Source: Elusimicrobiales bacterium
GTDB taxonomy: Bacteria; Elusimicrobiota; Elusimicrobia; Elusimicrobiales; UBA9959
DNA length: 63,517 bases
Reading direction: 5' to 3'
Assembly: GCA_023701245.1 (NCBI GenBank)
Contig: JAMPXK010000008.1
Coordinates: forward strand, 1-63,517
Both the position numbers and the translations under genes were made by a program. Under the pieces are notes generated by a model, which did no database searches, was not told the origin of the DNA, and saw only the letters and a program-made list of their open reading frames with translations. The first letter of the stretch is position 1, and every line of letters begins with the position of its first letter. Positions 1 through 63,517 of this stretch are shown here, one piece after another.

Positions 1-1
1 G

Positions 2-1036
2 GCGGCGGCGGCCGCCGCCGGCGGGATAACCTCCATACTGGCGATGCCCAACACCAACCCGCCCATGGCCTCTCCCGCGCTGCTGCGCAAATACCGCCGG
101 CGCGCCGCGGCGGCGCCGGTGAACATTTATTTTTCCGCGGCGGCCACCGCCGGCCGCGCCGGCCGCCGGCCCGGGGCCGCGGCCGCGCTCGCGCAAGCCG
201 GCGCCAGAGCCCTCACCGACGACGGCAACTGCCTGCCGCACCGGCTTCTGCCGGAACTGATAAGGAAAGCCGCGGCCGCCGGCCTGCCGCTTCTGGACCA
301 CCCGGAAGATTTCACGCTGACCGGGCCCGGCGTCTGCCATCCGGCGGCGGCGGCCCGCCTCGGCCTGCCCGGTATTCCCGACAGGGCGGAATGGCTGGCC
401 GTCCTGCGCGGCCTGCTGGCCGCCGCGGAGGCCGGGCCGCTGCACCTGCAGCACCTGAGCCTGGCCGCCTCCGCGGCCGCCCTGCGCCTGGCCAAGGCCG
501 CCGGCTGGCCCGTCACCGGCGAGACCTGCCCGCATTATTTCACCCTTTCGCAGGCCGCCATCCGGCGCGACGACGCGGCCTTCAAGATGAAGCCGCCGCT
601 GCGCTCCGCCGGCGACAGGCGCGCCGTCCTGCGCGCCCTGGCCGACGGCACCATAGACCTGGTGGCGTCGGACCACGCCCCCCATACCGCGGCCCGCAAA
701 GCCGCCGGGTTCGGCGGCGGCCCTTTCGGGATCATCGGGCTGGAGACCCTGGCACCGCTGTGCGTGACGGAGCTGGTCCTGAAAAAAATAATTTCCAGGG
801 TCCGCCTGGCGCAGCTGCTCAGCGGCGCGCCCGCCAGGCTGCTCGGCCTGAAGAACAAAGGCAGCCTGCGGCCCGGCGGGGACGGGGATATAACGGTACT
901 GGACCCGCGGCAGGCGCGGCGCGTGCCGGCCAGGTCCGCCTCCAGGTCGGCCAACACGCCGTTCGCCAACAGGCTCCTGCGCGGCTGGCCGGCGCTCACC
1001 GTGGTGCGCGGGCGCGTGGTTTTCCGCGCGGCGTAA
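2..1036 (+). CDS. pyrC: Dihydroorotase, class I (5' end outside window)
   Basis: Catalyses cyclization of carbamoyl aspartate to dihydroorotate, the third step of pyrimidine synthesis, in the cytoplasm. The reading frame is open from base 2, so the N-terminal part with the first metal-binding HxH motif is missing. What remains shows class I hallmarks in order: MPNTNPP near the start, ALTDDG, a late HLQHLS histidine region, the GETCPHYF motif, KMKPPLRS and finally the metal-binding SDHAPH. The C-terminus ends with the usual composite-domain strand (GDGDITVLDP). Class I enzymes are about 420 residues; 344 are visible. The pyrD start is 32 nt downstream but has its own extended -10 box. Very Ala/Arg-rich in places, typical of this G+C-rich genome. 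Family assignment is secure; only the start is unknown. Confidence 0.93.
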   Translation, partial: AAAAAAGGITSILAMPNTNPPMASPALLRKYRRRAAAAPVNIYFSAAATAGRAGRRPGAAAALAQAGARALTDDGNCLPHRLLPELIRKAAAAGLPLLDHPEDFTLTGPGVCHPAAAARLGLPGIPDRAEWLAVLRGLLAAAEAGPLHLQHLSLAASAAALRLAKAAGWPVTGETCPHYFTLSQAAIRRDDAAFKMKPPLRSAGDRRAVLRALADGTIDLVASDHAPHTAARKAAGFGGGPFGIIGLETLAPLCVTELVLKKIISRVRLAQLLSGAPARLLGLKNKGSLRPGGDGDITVLDPRQARRVPARSASRSANTPFANRLLRGWPALTVVRGRVVFRAA

Positions 1037-1048
1037 CCCGGCGGCATT

Positions 1049-1057
1049 TGCTAGAAT
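1049..1057 (+). promoter_or_regulatory. Extended -10 promoter of pyrD
   Basis: TGCTAGAAT (TG-C-TAGAAT) lies 11 nt before the pyrD ATG. No Shine-Dalgarno fits in between, so the transcript has a very short leader. The same TTGCTAGAAT string recurs before MarC (38658) and tRNA-Ile (54224). Confidence 0.6.
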
Positions 1058-1068
1058 TGTCCTTCACC

Positions 1069-2112
1069 ATGGGATTCTTATACCGGAAACTTATCCGCCG
1101 CCTCCTCTTCAATTTCAATCCTGAACTTGTCCACGACGCCGTGATCCGCAGCGCCCGAGCGGCCCAGAACGTGCCTCTGCTCAATTCCATGGTGGCCCTC
1201 ATGGCCCGGGCCAAGGACCTGCCCGTGACAGTGGCCGGCATAAAGTTCCGCAACCCCGTTGGCCTCGCGGCCGGCTTCGACAAGAATTGCGAAGCGGCCC
1301 GCTTCCTGGCGGGTCTGGGCTTCGGTTTCCTGGAGCTCGGCACCGTAACGCTGAGGCCGCAGCCGGGCAACCCCAAGCCGCGCCTGTTCCGCCTGCACGA
1401 GCACCGCGCCATCATCAACCGCATGGGCTTCAACAACGCCGGGGCCTGGGAGGCCGCGCGTTCCCTGGAGCGGCTGCTGCCGCTGCCGGTGCCGGTGGGC
1501 ATCAGCATAGGCAAGAACGCGGACTGCTCCATCGAGGCGGCGCCGGCCAATTACCTGGAAGCCCTCAAGGTCATGTACCCTTTCGGCGACTATTTCGCGG
1601 TCAACGTAAGTTCCCCCAACACCTTGCAGCTGCGCTCCCTGCACGCCGGGGAAAGGCTGCGCCGCCTGGTGGAACCCCTGCTGGATTTCGCTTCAGGGCA
1701 GAAACGCGTAAAACCTTTCTTCGTAAAGATCGCTCCCGACCTGGAACACCAGGAACTGGAGGCCGCGGTGGAGCTGGCGGCGGAAATGAAGTTCGGGCTG
1801 ATCGCCACCAACACCACGGTCGCGCGCTCCTCCGTCCCCGAGCGCTGGCGCTCTTACGAAGGCGGCCTGAGCGGGCGGCCGCTGCGGCAGCTCTCCAACG
1901 AAGTCCTGGGCAGGACGGCGGCCCTGGCCAAGGGCCGCGTGGCCCTGATGGGCTCCGGCGGCATCTCCGACGGAGCGGCCGCCCTGGAGAAACTGAAGCT
2001 GGGCGCGGACCTGGTACAGGTCTACTCCGGCCTGGTCTACGAAGGCCCCTTCCTGGTAAAAGAGATCCTGGACTACCTCAACCGCTCCGGCTGGCGCCCG
2101 CCGCACCGCTGA
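1069..2112 (+). CDS. pyrD: Dihydroorotate dehydrogenase (quinone), class 2
   Basis: Oxidizes dihydroorotate to orotate with FMN and passes electrons to membrane quinones. The 347-aa length and an N-terminal amphipathic helix region (residues 1-45, FLYRKLIRRLLFNF) fit the membrane-associated class 2 enzyme. Visible motifs: FDKN (70-73), ELGTVT (89-94), PQPGNPKPRLFRL, INRMGFNN (116-123), NVSSPNT (179-185, with the catalytic serine), ATNTT, GGLSGRPL and the FMN-phosphate GSGGI. The ATG at 1069 starts the conserved MGFLYRKL; the open frame runs further upstream but overlaps pyrC and lacks homology. It is preceded by an extended -10 box instead of an SD. The class 2 type implies a respiratory quinone pool. 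Confidence 0.96.
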   Translation: MGFLYRKLIRRLLFNFNPELVHDAVIRSARAAQNVPLLNSMVALMARAKDLPVTVAGIKFRNPVGLAAGFDKNCEAARFLAGLGFGFLELGTVTLRPQPGNPKPRLFRLHEHRAIINRMGFNNAGAWEAARSLERLLPLPVPVGISIGKNADCSIEAAPANYLEALKVMYPFGDYFAVNVSSPNTLQLRSLHAGERLRRLVEPLLDFASGQKRVKPFFVKIAPDLEHQELEAAVELAAEMKFGLIATNTTVARSSVPERWRSYEGGLSGRPLRQLSNEVLGRTAALAKGRVALMGSGGISDGAAALEKLKLGADLVQVYSGLVYEGPFLVKEILDYLNRSGWRPPHR

Positions 2113-2298
2113 AGAGCGGGGGATTTCAGTTACGGGCCCTGCCGCCGGCAAAATATGTAATATGTTCCATATGGTCGCTGCGCTGTGACAACGGTGTTAC
2201 CGGGGGGTGGCATACTATTAAGGCCGCGCCGCACAGGCGAACCCTGTACGCCCGCTGTCATACACACAAGCGACATAAGTTTTGCACCGGGAGGTATC

Positions 2299-3120
2299 AT
2301 GAAACGCACAATAACCGCCTTGCTCGCCGCCTTAACGCTGGCGCCGGCCGCTTACGCCGAATTACGGGAGATAGACAGCATTGCCTGCCATATGCAGCCG
2401 GGGCGCTGCATACAGAAGGGGACCGGGAAAACGGCCAAGTTCTACATCGACTGGACCGCGGCCGACCAGGCCGCCATGGACAAGCATGCGGCGGAGTACA
2501 AACAGAGTTCCGAAAAAAGCGCCAACTATCTCGCGGCCGGCGGCAATGCGACCATAGGCAACTGCGGCCTTTGGGACAAGGCGGCCGGCAGGCCCTATGC
2601 CGGCACGGACGCGCTTTTTAAAAAGTACAACCTGAGCGGTCAGTGCGAGATAGGCGGGCAGACGGGCGACATGGACTGCTATGTCAGCCAGCACTGCGTG
2701 GACGGCGCGATGCTTAAAAAGTTCGCCCATATCACGGACCCGGTCAGGCGGGTGGATACCGGCATAACCGACTCCCTTGCGTTCGACGCGTATATGAACA
2801 CGCAGCCAAGATACTTCTGTTCCTCCAAGTCCGGCGTATGCGTAAGCTGCCGCATGGTCATCAACGGCAAAAGCCAGGACTCCTCCTGCGAAGATGGCTT
2901 TTCAAAGCAGATAACCAACCGGCAGCAGCTCGACAAGCTGTACCTGGCCTGGAAGAACCCTTTCCTGGCGGCTCCCGCGGAGGGGGCGGCCGCGGCTCCC
3001 GCCGGCGCCAAGAAGCTTTCCAACTCCGGCAATTTCGTCCCCTTGAACGAAAAGCCGGAGGAGGGCGAGCCCAGGAGGGTGATCATAGGCGGCAGCACCG
3101 GTGACGTTTCCGGCAATTGA
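2299..3120 (+). CDS. Secreted Cys-rich protein of unknown function
   Basis: A 273-aa protein with a clear signal peptide (MKRTITALLAALTLAPAAYA, cut after AYA). The mature part has at least a dozen cysteines, including CHMQPGRC, SQHC, FCSSKSGVCVSCRM and SSCEDG, suggesting a disulfide-bonded periplasmic or extracellular protein, or a metal site. The tail from about residue 215 is Ala/Gly/Glu-rich and probably disordered. The start is fixed by GGGAGG at 2289 and the signal peptide. A strong terminator follows at 3139. It separates pyrD from pyrF and looks like an independent unit. I recognise no family; CcdA at 4669 could supply thiol-disulfide chemistry, but that link is only positional. Confidence 0.8.
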   Translation: MKRTITALLAALTLAPAAYAELREIDSIACHMQPGRCIQKGTGKTAKFYIDWTAADQAAMDKHAAEYKQSSEKSANYLAAGGNATIGNCGLWDKAAGRPYAGTDALFKKYNLSGQCEIGGQTGDMDCYVSQHCVDGAMLKKFAHITDPVRRVDTGITDSLAFDAYMNTQPRYFCSSKSGVCVSCRMVINGKSQDSSCEDGFSKQITNRQQLDKLYLAWKNPFLAAPAEGAAAAPAGAKKLSNSGNFVPLNEKPEEGEPRRVIIGGSTGDVSGN

Positions 3121-3138
3121 CGCCGTACCGCGCGCGCA

Positions 3139-3172
3139 ACGGGGCGGAAATCTTTCCGCCCCGTTTTCTTTT
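3139..3172 (+). terminator. Rho-independent terminator
   Basis: A 12-bp perfect stem (ACGGGGCGGAAA / TTTCCGCCCCGT) with a 2-nt spacer, followed by TTTTCTTTT. It ends the secreted-protein transcript. Confidence 0.88.
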
Positions 3173-3200
3173 GTCCGGCGACAAGTTAAACAGATATAAT
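3171..3200 (+). promoter_or_regulatory. Sigma-70 type promoter of pyrF
   Basis: TTGTCC at 3171, an 18-bp spacer, then a perfect TATAAT at 3195-3200. Only 8 nt separate the -10 from the ATG at 3209, so pyrF mRNA should be leaderless or nearly so. Confidence 0.65.
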
Positions 3201-3208
3201 TTAAACAC

Positions 3209-3886
3209 ATGACAAAGACCGAACTTATAGTGGCGCTGGATACCCGCACGCTGAAAGCGGCCGAGACCCTGCTGGAAAAACTGGAGGGGTCCGTAAAATA
3301 TTTCAAGATAGGTTCCGTGCTGTTCACGGCCGAAGGCCCCGCCGCCGTGGACCTGGTGCAGAAGCGAGGCGGCAAGGTTTTCCTGGACCTCAAGTTCCAC
3401 GACATCCCCAACACGGTCAAAGGCGCGGTCCGCAGCGCCTGCAATATGGGCGTCTATTCCGTCTCCCTGCACCTGTCGGGCGGCGCCGAGATGTTCAAGG
3501 CCTGCCTGGACCTGGAGAAACGCCCCAAACTGTGGGGCATCACGGTACTGACCAGTTTCGACGAGCACAACCTGTTCCGGGCGGGCTTCCGCTGCGGCAT
3601 AGTTAAAACGGTACGCCAGCTGGCGGCCCTGGGGCTGGAGAACGGCGCCGACGGCGTGGTCTGCTCTCCCCTGGAAGCAGCCATGCTCAAAAAGCTCCAC
3701 GACGGCAAGCTTTCGCTGATCACCCCCGGCATCCGCCCCGCGGCGGCAGGCGACGACCAGAAACGGGCCGTCACCCCGGCCGAGGCCCGGGCCGCAGGCG
3801 CTAATTTCATAGTGGTGGGCCGCCCCATCATCGAAGCCGAAGACCCGGCCGCCGCCGCGGCCGCGGTGCTCAAGGACCTGAAATGA
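3209..3886 (+). CDS. pyrF: Orotidine 5'-phosphate decarboxylase, group I
   Basis: Decarboxylates OMP to UMP, the last step of de novo pyrimidine synthesis. The 225-aa TIM barrel shows the N-terminal IVALDT strand, the substrate lysine KIG (33-35), the catalytic FLDLKFHDIPNT motif (D60, K62, D65), the VTVLTS-like strand (ITVLTS), the TPGIRP phosphate-binding loop, and the final VVGRPI glycine loop. The stop overlaps the pyrE start as ATGA (3883-3886), so the two are translationally coupled. The -10 box sits 8 nt before the ATG and there is no SD. The order pyrF-pyrE means the last two UMP steps are co-expressed, as in bifunctional UMP synthase. Confidence 0.96.
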   Translation: MTKTELIVALDTRTLKAAETLLEKLEGSVKYFKIGSVLFTAEGPAAVDLVQKRGGKVFLDLKFHDIPNTVKGAVRSACNMGVYSVSLHLSGGAEMFKACLDLEKRPKLWGITVLTSFDEHNLFRAGFRCGIVKTVRQLAALGLENGADGVVCSPLEAAMLKKLHDGKLSLITPGIRPAAAGDDQKRAVTPAEARAAGANFIVVGRPIIEAEDPAAAAAAVLKDLK

Positions 3887-4452
3887 ACGAAGAGGAACTG
3901 AAGGCTTACCTCGCGGCCAGCGGCGCTTTCCTGGAGGGGCATTTCCTGCTTTCCTCGGGTCTCCACAGTCCCAATTACGTGCAGTGCGCCCAGGCGCTGA
4001 AGAACCCGGAGTGGGCGGGGCGCATGGGCGCCGCCCTGGCGGCCGGCTGGAAGGGCCCCAAGCCGGACCTTATCCTTTCCCCGGCCATGGGCGGCCTCAT
4101 TATCGGGCACGAAGTGGCGCGCGCCTTCGGCGTGGATTTCATTTTTACGGAGCGCGAGGACAACGTGATGACGCTGCGCCGGGGGTTTTCCCTGGCCAAG
4201 GGCGCCCGGCTGATAATAGTGGAGGACGTTTTTACCACGGGCAAGTCCACGCTGGAGACGGCGGCCGTGGTGCGCGCCGCCGGCGCCGAGGTCCTTGGCG
4301 CCATGTCGGTGATAGACCGCATGGGCGGCAAGCCCCTGCCTTTCCCCTCGTTGAGCCTGCTGAAACTGGACCTTACCGCCCTGCCGCCGGCCAGCTGCCT
4401 GCTGTGCCGCACCGGCCTCCCCGTAGTAAAACCCGGTTCCCGTAAATTCTGA
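3883..4452 (+). CDS. pyrE: Orotate phosphoribosyltransferase
   Basis: Joins orotate and PRPP to make OMP. At 189 aa it has the usual length. The PRPP-binding motif IIVEDVFTTGKS lies at about 111-122. TEREDNVMTLRRGF (89-102) is the flexible catalytic loop in the form seen in Thermus- and archaeal-type enzymes. SPAMGGLIIGHEVA is the orotate/PRPP loop. It begins inside the pyrF stop (ATGA). The C-terminus has extra cysteines (SCLLCRTGLP) where the family binds uracil-like bases. A structured repeat starts 9 nt after the stop and might influence the 3' end of this operon. Confidence 0.96.
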   Translation: MNEEELKAYLAASGAFLEGHFLLSSGLHSPNYVQCAQALKNPEWAGRMGAALAAGWKGPKPDLILSPAMGGLIIGHEVARAFGVDFIFTEREDNVMTLRRGFSLAKGARLIIVEDVFTTGKSTLETAAVVRAAGAEVLGAMSVIDRMGGKPLPFPSLSLLKLDLTALPPASCLLCRTGLPVVKPGSRKF

Positions 4453-4461
4453 CAGCCCGCG

Positions 4462-4593
4462 TGGTCCCCCAGGGCATGGGTTCGGCGGGCCCTCACGGAC
4501 TGAAGCCGCTTGCGCAGCGCGGCGAGGGAGTGAGGAGGGGCGGCCACGGTGTGGCCGACCCCGTGCCCGACGGGCCCATGCCCTGGGGGACCA
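4462..4593 (+). repeat. Structured repeat element, copy 1 (novel multi-stem RNA or palindromic element)
   Basis: A 132-nt element bounded by a perfect 19-bp inverted repeat (TGGTCCCCCAGGGCATGGG at 4462-4480 with its complement at 4575-4593). Inside are a stem CTCAC/GTGAG, a hairpin around GCCGCTTGCG...GCGGC (4504-4523) and a hairpin GGCCAC-GGT-GTGGCC (4541-4555). A second copy at 49119-49258 keeps the loops and core but changes the stems in a compensatory way. No ORF is plausible across it. Unknown class: a non-coding RNA or a cruciform-forming mobile repeat. Confidence 0.75.
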
Positions 4594-4623
4594 TTATTGC
4601 GCTTTCCGCTATTTTTGCCCAAA

Positions 4624-4650
4624 TAAAAAAGGCCGCGGCAAAGCGGCCTC
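4624..4650 (-). terminator. Terminator of ccdA
   Basis: Read on the minus strand: AGGCCGC-TTTGCC-GCGGCCT followed by TTTTTTA. It is 19 nt past the ccdA stop. Confidence 0.85.
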
Positions 4651-4668
4651 TTTCACGGGCGGGGCGGT

Positions 4669-5352
4669 TCAGCCCACTATCATCAGCTTGTCCAGGAACA
4701 GCAGCACGCCGGCCGCGGCCAGGATCACGCCGGCCGTCACCTCCACGTAGCGCATCGCCGTCTTGAAGCGCGCCATGAACGCGAAGAACCGCGCCGTCAT
4801 GACCGCCGCCAGCAATAGCGGGATGGCCATACCGGCGGAATACGCCACCAGCAGCGCCACGCCCTTGGCCGCCGTACCCGACACCGCCGCCATCCCCAGG
4901 ATCACGGCGAGGATGGGCCCGATGCAGGGCGACCAGCCCAGCGCGAAAGCGAAACCCATGAGGAAAGACCCGGCGGGCCCCTGGGCGATGTTGCGCATGG
5001 AGAACCGTTTTTCGTAATTGAGGAAGTTCAGGTTGAACAGGCCCGTCATGTGGACGCCGAGCAACACCATCACCACCCCGAACACCTTCATCAGCAGGTC
5101 CTTGTGCGTGGCCAGCAGGTCCCCTATGCCGGAAGCCGCCGCGCCCATAAGGGCGAAGGCCAGCGTGAAGCCAGCGATGAAGATGGCCGCGTTGCCCACC
5201 ACCTTGCGCGTCACCACTTTGGCGTCGCCCTTCACTATCTCCGCGGCGGAAAAGCCCGACAGCATGGACAGGTACGCCGGCAGCAGAGGCAGTATGCACG
5301 GCGAGAAGAAAGACATCACGCCCGCTCCGAAAGCCGCCCAGAATTGTCCCAT
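4669..5352 (-). CDS. ccdA: CcdA/DsbD-type thiol-disulfide transmembrane protein
   Basis: Carries reducing equivalents from cytoplasmic thioredoxin across the inner membrane to periplasmic thiol proteins, often for cytochrome c maturation. The 227-aa protein has about six hydrophobic helices and the two signature cysteines in SFFSPCILPLLP (C19) and GWSPCIGPILA (C143). It lacks the periplasmic domains of full DsbD, so it is the short CcdA form. The start at 5352 gives MGQFWAAFGAG, the usual cytoplasmic N-terminus. It follows the secreted-protein gene at 5362 by 9 nt, so it likely ends the same minus-strand operon, and a terminator lies just downstream. The partner protein is not evident; the secreted Cys-rich protein at 2299 is a possible client. 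Confidence 0.92.
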   Translation of the reverse strand: MGQFWAAFGAGVMSFFSPCILPLLPAYLSMLSGFSAAEIVKGDAKVVTRKVVGNAAIFIAGFTLAFALMGAAASGIGDLLATHKDLLMKVFGVVMVLLGVHMTGLFNLNFLNYEKRFSMRNIAQGPAGSFLMGFAFALGWSPCIGPILAVILGMAAVSGTAAKGVALLVAYSAGMAIPLLLAAVMTARFFAFMARFKTAMRYVEVTAGVILAAAGVLLFLDKLMIVG

Positions 5353-5361
5353 GATCGCTCC

Positions 5362-5814
5362 CTATTTCCCCGCCGCGGCCGGTTTGCCGGGCGCCGGCTT
5401 CAGCTCTATCCTGAAAATGTCGAGGCCGCCCCAGGGCCCGTTCTGCAGATGGAAGACCGCGGTCCGCTTCTTGCCCGCCGCGTCCCTGAAGACCGCCGCG
5501 ACTTTTTTCACGCCGCCTTCGCCGTTCTCGGGCTTCTGCCCCACCGAATCCAGGGAGAGCTTCAGCAGTTTTTTAGAGCCGGGCTCTTCCAGGAAGAAGG
5601 CGCCCTTGAGCTGGATATCCTTGCGGACATAATCCACCACGAAAGCGGCCAGGTCCTCGTCGTTCTCCTGGATCACCGTCTGGTCCTCGTCCTCGTCGCC
5701 GGCCTTCGCCGCCTCGGTGGAGATCACGGCCTCGGAAAGGCCTTCGTCCTCGTAGGCCGCCGCCGCCGGGCAAGCCAGGCCCGCCGCCAGCAGCGCAAAA
5801 AGCACCCTCTTCAT
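5362..5814 (-). CDS. Secreted protein of unknown function, acidic
   Basis: A 150-aa protein with a signal peptide (MKRVLFALLAAGLACPAAAA). The N-terminal mature region is very acidic (EDEGLSE, AGDEDEDQTV, NDEDLAAF), followed by a mixed alpha/beta domain rich in lysine. It starts inside the stop of the KdsC-like gene (ATGA overlap at 5811-5814), so it is translationally coupled to it, and ccdA follows 9 nt later. There are no cysteines in the mature part, so it is unlikely to be a direct redox partner of CcdA. I recognise no family. The coupling to sugar-phosphate and epimerase genes hints at an envelope role, which is inference only. Confidence 0.72.
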   Translation of the reverse strand: MKRVLFALLAAGLACPAAAAYEDEGLSEAVISTEAAKAGDEDEDQTVIQENDEDLAAFVVDYVRKDIQLKGAFFLEEPGSKKLLKLSLDSVGQKPENGEGGVKKVAAVFRDAAGKKRTAVFHLQNGPWGGLDIFRIELKPAPGKPAAAGK

Positions 5815-6419
5815 TTTCCCCTCCCCTTCTCCGCAAAACGCACAACTTTCATGGGGTCCTTCTTTATGGCCGGCCAGTGGGCGTTTTCCACGTAGCCCAT
5901 GACCGTGCCCCAGTGCCCCTGGCTCTTGAGCAGAAAGTCGCAGACCTCGCGCACCGCGCCCATGCCCCCGTCCTTGGCGGTCACCAGGTGCGCCGCCCGC
6001 TTCACCTCGGGCAGGGCGTTGGCCGGCGCGCAGGCCAGGCCGGCCCTCTTCAGCACCGGGATATCGGTCCAGTCGTCGCCCATGTACGCCACGTTCTCCG
6101 GCTTAAGCCCCGTGGCGGCCAGGATCCGCCGCAGCGGGTCCAGCTTGGAAAGAAAGCCCTGGTAGGCGTAGCTCATGCCCAGCCCCCGCGCCCGCTCCTC
6201 GGTGCCCGGGGAGACGCGGCCGGTTATCACCCCGGTCAGCACGCCGAACTGGTTAAGCAGGCGCAGGCCTATGCCGTCCAGCGAGTGAAAGGCTTTTACC
6301 TCCACCAGCTCGCGGCCCCTGCCCGGCAGGTAATACATTTTGCCGTCGGTAAGCACGCCGTCCACGTCCATCAGGAATAGTTTTATTTTCCGCGCCCTGG
6401 CGGCGTTGTTCTTTGTCAT
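5811..6419 (-). CDS. kdsC: KdsC-like HAD phosphatase (KDO-8-phosphate phosphatase family)
   Basis: A C0-type HAD hydrolase that in the family removes phosphate from KDO 8-phosphate for LPS core synthesis or from related sugar acids. The 202-aa chain has the nucleophile motif LFLMDVDGVLTDG (D18, D20), HSLDGIGLRLL, the motif II region GVITGR, and the C-terminal YMGDDWTDIPVL magnesium site with CAPANALPEVK. The start at 6419 (MTKNNAARAR) is chosen because it overlaps the epimerase stop as ATGA and precedes the domain directly. Family length is about 170-190; the short basic C-terminal extension (VVRFAEKGRGK) is extra. No kdsA, kdsB or other LPS gene is in the window, so the exact substrate is unproven. 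Confidence 0.85.
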   Translation of the reverse strand: MTKNNAARARKIKLFLMDVDGVLTDGKMYYLPGRGRELVEVKAFHSLDGIGLRLLNQFGVLTGVITGRVSPGTEERARGLGMSYAYQGFLSKLDPLRRILAATGLKPENVAYMGDDWTDIPVLKRAGLACAPANALPEVKRAAHLVTAKDGGMGAVREVCDFLLKSQGHWGTVMGYVENAHWPAIKKDPMKVVRFAEKGRGK

Positions 6420-7408
6420 AATCTGGTTTTCCACTTCTGCGCCAGCTCCAGCTCCCGCTTGCGCGCGGCGTAGTTCTTTGGCGCCGGGCCGGTATAACTG
6501 AAAAGATACCAGTTTATGGTCTCCTCCAGCCACTTGGCGGCCGGGGTGGACGCCCAGTCCAGTTCCTTTTGCGCCCGCGCTATATCCAGCACGAAATCCC
6601 CGCCCATGGTGAACGGGGTCGCCTCGAAATCGAACCCGTTCTCTTTGAGCCAGGCGTAGTCCGGGTAAAGAAGCTCCGCCTCCTTGTGCATCACCCGCGC
6701 CGAGACCTTCACGAAGTCGTCCAGCGTCATGGCGGCCGAATCGCCTATGTTATAGGCGCGGCCATAAGGTTCGCGCGCGTACAGCAGCGCCTCGAAGGCC
6801 CGGGCCAGGTCTTTGGAAAATACAAAGCGGTTGGCAAAAGCGAAGCCCGGCAGGAACAGCGGGCCTCCGTCGGCCAGGCGCAGCCAGTAGGAGTAGGCGC
6901 GCAGCGTGGGATCGTTGGGCCCTATCACCACCGGCGGCCTTAGAATGACCGCCGGGAATTTCTTTTCCAGGAAAGCGGCCAGGAACTCCTTCTCCGCGGC
7001 GTATTTGCCCAGGCCGTAGGCGTATTTTTCCTTCAACTGCGCCTTGAGCGGCAGCAGTTCCGCCTGTGTTTCGCGGAAAGGCGAGGAAGACCCCTCCAGC
7101 ACCGAATAGATGGAAGCAGAAGAGGTATATATATAAAGGCCGACGCGCCCGTTAAAGACATTTATGGCCTTCCGGGCGTCTTCGGCCGTATAACAGATAT
7201 TGTCTATGATAACGTCCCAGGGCTCCACGGCCATGCGGGACAGGTCTATTTCCACGGTGCGGTCCCCGCGGGTCTGGCGGATGTCCAGCGGCAGGCCGTC
7301 CACGGGGGCGCGGCGGGAAAAAACGGTGACCTCATGCCCGGCTTTCTGCAGCCGGCTGGCCGTTTCTTTGCCAAAGAAGCTTGTTCCGCCAAGGATCAGG
7401 ATCTTCAT
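6416..7408 (-). CDS. NAD-dependent epimerase/dehydratase (extended SDR)
   Basis: A 330-aa Rossmann-fold protein. The nucleotide-binding motif GGTSFFG is at residues 7-13 and the SDR catalytic pair is in YGLGKYAAEK (YxxxK), with the preceding YTSSASIYS strand. The ILRPPVVIGPNDPT stretch is typical of sugar-nucleotide epimerases and their relatives. The start at 7408 (MKILILGGTS) is the only one that places the glycine motif at the N-terminus. It leads a three- or four-gene operon with a KdsC-like phosphatase and a secreted protein, all joined by 4-bp overlaps, so a role in making or modifying a surface sugar is plausible. The substrate cannot be read from sequence. Confidence 0.88.
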   Translation of the reverse strand: MKILILGGTSFFGKETASRLQKAGHEVTVFSRRAPVDGLPLDIRQTRGDRTVEIDLSRMAVEPWDVIIDNICYTAEDARKAINVFNGRVGLYIYTSSASIYSVLEGSSSPFRETQAELLPLKAQLKEKYAYGLGKYAAEKEFLAAFLEKKFPAVILRPPVVIGPNDPTLRAYSYWLRLADGGPLFLPGFAFANRFVFSKDLARAFEALLYAREPYGRAYNIGDSAAMTLDDFVKVSARVMHKEAELLYPDYAWLKENGFDFEATPFTMGGDFVLDIARAQKELDWASTPAAKWLEETINWYLFSYTGPAPKNYAARKRELELAQKWKTRL

Positions 7409-7501
7409 AGTCCAGGGTATAGTATATAAATTTTTTAAGAAGCGGTAGCGGAGCGCCTTTTGAGCCACTGGCTCACCACCCCCGGGTCGTTCCCATTCAT
7501 A

Positions 7502-7517
7502 GTTAACATATGTTAAC
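7502..7517. promoter_or_regulatory. Operator-like palindrome, site 1
   Basis: GTTAACATATGTTAAC is a perfect 16-bp palindrome between the divergent epimerase and HTH-regulator genes, 94 nt before the regulator start. A near copy lies at 7586. Likely an autoregulatory binding site. Confidence 0.6.
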
Positions 7518-7585
7518 CAAAAGCCACCTCACCACAAACCTTCGCCTCCCATTTTCCGACAAAGCCAGCCGCTCTTGCGAAACTG

Positions 7586-7601
7586 GTTAACATAAGTTAA
7601 C
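7586..7601. promoter_or_regulatory. Operator-like palindrome, site 2
   Basis: GTTAACATAAGTTAAC matches site 1 at 15 of 16 positions and ends 9 nt before the regulator ATG; the right half then runs into a third half-site (GTTAACATATG, 7596-7606). Binding here would block the regulator's own promoter or start. Confidence 0.6.
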
Positions 7602-7610
7602 ATATGCGGG

Positions 7611-7916
7611 ATGGCGCGGGAATATTATTCCATACCTGAGGCTGCCGCTTTGCTGGGGCTAAGCCGGATAGCCGTTTTCAAAAAAGTAAAAAAGGGCCAG
7701 CTGCCGGCCTTGCGTTTTGGCCGCAACTGGGCCGTACCCGCCGCCGCCCTGCCGGCGGAGAATTTTGCCGCCCGGGAGATCCCGCCGCGGCAGCCGCCTG
7801 CGGCGCCCCCCGCCGCAGCGGCACCCCGCCCGCTCCCCCAGGCCGCAAAAAAGCGGCCGGCACAGCCTCAGCCGCCCTCTTCGGACGATGAAATGAATTC
7901 GATGGGCTGGGATTGA
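7611..7916 (+). CDS. Small HTH DNA-binding protein (excisionase/MerR-like HTH_17)
   Basis: A 101-aa protein. Residues 5-45 form an excisionase-type winged helix: YYSIPEAAALLGLSRIAVFKKVKKGQLPALRFGRNWAVP, with the usual final strand that fixes the wing. Residues 55-90 are a Pro/Ala-rich disordered linker and the C-terminus ends in an acidic tail (SSDDEMNSMGWD). No SD precedes the ATG; the last operator palindrome ends 9 nt upstream, so the mRNA may be leaderless. The two GTTAACATA palindromes upstream suggest it binds its own promoter and possibly controls the divergent epimerase operon. It is not next to an integrase, so a role as a true excisionase is unlikely. Confidence 0.78.
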   Translation: MAREYYSIPEAAALLGLSRIAVFKKVKKGQLPALRFGRNWAVPAAALPAENFAAREIPPRQPPAAPPAAAAPRPLPQAAKKRPAQPQPPSSDDEMNSMGWD

Positions 7917-7965
7917 GCCCCGCCGCGCCGGCGCCGCGGCGCTTTGCCCCGCCCGGCTATTAAGA

Positions 7966-7971
7966 TATAAT
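7966..7971 (+). promoter_or_regulatory. -10 box placing the start at the ATG of the SPFH gene
   Basis: A perfect TATAAT lies 6 nt before the ATG at 7978, so transcription should begin at the A of the start codon. The -35 region is weak (TTTGCC at 7943). Confidence 0.6.
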
Positions 7972-7977
7972 TCCCCT

Positions 7978-8844
7978 ATGGAAAATTCTTTCTTTGACGA
8001 CCTTAAGGAAGTTTTAGGCGAATTCAAAAAGCAGAACGGAGGCAACATGGAAAAAGACTTTAGCGGGAAGCTGCTGCTCCCCATAATCGCGGTGGCGGTG
8101 GCGATCCTGGGTTTCTCTTCGTTCTTCATAGTCCCCCCCGGCGAGGTGGCGATAAAGACCCGGCTGGGTTCGATAGTGGATTCCTACAGCGAAGGCATGC
8201 ATTTCAAACTGCCTTTCTTCGAGAGCATCACCAAGTTCTCCATTCAGATCCAGCGCGCCGACATCAAGACGCAGGCCTTCTCCAAGGACCTGCAGACCAT
8301 GAACGCCCACCTGGTGGTGAACCACCGCATCCAGAAAGAGACCGCGGTCAGCATTTTCCGCAACCTCGGCCCCTCCTATGTCAGCAATATAGTGGACCCG
8401 GCCGTGCAGGAGGTCTTCAAAGCCATCGCCGCCCGCTACTCGGCCGAAAGGGTCATCTCCGAACGCAATGACCTGGTGCTCGAGATAAATAAAGAGGTAA
8501 AAGAGCGCCTGACCCTCAAAGAGATCGTGGTCACCGACATTTCCGTGACCGACCTGGACTTCACCGACCAGTTCCTTAAGGCCGTGGAAGACAAGCAGGT
8601 GGCCGAACAGCAGGCCAAGATGTCCGAAAAACTGGTGGAAAAGGCCAAGCGCGACGCCGAGCAGGCCATCGCCAAGTCCCGCGGCGAGGCAGAAGCCCTG
8701 CGCATGCAGCGCGAGCAGGTCACTCCCCAGCTTATCGAACTGCGCAAGGTGGACGCCCAGCTGAAAGCCATCGAAAAATGGAACGGCGTCCTGCCCGGCT
8801 ACGTCGGCGGCGGCGTGCCCTTCGTCTCCATAGACAAGAAATAG
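7978..8844 (+). CDS. SPFH/prohibitin-family membrane protein
   Basis: A 288-aa band-7 protein. One membrane helix (about residues 31-52, LLLPIIAVAVAILGFSSFFI) is followed by the SPFH domain with VPPGEVAIKTRLGSIVDSYSEGMHFKLPF, and then a long coiled coil (about 195-255, AVEDKQVAEQQAKMSEKLVEKAK). Members form large rings in the membrane and act as scaffolds or protease regulators such as HflKC or prohibitin. No FtsH or NfeD gene is adjacent. There are two plausible starts: 7978 with a leaderless promoter, or M24 at 8047 with GGAGG at 8038-8042. The shorter form would begin MEKDFSGK just before the helix. Confidence 0.9.
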   Translation: MENSFFDDLKEVLGEFKKQNGGNMEKDFSGKLLLPIIAVAVAILGFSSFFIVPPGEVAIKTRLGSIVDSYSEGMHFKLPFFESITKFSIQIQRADIKTQAFSKDLQTMNAHLVVNHRIQKETAVSIFRNLGPSYVSNIVDPAVQEVFKAIAARYSAERVISERNDLVLEINKEVKERLTLKEIVVTDISVTDLDFTDQFLKAVEDKQVAEQQAKMSEKLVEKAKRDAEQAIAKSRGEAEALRMQREQVTPQLIELRKVDAQLKAIEKWNGVLPGYVGGGVPFVSIDKK

Positions 8845-8853
8845 CACCCCCCC

Positions 8854-8941
8854 TGGACACGGCAAGTGTCCAACGGCCCCCGGCGCAATAGGGCGAAAAA
8901 TACCCCCGCGCCGGGACCAAAGTCCCCCGTCCCCGCGGGGG
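8854..8941 (+). other. Cluster of three or four hairpins in an intergenic region
   Basis: After the SPFH stop come TGGACAC/GTGTCCA (8854-8872), CCCGGCGC/GCGCCGGG (8879-8915), GGGAC-CAAA-GTCCC (8913-8926) and CCCCGCGGGG (8931-8940), without a T-tract. The second and third share bases and so exclude each other. No known riboswitch consensus was recognised. Confidence 0.4.
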
Positions 8942-8945
8942 ATTT

Positions 8946-8954
8946 TGCTAAAAT
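8946..8954 (+). promoter_or_regulatory. Extended -10 promoter
   Basis: TGCTAAAAT 26 nt before the ATG of the Gly/Asp-rich secreted protein. Here a normal SD (GGAGG, 8972-8976) does follow. Confidence 0.5.
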
Positions 8955-8980
8955 TATCCCTGTAAATTCACTGGAGGCAT

Positions 8981-9265
8981 ATGAAAAAACTTTTTACCGC
9001 TGTTTTCCTTCTGTTCCTCGCGCTCACTTACGGCGCGGTGACCGGCGTGGACCTGCTCTGCGACACCGCTTACGCCAAATCTTCCAAGCCCAAGCCTAAG
9101 CCCGGCAACGGCGGACCCGACGACACCGACGACGGCTCCGGCGGCCACGACAATGGCGGCGGCGGACCCGATGACACCAATGACGACGGCGGCTGCGGCG
9201 GTGGCGGCGGTTCGGACGGCGGCGGCGCCGATCCCGACGGCTCCGGCGGCGGCACCGACTTCTAA
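8981..9265 (+). CDS. Small secreted Gly/Asp-rich low-complexity protein
   Basis: A 94-aa protein. The signal peptide MKKLFTAVFLLFLALTYGAVTG leads into a short segment with one Cys (LLCDTAYA) and then a SKPKPKPG stretch. The rest is almost only Gly, Asp, Ser and Pro, in repeated blocks such as GGPDD-T-DDG and GGGGSDGGG. It could be an acidic calcium-binding spacer or a surface polymer-like peptide. Start support: GGAGG at 8972 and the signal peptide. It has its own promoter and terminator, so it is monocistronic and probably highly expressed. No family recognised; the repeat-like composition makes homology searches unreliable. Confidence 0.72.
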   Translation: MKKLFTAVFLLFLALTYGAVTGVDLLCDTAYAKSSKPKPKPGNGGPDDTDDGSGGHDNGGGGPDDTNDDGGCGGGGGSDGGGADPDGSGGGTDF

Positions 9266-9279
9266 GCGCCAGCCAAGCC

Positions 9280-9316
9280 AATAAAAAGGCCCGGCACCCG
9301 CCGGGTCTTTTTATTT
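9280..9316 (+). terminator. Rho-independent terminator
   Basis: A 16-nt stem with one mismatch (AATAAAAAGGCCCGGC / GCCGGGTCTTTTTATT) and a 4-nt loop; the arms supply the T-tract. Confidence 0.88.
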
Positions 9317-9335
9317 CCCCCTCTTTGCCAAATTG

Positions 9336-9341
9336 TATAAT
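9336..9341 (+). promoter_or_regulatory. -10 box of a leaderless transcript
   Basis: A perfect TATAAT 6 nt before the ATG at 9348. The predicted transcription start coincides with the start codon. Confidence 0.6.
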
Positions 9342-9347
9342 TCCGGT

Positions 9348-10499
9348 ATGCGCAATATCGCCAAAAGATCCGGCACACCGCTTATTTTCGCCTCTATGGT
9401 CCTGTTCGGCCTGGCCAACCGCGCCGAAGGCATGTGGCTGAACTGGCTGGCGGCGGCCGTCATGGGCCTGGGCATGGTCCTGTTCGTGCTGTCGGCCCTT
9501 TTCCCCCCCGCCGGGCAGCCCGCCGCCTCTTCCGCCCCGCCCCCGCCCCGCGCCAACGCTCACGACCGTTTTGCCGGGGACAGCTTTTACAAGCGCATGG
9601 CCCATTCTTCGGCCCCGGAACCGATCGGCGAGGTGCCAGCCTGGGTCTACCTGCTCTGCGGAGCCATCTCCGTCGTCGGAGCGGCGGCCTTCATGCTGGG
9701 CCCCAACGGCGTTTCCCCGCGCACCGTGATCAGCTTCTCCATGATCCCCGGCGGCCCCATCCTCTTCCTGGCCGCCAAGGTCGCCTATGGCGGCGCCATA
9801 GCCCTGCGCAATGTTCTGCGCTCTATCGTGGCCGTATTGGGCTTCCTGGTGCTTTTTGGCGGCATTATGACAGGCGTGCTGCTCTTTGCCGGCGCTTTCG
9901 CCCCGGAAAACACGGTCCTGTACGCCTTCCTGGCCGCCGCGGCGCTGCTGGCGGGCATGGCCCTGGCCTACTACGGCATGAAATACCAGCAGGGCCCCGA
10001 AGGCGTTGAGATAGGCCGCGAACTCGGCTTCCAGGACGCCGGCGGCGACGACGGCGTGTACGACTCCAAAGGCGAAATGAACGGCGTCGAGATAATGTTT
10101 AACGTCGAGCAGGAGGCCGCGCACCATAGCCGCCACGGCAGCTCTCCCGCCCATTTCCGGCTGGAGGTCCTCTGCGCCTGCGCCAACCCGCGCGGGCTGC
10201 GCCTGGAGGTCCAGCCCGACGGTTTCCTCAATTTCAGCCTCTCCGGGCTGCCCAAGGCGCCCCACGTGGACTACTGGGATTATTATGACATCCGCGCCAA
10301 TCTGCCCGACGTGGCGGCGGGGCCGCTCGCGGCCGCCAAGGCCGGCGACAGCGTGTTCAACGAGCAGACCGGTTTTTCCCGCCTGACGCTGGACGGCAAT
10401 GAATTGAAGCTGGTTTTCGAACAGGAAGGTTATGCCGGCACGCAGTATGTGCACCGCATACTGGAAGAAGCCTCGCGCCTGGCCCTGGCCTTCAGCTAA
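9348..10499 (+). CDS. Membrane protein of unknown function
   Basis: A 383-aa protein. The N-terminal half has about six hydrophobic helices: two in the first 55 residues (PLIFASMVLFGLANRAEG and AAAVMGLGMVLFVLSALF), one near 105-130, one near 140-155, and two in 165-215. The C-terminal 170 residues are a soluble domain with short beta-like segments (RLEVLCACANPRGLRLEVQPDG, FSRLTLDGNELKLVFEQEG). The ATG at 9348 is chosen over the in-frame codon 15 nt upstream because the -10 box overlaps that codon. A terminator follows. I recognise no family; the topology suggests a membrane anchor with a cytoplasmic or periplasmic sensor-like domain. Confidence 0.78.
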   Translation: MRNIAKRSGTPLIFASMVLFGLANRAEGMWLNWLAAAVMGLGMVLFVLSALFPPAGQPAASSAPPPPRANAHDRFAGDSFYKRMAHSSAPEPIGEVPAWVYLLCGAISVVGAAAFMLGPNGVSPRTVISFSMIPGGPILFLAAKVAYGGAIALRNVLRSIVAVLGFLVLFGGIMTGVLLFAGAFAPENTVLYAFLAAAALLAGMALAYYGMKYQQGPEGVEIGRELGFQDAGGDDGVYDSKGEMNGVEIMFNVEQEAAHHSRHGSSPAHFRLEVLCACANPRGLRLEVQPDGFLNFSLSGLPKAPHVDYWDYYDIRANLPDVAAGPLAAAKAGDSVFNEQTGFSRLTLDGNELKLVFEQEGYAGTQYVHRILEEASRLALAFS

Positions 10500-10519
10500 T
10501 CCTCAGCCAACACTCAACT

Positions 10520-10548
10520 TAAAGCCCGCTTTTGGCGGGCTTTATTTT
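10520..10548 (+). terminator. Rho-independent terminator
   Basis: AAAGCCCGC / GCGGGCTTT stem followed by TTTATTTTT, 21 nt past the membrane-protein stop. Confidence 0.9.
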
Positions 10549-10553
10549 TGCCC

Positions 10554-10582
10554 TTGACAAGCAATAAAACATCTGTTATACT
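10554..10582 (+). promoter_or_regulatory. Sigma-70 promoter of the DUF2089 operon
   Basis: Consensus TTGACA (10554-10559), exactly 17 bp spacer, TATACT (10577-10582). It is about 50 nt upstream of the DUF2089 ATG and directly after a terminator. Confidence 0.85.
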
Positions 10583-10631
10583 TTGATTAGTTAAGCATAG
10601 CATTGATAATGTTAAGGTAGATATTAATAAT

Positions 10632-10997
10632 ATGAATATTCCTAATAAATGTCCTTCTTGCAGCGGCAGGCTTGTTGTAACCGAACTTTGCTGCTCGGAT
10701 TGCAAAACCACCATCAAAGGAAATTTCGAGCTGCCGCAATTCGCCACGCTCTCGCCGGAAGACGAAAATTTTCTCCGGGTTTTTTTGGCCGCGCGCGGCA
10801 ACATCAAAGAAGTGGAGCGCCAGCTCGACATTTCCTACCCGACGGTAAAAGCGCGTCTGGACGCCATGCTGAACCGCCTGGGACTGGGCAGCCTGCAGGC
10901 CGAGGCCCGGCGCCGCCGGCTGGAAATCGTAGAGCGCCTGGAGAGGGGGGAGATCCCCGCCCAGGAAGCCATAGCCCTGCTAAAGGCCCTGGAGTAA
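10632..10997 (+). CDS. DUF2089-family zinc-ribbon/HTH regulator
   Basis: A 121-aa protein. The N-terminus carries a zinc ribbon with CPSC (7-10) and CSDC (21-24). After FELPQFATLSPEDENFLRVFLAARGNIKEVERQ comes an HTH, with recognition region LDISYPTVKARLDAMLNRLG (about 66-85). The C-terminal helix LERGEIPAQEAIALLKAL resembles the short SHOCT-like helices of the two following proteins. DUF2089 proteins occur as transcriptional regulators beside SHOCT-like and PspC/LiaF-type membrane proteins. It heads a three-gene operon with spacings of 9 and 14 nt, driven by a near-consensus promoter. Probably an autoregulated envelope-stress unit; the signal is unknown. Confidence 0.86.
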   Translation: MNIPNKCPSCSGRLVVTELCCSDCKTTIKGNFELPQFATLSPEDENFLRVFLAARGNIKEVERQLDISYPTVKARLDAMLNRLGLGSLQAEARRRRLEIVERLERGEIPAQEAIALLKALE

Positions 10998-11006
10998 GGA
11001 GAACAT

Positions 11007-11366
11007 ATGAACGAAGAAAAAATGCGGATACTTAAACTGCTGGAGGAAAAAAAGATCTCCTCCGCGGATGCCATGGAACTGCTGGAAGCGCTCGGCAAAG
11101 GCGCGCCCGCCGAGCGCCGCGGCCGTCTGCTGCGCATCCGCGTCTACGAAGAAGGCTCTTCCGAGCCTAAAGTAAACATCAATGTGCCGCTGGGCTGGGC
11201 CAAGTTCATGGCGCCTTTCATCGAGGGGAAGATAAAGGCCAAGCTGGCCGACAAGGGGTACAACGTGGACCTGGGCAAAATACAGGAAGCCATAGAGAGC
11301 CAGGAACCCATGAAGCTCGTGGACGTGCAGGACGGCGGGGACAAAGTGGAAATATTCATAGAGTAA
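11007..11366 (+). CDS. SHOCT-like domain protein (YvlB/LiaX N-terminal type)
   Basis: A 119-aa protein. Residues 1-30 form the small helical repeat EEKMRILKLLEEKKISSADAMELLEALGKG found at the N-terminus of YvlB/LiaX-type stress proteins. Then RLLRIRVYEEGSSEPKVNINVPLGWAKFMAPFI resembles the short conserved beta segment that follows it in that family. The C-terminal part is a basic amphipathic region and a final strand (VEIFIE). SD AAGGAG precedes the ATG. It is the middle gene of the DUF2089 operon, so it is likely a partner or sensor for the zinc-ribbon regulator. No membrane helix, so it is cytoplasmic or peripheral. Confidence 0.75.
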   Translation: MNEEKMRILKLLEEKKISSADAMELLEALGKGAPAERRGRLLRIRVYEEGSSEPKVNINVPLGWAKFMAPFIEGKIKAKLADKGYNVDLGKIQEAIESQEPMKLVDVQDGGDKVEIFIE

Positions 11367-11380
11367 TATAAGGAGATAAT

Positions 11381-11683
11381 ATGTTGGCATTCAGCATGCG
11401 GAAGTTTTTCTGGGGCGTTATCATCGCGGTCGCGGGCGGCCTGCTCTGGGCCAGCAACCTTGGCTACATCAGCCTTTCTTTCCGGTTCAGCAGGGATTGG
11501 CCCATAATAATAGTAGCCATAGGGCTCATGTCCATCTGGGAAGCCCTCTTTGGCAAGCACTGGTGGGGTCATAAGTTCCGCGGCTGCGGAGAAAAGAGGG
11601 TGGATCTCTCCAAAATACTGGAAGACCTGGAGAAGGGCAGCATAGACGCGGAAGAAGCCGCCAAGCGGATGGGCGGGAAATAG
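11381..11683 (+). CDS. Small membrane protein with LiaI/LiaF-like helices and SHOCT-like tail
   Basis: A 100-aa protein with two hydrophobic helices (about 8-27, FFWGVIIAVAGGLLWASNLG, and 39-56, WPIIIVAIGLMSIWEALF), the pair seen in LiaI/LiaF/DUF5668-type stress proteins. The tail from residue 72 (RVDLSKILEDLEKGSIDAEEAAKRMGGK) is again a SHOCT-like helical hairpin, so all three genes of this operon share that element. AAGGAG supports the start. The stop codon TAG shares its last base with the first parS-like site. Likely function is sensing or buffering membrane stress with the upstream regulator; this is inference from architecture. Confidence 0.75.
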   Translation: MLAFSMRKFFWGVIIAVAGGLLWASNLGYISLSFRFSRDWPIIIVAIGLMSIWEALFGKHWWGHKFRGCGEKRVDLSKILEDLEKGSIDAEEAAKRMGGK

Positions 11684-11698
11684 TTTTCACGTGAAAAC
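11683..11698. promoter_or_regulatory. parS-like site 1
   Basis: GTTTTCACGTGAAAAC, a perfect 16-bp palindrome around the CACGTG core of ParB sites, 199 bp before parA. It overlaps the upstream stop codon. Confidence 0.85.
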
Positions 11699-11701
11699 AC
11701 A

Positions 11702-11760
11702 CCCCCTCTGAAAATACCATGAAGAGGATTTAGGTCCGAATTCGCGGCATTCAGAGGGGG
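11702..11760. repeat. Inverted repeat between parS-like sites
   Basis: Perfect 11-bp arms CCCCCTCTGAA (11702-11712) and its complement (11750-11760) enclose 37 nt. No T-tract follows. It fills the gap between parS-like sites 1 and 2. Confidence 0.55.
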
Positions 11761-11767
11761 GAGTGTT

Positions 11768-11783
11768 GTTTTCACGTGAAAAC
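11768..11783. promoter_or_regulatory. parS-like site 2
   Basis: GTTTTCACGTGAAAAC, extended to a 20-bp palindrome by flanking TT/AA (11766-11785). 85 bp from site 1. Confidence 0.87.
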
Positions 11784-11841
11784 AACGGCCTCAAAGTTGA
11801 CTTACCAAGAACAAAACTATAGAATAAGAGAACAGGACAAT

Positions 11842-11857
11842 GTTTTCACGTGAAAAC
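11842..11857. promoter_or_regulatory. parS-like site 3
   Basis: A third identical GTTTTCACGTGAAAAC, 74 bp from site 2 and 24 bp before the parA ATG, so ParB binding here could also repress parAB. Confidence 0.87.
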
Positions 11858-11881
11858 TGGCCTGGACGATAAGGGAGCAAT

Positions 11882-12721
11882 ATGGCTGAAATAGTGGCAA
11901 TAGCTAACCAGAAAGGCGGAGTGGGAAAAACCACCACCGCCATCAACCTCGCGGTGGCGCTTGCGGCTTTCGACTACGAGACGCTGCTTATAGACTTCGA
12001 CCCCCAGAGCAACGCCACTTCCGGCCTCGGGGTGGACATAACCAAGAACAATAAGAACATTTACGACGTGCTCTGCGGCCGCGCCCCCATAGAGGCGGCG
12101 GTGCACCAGACGTCGGTGGAGTGGCTCGACATTGTCCCCACCAGCCACAACCTCGCCGGCGCCGAGATAGAACTGGTAAGCGAGTTCTCCCGCGAGTCCG
12201 TGCTCAAGCGCTCCCTCGACAAGATAAAGGATATGTATAAGTTCATCATCATAGACTGCCCGCCGTCCCTGGGGCTGCTGACGGTGAACGCCCTCAACTC
12301 CTCCAATTCCGTTATTACCCCCGTACAGTGCGAATATTACGCCATGGAAGGCCTTGCGTACTTCGTCAACACGGTAGAGAAGATCCGCCAGGCGCTCAAC
12401 CCGGGCCTCAAAATAGACGGCGGCGTCATAACCATGTACGATTCCCGCATAAACCTGGCCAACCAGGTAAAAGAGGAGATCAGCAAGTATTACGGCGACC
12501 GCCTCTACAAGGCCGTTATTCCGCGCAATGTGCGCCTTGCCGAGGCCCCCAGCTACGGCCAGCCTATCTTCGTCTACGACCCCAGCTCGCGCGGCGCGCT
12601 GGCCTACAAAGAGCTGGCCCTGGAGTTCCTCTCCCGGCGCGGCGTGGACGTTTCGGTATACAAGAACTCCAATCTTTACGTGAACGAAGAGGCCGAACTG
12701 GAATACGACCTTGGCGGCTGA
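11882..12721 (+). CDS. parA: Chromosome partitioning ATPase ParA (Soj)
   Basis: A deviant-Walker ATPase that positions the origin region together with ParB. The 279-aa protein has the signature KGGVGKTT (11-18), the Walker A' DFDPQSN (38-44), and the Walker B IIDCPPSLGLL. The Soj-type C-terminal region includes PRNVRLAEAPSYGQPIFVYDP. The C-terminal tail beyond about residue 250 (DVSVYKNSNLYVNEEAELEYDLGG) is somewhat longer than in Soj. SD GGGAGC lies before the ATG, and three parS-like palindromes lie upstream. parB follows after 57 nt. dnaA is 15 kb away in the same orientation, the usual chromosomal arrangement. Confidence 0.96.
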   Translation: MAEIVAIANQKGGVGKTTTAINLAVALAAFDYETLLIDFDPQSNATSGLGVDITKNNKNIYDVLCGRAPIEAAVHQTSVEWLDIVPTSHNLAGAEIELVSEFSRESVLKRSLDKIKDMYKFIIIDCPPSLGLLTVNALNSSNSVITPVQCEYYAMEGLAYFVNTVEKIRQALNPGLKIDGGVITMYDSRINLANQVKEEISKYYGDRLYKAVIPRNVRLAEAPSYGQPIFVYDPSSRGALAYKELALEFLSRRGVDVSVYKNSNLYVNEEAELEYDLGG

Positions 12722-12778
12722 CCCGGCGTGGGACGCAGCCTTTACAACAAAAAAGCGCTTGAATTTTAAGGAGAAAAA

Positions 12779-13648
12779 ATGAGAAAAGCATTAGGCAGGG
12801 GAATAGACTCCCTCATCACCAAGGTTCAGAACAACGACATTTCCGGGGACATCGTGCAGAAGATACCCGTTGGCAAGATACGCCCCAACCGCTACCAGCC
12901 CCGCCGCAACTTCGACGAGTCCGCCCTGGCCGAACTGGCCGAATCCATAAAAGGGCGCGGCCTGCTGCAGCCTATTTCGGTCTGGAAGGATAAAGGCGAG
13001 GACCACTACGAGCTGATAGCCGGCGAGCGCCGCCTGCGCGCCTCCAAACTGGCCGGCCTGACCGAGATAGACGCTATCGTAAAGAAGGACCTCGACGACG
13101 AGCAGAAACTGGGCCTGTCGCTCATCGAGAATATCCAGCGCGAGGACCTCAACGCCGTGGACACCGCGCTGGCCTACAAGCAGCTGATGGATAATTTCGG
13201 CGTCTCCCAGTCCGAGATCGCCGAGCGCGTGCACAAGTCCCGCGCCGCCGTGTCCAACACCCTGCGCCTGCTCGAGCTCGACGAGGATATCCGCCAGGGC
13301 ATACAGTCCGGTTCCATAAAAGAGGGCCACGCCCGGGCCCTTATCTCCATCCCCGACCCGGCCCGCCGCCGCGAGGCCTTCGCCCGCATCATGGCGGAAA
13401 AACTTTCCGTGCGCGACGTAGAGACCTTCGCGCAGAGCTTCCACGCCGACCGGCCGCGCGTGCAGCGCGCTCCCCGCGCCGGCTCGCGCAAGACGCCCGA
13501 AGCGGCGGAGCTGGAAGCCTCCCTGGAAAAACACCTGGGCACCAAGGTGGAGATCCAGCCCGGCGCCGGCCCGCAGAATGGTAAAATAGTTATACATTTC
13601 TACTCGCTGGACGATCTCGACAGAGTAACACATATTTTAAGAAAGTAA
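12779..13648 (+). CDS. parB: Chromosome partitioning protein ParB (Spo0J)
   Basis: A CTP-dependent DNA clamp that loads at parS and spreads. The 289-aa protein starts with the conserved LGRGIDSL. The CTP-binding domain has RPNRYQPRRNF (35-45) and GERRLRAS (82-89), then LIENIQREDLN. The central HTH contains SQSEIAERVHKSRAAVSNTLRLL, followed by SIKEGHARALIS. The C-terminal dimer domain is preceded by a basic linker and ends LDDLDRVTHILRK. SD AAGGAG is well placed. The three GTTTTCACGTGAAAAC sites upstream of parA are the obvious targets. Assignment is certain. Confidence 0.97.
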   Translation: MRKALGRGIDSLITKVQNNDISGDIVQKIPVGKIRPNRYQPRRNFDESALAELAESIKGRGLLQPISVWKDKGEDHYELIAGERRLRASKLAGLTEIDAIVKKDLDDEQKLGLSLIENIQREDLNAVDTALAYKQLMDNFGVSQSEIAERVHKSRAAVSNTLRLLELDEDIRQGIQSGSIKEGHARALISIPDPARRREAFARIMAEKLSVRDVETFAQSFHADRPRVQRAPRAGSRKTPEAAELEASLEKHLGTKVEIQPGAGPQNGKIVIHFYSLDDLDRVTHILRK

Positions 13649-13662
13649 CACGAGGTAAAAAG

Positions 13663-14694
13663 ATGCGCCATCTGATCGCCGCGGCCCTGCTGGCCGCCGC
13701 ACCGGCGGCAGCGCAGCCCGAGGGGGAGAAAGGCCCGGCCTTCGCGGCCAAGTCCCCGGTCCCCGCCTATTTCGCCGCCGAGAAGAACCTGGCCAAGTAC
13801 TACCTTTACGGCGACGGCGGCTTCCACGCCGACTGGTACGTGGGCTACAACAACTGCTGGGTGGTAAAACTGCCGCCGGTGCCCGCCGGCAGCTACGCCA
13901 AGGCGTTCATCGGCGCCAAGCTGGGCCGCGCCAAGAACCTGTCCTGGCCCGCCTCCTGGGACACGGCGCCCATTCCCGGCAAGATCTACATGGCCCTCAA
14001 CCAGGCGCCCACGTTCAACTCCGACCACACCTATTTCCTGGTGGACGCGGCCGACCTGCCCCGCGAACCCCTGCCCAACGATTCCCTCGACGGGGTGGAC
14101 TCCGCCCGGTGGCTCTGGGCCGAGGTGCCGCTTTCGCGCGTTTCAGCTGAAAAGGAAAACTACCTGGCCCTCTGGTCCTCTTCGCGCTATTTCACGGCGG
14201 CGTCCAGCTCCCCCATCATCTCGGCCGCCCAGAGCGGCGGCGAAGAACAGAACGTCTGGCTGAACCGCTCCATAAAGGGCAATCCCCCGTCGGGCGAGGG
14301 CGTGCTGGAAACGCCCATCTCGGGCCTTAAGCCCGCCATCGCCATAAAACTGGTGCCCGCCAACGAGTACAAGGTCTACCTCAAAGGCTTCGCCGCCGAA
14401 GTGGGGCCCGAGGAGATCTCCGTCTCCTTTACCGCCATCGGCGAGGACATCCGCGCCGCCTGGCTGGAAGTCTCCTACGACAAGTTCGAGTGGCAGCGGG
14501 TCACGCGCTACATGTTCAAGGCCCCGTATTTCTGGAGTTTCGGGCGCGAAGAGATCTCCCGGGAAATGTTCTACCTGCGCGCCGCCGCCGTGGACAACCT
14601 GGAGAACACGGGCTACTCCATGCCCATCACGGTGCCCGCCGTACCGCAGGCGCCCGCCGTGCCGGCGGCCGGCGCTGCAGAGCGGACCCAATGA
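13663..14694 (+). CDS. Secreted protein of unknown function
   Basis: A 343-aa protein with a signal peptide (MRHLIAAALLAAAPAAAQ). The mature chain looks beta-rich with aromatic residues (KYYLYGDGGFHADWYVGYNNCWVVKL; WLEVSYDKFEWQRVTRYMF) and ends with an Ala/Pro/Val-rich tail. Late segments (EEISVSFTAIGEDIRAAWLEVSYD, FYLRAAAVDNLENTGYS) resemble an Ig/fibronectin-like sandwich, but I cannot name a family. It starts 15 nt after parB with GAGGT as SD, and its stop overlaps the asd start as ATGA. It is therefore co-expressed with parB and asd, an odd mix that may reflect only compact packing. Confidence 0.72.
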   Translation: MRHLIAAALLAAAPAAAQPEGEKGPAFAAKSPVPAYFAAEKNLAKYYLYGDGGFHADWYVGYNNCWVVKLPPVPAGSYAKAFIGAKLGRAKNLSWPASWDTAPIPGKIYMALNQAPTFNSDHTYFLVDAADLPREPLPNDSLDGVDSARWLWAEVPLSRVSAEKENYLALWSSSRYFTAASSSPIISAAQSGGEEQNVWLNRSIKGNPPSGEGVLETPISGLKPAIAIKLVPANEYKVYLKGFAAEVGPEEISVSFTAIGEDIRAAWLEVSYDKFEWQRVTRYMFKAPYFWSFGREEISREMFYLRAAAVDNLENTGYSMPITVPAVPQAPAVPAAGAAERTQ

Positions 14695-15695
14695 AAAAAT
14701 ACAACGTGGCCGTGGTAGGCGCTTCGGGCATGGTCGGCGGAGAACTGCTGGACCTGCTGGAAAGCCGCCGGTTCCCCGTCGGGGAATTCTATCCCTTCAA
14801 CTCCGGCCGCAGGGCCGCTTACGTAAAATTCCGCGGCCGCAGGTACGCCTGCGCGGCGCCGTCGCTGGCCGCGCTCAAGAAAGCGGACCTGGTCTTCTTC
14901 GTCTCCACCGACGAAGTGGCCGAGCGCTTCGCCCCGCGCCTGGCGGCGGCCGGCGTGCGCTGCATAGACGACTCCGCCCGCTTCCGGCTGGACAGCCGCG
15001 TGCCGCTGGTCATCCCCGAAGTGAACGGCGCAGAGCTTAAACCCTCCGCCAGGCTTATAGCCGGGCCCAACTGCACGCTGACCGGGGCCGCCGTGGCCCT
15101 GGCCGGTATCCGCCGCCGCTTCGGCATCAAAGAGCTGCGCCTGGCCACCTACCAGGCGGTATCCGGGGCCGGCAAGGCGGCCATGGGCCAGCTGGAGGAA
15201 GAACTGCGCGGCTATTTCAGGCGCGGCCGCGTCACGCGCGCCGCCGGCGCCTTCCCGCACCCCATAGCTTTCAACCTGTTCCCGCAGGTGGGCGGTTTCG
15301 ACGCCGCCGGCCATTCCGGAGAAGAGAACAAGGTGGAAGCCGAACTGAAGAAGATCTGGGGCGACTCGCGCCTGAAGATCAGTTCCACCGCCGTGCGCGT
15401 ACCAGTCCTGCGCGGTCATTCGCTCTCCGCCTGGGTCACCACCCGGCGCCCGTTCACGCTGGCGGCCCTGCAAAAAGAGCTGCGGCGCGCCCCCGGCCTG
15501 AAGTTTTTCGCGCGGCCCCAGGATTACCCTACCCCGCTGGCCCACGGCCACCGCACCAGCGTGGTTTACGCCGGGCGCCTGCGGCGGTCCAGGATCTCGC
15601 CGTACGAATTCCAGCTGTGGATAGTGTCGGACAATCTTTACAAGGGCGCGGCCCTGAACTCCGTGCAGATCGCGGAACTGCTGGCGCGCGCCTGA
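14691..15695 (+). CDS. asd: Aspartate-semialdehyde dehydrogenase
   Basis: Reduces aspartyl phosphate to aspartate semialdehyde, the branch to lysine, diaminopimelate, threonine and methionine. The 334-aa chain opens with the NADP motif VAVVGASGMVGGELL. The catalytic cysteine is in AGPNCTLTGAAVAL, slightly unlike the usual NPNCST. YQAVSGAGKAAMGQLEEEL and HPIAFNLFPQVG are typical, as are STAVRVPVLRGHS and the arginine-containing substrate region. The ATG at 14691 overlaps the previous stop and gives MKKYNVAVVGASG. The C-terminal LWIVSDNLYKGAALNSVQIAELL is canonical. DAP is needed for peptidoglycan, linking this gene to the envelope. Confidence 0.95.
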   Translation: MKKYNVAVVGASGMVGGELLDLLESRRFPVGEFYPFNSGRRAAYVKFRGRRYACAAPSLAALKKADLVFFVSTDEVAERFAPRLAAAGVRCIDDSARFRLDSRVPLVIPEVNGAELKPSARLIAGPNCTLTGAAVALAGIRRRFGIKELRLATYQAVSGAGKAAMGQLEEELRGYFRRGRVTRAAGAFPHPIAFNLFPQVGGFDAAGHSGEENKVEAELKKIWGDSRLKISSTAVRVPVLRGHSLSAWVTTRRPFTLAALQKELRRAPGLKFFARPQDYPTPLAHGHRTSVVYAGRLRRSRISPYEFQLWIVSDNLYKGAALNSVQIAELLARA

Positions 15696-15709
15696 GAGAG
15701 GGGGGAACG

Positions 15710-15967
15710 ATGAAAAAAGTATTCCTGCTGGCCGCCGCCGCGGCCTGCCTGCTCGCCTGCAAGAAGAAAAACCCGGAGAACATCCCGCAGCCTAAAGCCG
15801 ACGGCACGGCGGTCTCCACCGCCGCCCCCGCAGGACTGCTGGAGGCGCCGGCCGCGTACGTGAAGAATAGCGCGGCCAAAGTGGACAAGGCCCGCGAAGC
15901 CGCGGCCCTTTACGAACGGACCGCCGAACGGACGCTGGGCGCCGCCGCGGAAGCGGGCGGCAACTAG
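15710..15967 (+). CDS. Small lipoprotein
   Basis: An 85-aa protein. A lipoprotein signal peptide ends in the lipobox LLAC (MKKVFLLAAAAACLLAC, lipidated Cys at 17), followed by a KKKNPENIPQPK linker and an alanine-rich helical tail (AAKVDKAREAAALYERTAERTLG). It likely anchors to the inner or outer membrane. GGGGGAA precedes the ATG. It sits 14 nt after asd and 14 nt before the adenosyltransferase gene, so it belongs to the same operon. No family recognised. The size and helical tail recall Lpp-like spacers, but there is no Lpp sequence signature. Confidence 0.75.
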   Translation: MKKVFLLAAAAACLLACKKKNPENIPQPKADGTAVSTAAPAGLLEAPAAYVKNSAAKVDKAREAAALYERTAERTLGAAAEAGGN

Positions 15968-15981
15968 AGAGCCGGGGGATT

Positions 15982-16467
15982 ATGCCGGAAAACTTCAAGA
16001 ACAAGATGGGAAGCGGAGACCTGGGGTTCACGGACCTGTTCGGCGGCCGGCGCGTGCCCAAAACGCATCGCCGGGTCAAGCTCAACGCCCTCCTCGACGA
16101 CCTGACCGCCCTGCTGGGCCTGCTCAAGACGGGGCTGCGCGGCGCGGACAAGACCGAACTCGCCGCCGCGCAGGCCGGGCTGATAAAAGCCGCGGGCTCC
16201 ATCGCGGGCGCGCGCTGCTCCCTCGAAGAGGAGACCGCTGAGCTCGAACGCCTCATCACGGCCCGCGCCGCAAAGTTCAAGCCTGCCAGGAAATTCGTCC
16301 TGCCCGGGGCCAGCGAGACCGAAGCCCTGGCGCACGTGGCGCGGGCCAAAACCCGCGTCTGCGAGATCCTCGCCTGGGAATTGAAGGCCAAGGCCCCCGC
16401 CGTCTACCTCAACCGCCTTTCAGACCACCTGTTCCTGCTGGCCGTAAAACACGCCCGCGGGAAATAG
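15982..16467 (+). CDS. PduO-type cob(I)alamin adenosyltransferase
   Basis: Transfers adenosyl from ATP to cob(I)alamin to form coenzyme B12. The 161-aa protein has the N-terminal ATP-binding motif MGSGDLGFTDLFGGRRVPK (9-27), matching the family pattern TGxGDxGxTxLxxGxRVxK. The C-terminal helices carry the conserved arginine-rich AKTRVCEI and NRLSDHLFLLA. It is slightly shorter than typical members (about 180 aa). It is the last gene of the parAB-asd run, followed by a terminator. No B12-dependent enzyme is in the window. Some family members differ in the catalytic residues, so activity is likely but not certain. Confidence 0.85.
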   Translation: MPENFKNKMGSGDLGFTDLFGGRRVPKTHRRVKLNALLDDLTALLGLLKTGLRGADKTELAAAQAGLIKAAGSIAGARCSLEEETAELERLITARAAKFKPARKFVLPGASETEALAHVARAKTRVCEILAWELKAKAPAVYLNRLSDHLFLLAVKHARGK

Positions 16468-16483
16468 GCGCGGCGCGGCAAAA

Positions 16484-16517
16484 GAGAACCGCCCCTTCCG
16501 GGGCGGTTCTTTTTTTG
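16484..16517. terminator. Bidirectional terminator between convergent operons
   Basis: Stem GAACCGCCCC / GGGGCGGTTC with loop TTCC, TTTTTTT on the plus side and AAAAG on the minus side. It separates the plus-strand adenosyltransferase from the minus-strand argS. Confidence 0.9.
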
Positions 16518-16530
16518 GCCGCGGGCGGCG

Positions 16531-18138
16531 CTACATCCGTTCCGGGGTGGATACGCCCAGGAGCCCCAGCCCCCGGGCTATCATGCCTTTCACGGCCTTC
16601 AGCAGGAACAGCCGGTAGGCGGAAGTCTCTTTGTTTTCCGGGTCCAGCACTTTATTCCTGTCGTAGAAGGAGTGGAACAGGGCCGCCAGCTCCGTGAGGT
16701 AGGTGGTCAGGTGGTGGGGGGAAGAGTCCCGGGCGCAGTCCGCCAGGGCCTTCTCGAACCAGAGGAGCTTGAGCATCAGCGCGCGCTCCTCGGGGTTGAT
16801 GGAGACCTTCGCCTCGTCGAACCCCGCCGCGGGGTCCAGGCCCTTTTCCGCGGCGTTGGAGAAGATGGAACAGATGCGGGCGTGCACGTACTGCACGTAG
16901 TAGACCGGGTTCTCGTTGGACTTCTTCTTGGCCAGTTCCACGTCGAAGTTGAGATGCGTATTGGGCCCGCGCGAAGCGAAGAAGAACCGGCAGGCGTCGG
17001 TGCCCACGTCGGCCACCAGGTCCTTGAGGGCGATAAAATCCCCGGCGCGCTTGGACATCTTTATGATCTCTTCGCCGCGCAGCAGCGCCACCTGCTGGTG
17101 AATGATCACCTTGAAGCTGCTCTTGTCGCGGCCGAGCGCCGCCACCGCGGCCTCCATCCTGGGCACGTGGCCGTGGTGGTCCGCGCCCCAGATATCTATG
17201 ACTTTGGTGAAGCCGCGGTCGAACTTATGCAGGTGGTAGGCGATGTCGTTGAGGAAATAGGTGTTGCGGCCGTCGGACTTCACCAGCACGCGGTCCTTGT
17301 CGTCGGACTCCATCACGGTGGAGGTGCCCAGCCAGACGGCGCCTTCCTTCTCGTAGGTCATCGCGCGCGCCTTCAGGGCCGCGAGGGTCTTTTCGGGAAT
17401 GCCCTCAGCGTGCAGTTCGGACTCCAGGAACCAGCGGTCGAAAGCGACGCCGAAGGCCTCCATGTCGGCCTTGTGGAGCTTGAGCATCCCGGCCACGGCG
17501 TACTCGGAGAACTGTTTAAGGCTCCAGCCGGAGGCCGTCTCCGGCAGTTCCTCGGCCATCGTCTTGAGGTAGTCGCCCTGGTAGCCGTCGGGCGGCGGCT
17601 CCGCGCCTTCGAACCGGGCCTTCAGGGACAGGGCGAGGCGCTCCACCTGGCGGCCCACGTTATTGACGTAGAACTCGGTGGCCACCTGGGCGCCCAGGGC
17701 GCGCCAGATCCGGGCCAGACTGTCGCCCAGGGTGGCGCCCCGGCCGCTGGCCAGGTGCATGGGCCCCGTGGGGTTGGCGGAAACGAATTCCAGGTTGATC
17801 TTCTCGCCGGAGAACTCCGGGCGGTGGAAAAAGCCGGGCGTGTCCAGTTCCTTGAGGGCGGCAAAAAGGAACGCGTCCTTGAGCCTGATGTTCACGAAGC
17901 CGGGCGGCACGGCCTCGGCCGCGAATTCCGCGCCCAGCGCGTCTTTCAGCTGGCCGGCGATGACCAGCGGCGCTTTCTTAAGCAGCTTCGCCCCGGCGAT
18001 GGGCCAGGCTATGGAGGCGTCGGCCTTGATATGCGGGGGCGGGGCGGCCAGGCACAGCCCGGCCACAGCGGCGTCGTCGAGAGAAAAGGCCGCCTTAGCG
18101 CGGCTTTTGAGGTCGGCTTCGAGGGACGAGATCTTCAT
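16531..18138 (-). CDS. argS: Arginyl-tRNA synthetase
   Basis: Charges tRNA-Arg. At 535 aa it has the expected length. The N-terminal Add-1 domain, about residues 1-110, contains the usual FVNIRL. The catalytic domain starts with EFVSANPTGPMHLASGRGA; the HIGH element reads H128-L-A-S131 rather than HxGH. YVNNVGRQVERL and WGADHHGHVPR are diagnostic of ArgRS, and KMSKR (359-363) is present. RVDLALL-type C-terminal helices (VHARICSIF, ERALMLKLLWFEKAL) fit the anticodon-binding DALR domain, ending at GLGLLGVSTPERM as usual. It abuts the rsfS stop by one base. The HIGH substitution is the one oddity; the rest is intact. Confidence 0.95.
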   Translation of the reverse strand: MKISSLEADLKSRAKAAFSLDDAAVAGLCLAAPPPHIKADASIAWPIAGAKLLKKAPLVIAGQLKDALGAEFAAEAVPPGFVNIRLKDAFLFAALKELDTPGFFHRPEFSGEKINLEFVSANPTGPMHLASGRGATLGDSLARIWRALGAQVATEFYVNNVGRQVERLALSLKARFEGAEPPPDGYQGDYLKTMAEELPETASGWSLKQFSEYAVAGMLKLHKADMEAFGVAFDRWFLESELHAEGIPEKTLAALKARAMTYEKEGAVWLGTSTVMESDDKDRVLVKSDGRNTYFLNDIAYHLHKFDRGFTKVIDIWGADHHGHVPRMEAAVAALGRDKSSFKVIIHQQVALLRGEEIIKMSKRAGDFIALKDLVADVGTDACRFFFASRGPNTHLNFDVELAKKKSNENPVYYVQYVHARICSIFSNAAEKGLDPAAGFDEAKVSINPEERALMLKLLWFEKALADCARDSSPHHLTTYLTELAALFHSFYDRNKVLDPENKETSAYRLFLLKAVKGMIARGLGLLGVSTPERM

Positions 18139-18695
18139 TATTTTTTCTTGGCGTTCTTCTTGGCCGGCCCGGCTTTTTTGGGCGCCGTCTTCCTGGCGGC
18201 CTTTTTGGGAGCGGCCTTCCTGACCGTTCTCTTAACGGCTTTCTTCGCGGCCGGCTTTTTGGCGGCGGGCGCTTTCCCGGCGGCCGGGGCTTTCTTCGCG
18301 GCGGGCGCCGCCTTTTGCGGGGCGGGCGCGGGGGCCTTCTCTTCCCACTCCACCGGTTTGTAGTCCGCGTAGACCTTGGTGAGGGAATAAAATTCTTCGG
18401 CCTTGGCGTCGTAGATGTGCACCAGCGTGCCGCCGTAATCCAGCACCTTCCAGTTGCGCGAGCGCATGCCGTCCTTGTGCAGGCAGTACACGCCCTCGTG
18501 CTTGAGCTTCACCAGCACCTCTTCCTCCACGGCCTCCAGCTGCGGCGCGGATTCCACGCTCATCAGCACGGCGAAGTCCGCCAGCGTGGACTTGTTGCAC
18601 AGGTCGTAAACCCGCACGTTCTCGGCCTTCTTGGAGTCGCCGGCGCGCGCCGCGGTTATCGCTATCTGCTTAAAAGCGTTCTTTTGTGTCGTCAT
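18138..18695 (-). CDS. rsfS: Ribosomal silencing factor RsfS with lysine-rich tail
   Basis: Binds uL14 on the 50S subunit and blocks subunit joining under starvation. Residues 1-115 match RsfS: NVRVYDLCNKSTLADFAVLMSVESAPQLEAVEEEV, then CLHKDGMRSRNWKVLDYGGTLVHIYDAKAEEFYSL. From about 118 to 185 follows a tail made almost only of Ala, Lys and Pro (blocks such as AAKKAPAAGKAPAAKK), like histone H1 or bacterial AAKK-repeat DNA-binding tails. RsfS is usually 105-130 aa, so the tail is an extension and may bind rRNA or DNA. The gene overlaps the cyclic-nucleotide protein by 4 bp and the argS start by one base. Confidence 0.92.
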   Translation of the reverse strand: MTTQKNAFKQIAITAARAGDSKKAENVRVYDLCNKSTLADFAVLMSVESAPQLEAVEEEVLVKLKHEGVYCLHKDGMRSRNWKVLDYGGTLVHIYDAKAEEFYSLTKVYADYKPVEWEEKAPAPAPQKAAPAAKKAPAAGKAPAAKKPAAKKAVKRTVRKAAPKKAARKTAPKKAGPAKKNAKKK

Positions 18696-19573
18696 ATGGT
18701 ATTCTTGGTTTTCCTCAACTGTTCCAGCATGGCGGCTTCCGTCTGGTGCTCGATGTTTATCATGGCGGAGCCGAGTATGGAGGATATTGTATTAAATATG
18801 GTGGCGAGGTTGTTCTTCTCCACCGGCGAGAGCGCCTGCTCGCGCTCGAAGACCGCGCAGCCCAGCGCCCGGCCCTCTGCGGCGCAGGCCGCCAGGTAGG
18901 TCTTGTCGTCCAGCCAGCCGCTGGCTACGGCCGCGGGCAGGGGCGCGGCGTCCTTGCGGAAGGTCTCCTTGGCGTACACCTGCTCGTACTCCTCGTTGAA
19001 CCGGTTATAGACGTAGGCGGTGATGTTCCAGGACCCTTCCAGGTAGATGCGGATCTCGCCCATGACCGCGGCCAGGAACTCGCCCGGCGAGCGGTGCGGC
19101 GCCAGCAGCAGGCGGCTCAGGTCGAAAAGCATGGTCAGTTCGCTGGAGGTGTGCTGCAGGCGGCGGAACACGGTGCGCATGATCTCGCTGAAGATGGTGA
19201 TGCCCGTCTCCGGGTGTTCCTTGATGAAGGCGAAAAATTCCGTGCGGCCCACTTCGTACACCTGCGAATCCCGGGACGCGCGGGCCTGCGCGAAGCGGGC
19301 CTGCCCCTCTATCACCGCCATCTCGCCGAAGAAATCCCCGCCGGAGAGGATGGCCAGCGTCTTGAACTCGCGCCCCTCCTCGTCCAGGCCCTTCTCTATC
19401 ACCACCTCTCCGGAGACGATGATGTAGAGGGTGCTGCCGGCGCTCTTCTCCTTGAAGATGACGTCCCCGGCTTTGTAGGCGGTACGCTTGAAATAGCCGG
19501 CGAATTCGGCCAGCATGTTCTCCGCCAGGTTGCGGAAAAGGGTTACTCCCCTGAGGTTTTCCGTATCGGACAT
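18692..19573 (-). CDS. Cyclic nucleotide-binding domain protein
   Basis: A 293-aa protein. The N-terminal cNMP-binding barrel (about 10-125) has FKEKSAGSTLYIIVSGEVVIEKG and the phosphate-binding loop GGDFFGEMAVIEGQARFA, which lacks the conserved RxA-type arginine pairing seen in true cAMP binders (E-x6-R-F here). The C-terminal region (about 150-285) resembles a degenerate GAF-like domain (FLAAVMGEIRIYLEGSWNITAYVYNRF) ending in a helix. No HTH, so it is not a CRP-type regulator. It is between pilT and rsfS, with a 4-bp overlap to rsfS. It may modulate the PilT motor or surface response; this is inference from position. Confidence 0.83.
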   Translation of the reverse strand: MSDTENLRGVTLFRNLAENMLAEFAGYFKRTAYKAGDVIFKEKSAGSTLYIIVSGEVVIEKGLDEEGREFKTLAILSGGDFFGEMAVIEGQARFAQARASRDSQVYEVGRTEFFAFIKEHPETGITIFSEIMRTVFRRLQHTSSELTMLFDLSRLLLAPHRSPGEFLAAVMGEIRIYLEGSWNITAYVYNRFNEEYEQVYAKETFRKDAAPLPAAVASGWLDDKTYLAACAAEGRALGCAVFEREQALSPVEKNNLATIFNTISSILGSAMINIEHQTEAAMLEQLRKTKNTI

Positions 19574-19585
19574 AATAAGCCCCCT

Positions 19586-20656
19586 TTACCCGGCCTTGCT
19601 GCCGCAGAGCGTCTTGAAGACGTTCTGGTCGTGCGCCTTGGCCATGGCCACGTCCATGGCAACGATGTTCTGGGTCACCATGTTGGCCAGGGCCTTGTCC
19701 ATGGAGATCATGCCGAACTTGGCCCCGGTCTCAATGGCGCTGTAGATCATGTGCGTCTTGCCTTCGCGGATCAGGTTCTGGATGGCCGGCGTCATCACCA
19801 TGATCTCGCGCACGGCCACGCGCCCTTTGCCGTCCTTGCGGGGCAGCAGGATCTGCGACACCACGCCCTGCAGCGAAGCGGCCAGCTGCACGCGCACCTG
19901 CGTCTGCTGGTGCGGCGGGAACACGTCTATGATGCGGTCCACGGTGGACGGGGCGTCCTGCGTGTGCAGGGTGGCGAAGGTGAGGTGGCCGGTCTCGGCG
20001 GCGGTGATGGTCAGCTGGATGGTCTCCAGGTCGCGCATTTCGCCCACCAGGATCACGTTGGGGTCTTCGCGCAGGGCGGCGCGCAGGGCGTTGTTAAAGG
20101 AGCGGGTGTGCTGGCCTATTTCACGCTGGCGCACCACGCAGGTGTTGGCCTCGTAGGTGAACTCTATGGGGTCCTCGACGGTAAGGATGTGGCCCTTGCG
20201 CTTGTTGTTGATCTGGTTGATCAGCGCGGCCAGGGTGGTGGATTTGCCGGAACCGGTGGGGCCGGTCACCAGCACGAGCCCCTTGGGAATGCCGGCGAAC
20301 CCGACGATGGCCGGCGGCAGGCCCAGCTCTTCGGGCGTGGGGATCTTGGAGGGAATGACGCGCATTACGGCCTCGATGCCGTTGCGGGCCACCAGCACGT
20401 TGAGGCGGAACCGGGACACGCCGCTGATGGCGAAAGAACAGTCCAGCTCCCAGTCCTTCTCGAACTTGGCGCGCTGCTCGTCGTAAAGCGCGGAATAGAT
20501 GAGCGCCTTGGTCTGTTCCGCGGTCAGCGGCGCCACGCCGTCCACCACCGGGATGACCTCGCCGTTAAGGCGCATCATGGGCGGCTTGTTGACGCAGATG
20601 TGGATGTCGCTCGAGCCGCGCTGCACCGCGGTCTTCAGAATAGTTACCATGTCCAT
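19586..20656 (-). CDS. pilT: Twitching motility ATPase PilT
   Basis: The hexameric ATPase that retracts type IV pili. The 356-aa protein has the N-terminal PAS-like domain beginning SDIHICVNKPPMMRLNGEV, the Walker A TGPTGSGKSTT (131-141), the Asp box IEFTYEANTCVVRQREIG, Walker B VILVGEMRDLETI, the His box TFATLHTQDA, and the C-terminal EIMVMTPAIQNLIREGKTHMI retraction signature, all in order. GGGAGGG lies upstream. It is inserted within the nadD-lytR-rsfS cluster, which is unusual. No other pilus genes are nearby, so they must be encoded elsewhere. Confidence 0.95.
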   Translation of the reverse strand: MDMVTILKTAVQRGSSDIHICVNKPPMMRLNGEVIPVVDGVAPLTAEQTKALIYSALYDEQRAKFEKDWELDCSFAISGVSRFRLNVLVARNGIEAVMRVIPSKIPTPEELGLPPAIVGFAGIPKGLVLVTGPTGSGKSTTLAALINQINNKRKGHILTVEDPIEFTYEANTCVVRQREIGQHTRSFNNALRAALREDPNVILVGEMRDLETIQLTITAAETGHLTFATLHTQDAPSTVDRIIDVFPPHQQTQVRVQLAASLQGVVSQILLPRKDGKGRVAVREIMVMTPAIQNLIREGKTHMIYSAIETGAKFGMISMDKALANMVTQNIVAMDVAMAKAHDQNVFKTLCGSKAG

Positions 20657-20676
20657 AGTTCCCTCCCAACCCTCTG

Positions 20677-21534
20677 TTATTTCAAAACGTCGTCGTTAAA
20701 ATCCTCGCCCAGGATCACCGCCGCGCCGGCCACGCTCTTCTGCGAGGGGCGCACCCGGATCTCCAGTTCTTCCAGCCCCAGGGCCGCGCGCAGGCGCAGC
20801 GCGGCGCCCGTGTCGCGCGAAAAGCCCAGGATGCGCGTGTGCCGCTCCGCGCGGTGATAGGAGGCCGCGGTGATCACGTCGAACCCGAGCGCGCGCAGCT
20901 TTTTGGCGGCCAGCGCGGCCAGGTCCCGGCGGCCGGAGGCGTTGAACACCTCCACGCGCGGCGCGCGGTCCGGAACCTCCGCGGCTTCCGGGTCCTGGGC
21001 GTCGGCCGGCTTCGCCGCTTCGGCCAGGAAAAAATCGGAGGCGGACAGCCGGGAAAATTCGCAGAAAAGCGTGAACAGCCCGAACCGGGAAATATCGGAG
21101 ACCCCCGGCGCGCCCGCGCCCCTGGCCCAGGCCGCTCCCCGGACAAAAAGCGCCGGTTCCGAGCGCCACTTATTGAGCGTTCCCCACAGCGCGTCCAGGT
21201 CCGGCGCGGAGGACACCTGGATATAGAACACCCCGCCGTCCGCGCCCGGCTCCGCGGCCCCCGCGGCCGCGGCCAGCTCCTGCGCCCGCTGCTCCGGGGT
21301 CGCGCCTTTTTTGGCCCTGGCGCCCGGAAAAGAAAAAGCGTTGACCGTGCCCGCGGCCGGATGGTACACGGCCAGCACCGCGCCGCGCTCTCCCAGCACG
21401 GCCAGCCGCACGTCCCGGCCCTGCCAGATGAGGCGCGGCACCGGGGAGAAATATTGCGCCGCCGCCAGGCCCAGCGCCGCCGCCAGGCCGAGGGCCGTCA
21501 AGAGCCGCGCTTTTTTTCCTGAAGAATGTTCCAT
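20677..21534 (-). CDS. LytR_C-domain membrane protein
   Basis: A 285-aa protein. A cytoplasmic start and one membrane helix (about 10-27, LLTALGLAAALGLAAAQYF) are followed by a periplasmic region with RDVRLAVLGERGAVLAVYHP, reminiscent of the first strand of LytR-CpsA-Psr domains but without their catalytic core. The C-terminal domain (about 195-285) is LytR_C: RVEVFNASGRRDLAALAAKKLRALGFDVI and the RTRIL-like HTRILGFSRDTGAALRLRAALGLEELEIR. It overlaps the nadD-yqeK reading frame by 37 bp. In many bacteria a lytR-like gene lies between nadD/yqeK and rsfS, and this copy keeps that position. Function is probably in cell-wall glycopolymer handling. Confidence 0.8.
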   Translation of the reverse strand: MEHSSGKKARLLTALGLAAALGLAAAQYFSPVPRLIWQGRDVRLAVLGERGAVLAVYHPAAGTVNAFSFPGARAKKGATPEQRAQELAAAAGAAEPGADGGVFYIQVSSAPDLDALWGTLNKWRSEPALFVRGAAWARGAGAPGVSDISRFGLFTLFCEFSRLSASDFFLAEAAKPADAQDPEAAEVPDRAPRVEVFNASGRRDLAALAAKKLRALGFDVITAASYHRAERHTRILGFSRDTGAALRLRAALGLEELEIRVRPSQKSVAGAAVILGEDFNDDVLK

Positions 21535-22661
21535 AGGGCCACGCTCAGCGGGTGCACCCAGCCCCCGCCGGAGAACGCATGAGTAAGTTTAACATAATTG
21601 ACCGCCCTGAAAGCCGCCTCGAAATCCTCGTAAGCCAGGGCCCGGATCAGGCCGGCCTCCGCGAAGTTCCTGCCGCGGCAGGCCAGGTCGCTGACATAGA
21701 TCAGTTTCGCGAGCGGCCCCATGCCGGGGGCGCCGGTGGCGTGCAGGCGCACGGCCTCGGCTATCTCGGGGTCCTTTATCCCCAGCTTCCTGGCGGCCAG
21801 TTCCGCCCCGGTCCAGGCGTGCAGCAGCAGCGGGGCTTCGCGGCCCATCTCCGCCAGCCGGTGTTCAAGCGGGGCGGAGCGCGGCGCCCCCCGGCGCAGC
21901 GCCGCCGGGGCCAGGTCCCTGGCGCAGTCGTGCACCAGCCCTGCGGCCGCGGCTTTCTGCGCCGGTATGCCCAGCCCGCCGGCCAGGCTTACGGCCAGGC
22001 GCGCGGTCTCTATGGAATGCTGGTAGCGGCGCGGATTTATCATCCTGCGCAGGAGGGCGCGCTCCCGTGAAAAATACAACCCGCGGCTTTTTATCCGCGC
22101 CAGCACGGCCCCGGGCAGCTGCGCCGGTTCTTCGCCCAGGAACAGGGAGCCCCGCAGGTCGCTGGAGGCCGCTTCCGGGAAGCGCCCCTTCAGCGCGGTA
22201 TAGGGCACCTCGGCGGCGGCGCGGCCCGGGTAACCCGGGCGCAGCCCGGCCAGCAGGCGGGCCTGGCGCAGCACCAGGCGCCAGCGGCGCCAGCGCCTGA
22301 AATCGGCGAGGCAGTCCGAACCCATCAGGAAATACAGCGGCGCGCCCGGGTGCAGGCGGCGGAAATGCGCGACGGTCTCGTAAGTGTAGACCACCCGCTT
22401 CAGGCCGGCCTCGAAAGAACTGATCTTCACTTCGGGCCTGGAGGCCAGGCCGGCCTCGGCCAGGGCGGCGGCCAGCATGCCGCGCCGCTCGGAAAAAGGC
22501 AGCGGCTGAAAATCCTTGAACGGCGCCTGGAAGGCGGGCACGAAATAAAAGGCGGCCGGCCGCAGCTGGCGCAGGGCCGCGCGCGCCAGCGCGAGATGCC
22601 CGCGGTGCGGGGGGTCGAAACTTCCGCCGTAAATTATAACTGGCCGCGCGTCCGCCGTCAT
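21498..22661 (-). CDS. nadD: NadD-YqeK fusion: nicotinate-nucleotide adenylyltransferase with HD phosphohydrolase
   Basis: Two enzymes in one 387-aa chain. Residues 1-190 are NadD, which makes nicotinate adenine dinucleotide: IIYGGSFDPPHRGHL with the HxGH nucleotidyl-transfer motif, FVPAFQAPFKD, YFLMGSDCLADFRRW and SSDLRGSL at the ISSTxIR position. Residues 195-380 are a YqeK-type HD domain (symmetrical Ap4A hydrolase family): HSIETARLAV, AGLVHDCARDL, then HAWTGAELA and VRLHATGAPGMGPLAKLIYVSD. Separate neighbours in Firmicutes, they are fused here. The start MTADARPVIIYGG fits the domain edge. The downstream order (lytR_C, rsfS) preserves the classical nadD cluster. Confidence 0.93.
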   Translation of the reverse strand: MTADARPVIIYGGSFDPPHRGHLALARAALRQLRPAAFYFVPAFQAPFKDFQPLPFSERRGMLAAALAEAGLASRPEVKISSFEAGLKRVVYTYETVAHFRRLHPGAPLYFLMGSDCLADFRRWRRWRLVLRQARLLAGLRPGYPGRAAAEVPYTALKGRFPEAASSDLRGSLFLGEEPAQLPGAVLARIKSRGLYFSRERALLRRMINPRRYQHSIETARLAVSLAGGLGIPAQKAAAAGLVHDCARDLAPAALRRGAPRSAPLEHRLAEMGREAPLLLHAWTGAELAARKLGIKDPEIAEAVRLHATGAPGMGPLAKLIYVSDLACRGRNFAEAGLIRALAYEDFEAAFRAVNYVKLTHAFSGGGWVHPLSVALWNILQEKKRGS

Positions 22662-22739
22662 ATCTATAAAAGCATTCTCCGGTCCTGTCTGGCTATTTAG
22701 TATAATATACTTTAATTATTTAATACAAAATCCTTACTT

Positions 22740-23501
22740 ATGGCACAAAAACGAGACAACTGCATCATCCTCCTGCTGGACGCCCCCGAGCCGGAGAAAA
22801 TAAGCCAGGAACTTAAGACGGCTTTCGGCCCGGAGCGGGCCGTGCACGTCAACACGGACCTGCTTTCCAATATTTATAAATTGGCTAAATCCTTTCCCGA
22901 AGCCATTCTCATCCTTTCCTACGAAAAGACCGCGCATCACCAGGACCTCACCTGGCTGGACCCGGAAGACCCGGGCTTCCTGGAAGTCAAGAACCGCGCC
23001 CACGAAGACCGCACCGTGGACGCTTTCCGCCTGGCCTTTTTCACCGGCGCAAAAAAAGCCGTGCTGCTGAACCACCTTTCCCCGGACCTCAAGAAAGACT
23101 GGCTGTACCAGGCTTTCGATTCCGTCAACGACAAGACCGTGGTGGTGGGGCCCAACCAGGACGGTTCGCTTTACCTGCTGGGTCTCACCCAGCAGAACCT
23201 CAAGCTCCTGGAAACCCCCGGCTTCTCGCACGGCAAGAGCGCGGAAACCCTCGCCGACCGCGCCAAGAAGAGCAAACTCTCCGTTTTCAACACCCCGGAA
23301 ACCTTCGCCGTGACCGGCGAGGAGGCCCTGCGCAAGTGGATGGAGAACCGGGAGGCCCTGCCGCCCCTTTTCCACCCCGAGGAGCCGCGCCAGCCCGCGG
23401 CCGCCGGGCAGCAGCCTGAGCACCGCCGGCACCACAAGCGCCACCTGCGCAACGGCCAGGAGCCCGGCCTGCCCCCCACCCCCGAAAAACCCCCGCTTTA
23501 A
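22740..23501 (+). CDS. DUF2064-like (glycosyltransferase-A-fold) protein, divergent
   Basis: A 253-aa protein. The core resembles the DUF2064/TIGR04282 family of GT-A-fold proteins: IILLLDAPEPEKISQEL at the N-terminus, RLAFFTGAKKAVLLN in the middle, and VVVGPNQDGSLYLLGLTQQN, corresponding to the family GPxxDGGYYLIGL. The conserved Gly and Asp are present, but the first strand lacks the usual K-x-P motif, so activity is uncertain. The last 45 residues are Pro/His/Arg-rich and probably disordered. No SD; AT-rich promoter-like sequence with TATAAT at 22701 lies upstream. A palindromic repeat follows immediately. Confidence 0.7.
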   Translation: MAQKRDNCIILLLDAPEPEKISQELKTAFGPERAVHVNTDLLSNIYKLAKSFPEAILILSYEKTAHHQDLTWLDPEDPGFLEVKNRAHEDRTVDAFRLAFFTGAKKAVLLNHLSPDLKKDWLYQAFDSVNDKTVVVGPNQDGSLYLLGLTQQNLKLLETPGFSHGKSAETLADRAKKSKLSVFNTPETFAVTGEEALRKWMENREALPPLFHPEEPRQPAAAGQQPEHRRHHKRHLRNGQEPGLPPTPEKPPL

Positions 23502-23507
23502 AGAAGA

Positions 23508-23590
23508 GGGGACGTTGTTGACTATTTGACTATCCGTCAACACGTCCATTCGCAGTCGCGGCAAATAGTCAAATAGTCAAGAACGTCCCC
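23508..23590. mobile_element. Short palindromic repeat element (RAYT/REP- or MITE-like), copy A
   Basis: An 83-bp unit with 26-bp inverted ends that differ at one position. The left end is GGGGACGTTGTTGACT followed by ATTTGACTAT; the right end is the complement. Each end contains a tandem TGACTAT repeat, with 29 nt of unique sequence between. The same left end recurs at 63455. No transposase is present, so it would be mobilized in trans. Ends of the form GGGGACGTT are common in REP-like repeats linked to Y1 transposases (recalled knowledge). Confidence 0.75.
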
Positions 23591-23624
23591 AACTGCACGT
23601 GACCGGGGACAGGAGCGCGCTTTT

Positions 23625-24953
23625 ATGAAAAACCTGCATAATGTTTGCGAAAAGATCTTCCGCCTGGCCAAGGGAGCGCAGTGCGAGGTCATGGCGGAAG
23701 CCAGGGACTGGGCGCTGACGCGCTTCGCCGAGAACGTCATCTCCCAGAACGTGGCCTCCTCCTCCCTGAACCTGTCGGTGCGCCTGCTGGACGCCGGCCG
23801 GACCGTCAAGGTGAACCTGAACCAGGCCGACGACGCTTCGCTCAAGCGGGGCGTCGCCTCCGGCCTGGAGATCCTGCGCCACCAGAAAAAGGACCCCAAC
23901 CTGCTGCCGCTGGCCAAACCCCGCCCCCTGCCGCCCGGCAAGAACCTCTACGACAGGGAGACCGCCGGCCTGCCGCCGGCCTGGCGCGCGGCGCGCGCCG
24001 GCGACCTGGTCCGCGCCTGCAAAAAGAAAAAGCAGACGGCCTGCGGCACCGTGGAGAACGGCGCCTCCGTGCTGGTCATCGCCAACAGCCTGGGCCTTTA
24101 CGCCGAGCACAGGGAAAGTTACGCGGCCCACAGCGCCACCGTGCGCGACCGCGACGGTTCAGGCTGGGCCGAGCGCCAGTCTTTCGACGCGCGGGAGATC
24201 CCGTTCGCTCTGGTGAACGAGACCGCCATGGCCAAGGCCGCCGCCAGCCGCGCGCCGCGCGAGATAAAGCCCGGCAAATATACGGTGGTGCTGGAACCGC
24301 ACGCCGCCGCCGGCCTGCTGACTTTCCTGGGCGCCTACGGTTTTGGCGGCCAGCTCTACAACGACGGCCGCAGTTTCGTCTGCGGCAAACTCGGCAAGAA
24401 ACTGTTCAGCCCGCTCTTGTCCATGGAGGACAACGCCCTGGACGGCCCCTGCGCCGGCATGGTTTTCGACTACGAGGGGCAGCCGCGTTCCCGGGTCACC
24501 CTGGTGGAGAACGGCACGGTAAAAGCCGTGCTCCACGACCGCAAAACCGCCAAAAAAGCGAAAACGGCCTCCACGGGGCATGCCTTGCCGCAGCCCAGCT
24601 TCCTTGGCCCCATCCCCCTCAACCTGTCCATAAAACCCGGCCAGGGCACGCTGGAGGCCCTTATAAAGGGTACGGAACGCGGCATCCTGGTCACGCAGTT
24701 CCACTATACCAACCTGCTGCGGCCGCAAACGGTGGAAATGACCGGCATGACGCGCAACGGCACCTTCATGATAGAGAACGGCAGGATAGCCTACCCGATA
24801 AAGAACCTGCGCTTCACGCAGAGCATGGTGGACGCTTTCACCCGGGTGCAGGCCGTGGCCGGCGCCCCGCTGCTGATAGCGGAATGGGGCAGCATCTCCT
24901 GCCCGGCCATGCGGCTGGACGGTTTTAATTTTTCCTCGTCGACTAAATTCTAA
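23625..24953 (+). CDS. tldE: TldE/PmbA-type metallopeptidase subunit
   Basis: The non-catalytic-motif partner of TldD in the TldD/TldE heterodimer that degrades unfolded peptides and matures some peptide products. The 442-aa chain has the family's N-terminal RFAENVISQNV, VRDRDGSGWAE in the middle, and a C-terminal region with SMEDNALDG, FDYEGQPRSRVTLVENG, IKPGQGTLEALIKGTERGILVTQF and IENGRIAYPIKNLRFTQSM, all hallmarks of PmbA/TldE. No HExxxH motif, as expected for TldE. It is followed by tldD after 10 nt, so the two subunits are made together. The SD before ATG is weak. Confidence 0.92.
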   Translation: MKNLHNVCEKIFRLAKGAQCEVMAEARDWALTRFAENVISQNVASSSLNLSVRLLDAGRTVKVNLNQADDASLKRGVASGLEILRHQKKDPNLLPLAKPRPLPPGKNLYDRETAGLPPAWRAARAGDLVRACKKKKQTACGTVENGASVLVIANSLGLYAEHRESYAAHSATVRDRDGSGWAERQSFDAREIPFALVNETAMAKAAASRAPREIKPGKYTVVLEPHAAAGLLTFLGAYGFGGQLYNDGRSFVCGKLGKKLFSPLLSMEDNALDGPCAGMVFDYEGQPRSRVTLVENGTVKAVLHDRKTAKKAKTASTGHALPQPSFLGPIPLNLSIKPGQGTLEALIKGTERGILVTQFHYTNLLRPQTVEMTGMTRNGTFMIENGRIAYPIKNLRFTQSMVDAFTRVQAVAGAPLLIAEWGSISCPAMRLDGFNFSSSTKF

Positions 24954-24963
24954 AGGATACGCC

Positions 24964-26409
24964 ATGTTCAAATTAGCCGCAGCAGCCATAGAGATCGCCA
25001 GGAAGCACCGCGCGGAATTCGGCGATATCCGCATAGTAGAAGACCGCCGCCAGGGCCTCGCCGTCAAGAACGGCGAAATAGCCGGCCTCACCGACCAGGT
25101 CACCCTGGGCTACGGCGTGCGCGTGCTCTACAAGGGCGCCTGGGGCTTCGCCTCCGGCAGCGTGATGACCGAGCGCGGCGTGGCGGAGACGGCGCAGAAA
25201 GCCGTGGCCATAGCCAAGGCCAGCCGCCTGCTGATGGCGGGCCGGGTGCGCCTGGCCCCCGAACCCGCCTACCAGGACTTCTGGCAGACGCCTTTTCTTA
25301 AAGACCCGTTCGCGGTGCCGGTGCAGCAAAAGCTGGACCTGCTGCTGCGGCTGGACGCCCTGATGCGCCGCAACAAGGACGTGCGCATAGCTTCCTCCGA
25401 AATGCGCTTTATCCGCGAGCACCAGTGGCACATGACCACCGATGGCTCCAGGATAGAGCAGGTGCTGCTTTCTTCCGGCGGCGGCATCACCGCCACGGCG
25501 GTAAAGAACGGCGAATCGCAGATGCGCGGCTACCCCTGCTCGCACGGCGGGCAGACCCTGGGCGGCGGCTGGGAGATAATAGAAGCCATGGACCTGGCGG
25601 CGCACGCCGAACGCGTCGGCGACGAAGCCGCGGCCCTGCTGCGGGCCCCCGCCTGCCCGGCCGGCCCCCGGGACCTGATAATTTCCGGCAACCAGATGGC
25701 CCTGCAGATCCACGAATCCGTAGGCCACGCCTCCGAACTGGACCGCGTGCTGGGCTACGAAGAATCCTACGCGGGGTCCAGCTTCGCCACCACGGAGAAA
25801 TACAGGAAGTTCCGCTACGGCTCGCCCCTGGTCAACCTGGTGGCCGACGCCACGCTGCCGGGCGGCCTCGCCACGGCCGGCTACGACGACGACGCCGTGA
25901 AGGCCCAGCGCTGGCACATAGTCAAGGACGGCATCCTGTCCGGCTACATGACCAACCGCGAATTCTGCGGCCGCATAGGCATGGAGCGGTCCTGGGGCAG
26001 CTGCCGCGCCGACGGTTATTCCAATATCCCGATAACGCGCATCTGCAACCTCAGCCTGATGCCGGGCGCTTCCTCCACCGAGGAGCTCGTCTCCGGCATC
26101 CGCGACGGCGTGATGATGGAGAACAACGTGTCCTGGAGCATAGACCAGCGCCGCCTCAACTTCCAGTTCGGCTGCGAGATCGGCTGGCTGATAAAGAACG
26201 GCAAGAAGACCCGGATGGTGAAGAACCCGACGTACCAGGGCATCACGCCCGAGTTCTGGGGCTCCTGCGACGGCATCGCCGGCCCCGACGAATGGCGCCT
26301 GTGGGGCGTGGCCAACTGCGGCAAGGGCCAGCCCGGCCAGACGGCCATGATGTGCCACGGCTCCAGCCCGGCGCGTTTCCGCAAGGTTAAAATAGGCGTT
26401 CACGGCTGA
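24964..26409 (+). CDS. tldD: TldD metallopeptidase subunit
   Basis: The zinc-binding subunit of the TldD/TldE protease. The 481-aa protein has the HExxxH motif in IHESVGHASELDRVLG (H250, E251, H255) and the family's N-terminal VKNGEIAGLTDQVTLGYGVRVLYKGAWGFASG. Later come GYDDDAVKAQRWHIVKDGILSGYMTNRE and the C-terminal IRDGVMMENNVSWSIDQRRLNFQFG and WGVANCGKGQPGQ. AAAGGA precedes the ATG. The pair occurs in many bacteria without known toxin clusters, and no peptide natural-product genes are seen nearby. The 33-aa peptide at 53026 is far away, so any link would be speculative. Confidence 0.95.
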   Translation: MFKLAAAAIEIARKHRAEFGDIRIVEDRRQGLAVKNGEIAGLTDQVTLGYGVRVLYKGAWGFASGSVMTERGVAETAQKAVAIAKASRLLMAGRVRLAPEPAYQDFWQTPFLKDPFAVPVQQKLDLLLRLDALMRRNKDVRIASSEMRFIREHQWHMTTDGSRIEQVLLSSGGGITATAVKNGESQMRGYPCSHGGQTLGGGWEIIEAMDLAAHAERVGDEAAALLRAPACPAGPRDLIISGNQMALQIHESVGHASELDRVLGYEESYAGSSFATTEKYRKFRYGSPLVNLVADATLPGGLATAGYDDDAVKAQRWHIVKDGILSGYMTNREFCGRIGMERSWGSCRADGYSNIPITRICNLSLMPGASSTEELVSGIRDGVMMENNVSWSIDQRRLNFQFGCEIGWLIKNGKKTRMVKNPTYQGITPEFWGSCDGIAGPDEWRLWGVANCGKGQPGQTAMMCHGSSPARFRKVKIGVHG

Positions 26410-26443
26410 AAGCCGCACCCGGCCTGAACGCTTGTTTTTCCTA

Positions 26444-26472
26444 TTGACTTGCCCCTATAGAATAAATAATAT
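26444..26472 (+). promoter_or_regulatory. Promoter upstream of dnaA
   Basis: TTGACT (26444-26449), 17 bp spacer, TAATAT (26467-26472). It lies 167 nt upstream of the dnaA start, leaving a long AT-rich leader. Confidence 0.65.
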
Positions 26473-26480
26473 ATATGGAG

Positions 26481-26503
26481 GCCCGTTGAACCGGGCTTTC
26501 TTT
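26481..26503 (+). terminator. Terminator-like hairpin in the dnaA leader
   Basis: GCCCG-TTGAAC-CGGGC followed by TTTCTTTC, just after the predicted start point. It could attenuate dnaA transcription. The short stem makes this tentative. Confidence 0.4.
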
Positions 26504-26646
26504 CACATTTTCGCAACACTTTTTGCCCGGCTGACCAATAACTCTATAGGGCTAAAAAAAGTTATTAACATAAAAAAGCTTTATAAAATAACAACTTTTA
26601 ACACCCTGCATCAAATTACTAACACTTGTGGATAACTTGTGGATAA
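26504..26646. other. Candidate replication origin (oriC) segment: AT-rich region with DnaA boxes
   Basis: The sequence from about 26540 to 26620 is strongly AT-rich in an otherwise G+C-rich window (GTTATTAACATAAAAAAG, TTTATAAAATAACAAC). It ends in two DnaA boxes TTGTGGATAA at 26626-26635 and 26637-26646, 11 bp apart. The position before dnaA is the usual bacterial oriC place. Only two perfect boxes are visible, so the functional origin may also involve the dnaA-dnaN gap. Confidence 0.65.
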
Positions 26647-27991
26647 CTTAACCGATATCAAGTCTCTCTGGGAGGAAGTGATCAAAAAGCTCGGCGCCGA
26701 GATAGGCGCGGGCCCCATCGACCTTTGGATACGCCCCATAAAGCCTCTTTTCTTCGAAGGCGACACTCTTAAGCTTGAAGTTCCCGACTCCGTCATCTAC
26801 AACACCGTAAAGCAGCGCTACGAGGAGAAGATCCTGCAGCTGCTCGCCGGCCTCACCGGGAAAGAATTTAAAATAAACTATTCCATGTCGCTGGTCCCGA
26901 CGGAGCCGCTGCCGCAGCAGAAGGCCACCCCGGCTTCCGTGGCCCTGCCGGCCAATTATTTTTCCTTCAATCCCAATTACACTTTCGAGTCCTTCATCAT
27001 GGGCACGTCCAACCGCTTCGCCTTCGCGTCGGCGGAGGGCGTGGCCAAGACCCCCGGCCAGACCAACCCCTTCTTCATCTACAGCCCTCCCGGCCTGGGT
27101 AAAACGCATCTGCTGCACGCCATCGCGCACGGCATCTTCAAGAACAACCCCGGCGCCCGCATCCTCTACACCGCCAGCGAGAATTTCGTCAACGAATACA
27201 TCGACGCGGTGCGCGGCGGCGCCACGGAGCAGTTCCGCAGCAAGTACCGCAAACTGGACTGCCTGCTGCTCGACGATATCCAGTTCCTGGTGGACAAGGA
27301 ACGCAGCGAAGAGGAATTCTTCTACACTTTCAACTCCCTGTTCGAATCCAAGAAGCAGGTGGTGGTCACCTCCGACCGGCCGCCCCGCGAACTGGCCCTG
27401 GGCCAGCGCCTGATCTCGCGCTTCCTGTCGGGCGTGGTGGCCGACATCAAGATCCCGGATTTCGAAACGCGCGTGGCCATCCTGCGCCAGAAGCGCGACC
27501 AGCACAATTACGAGATCCCGGACGATGTCATCACCTTCATAGCCGAGAACGTTAAAAAAAGCATCAGGGAGCTGGAAGGCTGCCTTATCACGGTGGGGAA
27601 CTTCTGCACCAACATGAAGATCCAGCCGTCCATAGACGCCGTCAAAGAGATCATTAAAGACCATATCAGCGATCCGGAGCACGAAGACCGGAAAGTCACC
27701 ATAGAGATAATAAAGAACGTGGTGTCCGATAAATACAATATCGAGATGAAGGACTTTAACTCCAAAAAGCGCAACGAAAATATAGCTTTTCCGCGGCAGG
27801 TGGCCATGTACCTGGCCTGCAGCATGACCGAAATGTCGCTTAACGATATCGGCGACGCCTTCGGCCGAGACCACGCCACGGTGCTGTACGCCAAGAACAA
27901 GATAGGCCAGATGGTGCAGACGGACCCGTATTTCAACGAGACGCTGAACCACATGATAACTAAGATAAAGAATGTTAGTAACTCGGTTTAG
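26639..27991 (+). CDS. dnaA: Chromosomal replication initiator DnaA
   Basis: Binds DnaA boxes and melts oriC. The 450-aa protein has domain I (LWEEVIKKLGAEIGAGPIDLWIRP), a short linker, the AAA+ domain with YTFESFIMGTSNRFA, Walker A SPPGLGKTHLL (about 147-157), LLLDDIQFLVDKERSEEEFF and the arginine-finger region. Domain IV contains MYLACSMTEMSLNDIGDAFGRDHATVLYA, the DnaA-box recognition signature (DHATV, about 409). The start is GTG at 26639: an in-frame TAA at 26633 blocks any upstream start. This GTG lies inside the second DnaA box, so DnaA binding would occlude its own translation start region. No SD is present. Confidence 0.97.
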   Translation: MDNLTDIKSLWEEVIKKLGAEIGAGPIDLWIRPIKPLFFEGDTLKLEVPDSVIYNTVKQRYEEKILQLLAGLTGKEFKINYSMSLVPTEPLPQQKATPASVALPANYFSFNPNYTFESFIMGTSNRFAFASAEGVAKTPGQTNPFFIYSPPGLGKTHLLHAIAHGIFKNNPGARILYTASENFVNEYIDAVRGGATEQFRSKYRKLDCLLLDDIQFLVDKERSEEEFFYTFNSLFESKKQVVVTSDRPPRELALGQRLISRFLSGVVADIKIPDFETRVAILRQKRDQHNYEIPDDVITFIAENVKKSIRELEGCLITVGNFCTNMKIQPSIDAVKEIIKDHISDPEHEDRKVTIEIIKNVVSDKYNIEMKDFNSKKRNENIAFPRQVAMYLACSMTEMSLNDIGDAFGRDHATVLYAKNKIGQMVQTDPYFNETLNHMITKIKNVSNSV

Positions 27992-28000
27992 ATGGTAATA

Positions 28001-28092
28001 AGGGTGTTCTGTGTCAGCAGTGTCAGTAAAATATAGCAGCCTGTTAATAACTTCTCCCAATGATTTCAACAGCGCTGACACTATCAACACCC
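28001..28092. repeat. Two-part inverted repeat in the dnaA-dnaN gap
   Basis: Left arm AGGGTGTT-CT-GTGTCAGC (28001-28018), right arm GCTGACAC-TATC-AACACCCT (28074-28092). The left arm is followed by a second GTGTCAG (28020-28026). About 55 nt of AT-rich sequence is enclosed. No T-tract. Possible origin element or regulatory structure for dnaN. Confidence 0.6.
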
Positions 28093-28108
28093 TATCTTAT
28101 AGAGGAGT

Positions 28109-29230
28109 ATGATGATGAAAATAAACAGTAACAGGGAAACCCTGATAAAGGGAATTCAAACCATACAGGCCGGCGTCTCATCCAAGACCGGCACTATACC
28201 TATATTACAGAACTTCCTGATGGAAACCGAGGACAAGGGCCTTAAGGTCGTATTCACGGACCTGGAGATGGCTATAAAGCACCATATCCCGGTAGAGATA
28301 AAGGGCGAAGGCAGTATAACGGTCCCGATAAAGAAGTTCATGGAGATCGTGCAGAACCTGGGGGAGGATTCCGCGGTGAACATAGCCGTGGATGAAAGCA
28401 ACAGGATCTCCATCCTCAGCGGCAAGTCCCGCTTTAAGCTGGGCGGCGCTCCCAAGAACGATTACCCGGTCATCCCGGACCTGGACGAAAGCAATTCTTT
28501 CAAGGTGCCGGCCAAGCTCCTGGCCGAGATGATCAACAGCACCATCTTCTCCGCTTCCACGGAAGACGATAGGCATTTTCTCAACGGCCTGCTGTGGAAA
28601 TACGACAAAGACCTGTTCTCCCTGGTGGCCACGGACGGCCGCCGCCTGGCCATCGCCTCTTCCAAGAAGGTGAAGGCCAAGAAAGAATTCAAGGTTATCG
28701 TGCCTTCCAAGATCCTGGGCGAACTGGCCCGCTTTATAAAAGGCGCGGGCGTGAAGGACGCGGAGGAAGTGACCGTGGGCCTTTCCTCCAACCAGATAGG
28801 GTTCAAGATCGGCAAGACCGTGTTCATCTCCCGCCTGGTGGAGGGGAATTTCCCGGCCTACGAGCAGATCATTCCCAAGAGCCACGACATGGAGATAGTC
28901 ATCAACGCCGAAAAGCTTATGGCCGTCACCAAGCGCGCGGCCATCTGCTCCAACGAGCGCTCCGGGGCCGTGAAGTACACCTTCAAGCCCGGCGCCCTGG
29001 TGGTCAATTCCGCTTCCCAGAGCATGGATTTCGAGGACGAAGTGGAGATAGATTATAAAGGCAAAGAGTTCCAGATCAGCTTCAATCCCAAGTTCGTGAT
29101 GGATATCCTCAAGTCCGCCGGCGAGGGCGAGATCACCGCCGAATTCACGTCCCCGGCCACCCCGGCGCTGGTCCGGGTGAAGGGCCGCGAGGACCTGGTC
29201 TATATAGTGATGCCCCTGCGCACGCAGTGA
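28109..29230 (+). CDS. dnaN: DNA polymerase III beta clamp
   Basis: The sliding clamp that tethers DNA polymerase and other factors to DNA. The 373-aa chain has the three-domain clamp fold: domain 1 begins MKINSNRETLIKGIQTIQAGVSSKTGTIPILQNFLME, with FKLGGAPKNDYPVIPD closing it. Domain 2 includes RHFLNGLLWKYDKDLFSLVATDGRRLAIAS, and domain 3 ends YIVMPLRTQ, the typical PMR-L C-terminus. Three ATGs in a row (28109, 28112, 28115) follow AGAGGAG at 28101-28107. The third gives the best spacing, so the true start is probably 28115 and the protein 371 aa. The DUF721 gene follows after one base. Confidence 0.97.
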   Translation: MMMKINSNRETLIKGIQTIQAGVSSKTGTIPILQNFLMETEDKGLKVVFTDLEMAIKHHIPVEIKGEGSITVPIKKFMEIVQNLGEDSAVNIAVDESNRISILSGKSRFKLGGAPKNDYPVIPDLDESNSFKVPAKLLAEMINSTIFSASTEDDRHFLNGLLWKYDKDLFSLVATDGRRLAIASSKKVKAKKEFKVIVPSKILGELARFIKGAGVKDAEEVTVGLSSNQIGFKIGKTVFISRLVEGNFPAYEQIIPKSHDMEIVINAEKLMAVTKRAAICSNERSGAVKYTFKPGALVVNSASQSMDFEDEVEIDYKGKEFQISFNPKFVMDILKSAGEGEITAEFTSPATPALVRVKGREDLVYIVMPLRTQ

Positions 29231-29231
29231 T

Positions 29232-29537
29232 ATGTTCTTAAAGCGCAGAAGCTCCAACTGGAACAAGGCGGACACGGTCTGCTCCTCCTGGAAGTTCCTC
29301 GGCATGGCCGGCCTGGACCGGCTGGCCATCCTGGACGCGGTCTGGAAGAAGGAGATGGGCCGCCTGGGCGAGCATTGCGCCCTCCTGGGAGTGGAGCGCG
29401 GGTTCATCCTGGTGAAGCCGTCCTCTTCCGCGGCGGCCAGCGAACTGGCCCTGCGCAGCTCGGTCCTGGTAAAAGGCCTTAATAAATATTTCAAGCGGCC
29501 GTGGATAAAGGCCATAAAAACGGCCAACAGTATTTAA
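29232..29537 (+). CDS. DUF721/DciA-like protein
   Basis: A 101-aa protein with the DUF721 core: LAILDAVWKKEMGRLGEHCALLGVERGFILVKPSSSAAASELALRSSVLVKGLNKYF, matching the usual W-x-x-x-V-G...H and the A/E-L-x-x-x-x-x-L-L-x-x-I-N pattern. DciA-type DUF721 proteins help load or act with the replicative helicase in bacteria that lack DnaC/DnaI. The place between dnaN and gyrB is where recF usually sits; recF is absent here. It begins one base after the dnaN stop, so translation is coupled. The N-terminus (MFLKRRSSNWNK) is short. Family fit is good; function is by analogy. Confidence 0.82.
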   Translation: MFLKRRSSNWNKADTVCSSWKFLGMAGLDRLAILDAVWKKEMGRLGEHCALLGVERGFILVKPSSSAAASELALRSSVLVKGLNKYFKRPWIKAIKTANSI

Positions 29538-32045
<2,508 letters not shown>

Positions 32046-32061
32046 TCAACGGAGCATAGAA

Positions 32062-34569
32062 ATGGCAGAACACAAAGACCTTACACCGAAGCAGCCGGAG
32101 AACATGTTCGTCAACATCGTCGACCGGGACATCAGCGAGGAAATGAAGTCCTCGTATATAGACTACTCCATGAGCGTCATCGTGGGCCGGGCCCTGCCCG
32201 ACGTGCGCGACGGCCTGAAGCCGGTGCACCGCCGGGTGCTCTTCACCATGGACGACATGGGCCTGCAGCACAACAAGCCCTTCAAGAAATCCGCCCGCAT
32301 AGTCGGCGACGTGATGGGTAAGTACCACCCGCACGGCGACGCCTCCATTTACGACACCCTCGTACGCATGGCCCAGCCGTTCAGCCTGCGCTACATGCTG
32401 GTGGACGGGCAGGGCAACTTCGGTTCCGTGGACGGCGACCCCGCCGCCGCGATGCGCTACACCGAAGCGCGCCTGTCCGGCATCGCCGGCGAACTGCTGG
32501 CCGATATCGAAAAAGAGACGGTCAAGTTCGTTCCTAACTACGACGGCTCCATGACCGAGCCCTCCGTGCTGCCCGCCAAGCTGCCTAACCTCCTGGTCAA
32601 CGGCTCTTCCGGCATCGCCGTCGGCATGGCCACCAATATCCCCACCCATAACCTGGGCGAGGTCTGCGACGCCACCATCGCCGTCATCGACAACCCCGAC
32701 ATCACGACCAAAGAACTGATGAAGATCCTCAAGGGGCCCGACTTCCCCACCGGCGGCATCATCCGCGGCCGCAAGGGGATCATGGATTACTACGAGACCG
32801 GCCGCGGCTCCATCACCACCCAGGCCCGGGCCGAGATCGAGGAGATGAAGGGCAACCGCGAGTGCATCGTCATCACCGAGATCCCCTACCAGGTCAACAA
32901 GGCCACGCTGATAGAGACCATAGCGGAACTGGTGAAAGAGAAGAAGATACCGGATATTTCCGACCTGCGCGACGAGAGCGACCGGCGCGGCATGCGCATC
33001 GTCATCGAGATCAAGCGCGACGGCAACGCCCAGGTGGTGCTGAACCAGCTCTATAAGCATACCCAGATGGAGACCGGCTTCGGCGTGATCATGCTGGCCA
33101 TCGTGGACGGCCGCCCGCGCGTGCTGCCCATTAAAGAGGTCATGAACCAGTACGTGCGCCACCGCCGCCTGATGGTGGTGAACCGCACCAAGTACGACCT
33201 GAAGAGGGCCCTGGCCCGCGCCCATATCCTGGAAGGCTACCTGATAGCGCTCCAGAACATAGACGCCGTGGTGGAGATCATCAAGAAGTCCAAGGACGCG
33301 CTGGAGGCCAAGGGCAAATTGATGGCGAAGTTCGCCCTCTCCGACATCCAGAGCCAGGCCATCCTGGACATGCGCCTGCACCAGCTCACCAAGCTGGAGA
33401 CCGGCGCCATAGAGGAAGAGCACAAGGCCCTGATGAAGCTCATCGGGGAACTGCGGGCCATCCTCGCCGACCCCAAGAAGGTCCTGAAGATCATCATCGA
33501 CGAACTCAAGGAGATGAAGGAAAAGTACGGCGACAAGCGCCAGACCGAGATCACCGGCGAAGCGGCCGAACTCGACATCGAAGACCTCATCCCCGAAGAG
33601 AAGGTCGTCATCACCATGAGCCACGGCGGCTACATCAAGCGCATCCCCGCCGACACCTACAAGGTGCAGGGCCGCGGCGGCAAGGGCATCATAGGCTCCG
33701 ACGTGAAGGAGGAGGACTTCATCGAGAAGCTCTTCGTCACCTCCAGCCACGCCACCATCCTGATGTTCACCACGCGCGGCAAAGTGTACGCGCTCAAGGG
33801 CTACGAGATCCCCGAGGGCAACCGCACCTCCCGCGGCAAGGCCATAGTGAACCTGCTGCAGGTCAAGGACGAGAAGGTTACCTCGGTGCTCGCCGTGGAA
33901 TCCTTCGACGAGGCCAAGGGCAAGGAAAGCTTCATCGTGATGTGCACCCGCAAGGGCAACATCAAGAAGACGCCTATCTCGGACTTCGCCAATATCCGGC
34001 GCGGCGGCATCATCGCCATCGGCCTGGAGGACGGCGACGTGCTGACCAGCGTGGGCCATACCGACGGCAAATACGAGATCATCATCGGCACCAAAGAGGG
34101 CATGAGCATCCGCTTCAGCGAGAGCGACGTGCGCTCCATGGGCCGCGGGGCCATGGGCGTGCGCGGCATCCGCCTGGACAAGACCGACCAGGTGGTGGGC
34201 ATGGAAGTGGCCGAGCCCAAGACCAAGAAGACGCTGCTGACGGTGTGCGTCAACGGCTTCGGCAAACGCACCGACCTCGACGAGTACCGGCACCAGGGCC
34301 GCGGCGGCTCCGGCGTGATCACCATCAAGGCCACCGACCGCAACGGCGCGGTGGTGGGCATCCACCTGGTGGAGAACAAGGACCACCTGATGGTGATGAC
34401 CGAGAAGGGCAAGATCATCCGCATGGCCTGCAAGGACCTGCGCGTGATCAGCCGCAATACCCAGGGCGTGCGCCTGGTCCGCATGGAGGAAGGCGACAAG
34501 ATAGCCTCCGTGGAACCCGTCATAGACGACGGCGAAGAACCCAAGCCCGCGGGCGAAGAGAAGAAGTAA
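32062..34569 (+). CDS. gyrA: DNA gyrase subunit A
   Basis: Cutting and rejoining subunit of gyrase. The 835-aa protein shows [30 protein letters not shown], the quinolone-determining [19 protein letters not shown] (88-106) and the active tyrosine Y133 in RYTEARLS. In the drug pocket the residue matching E. coli Ser83 is Ala94, a natural state also seen in some other bacteria; Asp98 matches Asp87. The C-terminal wrapping domain has the GyrA box QGRGGKG (about 536-542), which marks it as gyrase and not topo IV, and repeated blades such as [12 protein letters not shown] and [12 protein letters not shown]. It ends the dnaA-gyrA run with a terminator. Confidence 0.98.
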
Positions 34570-34588
34570 CCGCGGCGTTCAAAGAAGC

Positions 34589-34625
34589 GGCCGGGCGAGG
34601 GAGACCTCCCCGGCCGGTTCCTTTT
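34589..34625 (+). terminator. Terminator of gyrA
   Basis: Stem GGCCGG...GGGAG / CTCCCCGGCC with a 4-nt bulge, then GGTTCCTTTT, 20 nt past the stop. Confidence 0.75.
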
Positions 34626-34745
34626 CCCGGCGGCCGGCCCGCGGAATCGTGTAGAATATCAGAGTTATCTCCGGGAAGAGGGGAGCGGAATACCGAAGCG
34701 TTTTCCTTTTTGTGACTCCTGCCGGAGGAGGATAGATCCTTTACT

Positions 34746-35591
34746 ATGGCCACTTTTTTTTCCGAGACACTGCGTGAACTGAGACGGGAAGCCGGTTTTG
34801 AAACGGCCTACAAGTTCTTTTACGGCAGCGGCGGGCAGAAGATCCTGAAGACTTCTTACCGCAAGTACCTGCTGTTCGAGCAGGGCAAGAGGAATCCTCC
34901 GCTGGCGGACCTTGCCATATACATATACTCCCTGCGGCTGATACCCGGTTCGCACGCGGCCGTCCGCCTGATCACGGCCTGGCTGAGAACGAACCTTGGA
35001 GAGGACGGCTTTAAGGGACTGGTTGAGCCGCTGCTTAAGGACTGCCCGGCGGAATCCATTTCCTCCCCGCTGCATAAGGCCGTGAAAAAGGCCCTGCAGC
35101 ACAGGAAATTCTTCCTTACCCCAGGGCAGACCGCCGTCATCACGAAAAACGAAGATAACTATCTGTGCTGGCTTGCTCTGAGCAACGATACCGGGAAATG
35201 GAGCGCGGCCGGTCTTGCTGAAAGACTGGGCCTGAAGCCCGGGGCCGCGGCGAAAGCGCTGAAGGAATTCGCGGCGGTCAAATTGCTCATCCTGAAAAAA
35301 GGGGCGTATAGCTGCCCCATGGCCGGCGGCATGATAGAGCTCAACAGGGGAGAGGAGTTCCTGGCCACGCAGAAGAAACTCAACGCGCTGCGGAAAAAAA
35401 TAATTTCGGACGGGGAAGTAGGTTATATCCGCAGCGGGATAGTAAGGGCGTCCGTCAGGGAGTTCTCCAATTGTATCCCGCTGCTTTCGTTGAACATCTC
35501 TACCGCGCATACATATCAGATAACTGAAGCCCGGAAAGATTCCGCCCTTTTGGCCGTGGAGTGCAAGGTAGTGAAGATCCGTGACTTCTGA
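34746..35591 (+). CDS. HTH-domain regulator, possibly DUF4423/TIGR02147-like
   Basis: A 281-aa protein. Residues 1-75 look like an XRE-type domain (SETLRELRREAGFETAYKFFYG...SYRKYLLFEQGKRNPPLADLAIYIYSLRL). Residues 140-195 look like a winged helix (WSAAGLAERLGLKPGAAAKALKEFAAVKLLILKKGAYSCP). This order of an XRE-like region, helical linker and wHTH recalls the TIGR02147 family, which often comes in many paralogs per genome, but the C-terminal part does not give a clear match. GGAGGAGG lies 14 nt before the ATG, rather far. It has its own transcription unit before the hybrid kinase gene and may regulate it. Confidence 0.6.
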   Translation: MATFFSETLRELRREAGFETAYKFFYGSGGQKILKTSYRKYLLFEQGKRNPPLADLAIYIYSLRLIPGSHAAVRLITAWLRTNLGEDGFKGLVEPLLKDCPAESISSPLHKAVKKALQHRKFFLTPGQTAVITKNEDNYLCWLALSNDTGKWSAAGLAERLGLKPGAAAKALKEFAAVKLLILKKGAYSCPMAGGMIELNRGEEFLATQKKLNALRKKIISDGEVGYIRSGIVRASVREFSNCIPLLSLNISTAHTYQITEARKDSALLAVECKVVKIRDF

Positions 35592-35648
35592 CTCCGGCCG
35601 GAAAGCAGGGAGTTGAGGAAAATCTGAGCCTGGCCGGAGGATTACTTT

Positions 35649-35683
35649 AACTCCCAAAGGTACCCTATAAATATAGGGGAGTT
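35649..35683. promoter_or_regulatory. Nested palindrome over the promoter of the hybrid kinase
   Basis: A perfect 16-bp palindrome CCCTATAAATATAGGG (35663-35678) nested in AACTCCC / GGGAGTT (35649-35655, 35677-35683). The -10-like TATAAA lies in the centre, about 25 nt before the ATG at 35696. Confidence 0.5.
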
Positions 35684-35695
35684 GCAAGCCGCTTT

Positions 35696-38614
35696 ATGCC
35701 GCAGAAAAAAATAAAGGTGCTGGCCATAGACGACCAGCAGGATAACCTGGACATCCTGAAGATAACGCTCAAGAGGGCTATCCCGGGCGTGGAGTTCTTC
35801 TGTTCCACTGACGGGGAGAAAGGGCTGGCGCTGGCGCTGGCCAAAGACCCCGACGTGATCCTGCTCGATATCGTAATGCCAGGGATGGACGGCTTCGCCG
35901 TGTGCAAGCGCCTGAAAGCCGACAGGCGCCTGAGCAATATCCCGGTGGTCTTTGTGACCGGTGATACGACCAGGAAGAACAGCCGGGCAAAGGCCCTGGA
36001 AGCCGGGGTGGAGGGCTTCCTGGCCAAACCTTTTGAAACGGAGGAACTGGCCGCCCAGGTACTGGCGATGGCCAAGGTAAAAGCGGCCAGCCACGCGCAG
36101 GCGCTGGAACAGGGCAGGCTGGAAGCGCTGGTGCTGGAGCGGACGCGGGCCCTTGAGCTGAAATTCGCAGAGAACAAGCGCATAGAGGACCTGCTGCTGA
36201 AACTTTCGGACCAGGTGCCCGGGGTCATCTATCAATACCGTCTTTACCCGGACGGGCGGTCCTGTTTTCCCTACGCCAGCGCAGGGCTGAGCACCATTTA
36301 CGAGGTTTCACCGCAGGAGATCCTGGAGGATGCCTCCGTGGTGTTCGGGCGCATCCACCCGGACGACCTGGAGAGTACCCGCGCCGCCATCCTGGAGTCG
36401 GCCCGCACGCTGGAACTCTTCAAATGGGAGTTCCGGGTGGTGCTGCCGCGGCAGGGGCTGCGCTGGCGGCAGTGCGACGCCAAACCGGAACGCCTGCCCG
36501 ACGGCGGGACGCTCTGGCACGGCATGATAACCGACATTACCGACCGCAAACGGGCGGAGGAAGCCCTGCTGGAATCCAAGAACATCATAGAGAGCGTGGT
36601 GGAGAACGTGCCGCTGATGATGTTCCTCAAAGAAGCGCAAAACCTGAGGTTCGTCATGTTCAACCGCGCGGGCGAGGAGCTGCTGGGCTACGACCGCAAA
36701 GACCTGCTGGGCAAGAACGACAAGGATTTTTTCCCGCCGGAGCAGGCGGACAGTTTTATGGCGAGGGACAGGGAAACGATGAGCGGCGGCGCGGGGACGT
36801 TGGATATCCCGGAGGAACCCATAGAGACAGCTCAAAAAGGGCGCCGCCTGCTGCATACGCGCAAGGTCTGCATCAAAGGGGCGGACGGAGCCCCGAAGTA
36901 CCTGCTCGGCATCTCCGAGGATGTCACCGACAGGAAACGGGCCGAGGAAGCGATGCTGGAGAATTTCGAGGTGCAGGGCGTGCTCAATTCCATGCTGCAG
37001 CACTCGCTGCTCAACACTTCCCTGCGGGAGAAGCTTACCTCGCACCTGGCCGCCCTGTTCGCGCTGCCCTGGCTGGCCATCCAGCCTAAAGGGGCGGTGT
37101 TCCTGATGAACCCTCGCAACGCGGCGCTGGTGCTGACGGCGCAGCAGGGCCTGGCGCCCGCCCTGCTGGAAACCTGCGCCAGCGTTCCGCTGGGGCACTG
37201 CCTCTGCGGCCGGGCGGCCGCCACCGGCCAGCCGGTGGAAGAGGTTAAAGTGGGTCCCCTGCACTCGGTCTCCTATGCCGGGATGGACGCGCACGGCCAT
37301 TATTGCGTCCCTATAACCGCCGGCGGGCATACGCTGGGCGTTCTAACCCTCTACCTGCAGGAAGGCCTGAGGCTTACGGAAGGCCGGCGGCGGTTCATCA
37401 GGTCCGTATCGGATATCATGGCGCAGGATATCCTGCACTCGCAGACCGAGGAAAAGCTCGCTCAATCGCAGAAAATGGAATCTATCGGCAGGCTGGCCGG
37501 CGGCGTGGCGCACGATTTCAACAATATCCTCACCGCCATCAAATGCTACGCGGAGTTCGTCAACAAAGGCCTGGACCCGCAGGACGGCAAAAGCGCCGAC
37601 GTGCGGGAGATCCTGACGGCCTCGGACCGCGCCATCGCCCTTACCAGGCAGCTGCTGGCCTTCAGCCGCCGCCAGATCCTGACCCCCAAGGTAGTGGACC
37701 TGAACAAATGCGTGGCGGACATTTCCAATATGCTCAGGCGCCTGATAGGCGAGGACATGAAGCTGGAGACCACGTTCGTGGCGGCGCCGTGCCTGGCCCT
37801 GCTGGACACGGGCCAGATAGAACAGGTGCTGGTGAACCTGGTGGTGAACGCGCGCGACGCCTCGCCCGGCGGCGGCGTGATAAAAGTGGCCACGGAGATC
37901 CTGGCGCCTTCCCCCGAACTGGCCATGGCGCACCCGGACCTGCCGCACGGGGCGCTGGTGTGCCTGACGGTGAGCGACGCCGGCTCCGGCATGGCGCCGG
38001 AAGTAAAGAAGCACCTGTTCGAACCTTTCTTTACCACCAAGGAGCAGGGCAAGGGTACCGGGCTGGGGCTTTCCACGGTGTTCGGGATAGTAAAGCAGAC
38101 CGGCGGCGACATAGAGGTGGAGAGCGAGCCTGGCAAAGGCACGCAATTCCGGATTTTCTTCCCGTACAGCGCCGCCACCTCGGCGGCACCCGGCGTGAAC
38201 CAGGCCCAGGCGCCGGAAGTGAAGGGCCGGGAGACCATCCTGCTGGTGGAGGACGAGGAAAGCCTGCGGCGCCTGGGCCGGCGCGTCCTGGAGTCCGGCG
38301 GCTACACGGTGCTGGAAGCCGCCAACGGGCAGGACGCGGTAAAGGTGCTGGAGCGCTACGGGCGGCCGGTGGACCTGCTGGTGACCGACGTGATAATGCC
38401 CGGCATGAGCGGCAGGGACCTAGCCCGCGGGCTGGCCCGCAAGAACCTGGCGGCGCGCACGCTCTACATGTCCGGCTATACCGACGACGCCATAGTCAAG
38501 CACGGCGTGCTCGATACCGACATAGCGTTCATCTACAAGCCGTTCACCGTGGACGGGCTGCTGCTGAAAGTGCGGACCGTCCTGGACGCCCCGGCCGGCC
38601 AGGCCAAGGCCTGA
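35696..38614 (+). CDS. Hybrid sensor histidine kinase (REC-PAS-PAS-GAF-HisKA-HATPase-REC)
   Basis: A large 972-aa cytoplasmic phosphorelay protein with no membrane helix. Domains: receiver at 1-125 (D58 in VILLDIVMPGMDG), a short coiled coil, PAS 1 at about 175-290, PAS 2 at about 290-415 (MFNRAGEELLGYDRKDLLGKND), GAF at about 430-585 (GHCLCGRAAATGQPV), HisKA with LAGGVAHDFNNIL (H606), HATPase (NLVVNARDASPGGG, TGLGLSTVFGIV), and a second receiver at about 845-965 (D898 in LLVTDVIMPGMSG). The DHp motif HDFNN is the NtrB/hybrid type. There is no adjacent output regulator, so it may feed a shared phosphotransfer partner. No SD precedes the ATG. Confidence 0.93.
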   Translation: MPQKKIKVLAIDDQQDNLDILKITLKRAIPGVEFFCSTDGEKGLALALAKDPDVILLDIVMPGMDGFAVCKRLKADRRLSNIPVVFVTGDTTRKNSRAKALEAGVEGFLAKPFETEELAAQVLAMAKVKAASHAQALEQGRLEALVLERTRALELKFAENKRIEDLLLKLSDQVPGVIYQYRLYPDGRSCFPYASAGLSTIYEVSPQEILEDASVVFGRIHPDDLESTRAAILESARTLELFKWEFRVVLPRQGLRWRQCDAKPERLPDGGTLWHGMITDITDRKRAEEALLESKNIIESVVENVPLMMFLKEAQNLRFVMFNRAGEELLGYDRKDLLGKNDKDFFPPEQADSFMARDRETMSGGAGTLDIPEEPIETAQKGRRLLHTRKVCIKGADGAPKYLLGISEDVTDRKRAEEAMLENFEVQGVLNSMLQHSLLNTSLREKLTSHLAALFALPWLAIQPKGAVFLMNPRNAALVLTAQQGLAPALLETCASVPLGHCLCGRAAATGQPVEEVKVGPLHSVSYAGMDAHGHYCVPITAGGHTLGVLTLYLQEGLRLTEGRRRFIRSVSDIMAQDILHSQTEEKLAQSQKMESIGRLAGGVAHDFNNILTAIKCYAEFVNKGLDPQDGKSADVREILTASDRAIALTRQLLAFSRRQILTPKVVDLNKCVADISNMLRRLIGEDMKLETTFVAAPCLALLDTGQIEQVLVNLVVNARDASPGGGVIKVATEILAPSPELAMAHPDLPHGALVCLTVSDAGSGMAPEVKKHLFEPFFTTKEQGKGTGLGLSTVFGIVKQTGGDIEVESEPGKGTQFRIFFPYSAATSAAPGVNQAQAPEVKGRETILLVEDEESLRRLGRRVLESGGYTVLEAANGQDAVKVLERYGRPVDLLVTDVIMPGMSGRDLARGLARKNLAARTLYMSGYTDDAIVKHGVLDTDIAFIYKPFTVDGLLLKVRTVLDAPAGQAKA

Positions 38615-38657
38615 AGGCGGGGCGGGCCGGCGCAGGGAAGACCGCCGGGGCCGCTTT

Positions 38658-38666
38658 TGCTAGAAT
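38658..38666 (+). promoter_or_regulatory. Extended -10 of a leaderless transcript (MarC gene)
   Basis: TGCTAGAAT ends 6 nt before the ATG at 38673, so transcription should start at the start codon. Confidence 0.65.
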
Positions 38667-38672
38667 TTAGGG

Positions 38673-39272
38673 ATGGACCTCACCCTTTTTATTTCCACCG
38701 TCTTCACCCTCACGCTGGTCATGGACCCGCTCGGGAACATCCCGCTGTTCATGAGCGCGCTCAAGAACGTCAGCGAGGAGCGCCGCCGCGCCGTGATAGC
38801 CCGGGAGCTGTTCATCGCCCTCGGCATCATGGTGTTCTTCCTGCTGTTCGGCAAATATTTCGTCTCCGCGCTGGCGCTGGACCTGACCGCCATGTCCGTG
38901 GCCGGCGGCATAGTCCTTTTCCTGATAGCCGTGCAGATGATCTTTCCCACTCACCACTCTGCCTTCGCCGAGGGTCCCGAAGGCGAACCGTTCATAGTAC
39001 CGCTGGCCATCCCGCTGATCGCAGGGCCTTCCACCCTCACCACGGTGCTGCTGTTCTCCCTGCAGGACCCCGGCCGCACGGGCCTGTGGTTCGGCGTGGT
39101 GGGCGTTTCCTGGCTGATCAACGCGGTGATCCTCGCCGGCCTCTCCGGCTGGCTGTCGCGCCTGCTGGGAGCCCGCGGCCTGCTGGCCATGGAAAAACTG
39201 ATGGGCATGATCCTGGTCACGATCTCCGTGCAGATGATAATGACCGGCCTCAAGAAGTTCATGGCCGGCTGA
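38673..39272 (+). CDS. MarC-family integral membrane protein
   Basis: A 199-aa protein with six predicted helices and the MarC/UPF0056 hallmarks: TLTLVMDPLGNIPLFMS near the N-terminus and VPLAIPLIAGPSTLTTVLL in the middle, with the two-half symmetry of the family. Known members are of uncertain function (the multiple-antibiotic-resistance link was not confirmed); a small-molecule export role is possible. The start is set by the leaderless promoter. The MFS gene follows after 12 nt without an SD-rich spacer, so the two form an operon. No regulator lies beside it. Confidence 0.9.
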   Translation: MDLTLFISTVFTLTLVMDPLGNIPLFMSALKNVSEERRRAVIARELFIALGIMVFFLLFGKYFVSALALDLTAMSVAGGIVLFLIAVQMIFPTHHSAFAEGPEGEPFIVPLAIPLIAGPSTLTTVLLFSLQDPGRTGLWFGVVGVSWLINAVILAGLSGWLSRLLGARGLLAMEKLMGMILVTISVQMIMTGLKKFMAG

Positions 39273-39284
39273 CGCCGCCCCGCT

Positions 39285-40499
39285 ATGGTCAACAACCTGC
39301 TCGCCCGCTGGCGCAACGCGGACCCGGCCTTCAAGGCTTTCCTGCTGGGGGTCTTCTTTCTCGGCATCAACGCCGGCGTCCTCTCGGCCGCGTTCAATAA
39401 TTACCTCAACGATTCCTTCAGCCTCACTTCCAAACAGCGCGGTTTCCTGGAATTCCCGCGCGAACTGCCCGGCTTCCTGGTGCTCTTCATGACCGGCCTG
39501 CTGGCGGCCGTGCCGGTACGCCGGTGGGCGGTCATTACCGGCCTGCTTACGGCTATAGGCGTGGCGGGCCTGGGCTTCTTGTCTCCCGGCTATAACCTGA
39601 TGCTGTTCTGGATGCTCCTGTGGAGCGCCGGTTCCCACCTGTTCATGACGGTGGAGAGCGTGATGGGCCTGCGCTTCGCCAAAGAAGGCGGGCAGGGCAG
39701 GCGCCTCGGCCAGATAAGCGGCATGACCAATTTCGCCGCCATAGCCGGCGCGGGGTTCGTGTGGGTAATGGCGAAAGCCGCCGGGCCGGCCATCTACAAA
39801 CTCTCTTTCGCCGCCGCGGCCGCGGCGTCGCTGGCGTCGGCGTTCCTCTTCGCGCGCATCCCCAAAGGCGGCGGCGAGGCCGCTCCCGGGGGGAAGCGGT
39901 TCGTTTTCCGCTGGCGCTACAAATGGTACTACCTGCTCAATATCCTGTTCGGCGCGCGCAAACAGATCTTCCTTACTTTCGCGCCCTGGGTGCTGGTGAC
40001 GCAGTACGGGGCCAGCCCCGCCGTTATGGCCGCGCTGGCGCTTACGGCCGCCGCGCTGGGTGTGGTGTTCCGGCAGACCTTCGGCGCGCTGACCGACAGG
40101 ATAGGCGAACGCCGCATGTTCATGGCCGACGCCGTCATCCTGCTGTTCATCTGCGCGGGTTTCGCTTTCTCCTCCTTCCTGCCGCTGCTCTATGTCATCT
40201 TTATCCTCGATAACCTGATGTTCGCCACGCGCATAGCGCGCACCACCTACCTCAACCGCATAGTGGAGGAACGCTCCCATATCGCGCCTACCGTCTCTTT
40301 CGGCATCACCATAGACCACGCCGTATCCATGACCATCCCGGCCGCCGGCGGCCTGCTGTGGGCCGCCTACGGCTACAAGTCGGTCTTTATCGCCGCTTCC
40401 GCGCTGTCCGTGGCCGGTTTTTTGACCGCCCTGGCGGTGGAGGACGGCCGCCGCAAGGCCGCGCCGCCGCCCGCTCCGGCCCCGGTCACTCCGGATTAG
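39285..40499 (+). CDS. Major facilitator superfamily transporter
   Basis: A 404-aa transporter with about 12 hydrophobic helices in two halves. Features include FFLGINAGVLSAAFNNYLNDSF in the first helix region, the motif A-like RKQIFLTFAPW and GALTDRIGERRMFMADAV (the second-half motif A, DRIGERR). A hydrophilic middle loop (RIPKGGGEAAPGGKRFVFRWRYKW, about 190-215) separates the halves, and the C-terminus is a short Ala/Pro tail. Many MFS proteins with this pattern carry organic solutes or drugs; the substrate cannot be read. It is downstream of MarC, so it is probably co-expressed. Confidence 0.85.
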   Translation: MVNNLLARWRNADPAFKAFLLGVFFLGINAGVLSAAFNNYLNDSFSLTSKQRGFLEFPRELPGFLVLFMTGLLAAVPVRRWAVITGLLTAIGVAGLGFLSPGYNLMLFWMLLWSAGSHLFMTVESVMGLRFAKEGGQGRRLGQISGMTNFAAIAGAGFVWVMAKAAGPAIYKLSFAAAAAASLASAFLFARIPKGGGEAAPGGKRFVFRWRYKWYYLLNILFGARKQIFLTFAPWVLVTQYGASPAVMAALALTAAALGVVFRQTFGALTDRIGERRMFMADAVILLFICAGFAFSSFLPLLYVIFILDNLMFATRIARTTYLNRIVEERSHIAPTVSFGITIDHAVSMTIPAAGGLLWAAYGYKSVFIAASALSVAGFLTALAVEDGRRKAAPPPAPAPVTPD

Positions 40500-40549
40500 C
40501 GCCGAGCCGCTGAAACTTTCCGGCCGTGCGGGCATCTAAAAAAAGGCCC

Positions 40550-40578
40550 TTGAAAACCGCGGCCCGGTACTGTATAAC
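40550..40578 (+). promoter_or_regulatory. Sigma-70 promoter
   Basis: TTGAAA (40550-40555), 17 bp, TATAAC (40573-40578), 24 nt before the ATG of the secreted protein at 40603, with GGAGG at 40594. Confidence 0.75.
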
Positions 40579-40602
40579 ATAGCGCTATCGAACGGAGGTC
40601 TC

Positions 40603-41463
40603 ATGTTAAGGCTTATACTTGTTTGCTGCCTGCTTCTTCCCGGAGCCGTTTCGGCCGCGGACCTTGGCTCTCTTAAGGTTTCCGACGTGGCCGCTTCGCG
40701 CCAGGACATTCCGCTGCCCAGGGCCGCCAAGGCCGGCGGGCGCTACGCCGACGGGACGCTGCAGGGCCATTACCTGCTGGCGCTGACCGGGCCCCGGCTG
40801 CTCTACACGCAGCTGGCCTCTACGCCCGCCCTGTTCGAGGAATTCAAGGCCATGTGGCAGCCGGTGATAAAAAAGGCCGGACTGAAGGCGCTGCCCCCGG
40901 AATACTCGCCCGGGTTCGGCGCGCTCAAATACGAGACCACGGGCGGCCTGGCCATACGCAGTTTCCTCTGCGACACGGCCCATATGCCGGTATCGGAAGC
41001 CGAGATGGAAAAGACCCTGACCGGCGCGCTCGACGGGGAGGGAATGAAAGTCCTGGGCTCTTTCGGCATCCCGGTGGACCCGGACACCTTCACCAAGCCC
41101 ACGGTCAACATCTATTACCTTACGGCCTACAAGGAAAAGCAGGACCAGGAGCGGCAGATCCGCTACCTGGGCCTGAAGAGCAAGGCGGTGCGCTTCGACC
41201 TGGACCTGCTGGAAGCCGCCGGGCTAAAGATCGTCGCCACATACGGCGCCAACGCGGTGTTCTACATAGGCCCCCGCGTGGGGGTGGCCCTGGCCGTGTC
41301 CAACAGCGAGGAGATGACGGCCAAACAGGTGGCCTACCACAAGGACCTTATAGCCAAGCGCGGGGAAACGCTGCTGGGGGTGCGCACGGAGAAGCCCGCC
41401 GAGCCGGTTACCAGCGAGGGCGTGAAATACGCCTACCTGACCAAGATCTATTATTCCAGGTAA
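40603..41463 (+). CDS. Secreted protein of unknown function
   Basis: A 286-aa protein with a signal peptide (MLRLILVCCLLLPGAVSA). The mature part is mixed alpha/beta with two related-looking stretches on substrates or surface (RYADGTLQGHYLLALTGPRLLYTQLA, GLKIVATYGANAVFYIGPRVGVALAVSNSEE). It contains one mature Cys (FLCDTAHMPVS). Expression has its own sigma-70 promoter, good SD and a terminator, so it is monocistronic. No family recognised; it does not resemble the other secreted proteins in the window. Probably periplasmic or surface, as no anchor is seen. Confidence 0.75.
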   Translation: MLRLILVCCLLLPGAVSAADLGSLKVSDVAASRQDIPLPRAAKAGGRYADGTLQGHYLLALTGPRLLYTQLASTPALFEEFKAMWQPVIKKAGLKALPPEYSPGFGALKYETTGGLAIRSFLCDTAHMPVSEAEMEKTLTGALDGEGMKVLGSFGIPVDPDTFTKPTVNIYYLTAYKEKQDQERQIRYLGLKSKAVRFDLDLLEAAGLKIVATYGANAVFYIGPRVGVALAVSNSEEMTAKQVAYHKDLIAKRGETLLGVRTEKPAEPVTSEGVKYAYLTKIYYSR

Positions 41464-41483
41464 GCGCCGCCGCGACCAGCAGG

Positions 41484-41518
41484 AAGCCGCCGGGCAGTTT
41501 ACCGGCGGTTTCTTATTT
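41484..41518 (+). terminator. Rho-independent terminator
   Basis: AAGCCGCCGG / CCGGCGGTTT stem with an 8-nt loop, then TTTCTTATTT, 20 nt past the secreted-protein stop. Confidence 0.75.
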
Positions 41519-41562
41519 GGGATAATGATTAGCGGGGAGCCGGGCGGATAAAGGAAAACAAC

Positions 41563-43251
<1,689 letters not shown>

Positions 43252-43267
43252 GCCCGGGGGGGGGGAG

Positions 43268-43648
43268 ATGGGGGACAAAAAGAAGATACTGGTGGTGGAT
43301 GATAATCCGAATTTCGCCCAGCTGCTGGAGTGCGCGCTGGAGGACGAGTTCGAGGTGGTAATGGCCTGCGACGGACAGCAGGGCGTGGACATGGCCGGCC
43401 AACTGCGGCCCGACATCATCCTGATGGACGTGATGATGCCCAACGTCTCCGGCATAGAGATGGCCCGTATGCTGACCGCGGAAGAGGAGACCAGGAACAT
43501 CCCGCTGATAGTGCTTACCGGCAGCCACATGGACAAGGGCGTGCCGCAGCTCTTCAGGCAGGAGCGCAACGTCAAGGAGTTCATGAGCAAGACCACGCCG
43601 GTGATGGAGATAGTCGGCACCGTGAAACGCTTGCTCGGCGCCGCCTGA
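43268..43648 (+). CDS. Single-domain response regulator (CheY-like)
   Basis: A 126-aa receiver with no output domain. Conserved sites: the acidic pair DD (11-12) in ILVVDDNPNF, phosphoacceptor D54 in DIILMDVMMPNVSGIE, Thr/Ser in IVLTGSH, and K in the region FMSKTTPV (spacing normal). It probably shuttles phosphate from a hybrid kinase, either of the two in this window or others, to a partner. It follows ettA after 16 nt, with a GGGGGAG SD, and is followed by a strong terminator. The pairing with ettA may be only positional. Confidence 0.9.
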   Translation: MGDKKKILVVDDNPNFAQLLECALEDEFEVVMACDGQQGVDMAGQLRPDIILMDVMMPNVSGIEMARMLTAEEETRNIPLIVLTGSHMDKGVPQLFRQERNVKEFMSKTTPVMEIVGTVKRLLGAA

Positions 43649-43669
43649 CCCGCCCGCTTCCCGCAAAGC

Positions 43670-43703
43670 AAGGACCGCCGGAAAACCGGCGGTCCTTTCT
43701 TTT
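43670..43703 (+). terminator. Rho-independent terminator
   Basis: A 12-bp perfect stem AAGGACCGCCGG / CCGGCGGTCCTT with loop AAAA, followed by TCTTTTT. Confidence 0.92.
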
Positions 43704-43865
43704 TGGCCGGGCAGGACCCGGAAGCGCGCAGCCTTCCTCGGATATCCGCGGCATAGGGACGCTCCGCGTCGCTAATGCCTGCTCGCCGCGGCCGCGGCGC
43801 GTCGTGGGCCGCCTGGGTGCCAAACCAGGGTCTTTGGCCGCATGCGGTCCAAAACCGAGATTCGC

Positions 43866-43871
43866 TATAGT
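43866..43871 (+). promoter_or_regulatory. -10 box of a leaderless transcript
   Basis: TATAGT 6 nt before the ATG at 43878. The upstream 160 nt (43706-43865) hold several short palindromes (e.g. CGCCGCGGCCGCGGCG near 43785) and no gene. Confidence 0.5.
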
Positions 43872-43877
43872 TAAAGC

Positions 43878-45197
43878 ATGCGGGAAGAAGCGTCCGCCGG
43901 GAAGGCGGGGAAACTGGAGAGGCTGCGGGCGGCGCTGGAAAGGTACAGGGCTGCCGCGGGTCCGGCGGCTGCGGGGCATCCGCTGGCGGACCGCCTTTTC
44001 CCGCTCAGGAACAGGGCGTTCGCCAGGAAGGTCCTTCTTGTGAGTTTGCGCCCGTCCGCCGCGAATGCGCGCTTGGAGACGGCGCTGGCCGGTGCCTTGG
44101 CGGCGGCGCGGCGGGACTGCTGCGTGGACATGGTCCATCACAGGAAAGAAGAGGCCGCCGACGCTTTTGGAAAAATAGCCCATGCCGGGTTCTGCCTCAA
44201 ATACCGCGGCATCGCGGACCTGAAAAGGTTCGTGCAGCGCACGAACTACGACGCCGTGATCTTCCTGGACCTCCCTTACGGCGAAGAGGAATTCTTGCCG
44301 TGGGCCTGGCTTTGCCTGCGCGGGCCCGCGGACGGCAAACACTTTCTTGCCAACGATACGGTCCTCCCGCCGGGACATCTCTTTGCGCAGGACCTGGCGC
44401 GCAAAGCGCGCCTGCTGGGAGAATTCTCCACCGCCTGTGTCCTTAAGGACAGGGCGGCGGGCGGCTGGGCCGCGCTGGGTAAACCGGCGGGCGGCCTGGT
44501 AGAGAGGTTCTTCGCCGTTGACTGTTCGTATTTTTCCCCGCAGTCTCCGGCTGCCGGAGCCGGGTACATCTTCTCCTGCGGCAGCGCCGGCAGGGACTTC
44601 GGGGCTCTGCTGCGCGCATACGCTCGCTCCGGTATGGAGAAAGGGCTGAAAATATACACGGCCCAGCCCCCCGCCATTCCAGCGGAGCTGAAGAAAAAAG
44701 TGGAGATAATACCGTGCGATCACGGAGCTTCGCGGATGAAGGAGCTTATAGCGGGGGCTGCTTTTATGGTCATCCCGGTAACGGAGTCCAGGCTTAATCC
44801 GTGCGCCGGCATCAGTTCCGCCCTGCTCGGGATGGCGATGGGCAAGCCTGTGCTTACGCGCGGGAACCGCGCCATTCACGAGTATATACGGGACGGGGTT
44901 TCCGGGTTCACTTACGGGGGGAAGACAGAGGAAGGGCTGGCTGCCGGGTTCAGGCGGATAGCTGCGCAAAAGGACAAAGAACGTCTGGCTATGCAAAGAG
45001 CCGCAAGAAAAGCGGTGCTGACACGCAATGACCTGAAGGCTTTTTGCGAGAGATACTCCGCTTGGGTGCTTTCCCGGCGCGGTGCGGGGAGCCGCCCCGC
45101 GGTCGCCGCGGTAAAACAGCAGGCGGGAGCGGGTTGCCCGGAGGACGACATCCGGCAAACGCGGGAAAAAGCGGGGGAGGAACAGTGCAGATCCTGA
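43878..45197 (+). CDS. Glycosyltransferase, GT4-like
   Basis: A 439-aa protein. The C-terminal half looks like a GT-B donor domain: YIFSCGSAGRDFGALLRAYARSG (the usual start of GT1 domains), KKKVEIIP, MKELIAGAAFMVIPVTESRLNPCAGISSALLGMAMGKPVLTRG and HEYIRDGVSGFTYGG (the E-x7-E-like loop positions partly changed). The N-terminal half is less typical (ARKVLLVSLRPSAANARLETAL). The codon and base use is a little less extreme than neighbours. Its stop overlaps the OmpR-type regulator start by 13 bp, so the two are coupled. Target polymer unknown; a surface sugar is likely. Confidence 0.78.
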   Translation: MREEASAGKAGKLERLRAALERYRAAAGPAAAGHPLADRLFPLRNRAFARKVLLVSLRPSAANARLETALAGALAAARRDCCVDMVHHRKEEAADAFGKIAHAGFCLKYRGIADLKRFVQRTNYDAVIFLDLPYGEEEFLPWAWLCLRGPADGKHFLANDTVLPPGHLFAQDLARKARLLGEFSTACVLKDRAAGGWAALGKPAGGLVERFFAVDCSYFSPQSPAAGAGYIFSCGSAGRDFGALLRAYARSGMEKGLKIYTAQPPAIPAELKKKVEIIPCDHGASRMKELIAGAAFMVIPVTESRLNPCAGISSALLGMAMGKPVLTRGNRAIHEYIRDGVSGFTYGGKTEEGLAAGFRRIAAQKDKERLAMQRAARKAVLTRNDLKAFCERYSAWVLSRRGAGSRPAVAAVKQQAGAGCPEDDIRQTREKAGEEQCRS

Positions 45198-45862
45198 TGC
45201 TGGAAGATGATATCGGTTTCGCCACTATGCTGGGAGAGCTGCTGGCTTCGCGCGGGTACAAGGTGTGTCATTTCTTCGAGGCGGTGGGGGCCATGGAATG
45301 GCTGAAGGAACATCGGCCTGAACTGATAATTTCCGATATACGCATGCCGGGGGTTTCCGGCATACAGTTCTGCAGGAGGCTGCGCGAAGGCGCCGACGGC
45401 GCCAATGTGCCGGTGATCATGCTCAGCGCCCTTTCCGACGAGGTTCACCGCGTGGAAGCGCTGAGATCGGGAGCCGACGATTATGTCTGCAAACCGTTCT
45501 CGAGCGGGGAACTGCTGGCCAGGATAGAGGCGCTGCTGCGCCGCTGTTACGGGCACAGGGGGATAGAGCAGGCGCTGGTTTCGGGGAAGTTGAAGCTGAA
45601 TTACGGTACGGCGGAAGTTTTCCTGGACAAGGAACGGATCGAGCTGCTGCCCAAAGAATACGGACTTCTGTTCCAGCTGCTGAAGAGCGGCGGGCGGGTC
45701 CTGGCCTATTCGTACCTGGCGGAAGCTGTCTGGGGAGAGGACAATCTTGCCACCAGGAACACCATAAAGTCCACCATGAGCCGCCTAAGGCTTAAACTCG
45801 GGGAAAGCGGCAAGGCCATATCCGCCATCCCCGGTCTTGGCTATAAGTGGACCGGGGAATGA
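45185..45862 (+). CDS. OmpR-family response regulator
   Basis: A 225-aa two-domain regulator. The receiver (1-120) has EDD (7-9), phosphoacceptor D51 in LIISDIRMPGVSG, and K in YVCKPFSSGELLARIEALLRR. The C-terminal winged helix (about 130-225) has LLPKEYGLLFQLLKSGGRVLAYSYLAEAVWG and IKSTMSRLRLKLGESGKAISAIPGLGYKW, typical for this family. The start is GTG at 45185 with GGGGGAGGA upstream; the open frame extends further but without homology. It starts within the glycosyltransferase gene (13-bp overlap). No cognate kinase is adjacent. It may control the glycosyltransferase itself. Confidence 0.92.
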   Translation: MQILMLEDDIGFATMLGELLASRGYKVCHFFEAVGAMEWLKEHRPELIISDIRMPGVSGIQFCRRLREGADGANVPVIMLSALSDEVHRVEALRSGADDYVCKPFSSGELLARIEALLRRCYGHRGIEQALVSGKLKLNYGTAEVFLDKERIELLPKEYGLLFQLLKSGGRVLAYSYLAEAVWGEDNLATRNTIKSTMSRLRLKLGESGKAISAIPGLGYKWTGE

Positions 45863-45889
45863 ACTCCGGCGCCCGCGCCCTAACCCGGC

Positions 45890-46822
45890 TTAAAACTGCG
45901 CCATGATATGCCACTGAGGCGACCCTGTCCTGTTGGTGGGCCTCACGTTCATGTAGTATTTGGCCGCCGGCTTTATAACGCAGATCCCGTTGTCTTTTTG
46001 CGCGGCGGAGGGGCCGTATATTTTGGTGCGCTTTTCCCAGGCCGCCCGGGCCGTTTCCTCTTCGAAATAGACGGAATTGGCCGTGTCCAGGCAGGGCTTC
46101 CCTGATTTAAGGAACACTGCGGCCGGAAAGGCCCCGGTGATGTCGCCGGGGCAGAGGCTCAGGCGGGCGGACCCTCCGCCGGCTTCGCCCAGCATCCTGA
46201 AGCCGCGGCCGCTGGTGATATTGTGGATCTGCAGGTAGTTAAGCTGCATGGCCAGGCCAGAGGCTTCCCAGGGCCGTATCCAGGTGCCGCCGGAGGTCGT
46301 GTACGGCCAAAGGTCTATGACATAGGCGGTGGAGGGGCAGCCCACCTGGGCGACCCCGGCATCGGCGCCGGACTCCTTGGCGCCGGTCCCGGCGGCGGAA
46401 CCGCAAGGCAGGGTTATGCGCTTGGCCGGGCCGAAGCCCAGGCTGTAGTGCAGGCGCTTGCCGGCCGAATCCAGAACGTAGCAGGCGGACTTGGTGGACT
46501 TGGTCCATTCGCGGCATTCATTGACGGCGGCGTTCACGGCTTCGGCGGAGCAGGCCTGGGCGGCAGAAGCCGCAGTCTGCGCAGCGGCCACGTTAAGGGT
46601 GGCGGGCGAGCCGGTCTGCGCCTGGGCGGCGGAGCCCGTCCTGGTGGCCCCGGAAGAACCTGTGGCTGTGCCTTGCGCCGGCGCCGTTTCATAGTCGGTC
46701 CCGGAAAGAATACCGGCCCCGCCGGTGGAAAGGCCGTTGCTGCCCGCCGCCAGCCGCGCGCTCAGCAGCGGCGAAACCAGCAGCAGTGCGGACAAGACCG
46801 CCGTTTCAACGGAATTATTCAT
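45890..46822 (-). CDS. Secreted or surface protein of unknown function
   Basis: A 310-aa protein. The N-terminal helix (VETAVLSALLLVSPLLSARLAAG) may be a signal peptide or anchor, followed by a long Ala/Gly/Ser/Thr-rich low-complexity stretch (about 30-90, e.g. TGSSGATRTGSAAQAQTGS). The remaining domain has seven or eight Cys, including AQACSAEAVNAAVNECREW, ACYVLD, LPCGSAAG and VGCPSTAY, and ends KYYMNVRPTNRTGSPQWHIMAQF. The low-complexity part is like a surface stalk or linker. GGAGG on the minus strand supports 46822. No family recognised. It stands alone, convergent with the OmpR gene. Confidence 0.7.
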   Translation of the reverse strand: MNNSVETAVLSALLLVSPLLSARLAAGSNGLSTGGAGILSGTDYETAPAQGTATGSSGATRTGSAAQAQTGSPATLNVAAAQTAASAAQACSAEAVNAAVNECREWTKSTKSACYVLDSAGKRLHYSLGFGPAKRITLPCGSAAGTGAKESGADAGVAQVGCPSTAYVIDLWPYTTSGGTWIRPWEASGLAMQLNYLQIHNITSGRGFRMLGEAGGGSARLSLCPGDITGAFPAAVFLKSGKPCLDTANSVYFEEETARAAWEKRTKIYGPSAAQKDNGICVIKPAAKYYMNVRPTNRTGSPQWHIMAQF

Positions 46823-47070
46823 AAAGCCCCCTCCTGGAATAATCACTGTTTCAATTAAAACATTTTTTCAGGCCCGGGGCACGCGCCATCCGCCGCGGTT
46901 AAACTTGCCGCGCCGGGTGTCCGCGCCTGCGCCGTTTTTGTTCAATCAGTATTATAAAGGACGCCGGGCACACCGCGGTCACACTCCGCGAAAGTTCCGG
47001 CTAGAGGGGGACGGAGAATACTCTTCGCCGGCCCGGTGACCGGGATATGGCCGCGCGGCCCGCGAGGGAC

Positions 47071-47106
47071 AAAAAAAGACCGCCGGAAATCCGGCGGTCC
47101 TTCTTT
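47071..47106. terminator. Bidirectional terminator
   Basis: Stem GACCGCCGG / CCGGCGGTC with loop AAAT; AAAAAAA on the left gives the T-tract on the minus strand (ACT-protein gene), and CTTCTTTTTT is on the right. The same stem core occurs at 43670. Confidence 0.85.
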
Positions 47107-47120
47107 TTTCCGGAGGCGGG

Positions 47121-47531
47121 CTACTTCGGGCCCAGCTCGGCGCGCAGCACTTCCAGGGCCCGTTCCGAATCGGAGACGTTGAGCAGCAAGCGGCCCACAT
47201 GGCCCGTGTCGGAGGTGCCGTACACGGTGGTGATGTTGATATTGTTCTCGCCCAGCACGCGGGTGAGGCGCATGAGCTGGCCGGGCTTGTCGGAAAGTTC
47301 CAGGGAGATCATGGAGGTCTCGATGGTGGTGAAGCCGGCGCCGGTCAGGATATGGCTCACCTTGCGGTCCGCGTCCACGGCCACGCGCACCACGCCGGAG
47401 TCGTCGCGGATCTCGGAGGCGATGCCGATGATGTTGACGCCCTCGTTGGCGAACAGTTCCACGAACTTGCTGAGGGCCCCCGGGATATTGGGCAGGAAGA
47501 CGGTGTATTGCCTGATGAGTTTTACCGGCAT
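47121..47531 (-). CDS. Tandem ACT-domain protein
   Basis: A 136-aa cytoplasmic protein with two ACT domains. The first (about 5-65) is QYTVFLPNIPGALSKFVELFANEGVNIIGIASEIRD; the second (about 70-135) is SLELSDKPGQLMRLTRVLGENNINITTVYGTSD. Stand-alone ACT pairs bind amino acids and regulate enzymes such as acetolactate synthase or aspartate kinase, but there is no catalytic partner next to it here. The start at 47531 (MPVKLIRQYTV) is chosen because GGAG lies 8 nt upstream and the domain starts directly. The asd gene at 14691 belongs to a pathway often regulated by ACT proteins, a remote link. Confidence 0.85.
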   Translation of the reverse strand: MPVKLIRQYTVFLPNIPGALSKFVELFANEGVNIIGIASEIRDDSGVVRVAVDADRKVSHILTGAGFTTIETSMISLELSDKPGQLMRLTRVLGENNINITTVYGTSDTGHVGRLLLNVSDSERALEVLRAELGPK

Positions 47532-47629
47532 AAAAGCTCCGTGAACGCTGGATCGGCCCTTTGCTCGCTGCGGGCCATGCCTAATTAAATAATTTTTCAG
47601 GCCCGGGGTAAAGGCGCGGGGCAAAGTTA

Positions 47630-47635
47630 TATAAT
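47630..47635 (+). promoter_or_regulatory. -10 box near the ATG of the membrane protein gene
   Basis: A perfect TATAAT 9 nt before the ATG at 47645, again leaving no room for an SD. Confidence 0.5.
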
Positions 47636-47644
47636 CAGAAAGCG

Positions 47645-48181
47645 ATGAAATTGCTTCCGGAAGGCAGGTCCAAAGGTCTTTCCGCAACGGCGCTGGCGGC
47701 CGCGGGCGTCTGCGGGCTCATGGCCATAAAGGCCGTCCATGACCTTTTTACGCTCATGGGCGTTTTCTCCACGCCCGCCCTCTATCTTTCCCTTGCGGGC
47801 TCCAAGGTTCCCTACGGCATGCCCCCGCTGGCCGCCCTGCTCACCCGCCATATCCGCCTGGCTTTCGCCTTCGCGCTGGTCTTCTGGTTTTCCGCCCTGG
47901 TGCTGGCCGCCGGGGTGTGGCTGCGCCGGGAGTGGGCCAGGCGCGGCGCCGTAAGCGTGCTCTACCTGCTGGCGGCCGCGGCGCTGCTGCTGCTGGTCTA
48001 TCCCTGGCTGGCCGTGCCGCGGCCGCTTTACTACGCCGGAATGCCAATCGTGCCGGCCTTCAACGACGCGGTGCGGTCCGCGGCCGCTTTCGCCCGGCTC
48101 CTGGCCCTGCTGGGCGGCGGCATCTGCCTGTGGTGGGCCCTGGCCCTGGACCGCGGCGGCCTTAAGAACGAGTTCCATTAG
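47645..48181 (+). CDS. Membrane protein of unknown function, four helices
   Basis: A 178-aa protein with four hydrophobic stretches: about 15-38 (SATALAAAGVCGLMAIKAV), 72-95 (LAFAFALVFWFSALVLAAGVWL), 100-120 (VSVLYLLAAAALLLLVYPWL) and 145-165 (FARLLALLGGGICLWWALAL). Loops are short and basic on one side (RREWARR). No conserved motif that I recognise; it is like many small polytopic proteins of unassigned families. It is divergent from the ACT gene and precedes nifU by 96 nt. Confidence 0.72.
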   Translation: MKLLPEGRSKGLSATALAAAGVCGLMAIKAVHDLFTLMGVFSTPALYLSLAGSKVPYGMPPLAALLTRHIRLAFAFALVFWFSALVLAAGVWLRREWARRGAVSVLYLLAAAALLLLVYPWLAVPRPLYYAGMPIVPAFNDAVRSAAAFARLLALLGGGICLWWALALDRGGLKNEFH

Positions 48182-48277
48182 CCGTTTGATAGCGGGGCCG
48201 GGATTTAATAAAATATAGGGGTAGTCCTTCCTCCAACCTCTCTCCTGGAGCAGTAGAGTCATTATCGAGGTATCATT

Positions 48278-49111
48278 ATGTGGAACTATACTGAAAAAGT
48301 CTTCGAGCATTTCAAGAACCCCAAGAACGTGGGAGAGATCGAGAACCCCGACGCCGTGGGCGAAGTGGGCAGCATAGTCTGCGGCGACGCCCTGAAGCTC
48401 ACCCTTAAGATAGACAAGGCCACCGAAAAGATCACCGACGCCAGGTTCAAGACCTTCGGCTGCGCCAGCGCCATAGCGTCCTCTTCCGCCCTGACCGAGA
48501 TGGTGAAGGGCCTTACCCTGGACGCCGCCGCCAAGATCACCAACCAGCAGATAGCGGATTTCCTGGGCGGCCTGCCCGGCGAGAAGATGCACTGCTCCGT
48601 GATGGGCATGGAGGCCCTGGAGGCCGCCATAAAGAACTACCGCGGCGGTAAGCAGGAGAAAGTGATCGTGGGCGTGGGCGAAAAAGTGGTCTGCAAATGC
48701 TTCAGCGTCACCGAAAGCCACATCCTCAAAGCCATCAAACTTAACAATCTGAAGACCGTGGACGAGGTCACCAATTTCACCAAGGCCGGCGGCGGCTGCG
48801 GCCAGTGCAAGGGCGAGATAGAGAAGATCCTGAAAGACTACTGGGCCGAGGCCGAGCATAAAAAATTCGACAAGATGACCGTGGTGGAAAAGATCAAGAT
48901 GATAGAGAAGGTGCTCTCCGAGGAGATCAATCCCAAGCTGAAAGCCGACGGCGGCTGGATGGAGCTGGTGGACGTGCAGGGCCAGAAAGTGAAACTGCGC
49001 TTCCTGGGCATGTGCCACGGCTGCCCCTCCTCGGGCGCCACGCTTAAGAACGTGGTAGAGAAAGAACTGCGCGAGCGCATAGACCCGGCCATAGAGATAG
49101 AGGCGGAATAG
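48278..49111 (+). CDS. nifU: NifU, full-length Fe-S cluster scaffold
   Basis: A 277-aa three-domain scaffold that assembles Fe-S clusters with NifS. The N-terminal IscU-like domain has C35, C62 and C106. The middle BFD-like domain binds a permanent [2Fe-2S] cluster through C139, C141, C174 and C177 (VVCKCFSV and GGGCGQCKGE). The C-terminal Nfu domain has CHGCPSS (C246, C249). All ligands are present. No nitrogenase gene is near; full-length NifU with NifS serves general Fe-S assembly in several anaerobes such as Helicobacter-type lineages. The start is MWNYTEKVFEHF, the usual N-terminus. A structured repeat separates it from nifS. Confidence 0.96.
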   Translation: MWNYTEKVFEHFKNPKNVGEIENPDAVGEVGSIVCGDALKLTLKIDKATEKITDARFKTFGCASAIASSSALTEMVKGLTLDAAAKITNQQIADFLGGLPGEKMHCSVMGMEALEAAIKNYRGGKQEKVIVGVGEKVVCKCFSVTESHILKAIKLNNLKTVDEVTNFTKAGGGCGQCKGEIEKILKDYWAEAEHKKFDKMTVVEKIKMIEKVLSEEINPKLKADGGWMELVDVQGQKVKLRFLGMCHGCPSSGATLKNVVEKELRERIDPAIEIEAE

Positions 49112-49118
49112 CCGCTTA

Positions 49119-49258
49119 GCGCGCTCGCCGGGGGGCAGGGGCCCGGCGGGCCGTGTCGGACCGAAGCCGCTTGCGAAGCGCGGCGAGGGAGACACGAGCG
49201 GCGCGCACGGTGTGCGCGACCGTGTGCCCGACGGGTCCCTACCCCCCGGCGGGCGCGC
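49119..49258 (+). repeat. Structured repeat element, copy 2
   Basis: A 140-nt element related to 4462-4593. Outer stem of 26 nt (49119-49144 with 49233-49258), with two positions that become G-U pairs in RNA and one mismatch. The core matches copy 1 (GAAGCCGCTTGCG, GCGCGGCGAGGGAG, GTGCCCGACGGG), but the stem CTCAC/GTGAG becomes GTGTC/GACAC, and GGCCAC/GTGGCC becomes GCGCAC/GTGCGC. It fills most of the 191-nt nifU-nifS gap. Confidence 0.75.
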
Positions 49259-49302
49259 AAGAGCATCGCGGGCCATGGCCGCGCGGTAAGAAGAAGGAAA
49301 AT

Positions 49303-50505
49303 ATGGAAAAAGTCTATTATTTCGACAACAACGCCACCAGCCGCGTGGCGCCCGAAGTCGCCGCCGAGATGCAGCCCTTCTTCAACGACCTCTACGGCAA
49401 CCCCTCCAGCATGCACTTCTTCGGCGGGGCCAACCAGAAATACCTGGACCTCGCCCGCGAACGCGTGGCCCGGCTCCTGGGCTGCGAAACCTCCGAGCTC
49501 GTCTTCACCAGCTGCGGTACCGAATCCGACTCCACCGCCATCTGGTCCACCATCCAGTCCTACCCCGAGAAGGACCATTTCATCACCACCAAGGTAGAGC
49601 ACCCCGCCGTGCTCAACCTCGCCAAACACATGGAGTCCAAGGGTTACCGCGTGACCTACCTGCCGGTAGACTCTACCGGCCAGATAAACCTCGACGACCT
49701 CAAAACCGCGCTTACTCCCACTACCGCGCTTGTATCCATAATGTGGGCCAACAACGAGACCGGCGTGGTCTACCCCGTGGAAGAAGCCGCACGCATAGCC
49801 CACGCCAAAGGTGCTTTGTTCCACACCGACGCCGTCCAGGCCGCCGGCAAGATACCGATAAACCTTAAAGAGACCAAGATAGACCTGCTCTCCATCTCCG
49901 GCCATAAACTCCACGCGCCCAAAGGCATCGGCGCCCTGTACGTCCGCAAGGGCATCCGCTTCTCGCCCTTCATGCTGGGCGGACACCAGGAGCGCGGCCG
50001 CCGCGCCGGCACCGAGAACGTGCCGTATATCGCCGGCCTGGGCAAGGCGGCGGAACTGGCCCTGCAGAACCTGGAAAAAGAAAATACTTATGTGAAAGGC
50101 CTGCGCGACCGGCTGGAAGCCGGCCTGCTCAAGATAAAGAACACCCGCGTCAACGGCGGCGGCGCGCCCCGCCTGCCCAACACCACCAATATCAGCTTCG
50201 AATACATAGAGGGCGAGTCCATCCTGCTCATGCTGAGCGAAAAAGGCATCTGCGCCTCTTCCGGCTCCGCCTGCACCTCCGGCTCGCTGGAGCCTTCCCA
50301 CGTGCTCATGGCCATGGCCGTGCCGCAGACCTACGCGCACGGCTCCATCCGCTTCTCCCTTAGCGTCTACAACACGCAGGAAGAAGTGGACTATATCATA
50401 GAGGCTTTCCCGCCCATCATAGAACGCCTGCGCGCCATCTCGCCCTTCGCCGACGGCAAGCCGCTGTTCGGCATGGACGCCTGCGACCCGCACCACCACC
50501 ACTAG
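49303..50505 (+). CDS. nifS: Cysteine desulfurase NifS
   Basis: A 400-aa PLP enzyme that takes sulfur from cysteine and gives it to NifU. PLP lysine K202 in SISGHKLHAPKGIGALYV; catalytic C324 in CASSGSACTSGS; and the N-terminal VYYFDNNATSRVAP and GNPSSMH. The start at 49303 has AAGAAGG as SD; the frame stays open upstream through the repeat but without homology. The C-terminus ends with DPHHHH, four histidines after a Cys-Asp (DACDPHHHH), which is unusual for this family and could bind metal. It is 191 nt after nifU, so probably co-transcribed through the structured repeat. Confidence 0.96.
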   Translation: MEKVYYFDNNATSRVAPEVAAEMQPFFNDLYGNPSSMHFFGGANQKYLDLARERVARLLGCETSELVFTSCGTESDSTAIWSTIQSYPEKDHFITTKVEHPAVLNLAKHMESKGYRVTYLPVDSTGQINLDDLKTALTPTTALVSIMWANNETGVVYPVEEAARIAHAKGALFHTDAVQAAGKIPINLKETKIDLLSISGHKLHAPKGIGALYVRKGIRFSPFMLGGHQERGRRAGTENVPYIAGLGKAAELALQNLEKENTYVKGLRDRLEAGLLKIKNTRVNGGGAPRLPNTTNISFEYIEGESILLMLSEKGICASSGSACTSGSLEPSHVLMAMAVPQTYAHGSIRFSLSVYNTQEEVDYIIEAFPPIIERLRAISPFADGKPLFGMDACDPHHHH

Positions 50506-50529
50506 CGCCGGCCTGGCGGCAGGCGCAAG

Positions 50530-50560
50530 ACGGGCCCCCCCGGGGGGCCCGTTTTATTTT
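50530..50560 (+). terminator. Terminator of nifS
   Basis: ACGGGCCCCC / GGGGGCCCGT with a 3-nt loop, then TTTTATTTT. Its T-tract touches the first activator palindrome at 50557. Confidence 0.88.
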
Positions 50561-50592
50561 CATATGAAAGGAAGTATTTTCATTTGAAAATA
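50557..50592. promoter_or_regulatory. Paired upstream activator palindromes (UAS) of the 50768 gene
   Basis: Site A: TTTCATATGAAA (perfect, 50558-50569). Site B: TATTTTCATTTGAAAATA (perfect 8-bp arms, 50575-50592). Centres are 20 bp apart, and about 118 and 138 bp upstream of the expected sigma-54 start. Similar sites (52867-52900) precede the second sigma-54 promoter. Likely binding sites of the Fis-type activator at 51513. Confidence 0.7.
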
Positions 50593-50675
50593 TTTTGCCG
50601 CGTCTTCCCGGCAAAATTACAGGGAAATTGATATTTCCCTATGCAGAACAGGACTGTCCTGGCTTGCGGTATTGT

Positions 50676-50691
50676 TGGCATAAAAATTGCT
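50676..50691 (+). promoter_or_regulatory. Sigma-54 promoter (-24/-12) of the secreted protein gene
   Basis: TGGCATAAAAATTGCT with exact GG-N10-GC spacing (GG 50677, GC 50689). Transcription should begin near 50702, 66 nt before the ATG. The 21 bp from 50676 are identical to 52965-52985. Confidence 0.85.
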
Positions 50692-50767
50692 CTGTATGGG
50701 TCAAGCGGGCCGTTAAAGAGGTGAGTGAGGGATGACGGCCCGCCCAGGATCTAAAGGAGCGACTAAA

Positions 50768-51334
50768 ATGACCAAAACCATGAAAACCATATTCGGCCTG
50801 GGCCTGGCGCTGGCGGCAATGCTGGCCGCGCGCCCCGCGCAGGCGGAAGCGACCATAGCCATGGGCGTGGAGGGCTACGTGCCCGGCGCCTACTCAAGGG
50901 CCGCCGAAATGCGCGCCGCCCAGCTGGAGCGCCTGGCCGCCGCCGCCGAAAGGCTGCAAAGTTCCGCGGACGCGGCCGGGGCCGAGGTGCTGCTGGCGGG
51001 GCTGTACTCCGGCTCTGCCGCGGCCGAAAACGCCGCACCGGTGCGCCTGGAAGCGGCCGCGGCGGCCTTGCCCGCCAGGAGCGAAAAGCGCTCTTTTGCC
51101 GGGGTCAAATCCGCCATAGAGGAGATAGGCGCCGACGAGCCCGCGGCCGGCGGCGCCGGCGAGGTGACGCCCGTTGATGCCGGGGCCGGTTCGCAAGAGG
51201 ACCCCATCGAGGCCGCTGACGCCGGCGAAGAAGAGGAAAAACCCACTCTCGGCGGCATGCTGCTGGCCGCCCTGATAGTGATAACCCTGGGCTTGCTGCT
51301 GTTCTACGCGCCGCTGCTGCTGGTGGCGGTGTAA
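50768..51334 (+). CDS. Secreted, C-terminally membrane-anchored protein under sigma-54 control
   Basis: A 188-aa protein. It has a signal peptide (MKTIFGLGLALAAMLAARPAQA) and a helical Ala-rich mature part (AAEMRAAQLERLAAAAERLQSSADAAGAE) that may form a coiled coil. A Gly/Ala/Asp/Glu-rich linker follows, and the chain ends with a strongly hydrophobic tail (MLLAALIVITLGLLLFYAPLLLVAV) like a membrane anchor. SD AAAGGAG lies 8 nt upstream. Its promoter is sigma-54 type and shares its sequence with the rpoN promoter. It lies convergent with the activator operon, 2 nt from the DHp-like gene stop. Role unknown; it may be the main output of the circuit. Confidence 0.8.
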   Translation: MTKTMKTIFGLGLALAAMLAARPAQAEATIAMGVEGYVPGAYSRAAEMRAAQLERLAAAAERLQSSADAAGAEVLLAGLYSGSAAAENAAPVRLEAAAAALPARSEKRSFAGVKSAIEEIGADEPAAGGAGEVTPVDAGAGSQEDPIEAADAGEEEEKPTLGGMLLAALIVITLGLLLFYAPLLLVAV

Positions 51335-51336
51335 GG

Positions 51337-51516
51337 TCAGGAAAGTTTGGAAAGCGCGGCGAGAGTCCGCTGTATCTCCTCCGCCGCCGCGGTCATCAGG
51401 GCCAGCATCTCCTGTTTCTCGGCCGCGGAGCAGTCCTTGTACAGGTCCGCCGCGCTCTTAAGGCTGGCGCATTTGGATTTCAGGTCGTGAAGGAGTTTCG
51501 AAGCGTCGGCGCTCAT
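51337..51516 (-). CDS. 59-aa orphan DHp-like protein (histidine phosphotransfer candidate)
   Basis: Not in longer-ORF predictions, but well supported: it starts within the activator stop (TGA/ATG overlap at 51513-51516) and keeps the same strand. The helical sequence has HDLKSKCASLKSAADLYKD at residues 10-28, matching the HDL(K/R) dimerization helix of histidine kinases, with the likely phospho-His at H10. A second helix follows (EKQEMLALMTAAAEEIQ, then TLAALSKLS). It has no HATPase domain, so it could receive phosphate from another kinase and pass it to the activator receiver. Alternatively it is only a coiled-coil binding partner. It appears to be in frame with no start ambiguity. Confidence 0.65.
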   Translation of the reverse strand: MSADASKLLHDLKSKCASLKSAADLYKDCSAAEKQEMLALMTAAAEEIQRTLAALSKLS

Positions 51517-52862
51517 TTTTCCGCCTCCTGGGAGAGGCCGCGCCGTTTAAGCGAGGCGTAAAGCAGCCGCGTGGAGATCTTGAGGTCGGCCATGGTTTTG
51601 GTGCGCACGCCGTTATTCTCACGCAGGTTCCTGGCTATCACTTCATCCGCTACGTTCTCCAGCGCGCTCTCCAGCCCGCGGGCCAGGGCGTCGGCGTAGA
51701 CGGCGTCGGCGCCGCCGTCGGCGCGCGCCGCGCGGACCGGCTGCCCCTTCAGGTGCTTCTTTACCGTGTCCAGGCCCACACGCCCTTCGGCGCCGCTGGA
51801 GAGCAGGTCTATGAATTTTTTCAGCTCCCGCACGTTGCCGGGCCAGGCGTAGGCCTCCAGTTGGGCCCTGGCTTCCGCCGTGAAGGACAGCCGCCGCCCG
51901 CCTTTCATGAAATGCTGCACCAGCAGGAAGATGTCCTCCCGGCGCTCCGCCAGCGGCTTCAGGGTCACGGTGTAGCCATGCACCCGTTGGAACAGGTCGA
52001 AGCGCATTTTGCCGCGGGCTATCAGGTCCTGCGGATCCTCCAGGGTGGCGCTGATGATGCGGAAATCCGAGCGCTCGGGCTTTTCCGAGCCCAGCGGGTA
52101 GAAGCAGCGCTCCTCCAGGGCCTTGAGCAGCTTCATCTGCATGTTCAGGCTCATCGTGCCTATCTCGTCGAGGAACAGCGTGCCGTTGTGCGCCTCCAGC
52201 AGGCGGCCCTTGCGGGAGTCGGCCGCGCCGGTGAACGCGCCTTTGCGGTAGCCGAAAAGTTCCGCTTCCAGCAGGTCCTCGGTATAGGCCGAGCAGTTGA
52301 TGGCCACAAAAGCGCCTTCCCGGCCGGAATGTTCATGCAGCACCCGGGCCAGCGAGGTCTTGCCGGTGCCCGACGGGCCCAGCAGAAGCAGGGGCAGCTC
52401 GGTCGGGGCGTATTTCAGCGCCTCGCCCACCATGTCCCTGGTGGCGCGGTCGCCGGTTATGAAAGCCGAGGCGAAAATATCCGAGGCGCCGGCCGCGCGG
52501 CGGTTCTGGAGGAACTTGCGCAGGAGTTCGGCCACGTTGGAGCCCTCGTTGCCCTTGGCGTAGAAGTCGCGCGCGCCCAGTTCGTAGGCGCGGTCTATGA
52601 TGGCGTCCGAGTCCGAACTGGAGACCACCACCGCGTAGACGCCCCGGGCCGCGGCGGCGGCTATGGCCTTCAGCCCGGAGTAGTCGTCCGAGGGGCCCAG
52701 CATCAGGTCGAAGAAGCCCAGGTGGTAGCGGTTGGTCTCCAGCTTTTTCAGGGCGGTCTTCAGGTCGGCGGCCAGGTCCACGTTATGTCCGGCCAGCTGG
52801 GAGGTCATCACTTTCTGGGCCAGCTTGTCGTCTTCCAGCACGAAAATATCGAGTTTTTCCAT
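51513..52862 (-). CDS. Sigma-54-dependent response regulator (REC-AAA+-Fis)
   Basis: A 449-aa NtrC-type activator that remodels RNA polymerase-sigma-54. The receiver (1-120) has EDD (10-12), D52 in LGFFDLMLG, and K103 in FYAKG. The AAA+ domain (about 130-365) has Walker A GPSGTGKT (162-169), GAFTGA (208-213), the sigma-54 contact loop, Walker B LFLDEIG (229-235) and the WPGNVRELKKF region. The Fis-type HTH at the end (VIARNLRENNGVRTKTMADLKISTRLLYASLKRRG) is intact. The start at 52862 (MEKLDIFVLEDD) fits the receiver; the in-frame codon 30 nt upstream overlaps activator site C. It is divergent from the rpoN promoter, so it may regulate its own gene. Confidence 0.93.
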   Translation of the reverse strand: MEKLDIFVLEDDKLAQKVMTSQLAGHNVDLAADLKTALKKLETNRYHLGFFDLMLGPSDDYSGLKAIAAAAARGVYAVVVSSSDSDAIIDRAYELGARDFYAKGNEGSNVAELLRKFLQNRRAAGASDIFASAFITGDRATRDMVGEALKYAPTELPLLLLGPSGTGKTSLARVLHEHSGREGAFVAINCSAYTEDLLEAELFGYRKGAFTGAADSRKGRLLEAHNGTLFLDEIGTMSLNMQMKLLKALEERCFYPLGSEKPERSDFRIISATLEDPQDLIARGKMRFDLFQRVHGYTVTLKPLAERREDIFLLVQHFMKGGRRLSFTAEARAQLEAYAWPGNVRELKKFIDLLSSGAEGRVGLDTVKKHLKGQPVRAARADGGADAVYADALARGLESALENVADEVIARNLRENNGVRTKTMADLKISTRLLYASLKRRGLSQEAEK

Positions 52863-52866
52863 TTTC

Positions 52867-52900
52867 TTTTCCCTTGAAAATAAGATTTTCAATTGAGAAT
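52867..52900. promoter_or_regulatory. Paired upstream activator palindromes (UAS) of the rpoN promoter
   Basis: Site C: TTTTCCCTTGAAAA (52867-52880). Site D: ATTTTCAATTGAGAAT (52885-52900). Both match the TTTTCAnnTGAAAA pattern of sites A and B with one or two changes. Centres are 19 bp apart and about 98 and 118 bp upstream of the expected sigma-54 start; the pair also lies within 40 nt of the activator start. Confidence 0.65.
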
Positions 52901-52964
52901 GTTATCTACGTGGATATTATACAGAAAAGACGCTCTCCGTGGGGGCCGCCGGCCGCGCCCTGTA

Positions 52965-52980
52965 TGGCATAAAAATTGCT
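52965..52980 (+). promoter_or_regulatory. Sigma-54 promoter (-24/-12) of the peptide-rpoN operon
   Basis: TGGCATAAAAATTGCT with exact GG-N10-GC spacing (GG 52966, GC 52978), identical to the promoter at 50676, including the 5 following bases. Start expected near 52991, 35 nt before the peptide gene. It implies that rpoN drives its own transcription. Confidence 0.85.
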
Positions 52981-53025
52981 CTGTAGCGGGCATACGGAGT
53001 ATAATATCAGCGGGCGGGAGGCAAG

Positions 53026-53127
53026 ATGGGTTTTTTTAACATTCAGTACCTGTGGGTGTTCTCGTACTTCGGCGGCGTGTTCGGCGGCGGCGGTTTTGGC
53101 GGCCTGCCGGGGCGCTTCAACGTTTAA
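53026..53127 (+). CDS. 33-aa Gly/Phe-rich hydrophobic peptide
   Basis: A short ORF with a good SD (GGGAGG at 53016-53021) and ATG at 53026, first gene after the sigma-54 promoter and 17 nt before rpoN. The peptide has an aromatic, hydrophobic N-terminal half (GFFNIQYLWVFSYFGG) and a Gly-rich second half ending PGRFNV. Too short for a signal peptide, but a small membrane peptide, a toxin-like or a signalling peptide would fit. It may also be a leader peptide for rpoN. Whether it is translated is not proven; the SD, position and codon use support it. Confidence 0.55.
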   Translation: MGFFNIQYLWVFSYFGGVFGGGGFGGLPGRFNV

Positions 53128-53144
53128 GCAGAGAGGTTCTCCTC

Positions 53145-54206
53145 ATGAAGTTCAAACTGCAGGCGTCTTCCAGGGCTAAGGTTTCGGCCGCCGTCATGGG
53201 CGCGCTTAAAATGGCGCAGATGGCGGAGATGCCGGAAGAGGAATTCGAGAAATTCCTCAAGGGCCTGGAATCCAACCGGTTCTTCGTGCTGCTCAAAGCC
53301 GCGGGCGCGGTGAACCTGGCGGAGTTCCCGGCGGCGCGCTACGCCGCGCGGCGCTACGCCGGCTACGGGCTTAAACTTTCGGGCGGCGGCCTGCCGGAGC
53401 TGGCCGATGGCGCCGGGGACCTGGTGGCGCTGATCCAGGCCGTAGGCCAGGAAAAATTCGAGGCGTGCTTTTTGCGCGACGCCGTGATGAGCGACGTGCA
53501 GCGCGCCGAGGAATGCGATATTACCGTTAAAGACGCCGAGCGGCTGCGGGACTTCGTCGACAGGGCTTTCATACAGGCCGAGTTCGAGGGCGCGCCGGAG
53601 GCCCCGGCGGCGCAGGTCTACAGCGCCGTGGCCGGCATAGAGCTGGAGAACGGCACGCCGGTGCTGGCTTTCTTCCACCGGGAGATCTGGAAAGGCCGCT
53701 ACAAGGTGGACCAGGAAAAACTGGCCGAACTGACCCGCGGCCTGCCCCCGGCCGAACGCGCCGGGGTGGAGAAGACGGTGAAGCGCCTGGAATTCGCCGA
53801 CAAGCGCAAGACCACGCTCTACCGCGCCCTGGAGATAATGCTGAATATCCAGGCGGAGTACCTGGTCAGCGGCGAGCCCGGCCGGCGGCGGCCGCTTTCG
53901 CAGAAAACTCTGGCCAGGAACCTGGAGGCGCACCCCAGCGTCATCAACCGGCTGGTCTCCAATAAATCCGTGCAGCTGCCCTGGGGCACCGAGGCGCCCC
54001 TGGACGTGCTGCTGCCCAGCGCCAAGCAGGTGAACCTGGAGCGGCTTTACGCCCTGGCCGCCCAAAAGCCGGACCTGAGCGACGAGGGGTTGCGGGCGGA
54101 ACTGGCGGCCGCGCACGGGGTAAAACTTTCCCGGCGGTCCATAGCGCAGTACCGCAAGGAACTTTCCCTGGCCGCCGGCGGGCGCAGGCCCGCCGAAAGC
54201 GATTGA
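53145..54206 (+). CDS. rpoN: Divergent, compact sigma-54 factor (RpoN-like)
   Basis: A 353-aa protein, shorter than the usual 430-480. Region I at the N-terminus (about 15-47, VMGALKMAQMAEMPEEEFEKFLKGLESN) aligns with the canonical activator-interacting helices (LQ..IxLLQLS..EL...I...LE.NP). The core-binding part (about 110-200) is recognisable. The DNA-binding region has a helix RKTTLYRALEIMLNIQAEYLVSG (221-243), then the HTH PLSQKTLARNLEAHPSVINRLVSNKSVQLPWG (250-281) and the RpoN box SRRSIAQYRK (329-338), usually ARRTVAKYRE. The acidic region II and the spacer before the RpoN box are reduced. SD is weak; the peptide gene ends 17 nt upstream. It could be the sole rpoN or a second copy. Confidence 0.85.
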   Translation: MKFKLQASSRAKVSAAVMGALKMAQMAEMPEEEFEKFLKGLESNRFFVLLKAAGAVNLAEFPAARYAARRYAGYGLKLSGGGLPELADGAGDLVALIQAVGQEKFEACFLRDAVMSDVQRAEECDITVKDAERLRDFVDRAFIQAEFEGAPEAPAAQVYSAVAGIELENGTPVLAFFHREIWKGRYKVDQEKLAELTRGLPPAERAGVEKTVKRLEFADKRKTTLYRALEIMLNIQAEYLVSGEPGRRRPLSQKTLARNLEAHPSVINRLVSNKSVQLPWGTEAPLDVLLPSAKQVNLERLYALAAQKPDLSDEGLRAELAAAHGVKLSRRSIAQYRKELSLAAGGRRPAESD

Positions 54207-54223
54207 AAGGCACTTCTTTAATT

Positions 54224-54231
54224 GCTAGAAT
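54224..54231 (+). promoter_or_regulatory. Extended -10 promoter of tRNA-Ile
   Basis: TGCTAGAAT (TG 54223-54224, TAGAAT 54226-54231), 28 nt before the tRNA 5' end. Confidence 0.5.
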
Positions 54232-54259
54232 GACTGTTCAGGGTTTCACCAAAATTTAA

Positions 54260-54333
54260 GGGCCCATAGCTCAGTTGGTTAGAGCAAGCGACTCATAATC
54301 GCTGGGTCGTAGGTTCAAGTCCTACTGGGCCCA
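54260..54333 (+). tRNA. tRNA-Ile (CAU anticodon, lysidine type)
   Basis: A 74-nt cloverleaf: acceptor GGGCCCA / TGGGCCC, D arm AGCTCAGTTGGTTAGAGC, anticodon stem AGCGA / TCGCT with loop CTCATAA (anticodon CAT), T arm GTAGG / CCTAC with TTCAAGT. No encoded CCA. The anticodon stem and the AGAGCA-GCGACTCATAATCGC block match E. coli tRNA-Ile2, not elongator Met (whose stem is ATCA/TGAT), so it is probably read as Ile after lysidine modification by TilS. Confidence 0.9.
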
Positions 54334-54346
54334 GTTATTAGGCAGT

Positions 54347-54385
54347 AAAAAAGGCCGTCCGGTATTACCGGGCGGCCTTTTTTTA
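54347..54385. terminator. Bidirectional terminator
   Basis: AAAAAAGGCCGTCCGG with a near complement CCGGGCGGCCTTTTTTT, loop TATTA. Serves the tRNA (plus) and the MORN protein gene (minus). Confidence 0.88.
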
Positions 54386-54396
54386 GCCTGCTGGCG

Positions 54397-55419
54397 CTAC
54401 TTTTTCACGGCCTTGCCGTCCTTGAAGGAGAATTCCGCCTTCAGCGGGCCGCCGTCCTCGTAGACCCGCAGGGTCTTTATGGCGGTCTTTTCGAAAACGA
54501 ACTCCTTCTGCAGCTTGCCGTCCGCGGAATAGATCTTCACGGCGCCGTCGGGCACCTTGCCCTCCTGGCTGATAATGTTGAAATCCTTGTCCAGGGTGGC
54601 CTTGCCTATGTACTTGCCGTTGAGCTGGAAGGAGAAGCGTTCCCCGCGGGCCAGCTTCATGGGCTTGGCCGTCACCATGGACTCCGGCTCCCGCGCCGGT
54701 TCTGCCGGCGCCTGCACCTTGGGCGGCTCGGCCAGCCGGTCGTCGATGTAATAGGCCTCGGACTTCAGCAGGCCGGCCGCGTCGAATTCCTTTTTCCAGC
54801 CGTTGAGCAGGTCGTTCTTGTAGGCCGCTTCCATCATGGGCTTGCCGTCGCCGGCGTAATATTTGAACAGGCCCTCGCGCACCCCGCCCATGTAATAGGC
54901 TTCTATCTGCAGGGTGCCGGAGGGGTAATAGGCCTTCAGCGAGCCGGAGGCTTTGCCGCCCAGCATGCTCTTTACGGTCTTCAGGGCGCCCGTGTCGTAG
55001 TACTCGGTGTAGGTGCCGTCCGTTATGGCGCCCTCGGCGGCAAGCTGCGCGCCGGCCGCGTCGAAAGTCTGCGTGGCGATGGCCACCCCGTCCTGGTAAT
55101 AGACCAGCAGCCGGGTGGAAGTGCTGGGCAGCACGGTGCTGAAAGTGAGCCGCACCGGCCGCTCCGGCGCGGCAGGCTGGGCGGCCGCGGGGGCCGCTGT
55201 GGAAGGCGCCTGCTCCGCCGGCGGGGGGGCCGCGGTGAGACGCTCCTGCACGTCGGCCTTGTTGATGGTCAGCGCGCCGTACCGGGTCTTTACCAGCAGG
55301 GCGTCCTCCATCTCGCCGGTCACCTCGCCTTCCAGGCGGGCGCCGTCCTTTAAAATAAAAGTGTCGGCTGCGGCGGCGGCCGGCAGGCCGAACGCCAGAA
55401 TAAGAAATAGTCTTTTCAT
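54397..55419 (-). CDS. Secreted MORN-repeat protein
   Basis: A 340-aa protein with a signal peptide (MKRLFLILAFGLPAAAAA). Residues 20-55 form a small strand domain (TFILKDGARLEGEVTGEMEDALLVKTRYGALTINKADV) like the SHD1-type or BON-like module at the N-terminus of many secreted proteins. A Pro/Ala linker follows, then about six MORN/YwqK-type repeats: TYTEYYDTGALKTVKSMLGGKASGSLKAYYPSGTLQIEAYYMGGVREGLFKYYAGDGKPMMEAAYKNDLLNGWKKEFDAAGLLKSEAYY. The end (about 250-340) has further short repeats (FSFQLNGKYIGKATLDKDFN). Function of secreted MORN proteins is unknown. No SD is obvious; the promoter region overlaps the hybrid-kinase promoter. Confidence 0.8.
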   Translation of the reverse strand: MKRLFLILAFGLPAAAAADTFILKDGARLEGEVTGEMEDALLVKTRYGALTINKADVQERLTAAPPPAEQAPSTAAPAAAQPAAPERPVRLTFSTVLPSTSTRLLVYYQDGVAIATQTFDAAGAQLAAEGAITDGTYTEYYDTGALKTVKSMLGGKASGSLKAYYPSGTLQIEAYYMGGVREGLFKYYAGDGKPMMEAAYKNDLLNGWKKEFDAAGLLKSEAYYIDDRLAEPPKVQAPAEPAREPESMVTAKPMKLARGERFSFQLNGKYIGKATLDKDFNIISQEGKVPDGAVKIYSADGKLQKEFVFEKTAIKTLRVYEDGGPLKAEFSFKDGKAVKK

Positions 55420-55465
55420 TTTAATTCTCCCTGCTTGCTATATTATGTAATTTTTATGGCTCTTG

Positions 55466-55494
55466 TTGACAATAGGGGCGGCATGCGTTAGACT
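55466..55494 (+). promoter_or_regulatory. Sigma-70 promoter of the second hybrid kinase
   Basis: Consensus TTGACA (55466-55471), 17 bp, TAGACT (55489-55494), 19 nt before the ATG at 55514. It shares the region with the divergent MORN gene. Confidence 0.75.
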
Positions 55495-55513
55495 ATACCG
55501 GCGTCTTTCTTTT

Positions 55514-57202
55514 ATGAACAAACTTTCCGCCGCCGCCGTCTGTCTGCTTTCCTGCTGCGCCGCCTGGGCGGCCGCGTTCTTTTCCGGCCTGGCCGGCCCC
55601 TGGGCCATATTGCTCGGGGCGTTCCTGGGCGCCGGCCTGGCGGCCGCGCTGTGTTACGCGCTGGCCCGGCCCTCCGGCGGCGGGGAGTCGGAGCTGGCCA
55701 TAGTGCAGCTGGCCATGTCCAACACCTCCGACCTGGTGGCCGTGGTGGACCTGGAAGGCCGCCGCATCTACAACAGCCCCTCCTATTCCCTGCTCAGGGA
55801 CCCCGCGCAGCTTAAGGGCACGGATTCTTTCAACGAGATCCATCCCGAGGACCGGGAAAAAGTGCGCAAGATCTTCAGCCGGACGGTGGCCACCGGCAAG
55901 GGCGAGCGGGCGGAATACCGCTTCCTGCTGCCGGACAAGACGGTGCGCTACATAGAGTCCATGGGCAACGTCATAAACGGACCCGACGGCAAACCCGGCC
56001 GCGTGGTCATAGTTTCGCGCGACGTCACCGAGCGCAAGGCGCTGGAGGGCCAGCTGCGGCAGGCGCAGAAGATGGAAGCCCTCGGCCAGCTGGCCGGCGG
56101 GGTGGCGCACGATTTCAACAATATCATCACGTCGCTGGCGGCCTACGCGGACTTCATCGCCCGCTCGCCCTCGGCCGGCGCGCAGGTGGCGGAGGACGCG
56201 GCGGAGATAAAAAAAGTCTGCGAGCGCGCGGCGGGCCTGTCGCGGCAGCTGCTGGCTTTCAGCCGCAAGCAGGTGCTGTCGCCGCGCATCATGGACCTCA
56301 ACGGCATCGCCGCCGGGGTGCAGAAGATGCTGGCGCGCCTGATAGGCGCCAACATTGACCTGGTGATAGAAAAAAGCCCGGCGCCCGTGCCCGCCCTGGT
56401 GGACCCCGGGCAGATAGAGCAGGTGCTGCTGAACCTGGCCGTCAACGCGCGCGACGCCATGCCGGCGGGCGGCCGGCTGGTCATAAAAGTTTTTTCCTGC
56501 GAGTACACCGATTACCTGCTGGGCTCCGATATCGTGCCCGGCCGGTACGCGGTCATTTCCGTGACCGATACCGGCACCGGCATGCCGCCCGAAGTGAAGG
56601 CGCGCGTGTTCGAACCTTTCTTCACCACCAAGAGCCCCGGCTCCGGCACGGGGCTGGGCCTGTCCACGGCTTACGGCATAGTGCGCCAGAGCGGCGGCTA
56701 TATCTCCGTGGAAAGCGAACCCGGCCGGGGCACCGCCTTCTCGGTGTACCTGCCGCTGTCCGAGCGGGAACCGGAAAGCGCGACCGCCTCCGGAACCCTG
56801 CCGGCGCTGCGCCGGGGCACGGAGACCATCCTGCTGGTGGAGGACGACACCGTGCTGCGCTCCGTGACCAGGCGCACCCTGCAGGAGAACGGCTACCAGG
56901 TGCTGGAGGCCGCCACGGACAGCGAAGCGCTGCTGCTGGCCGAAGAACGCCACAAAGGGAAAATAGACCTTATCCTGGCCGACATCGTCCTGCCCGGGAT
57001 GAACGGTTTCGACCTGGCCCAGCGCGTGGCCGCCGCCAATCCGGGCATCGCCCGGGTCTATATCTCCGGCTACACGGACCCGGACATCATAAAAGCCGAG
57101 TTCATAACCCCGGAAACCCCGCTGATACAGAAACCTTTTACCACGGACGCGCTGCTGTTCGGCCTGCGCGCGGCCCTGGAAGCCAAAAAGAAGAAGACCT
57201 GA
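55514..57202 (+). CDS. Hybrid sensor histidine kinase (TM-PAS-HisKA-HATPase-REC)
   Basis: A 562-aa kinase. Two close hydrophobic helices (about 5-25 and 27-50, AAAVCLLSCCAAWAAAFF and PWAILLGAFLGAGLAAALCYAL) anchor it, with almost no periplasmic loop. A PAS domain (about 65-175, AMSNTSDLVAVVDLEGRRIYNS) is followed by HisKA with LAGGVAHDFNNII (H199), HATPase (NLAVNARDAMPAGG, GTGLGLSTAYGIV), and a receiver with D490 in DLILADIVLPGMNG. The DHp motif and the receiver placement match the kinase at 35696, so the two are close paralogs in their catalytic half. No output regulator is adjacent. It may feed the free response regulators or the activator at 51513. Confidence 0.93.
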   Translation: MNKLSAAAVCLLSCCAAWAAAFFSGLAGPWAILLGAFLGAGLAAALCYALARPSGGGESELAIVQLAMSNTSDLVAVVDLEGRRIYNSPSYSLLRDPAQLKGTDSFNEIHPEDREKVRKIFSRTVATGKGERAEYRFLLPDKTVRYIESMGNVINGPDGKPGRVVIVSRDVTERKALEGQLRQAQKMEALGQLAGGVAHDFNNIITSLAAYADFIARSPSAGAQVAEDAAEIKKVCERAAGLSRQLLAFSRKQVLSPRIMDLNGIAAGVQKMLARLIGANIDLVIEKSPAPVPALVDPGQIEQVLLNLAVNARDAMPAGGRLVIKVFSCEYTDYLLGSDIVPGRYAVISVTDTGTGMPPEVKARVFEPFFTTKSPGSGTGLGLSTAYGIVRQSGGYISVESEPGRGTAFSVYLPLSEREPESATASGTLPALRRGTETILLVEDDTVLRSVTRRTLQENGYQVLEAATDSEALLLAEERHKGKIDLILADIVLPGMNGFDLAQRVAAANPGIARVYISGYTDPDIIKAEFITPETPLIQKPFTTDALLFGLRAALEAKKKKT

Positions 57203-57236
57203 CCCCGCCGCGGTCTCCCGCGCCTCCCGAATACCC

Positions 57237-57265
57237 TTGACAGAATGATACTTATGTGGTATCAT
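57237..57265 (+). promoter_or_regulatory. Promoter and operator of the Rrf2 gene
   Basis: TTGACA (57237-57242), 17 bp, TATCAT (57260-57265). The inverted repeat ATGATAC-N7-GTATCAT (57245-57265) covers the spacer and the -10, a typical autorepressor site. The -10 lies 11 nt before the ATG. Confidence 0.75.
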
Positions 57266-57276
57266 TTATCTACACT

Positions 57277-57672
57277 ATGAACCTGATAAACAGAGACGTG
57301 GATTACGCGGCGCGGGCGCTGGTTTACATGGCCAGGGCCAATAAGCCCACCGTGTCGGTGACGCAGATGCACGGGGCCGTGGGCGTAACCCGCCCTTTCC
57401 TGCGCAAGATCCTGCAGAAACTGCACAAGGCGGGCATACTGCAGGCCGTAAAAGGCAAAGGCGGCGGTTTTGCCATGGCCCGCCGGCCGGAAGCCGTTAC
57501 CCTGAACCAGCTGGTAGAGGTGCTGCAGGGCCCGCTGAAGCTGAACGATTGCGTGTTCCGCAAAAAGATCTGCCAGAACCACGGCGCCTGCATCCTGCGC
57601 CACAAGATAGCGGCCATAGAGGGCCGCCTGGCCGCGGAAATAGCCGGGATAACCATAAGGGACCTGATATGA
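57277..57672 (+). CDS. Rrf2-family Fe-S transcriptional regulator
   Basis: A 131-aa regulator. The N-terminal winged helix has RDVDYAARALVYMAR and the HTH region SVTQMHGAVGVTRPFLRKILQKLHKAGILQAVKGKGGGFAMAR, with the conserved wing KGGGF. Three cysteines C92-x6-C99-x5-C105 in DCVFRKKICQNHGAC fit an Fe-S sensing cluster like that of IscR/NsrR. Start at 57277 (MNLINRDVDYA). It overlaps the ferredoxin gene by ATGA at 57669-57672, so the pair is coupled and probably co-regulated by the upstream operator. It likely senses Fe-S status, redox, or nitric oxide; NifU/NifS are encoded in the same window. Confidence 0.93.
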   Translation: MNLINRDVDYAARALVYMARANKPTVSVTQMHGAVGVTRPFLRKILQKLHKAGILQAVKGKGGGFAMARRPEAVTLNQLVEVLQGPLKLNDCVFRKKICQNHGACILRHKIAAIEGRLAAEIAGITIRDLI

Positions 57673-58526
57673 AGACCAGGCGCCAGATCATAAAGATAGA
57701 CGAGAACAAATGCGACGGCTGCGGGCTGTGCGTGACCGGCTGCCACGAGGGCGCGCTGCAGGTGATAGACGGCAAGGCCCGCCTGATAAGCGACCTGCTG
57801 TGCGACGGCCTGGGCGCCTGCATAGGCGAATGCCCGCGCGGGGCCATCAAGATAGAGGAGCGGCAGGCCGAACCGTACGACGAGGAGAAGGTGATGGACG
57901 GCATGGTGAAGCTGGGCGCCAACACCATAAAGGCGCACCTGAAGCACCTCAAGGACCACGGCCAGAAAAAATTTTTAAAACAGGCTTTCGATTACCTGGA
58001 AAAACACAAACTGCCCAACCCGATGGAGGATGAGATGAAAAAAGAGCACAAGCACGGCGAACCCTGCGGCTGCCCCGGCGGCCGTACAATGGACCTGCGC
58101 GAGCCCTGCGGCTGCGACGACGGCGGGGACGCCCCGGCGGCCAAGTCCCAGCTGCGGCAATGGCCGGTGCAGCTGCACCTGGCTTCGCCCATGGCGCCCT
58201 ATTTCGAAAAAGCCGACGTGGTGGTGGCCGCGGACTGCACCGCTTTCGCCTACGGCAATTTCCACAACGATTTCATAAAAGGCAAGGCCATCGTTATCGC
58301 CTGCCCCAAGCTCGACGACGGGCAGGAGCTCTACGTGGAGAAACTGCAGGGCCTTATAGAGGACGCCAAGGTGAACACCCTTACCGTGGTCACCATGGAA
58401 GTGCCCTGCTGCGGCGGGCTGCTGGCCATGGTGAAGCAGGCCGCGGCCGCGAGCAAACGGAAAGTGCCCGTAAAGCACGTGGTGATAGGCATCCAGGGCG
58501 GGATAAAAAGCGAAGAGTGGGCCTGA
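57669..58526 (+). CDS. 4Fe-4S ferredoxin-type protein of the Rrf2-linked family
   Basis: A 285-aa protein. The N-terminal ferredoxin domain has one full CxxCxxCxxxC set (C15, C18, C21, C25) and a second with C45, C51 and C55-Pro, in which the usual second ligand is replaced by Gly-Leu. The middle part (about 120-155) carries Cys-Gly clusters (GEPCGCPGGR, LREPCGCDDG). The C-terminal half (about 160-285) is a soluble alpha/beta domain with VVAADCTAFAYGNFHNDFIKGKAIVIACPKLDD and MEVPCCGGLLAMVKQA. This family occurs in many anaerobes beside an Rrf2 gene; its function is not settled. Translation is coupled to the Rrf2 gene and ends in a terminator. Confidence 0.88.
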   Translation: MKTRRQIIKIDENKCDGCGLCVTGCHEGALQVIDGKARLISDLLCDGLGACIGECPRGAIKIEERQAEPYDEEKVMDGMVKLGANTIKAHLKHLKDHGQKKFLKQAFDYLEKHKLPNPMEDEMKKEHKHGEPCGCPGGRTMDLREPCGCDDGGDAPAAKSQLRQWPVQLHLASPMAPYFEKADVVVAADCTAFAYGNFHNDFIKGKAIVIACPKLDDGQELYVEKLQGLIEDAKVNTLTVVTMEVPCCGGLLAMVKQAAAASKRKVPVKHVVIGIQGGIKSEEWA

Positions 58527-58547
58527 GGCTCGCCTGGAAAGCGCGAA

Positions 58548-58581
58548 CGGCCGGGGAACCTTCCCCGGCCGCTCTGTTTTA
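58548..58581 (+). terminator. Terminator of the Rrf2-ferredoxin operon
   Basis: A perfect 11-bp stem CGGCCGGGGAA / TTCCCCGGCCG with loop CC, then CTCTGTTTT. Confidence 0.8.
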
Positions 58582-58588
58582 CGGCCGC

Positions 58589-59191
58589 CTAGCGGCCCGC
58601 CACGGCTTTCATGGCCAGGGCGGTGTAGCGGCCGTTAAACTCCTTCATGGCTTCGGCCTCGCGGGCCTGGTGCTCCGCCGTCCACCGGAGGTAGAGGGCG
58701 TCGCGCTCCTTGTCCACGCAGGAGGGGCAGGGCAGTTTCAGCGCGTTGATGGCGTTGGCGTACTCGTCTTCCAGGCGGAAAAGTTTTTTGGTGTAGCGGC
58801 CTTCCAGCCCGAAGCCTTCGGGGTCCGTGCCGTCGGCGGTTATCTCGGCGAGGAAGGCGGCCTGCTGGGCGGTGTGCTCCTTAAGCAGCTGGTCGGCCCG
58901 GGCGGTCAGCGGCGCGAACTGCCCCGGGGCCTCGGCGGCGGCGCCGCCGGTATGCCCGCCGCGCAGGAAGAACACCCCTGCGGCCAGCAGCCCGCCCAGC
59001 AGGGCTGAAACCAGGAAGACCAGGGGTTTGAAGCCGGCCGGACCGGCCGCGGGCGCGGCGGCGGGCGAGGGGGGAGCGGCCTCGGGAGCGGCCCCCGGCC
59101 TCTGGAAGGGCTCGTAGCAGAGCCCGCACCAGGCGGCGTCGCCGTCGTTGCGGTCGTAGCCGCATTTAGGACATTTCCTGCCTTTGCGCAT
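58589..59191 (-). CDS. Zinc-ribbon membrane protein of unknown function
   Basis: A 200-aa protein. The N-terminus has a small zinc ribbon (KCPKCGYDRNDGDAAWCGLCYEPF, CPKC and CGLC) of the type found in membrane proteins with a cytoplasmic tip. A Pro/Ala linker and one membrane helix (about 55-75, LVFLVSALLGGLLAAGVFFL) follow. The outer part (about 85-200) is helical and contains a second Cys pair (LPCPSC). Helix-rich (RADQLLKEHTAQQAAFLAEI, LRWTAEHQAREAEAMKEF). No family recognised. It stands between the Rrf2 operon terminator and tRNA-Cys, and its promoter would lie in the 79-nt gap with the tRNA. Confidence 0.75.
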   Translation of the reverse strand: MRKGRKCPKCGYDRNDGDAAWCGLCYEPFQRPGAAPEAAPPSPAAAPAAGPAGFKPLVFLVSALLGGLLAAGVFFLRGGHTGGAAAEAPGQFAPLTARADQLLKEHTAQQAAFLAEITADGTDPEGFGLEGRYTKKLFRLEDEYANAINALKLPCPSCVDKERDALYLRWTAEHQAREAEAMKEFNGRYTALAMKAVAGR

Positions 59192-59251
59192 CGCGATTAT
59201 GATACAAAATTCCGGCCGCCCCGCCCCCCCTTAACTAACAGGGCGCCTTTT

Positions 59252-59260
59252 TGATAAGAT
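59252..59260 (+). promoter_or_regulatory. Extended -10 promoter of tRNA-Cys
   Basis: TGATAAGAT (TG-A-TAAGAT) ends 10 nt before the mature tRNA 5' end, so very little 5' leader is expected. Confidence 0.5.
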
Positions 59261-59270
59261 ATTTTCGTAC

Positions 59271-59342
59271 GGCGCGGTGGCCAAGTGGTAAGGCGGCAGT
59301 CTGCAAAACTGCTATTCGCGGGTTCGATTCCCGCCCGCGCCT
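59271..59342 (+). tRNA. tRNA-Cys (GCA anticodon)
   Basis: A 72-nt cloverleaf: acceptor GGCGCGG / CCGCGCC with U73 discriminator (an identity element for Cys), D arm GGCC...GGC, anticodon stem GCAGT / ACTGC with loop CTGCAAA (anticodon GCA), T arm GCGGG / CCCGC. CCA is not encoded. The aminotransferase gene begins 54 nt downstream. Confidence 0.96.
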
Positions 59343-59396
59343 TTCTTCTTTTTCAAAAAATATGCCCTGGAGGAGGGGAAAGCCCCCCGAACAGCC

Positions 59397-60565
59397 ATGA
59401 ACCTCAGCAGATTAGCCCTCTCCCTCGGCCAGTCGGCCACCCTTAAGCTCAACGAATTAGCCAGCAACCTGAAAGCCGAAGGCAAACCCGTCATCCACCT
59501 GGGCGGCGGCGAACCCGAGGAGAAGATCCCCGGCGGCGCCTTCGCGGAAAGCAAGAAGATGCTGGACGGCGGTTTTGTGCGCTACACCCCGGTGTCTGGC
59601 ACCCGGCCGCTCAAGAGCGAGATCGCGGCCTATACCGAGCAGTACTACGGCGTAAAGCCGGGGCCGAAGAACATCGTGGTGGCCTCAGGCGCCAAGCAGG
59701 CCATCTACAATTTCCTGGTGTCCGTGGTGGACCCCGGCGACGAGGTTATCTTCCCGGCGCCCTACTGGGTGAGCTACCCGGAAATGGTCAAGCTGGCCTA
59801 CGGCACTCCCGTGATAGTGCGCCCGCGCGAGGGGGAGCTGCTGGTGAAGGCCGAGGACATCGAGTGCCACCTGACCAGCCGCACCAAGGCCATCCTGCTC
59901 AACAGCCCCAATAACCCCTCCGGCCAGGTCTATCCCGAAGAGTTCATCCGGGAACTGGTGGAGATCTGCGAAAGCCGCAACGTCTACCTGCTGATGGACG
60001 ATATCTACAACCGCCTGGTTTTCGACGGGCTTAAGGCCCCTTCGGCTTTCAATTTTTCTAAAAAACCGCTGAACGAGTCCAACATCGTCTCCATCAACGG
60101 CGTGTCCAAGACCTTCTCCATGACCGGCTACCGCATAGGCTGGAGCGTGGCCAACGAGGCCGTTACCCAGGCCATGATAAAGGTGCAGGCGCAGGTGTCG
60201 TCCTGCCCGTCGGCCCTCAGCCAGGCCGCCGCGGCCGGCGCCCTGCGCGACGGCGGCGGTTTTGTGGAAACCCTGCGCCAGGGGCTGGAAAAAAAGCGCG
60301 ACGTGATGGTGGCCGAACTGGCCAAGCTGAAAAAAGTGAAGCTGCATAGACCGCAGGGCACCTTCTACAGCTTCGCCGATTTCGGCGCCTATGAAAAAGA
60401 TTCGACCAAACTTTCCGCCCTGCTGCTGGAGAAGGCCATGGTAGTGACCGTGCCCGGTATAGAGTTCGGCCTGGAAGGCCACCTGCGCCTGAGCTACTGC
60501 GGCGCCGAGCAGGACATCGTGGAAGGCGTGGGCCGCATCCGCAAACTTTTAGACCAAGAGGTGTT

Positions 60566-60569
<4 letters not shown>
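59397..60569 (+). CDS. Aspartate aminotransferase, class I
   Basis: A 390-aa PLP enzyme that interconverts aspartate and oxaloacetate. It has LGQSATLKLNELA at the start, VASGAKQAIYNF, PAPYWVSYPEM, LLNSPNNPSGQVYP, the PLP site VSKTFSMTGYRIGW (K238) and the arginine that binds the alpha-carboxylate in LRLSYC. This is subgroup I-gamma-like (Asp/prephenate type). Its stop overlaps the pckA start as ATGA (60566-60569), so oxaloacetate made here can be used at once by PEP carboxykinase. The SD is weak; the region before the ATG is the tRNA-Cys 3' side (GGAGGGG at 59373, 17 nt upstream). Confidence 0.93.
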
Positions 60570-62146
<1,577 letters not shown>

Positions 62147-62160
62147 GGGGAAGCGCAGGC

Positions 62161-62194
62161 AAAAAAGCCCGCCGGGTGGCGGGCTTTTTTATTT
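62161..62194. terminator. Bidirectional terminator
   Basis: AAAAAAGCCCGCC / GGCGGGCTTTTTT with loop GGGT, 14 nt past pckA. The A-run on the left gives a T-tract for the convergent lipoprotein gene at 62208. Confidence 0.93.
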
Positions 62195-62207
62195 TGCCGC
62201 GGCGGCG

Positions 62208-62600
62208 TCAGTAGACCGGCTGCCCTACGGGCTTTTTGGGGTCCGGGGGCTGCGCCGGGACCGCCGTTCCCTGTACTTCCGGAACGGCGTTGTTGATGAT
62301 AGTGACGGAATTGCCGGCCGCGCCGGCCGCTACCGGCGCGGTGCTCTGGAAAAGCATGGGCTGGGTATCCGTCCGCTCGCCCAGCGGCTTTACCAGGACC
62401 AGTTTTGGCAGCGGCTTTGCGGCGGTGGGCGCGGGGGTTTCCCGTGGCGCCGCCGCCGCGGGTTTTTCCGCGGCCGGCGCGGTCCTTTCCGCGGCCGGCG
62501 GGGCCGGCTCCTGCCGGACGGCGCTTTCCGGTTTCCGGCAGGCGGCCAGGCAAAGCGCCGCGCACAATACCGCGGGAGCGATCGATCCGAGCTTCATCAT
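62208..62600 (-). CDS. Lipoprotein with Pro/Ala-rich linker
   Basis: A 130-aa protein. The lipobox is LAAC (MMKLGSIAPAVLCAALCLAAC, lipidated Cys near 21). Residues 25-65 are a Pro/Ala/Lys/Glu-rich disordered linker. The short C-terminal domain (about 65-130, LPKLVLVKPLGERTDTQPMLFQSTAPVAAG) has no cysteines and ends KKPVGQPVY. Two possible starts, 62600 and 62597. Probably a small envelope spacer. It ends near the pckA terminator. No family recognised. Confidence 0.75.
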   Translation of the reverse strand: MMKLGSIAPAVLCAALCLAACRKPESAVRQEPAPPAAERTAPAAEKPAAAAPRETPAPTAAKPLPKLVLVKPLGERTDTQPMLFQSTAPVAAGAAGNSVTIINNAVPEVQGTAVPAQPPDPKKPVGQPVY

Positions 62601-62633
62601 AAGCTTACCGCCTTGGGCTTTCCGGGCGCCGGC

Positions 62634-62948
62634 TTACCGCAGTTCCGCGGTTATGTGCCGCCAGGCCTCTTTAAGGTCCTGCGCCAGGTTGTCCAGTTCT
62701 TCTTTGCCGACTTTCCCAAGCTTGGCGTAGCGTTCCGTGACCTCTTCCACTATCTTGTAGTACTCTTCCTGGTTTATCTCTTTTATCTCTTCCGCTTTTT
62801 CCAGAACCTCGCCCTTGATCTTCAGCATCCAGCCGCGGACCAGGTGGCGGTGCTGCTCGCCGTTCTTGCCGTATAAAAAGTAAGTCCCCAGCGCGGTGAG
62901 TGCCGCCAGGCCCAGCCCGGCTTCCAGTATCTTTCCTGTTTTTGACAT
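62634..62948 (-). CDS. YtxH-like small membrane protein
   Basis: A 104-aa protein. One membrane helix at the N-terminus (about 5-25, KILEAGLGLAALTALGTYFLYG) is followed by a highly charged helix (about 35-100, RHLVRGWMLKIKGEVLEKAEEIKEINQEEYYKIVEEVTERYAKLGK), the architecture of YtxH/gas-vesicle-like stress proteins. The GxxxG-type glycines in the helix and the long coiled-coil tail support that. Start at 62948 with AAAGGAG as SD. It runs in tandem with the lipoprotein gene 33 nt downstream, so the two may share a promoter. Role in general or envelope stress is inference. Confidence 0.78.
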   Translation of the reverse strand: MSKTGKILEAGLGLAALTALGTYFLYGKNGEQHRHLVRGWMLKIKGEVLEKAEEIKEINQEEYYKIVEEVTERYAKLGKVGKEELDNLAQDLKEAWRHITAELR

Positions 62949-63065
62949 AAGAACTCCTTTGATGACCCGTTTACCACTCAACTATAACACAGCGGCCCTC
63001 CGCCAACAATGCGGAGAACTACTGAACCGGGCCGAGAAAACTACGCGGGGGCCGGGCCTTTTCTA

Positions 63066-63095
63066 TTGACAGCTCCAAGGCAAAATAGGTTATAT
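63066..63095 (+). promoter_or_regulatory. Sigma-70 promoter of the SWIB gene
   Basis: Consensus TTGACA (63066-63071), 18 bp, TTATAT (63090-63095), 41 nt before the ATG; GGAGGAAG SD at 63125. Confidence 0.75.
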
Positions 63096-63136
63096 GTACT
63101 TGTAATTTAGAAGTATATACCACAGGAGGAAGTACA

Positions 63137-63397
63137 ATGCCCGCTGCAAAAGCAAACTCGAAGTTCATGGCCCCCATCACCCCTAACGACACCCTCGCCG
63201 CGGTTATCGGCCCCAAGCCGGTTCCCCGCACCGAGATCGTGAAGAAGCTGTGGGTCTACATAAAGAAGAACAACCTGCAGGACAAGAAGAACAAGCGCAA
63301 CATCAATGCCGATGAGAAGCTGCTGAAGCTGTTCGCCGGCAAAAAGCAGGTCACGATGTTCGACCTGGCCAAGATAATCGGCAAGAACGCGAAATAA
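63137..63397 (+). CDS. SWIB/MDM2-domain protein
   Basis: An 86-aa protein made almost entirely of a SWIB domain: APITPNDTLAAVIGPKPVPRTEIVKKLWVYIKKNNLQDKKNKRNINADEKLLKLFAGKKQVTMFDLAKIIGKNAK, with all the family positions (KLWxYIKxxxLQD, xI..DxxLxxLFG, xMFxM..). Known mostly from eukaryotes and from Chlamydiae and a few other bacterial phyla, where stand-alone SWIB proteins are thought to interact with DNA or chromatin-like proteins. Strong promoter and SD, own terminator. The tail of RsfS (histone-like) makes a nucleoid link tempting, but this is speculative. Confidence 0.93.
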   Translation: MPAAKANSKFMAPITPNDTLAAVIGPKPVPRTEIVKKLWVYIKKNNLQDKKNKRNINADEKLLKLFAGKKQVTMFDLAKIIGKNAK

Positions 63398-63414
63398 GCC
63401 GGTTGCCCTTAGTT

Positions 63415-63449
63415 AACGCCGTCCGCTTCAACCCGGACGGCGTTTTTAT
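63415..63449 (+). terminator. Terminator of the SWIB gene
   Basis: AACGCCGTCCG / CGGACGGCGTT with an 8-nt loop, then TTTTATTT. Confidence 0.88.
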
Positions 63450-63454
63450 TTGTG

Positions 63455-63517
63455 GGGGACGTTGTTGACTATTTGACTATTTTCCCCCAAAACCCCGCGC
63501 CTCCATGAAATAGTCAA
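63455..63517. mobile_element. Short palindromic repeat element, copy B (cut by window end)
   Basis: The left end is identical to copy A over 26 bp (GGGGACGTTGTTGACT, then ATTTGACTAT, 63455-63480). The inner 27 nt differ fully. The right end begins AAATAGTCAA at 63508 and leaves the window. It follows the SWIB terminator directly, as copy A follows a gene end. Confidence 0.75.

What the first reader, a model, noticed from the sequence alone, without database searches (positions are those of the whole stretch)
50530..54206. Self-contained sigma-54 circuit: compact RpoN, dedicated activator, orphan DHp protein, peptide gene and secreted target
Within 3.7 kb the window holds a divergent sigma-54 factor, a receiver-AAA+-Fis activator with intact GAFTGA, a 59-aa DHp-like protein coupled to it, a 33-aa peptide gene and a secreted membrane-anchored protein, with two matching sigma-54 promoters. 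rpoN and its activator are usually not neighbours sharing a promoter region. The layout suggests a positive loop (sigma-54 transcribes its own gene) that also turns on a secreted protein. Seen: motifs, promoters, gene order. Inferred: that they act together.
Basis: partly seen in the sequence, partly recalled or inferred. Interest (0 to 1): 0.9.

Follow-up and report, generated by a model that had tools for sequence, protein, structure and literature searches.

The report
Dedicated sigma-54 switch for secreted peptides
In these uncultured Elusimicrobiota a small, specialised sigma-54 factor, its own activator and a tiny phosphate-relay-like protein appear to form one portable switch that controls its own gene and turns on secreted proteins and, in relatives, peptide-natural-product clusters; it looks real and conserved, but nothing has been tested at the bench.

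Summary
The window (Elusimicrobiota MAG) carries a compact sigma-54 (353 aa), a receiver-AAA+ activator (bEBP), a 59-aa DHp-like protein whose gene overlaps the bEBP's by 4 bp, a 33-aa ORF and a secreted protein, with two identical -24/-12 promoters. bEBP and DHp both lie within 4 kb of this sigma-54 in 22 of 41 loci from the class, window included. I add: (1) tandem palindromes TTTTCANNTGAAAA, 19-20 bp apart, upstream of both promoters and of most relatives' sites: probable activator sites; (2) the sigma-54 gene's promoter also has an exact TATAAT 17-18 bp after TTGCTC (16 of 19 sigma-54-gene sites, 0 of 53 others), so sigma-70 and sigma-54 promoters seem to overlap; (3) the palindromes lie between the bEBP's own TATAAT and its start, suggesting autorepression; (4) targets in relatives are secreted proteins plus some RiPP-like clusters; (5) the likely input is a hybrid kinase in a peptide/rSAM cluster behind a 2'-dG-II riboswitch, on another contig here. 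So it is not self-contained. Specialised RpoN-bEBP pairs are known; this is a new variant. Mechanism is inferred.

The parts
50557..50590 (+). Tandem palindromes TTTTCATATGAAAG (50557-50570) and TTTTCATTTGAAAA (50577-50590), proposed bEBP sites for the secreted-protein promoter
   Evidence: 11 and 12 of 12 positions; 19-20 bp spacing is the rule in the family
50676..50692 (+). -24/-12 sigma-54 promoter of the secreted-protein gene
50768..51334 (+). Secreted protein, 188 aa, N-terminal signal-like and C-terminal hydrophobic segments; no significant Pfam/NCBIfam family
   Evidence: relatives found in ten distinct loci, window included
51337..51516 (-). 59-aa DHp-like protein, proposed histidine phosphotransfer protein; H10 invariant among relatives
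51513..52862 (-). Receiver-AAA+ sigma-54 activator (bEBP); Fis-type C-terminus read by eye
52867..52899 (+). Tandem palindromes (52867-52880, 52886-52899): proposed bEBP sites for the sigma-54 promoter, lying directly upstream of the bEBP start
52916..52921 (-). TATAAT (-10-like) for the bEBP-DHp genes, about 54 bp upstream of the bEBP start
   Evidence: a TATAAT in this direction in 25 of 26 divergent intergenic regions (no control run)
52965..52981 (+). -24/-12 sigma-54 promoter in front of the 33-aa ORF and the sigma-54 gene
52976..53005 (+). Embedded sigma-70-like promoter: TTGCTC (52976-52981, shared with the -12 element), 18 bp, TATAAT (53000-53005)
   Evidence: 16 of 19 sigma-54-gene sites, 0 of 53 other sites
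53026..53127 (+). 33-aa Gly/aromatic-rich ORF preceded by GGGAGG
   Evidence: counterparts at the same place in L040, L045, L046, likely L153
53145..54206 (+). Compact sigma-54 factor (group A), 353 aa

Best explanation
A dedicated sigma-54 regulatory module. Seen in sequence: bEBP, 59-aa DHp protein and compact sigma-54 often lie together; promoters of sigma-54 and of target genes share -24/-12 elements and paired palindromes; the bEBP genes have a TATAAT of their own. Inferred steps: (1) a membrane hybrid kinase (HisKA, HATPase, C-terminal receiver), encoded with a small exported peptide, a radical-SAM enzyme and a solute-binding protein, senses a signal, perhaps the modified peptide; (2) phosphate passes kinase -> its receiver -> His10 of the DHp protein -> Asp52 of the bEBP; (3) the bEBP binds the paired palindromes and drives open-complex formation by the compact sigma-54 at the secreted-protein and sigma-54 promoters; (4) bound to the same palindromes it blocks its own promoter; (5) before the signal a sigma-70 promoter overlapping the sigma-54 site supplies basal sigma-54, and silent sigma-54 holoenzyme should occlude it, so the gene is held low without signal and rises with it. 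Output: secreted proteins, the optional Gly-rich peptide and, in relatives, some RiPP-like operons.
Against: No expression, binding or phosphotransfer data. 19 of 41 loci lack one or both partners nearby. In this genome only two promoters are seen and neither precedes a RiPP enzyme. The kinase cluster is on another contig here and its kinase is cut at residue 177 by the contig end, so the receiver of this genome's own kinase was not seen; the cluster has no strict sigma-54 site upstream in 8 of 9 loci examined. 10 of 32 group-A genomes lack the solute-binding protein. DHp homology is weak: no related PDB chain, the window's own DHp has no HisKA hit, hhalign probability 39%. Kinase receiver: Response_reg in only 5 of 10 members, best E 0.002; profile comparison with the bEBP receiver probability 2%, P 0.025. 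The sigma-54 model is low-confidence (pLDDT 62.8) and its TM-scores to RpoN are about 0.2-0.3. Seven genomes have the motif without a detected group-A sigma-54, one of them 92% complete. A CxxxCxxC protein alone within 5 kb is only about twice the control rate (13 of 52 against 13%).
Confidence: 0.74

Rival explanations
1. Same module, but the 59-aa DHp protein is not a relay: it is a bEBP phosphatase, sequestering partner or decoy that keeps the bEBP off, and kinases phosphorylate the bEBP directly.
For: DHp domains can dephosphorylate receivers (recalled); a dual sequestering/phosphotransfer role is described for PhyT (PMC5898713, passages). Tight gene coupling to the bEBP fits any partner role.
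Against: A hybrid kinase with a C-terminal receiver beside the trio is the layout that needs an HPt; H10 invariant.
Confidence: 0.3
2. Neighbours by chance: the genes act separately and the promoter matches are incidental.
For: 19 of 41 sigma-54 loci lack one or both partners nearby.
Against: Co-occurrence, shared palindromes with fixed spacing, touching genes and synteny across the class.
Confidence: 0.03
3. The -24/-12 sites are activator-dependent sigma-70 promoters (TTGCTC as -35), not sigma-54 promoters.
For: TATAAT 17-18 bp after TTGCTC at 16 of 19 sigma-54-gene sites.
Against: 0 of 53 other sites have it; the motif tracks the sigma-54 gene across genomes.
Confidence: 0.05
4. The 2'-dG-II-controlled kinase cluster is not the input; it signals to other regulators, and the trio answers to an unknown kinase.
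For: In this genome the cluster is on another contig; 10 of 32 group-A genomes lack its solute-binding protein; 2'-dG-II aptamers are in 53 of 59 family genomes, up to 9 per genome, also where group A is absent.
Against: Adjacent on one contig in several relatives; kinases of this family lie directly upstream of sigma-54 in L060, L061, L066 and near it in L057; co-occurrence p 1e-5.
Confidence: 0.35

Closest known systems
Cereibacter (Rhodobacter) sphaeroides RpoN paralogues with cognate bEBPs (RpoN1-NifA, RpoN2-FleQ, RpoN3-AprX)
   Same: Several sigma-54 paralogues in one cell, each paired with its own activator and gene set; AprX has a receiver domain (PMC11999139, abstract and passages).
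   Different: Here the trio genes lie together with a DHp protein; targets are secreted proteins and some RiPP-like operons; that paper says no gene near aprX encodes a kinase.
Rhizobium/Mesorhizobium rpoN2 under NifA control
   Same: A specialised sigma-54 gene in a bEBP-activated operon (prxS-rpoN2; PMC3538637, passages).
   Different: Passages read describe expression from the prxS promoter, and a further weak promoter in R. etli, but no TATAAT overlapping the -12 element.
Spo0B / ChpT / PhyT kinase-derived histidine phosphotransferases
   Same: Kinase-derived proteins that relay phosphate between a receiver and an output regulator (PMC5898713, passages; PMC3433190 on ChpT, search listing and start of abstract only).
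   Different: Here only 59 aa, a DHp-like stretch with no catalytic domain; feeding a sigma-54 activator is inferred.
Class III lanthipeptide and radical-SAM RiPP clusters
   Same: LanKC and a precursor above their cut-offs in L171; rSAM/SPASM enzymes after short ORFs elsewhere, below the RiPP-specific cut-offs.
   Different: Placed behind a sigma-54-type site with paired palindromes; the text search RiPP + sigma-54 + enhancer binding protein listed two papers, neither on this by title and abstract.
2'-dG-II riboswitch (RF03165)
   Same: 82-86 bits, gathering 60, in front of the kinase/peptide cluster.
   Different: Use ahead of a peptide/kinase signalling cluster; the one paper on such riboswitches that I could search (PMC9295807, passages) does not contain the word Elusimicrobi-; two others were not held.

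Membership tests
Sigma-54 (RpoN) | DNA-binding domain and RpoN box | tested here: met
   PF04552 in 48 of 48 aligned members; PDB sigma-54 chains at 8e-22 with the profile; box SRRSIAQYR read by eye
Sigma-54 (RpoN) | Core-binding domain (PF04963) and region I (PF00309) | tested here: inconclusive
Sigma-54 (RpoN) | NCBIfam equivalog cut-off (TIGR02395, 277 bits) | tested here: not met
   55.8 bits: a divergent relative, below the equivalog score
Sigma-54-dependent activator (NtrC-type) | AAA+ domain with GAFTGA, and receiver | tested here: met
Sigma-54-dependent activator (NtrC-type) | DNA-binding C-terminus | tested here: inconclusive
   Fis-type helices read by eye; aligned to the end of TIGR02915 (residues 7-442), which scores below its cut-off; no HTH family among the rows shown
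DHp-type histidine phosphotransferase (Spo0B/ChpT-like) | Phospho-acceptor His in a HisKA-related stretch | tested here: inconclusive
   H10 in 29 of 29; HisKA weakly in 11 of 29 but not the window's own; hhalign on the H-box, probability 39%
DHp-type histidine phosphotransferase (Spo0B/ChpT-like) | Phosphotransfer between two receivers | not testable with these tools
   needs protein biochemistry
Specialised RpoN-bEBP pair | More than one sigma-54 in the cell, each with its own activator | tested here: met
   two sigma-54 genes, each near a bEBP; a third, weak PF00158 match (31.5 bits, C26) was not examined further
Specialised RpoN-bEBP pair | No cross-talk between pairs | not testable with these tools
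   needs deletion strains or in vitro transcription
RiPP regulon | Precursor and maturase behind the promoter | tested here: inconclusive
   met in relatives only: short first ORF plus CxxxCxxC protein within 5 kb at 7 of 52 sites, 0.27% of 1500 control positions; LanKC cluster. Not met at the window's two promoters

The most novel reading that the evidence does not exclude
A portable signalling island in which a specialised sigma-54 with its own activator, a minimal 59-aa phosphorelay protein and a hybrid kinase forms a peptide-sensing switch for RiPPs and surface proteins, with a three-part promoter logic (sigma-70 priming through the -12 element, sigma-54 activation, activator self-repression from the same paired palindromes) and gated upstream by a 2'-deoxyguanosine riboswitch, i.e. 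by DNA breakdown products.
Probability: 0.35. Interest if true: 0.85.

Novelty: new variant of a known kind. Interest (0 to 1): 0.68.

Why it matters
Sigma-54 is usually one shared factor serving many activators (recalled; also said in PMC11999139). Here a bacterium of a little-cultured phylum keeps two separate sigma-54 genes, each near one activator, and this one is tied to secreted proteins and, in relatives, peptide natural products. It gives a searchable promoter signature (paired palindromes plus -24/-12) for finding target operons in Elusimicrobiota, a candidate minimal histidine phosphotransfer protein, and a testable promoter design in which the -12 element doubles as a -35. A 2011 survey lists Elusimicrobium minutum as lacking sigma-54 and its activators (PMC3162934, passage), so the phylum's sigma-54 biology looks little described; my searches for Elusimicrobi- with sigma-54 listed only that paper and one metagenome paper.

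Tried and rejected
Extra regulon members in this genome: the palindrome search gave three TTTTCACGTGAAAA sites at 11684-11856 by parA/parB, which look like parS (recalled), and one exact site in C58 inside overlapping genes with no -24/-12 match; rejected. Three one-mismatch sites (C20, C26:70529, window 14140) were not followed further. Sigma-54 control of the kinase cluster: a strict site upstream of the peptide in 1 of 9 loci examined (L045); a 2'-dG-II aptamer and terminator-like hairpin are there instead in 8 of 9, not in L050. Pfam/NCBIfam for the secreted protein and 33-aa ORF: nothing significant. PDB search for the DHp profile: only unrelated repeat proteins, E 0.05 or worse. Profile comparison of the two receivers was weak, so I predicted the fold. 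A first neighbour clustering on six-frame ORFs was mostly wrong-frame noise and was replaced by a home-made gene caller; gene starts from it are approximate. I noticed the palindrome by eye at the window's two promoters before testing it elsewhere, so the window's sites are not independent; the control windows come from the fetched loci. No control was run for the bEBP TATAAT count. Rfam on the window: two tRNAs only. Text searches: 10 counted; two searches found no paper. The library lacks most subscription papers, so the novelty claim rests on partial literature.
Full report

Conservation. Of 147 genomes of the class 89 have a protein matching P0001 at 1e-4; two groups separate by score, group A (this one, above about 240 bits) and a roughly 30%-identical group B. 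I fetched 40 of the 43 group-A places listed outside this genome (three lowest-scoring left out). With the window, bEBP is within 4 kb in 25 of 41, DHp in 25 (two weak), both in 22; several genomes gave more than one locus. In other families the order is mostly bEBP-DHp-sigma-54 on one strand; in this family sigma-54 is divergent. bEBP and DHp genes touch in the 50 pairs that passed my filter, -4 bp in 30. In L062 the DHp stretch is at the end of the bEBP frame itself. In L060, L061 and L066 a kinase of the family described below lies directly upstream of sigma-54. In G187 genes like nifU, nifS and the MORN-repeat gene (by eye) are neighbours with nothing called between (L165), where the window has the module, while its group-A sigma-54 is on another contig: the module's place varies.

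Promoters. TGGCAYN5TTGCTCY was searched in 59 genomes of the family and the sigma-54 in the same 59. Counting a 71%-identical fragment in G153 as present: both 29, sigma-54 only 3, motif only 7, neither 20; Fisher 4e-7. The 7 are G148, G155, G156, G167, G172, G176, G177; all but G156 are under 90% complete; G156 (92%) holds bEBP and DHp (L163) but no sigma-54 was found. The reversed pattern gave 3 hits in all. In the loci of this family that I fetched there are 72 distinct strict sites; 71 have a called gene downstream, 64 within 130 bp, 2 lie inside called genes. Paired palindromes TTTTCANNTGAAAA lie mostly 75-125 bp upstream: 61 of 88 sites of a looser motif have one at 9 of 12 or better, against 270 of 3000 control windows; in the strict set 48 of 64, spacing 20 bp in 26 pairs and 19 in 9. 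By position and symmetry these are candidate bEBP sites; binding is inferred.

Composite and divergent promoter. At 16 of 19 sigma-54-gene sites, and at 0 of 53 others, an exact TATAAT lies 17-18 bp after TTGCTC. TTGCTC contains the -12 TTGC, so a sigma-70 promoter would share it as -35. On the other strand 25 of 26 divergent regions have a TATAAT towards the bEBP gene, and in 24 of 26 a palindrome lies between it and the called bEBP start (no control). Inferred: sigma-70 primes sigma-54; silent sigma-54 holoenzyme and sigma-70 holoenzyme exclude each other; activated bEBP raises sigma-54 and lowers itself.

Input cluster. Beside the trio in several relatives, and at the end of contig C26 here (L158 8717-14714), lie a TldD/TldE-type pair, a 60-70-aa exported peptide, a small radical-SAM protein (below cut-off in L158), a solute-binding protein (weak SBP_bac_5 match in L046; none for the L158 copy) and the kinase. 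The solute-binding protein is in 22 of 32 genomes with group A and 3 of 27 without. A 2'-dG-II aptamer at 82-86 bits precedes the peptide in 6 of 6 loci scanned, by alignment also in L159 and L045 but not L050, and is followed by a terminator-like hairpin. The aptamer is common in the family (53 of 59 genomes, 3 in this one); another copy here precedes a secreted metallo-beta-lactamase-fold protein.

Targets. First genes after the 64 strict sites: 31 have a signal-like N-terminus by a crude rule and 18 are 80 aa or shorter. RiPP-like operons are a subset: a short first ORF plus a CxxxCxxC protein within 5 kb at 7 of 52 sites against 0.27% of 1500 controls, while the CxxxCxxC protein alone is 13 of 52 against 13%. 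This count does not see the LanKC cluster of L171. L162 has seven ORFs of 34 aa and one of 36 behind four motif copies, with two radical-SAM enzymes. In the window the two promoters serve only the secreted protein and the 33-aa ORF with sigma-54.

The 33-aa ORF. It has a Shine-Dalgarno-like sequence and counterparts of 31-33 aa at the same place in L040, L045, L046, with a likely one in L153; I saw none like it at the other sigma-54 loci listed. I regard it as a real, optional gene of unknown role.

Known or new. Dedicated RpoN-bEBP pairs are known in C. sphaeroides (PMC11999139), a NifA-activated rpoN2 operon in rhizobia (PMC3538637) and, by promoter prediction, sigma-54 sites at rpoN genes in several classes (PMC12316311, passage; the text does not contain Elusimicrob-). 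Kinase-derived phosphotransferases are known (PMC5898713). All were read as passages. The combination, its targets and its promoter design are what is new, as far as the searches can tell. In checking this report I changed the status of three membership rows and several counts; the odds stand.

Noticed in passing
L158:11473-11543 (G000 contig C26:71472-71542): 2'-dG-II riboswitch (84.9 bits) plus terminator-like hairpin ahead of an exported peptide - rSAM - SBP - hybrid kinase cluster, with a TldD/E-type pair upstream; same in relatives.
   Followed up: partly
L219:4360-5346; also L221, L225, L227, L228: In 5 of 10 further 2'-dG-II places fetched, the next gene encodes a secreted metallo-beta-lactamase-fold protein (Pfam run on L219 only) resembling the ComEC C-terminal domain (recalled): perhaps DNA scavenging.
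   Followed up: partly
window 11684-11697, 11769-11782, 11843-11856: Three TTTTCACGTGAAAA sites by parA/parB, parS-like; dnaA, dnaN, gyrB and gyrA-like genes (by eye) nearby suggest that the window lies near the origin.
   Followed up: no
L008:2942-6524 (contig C83): Second compact sigma-54 with histidine kinase and NtrC-type regulator: another sigma-54/activator locus.
   Followed up: partly
L171:4379-10596: Class III lanthipeptide cluster (four 36-aa precursors, LanKC, ABC exporter) behind a sigma-54 site with paired palindromes, next to the secreted protein - DHp - bEBP - sigma-54 block.
   Followed up: partly
L062:8354-9691: bEBP frame ending in a DHp stretch where the Fis-type domain is expected: apparent natural fusion.
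   Followed up: no
L158:14184-14714 compared with L046:12574-14256: Kinase N-terminal 177 residues are 89% identical to those of a different genus whose sigma-54 is only 65% identical: exchange or strong constraint.
   Followed up: no
window 55514-57202: PAS-HATPase-receiver hybrid kinase just beyond the module; no evidence that it belongs to it.
   Followed up: no
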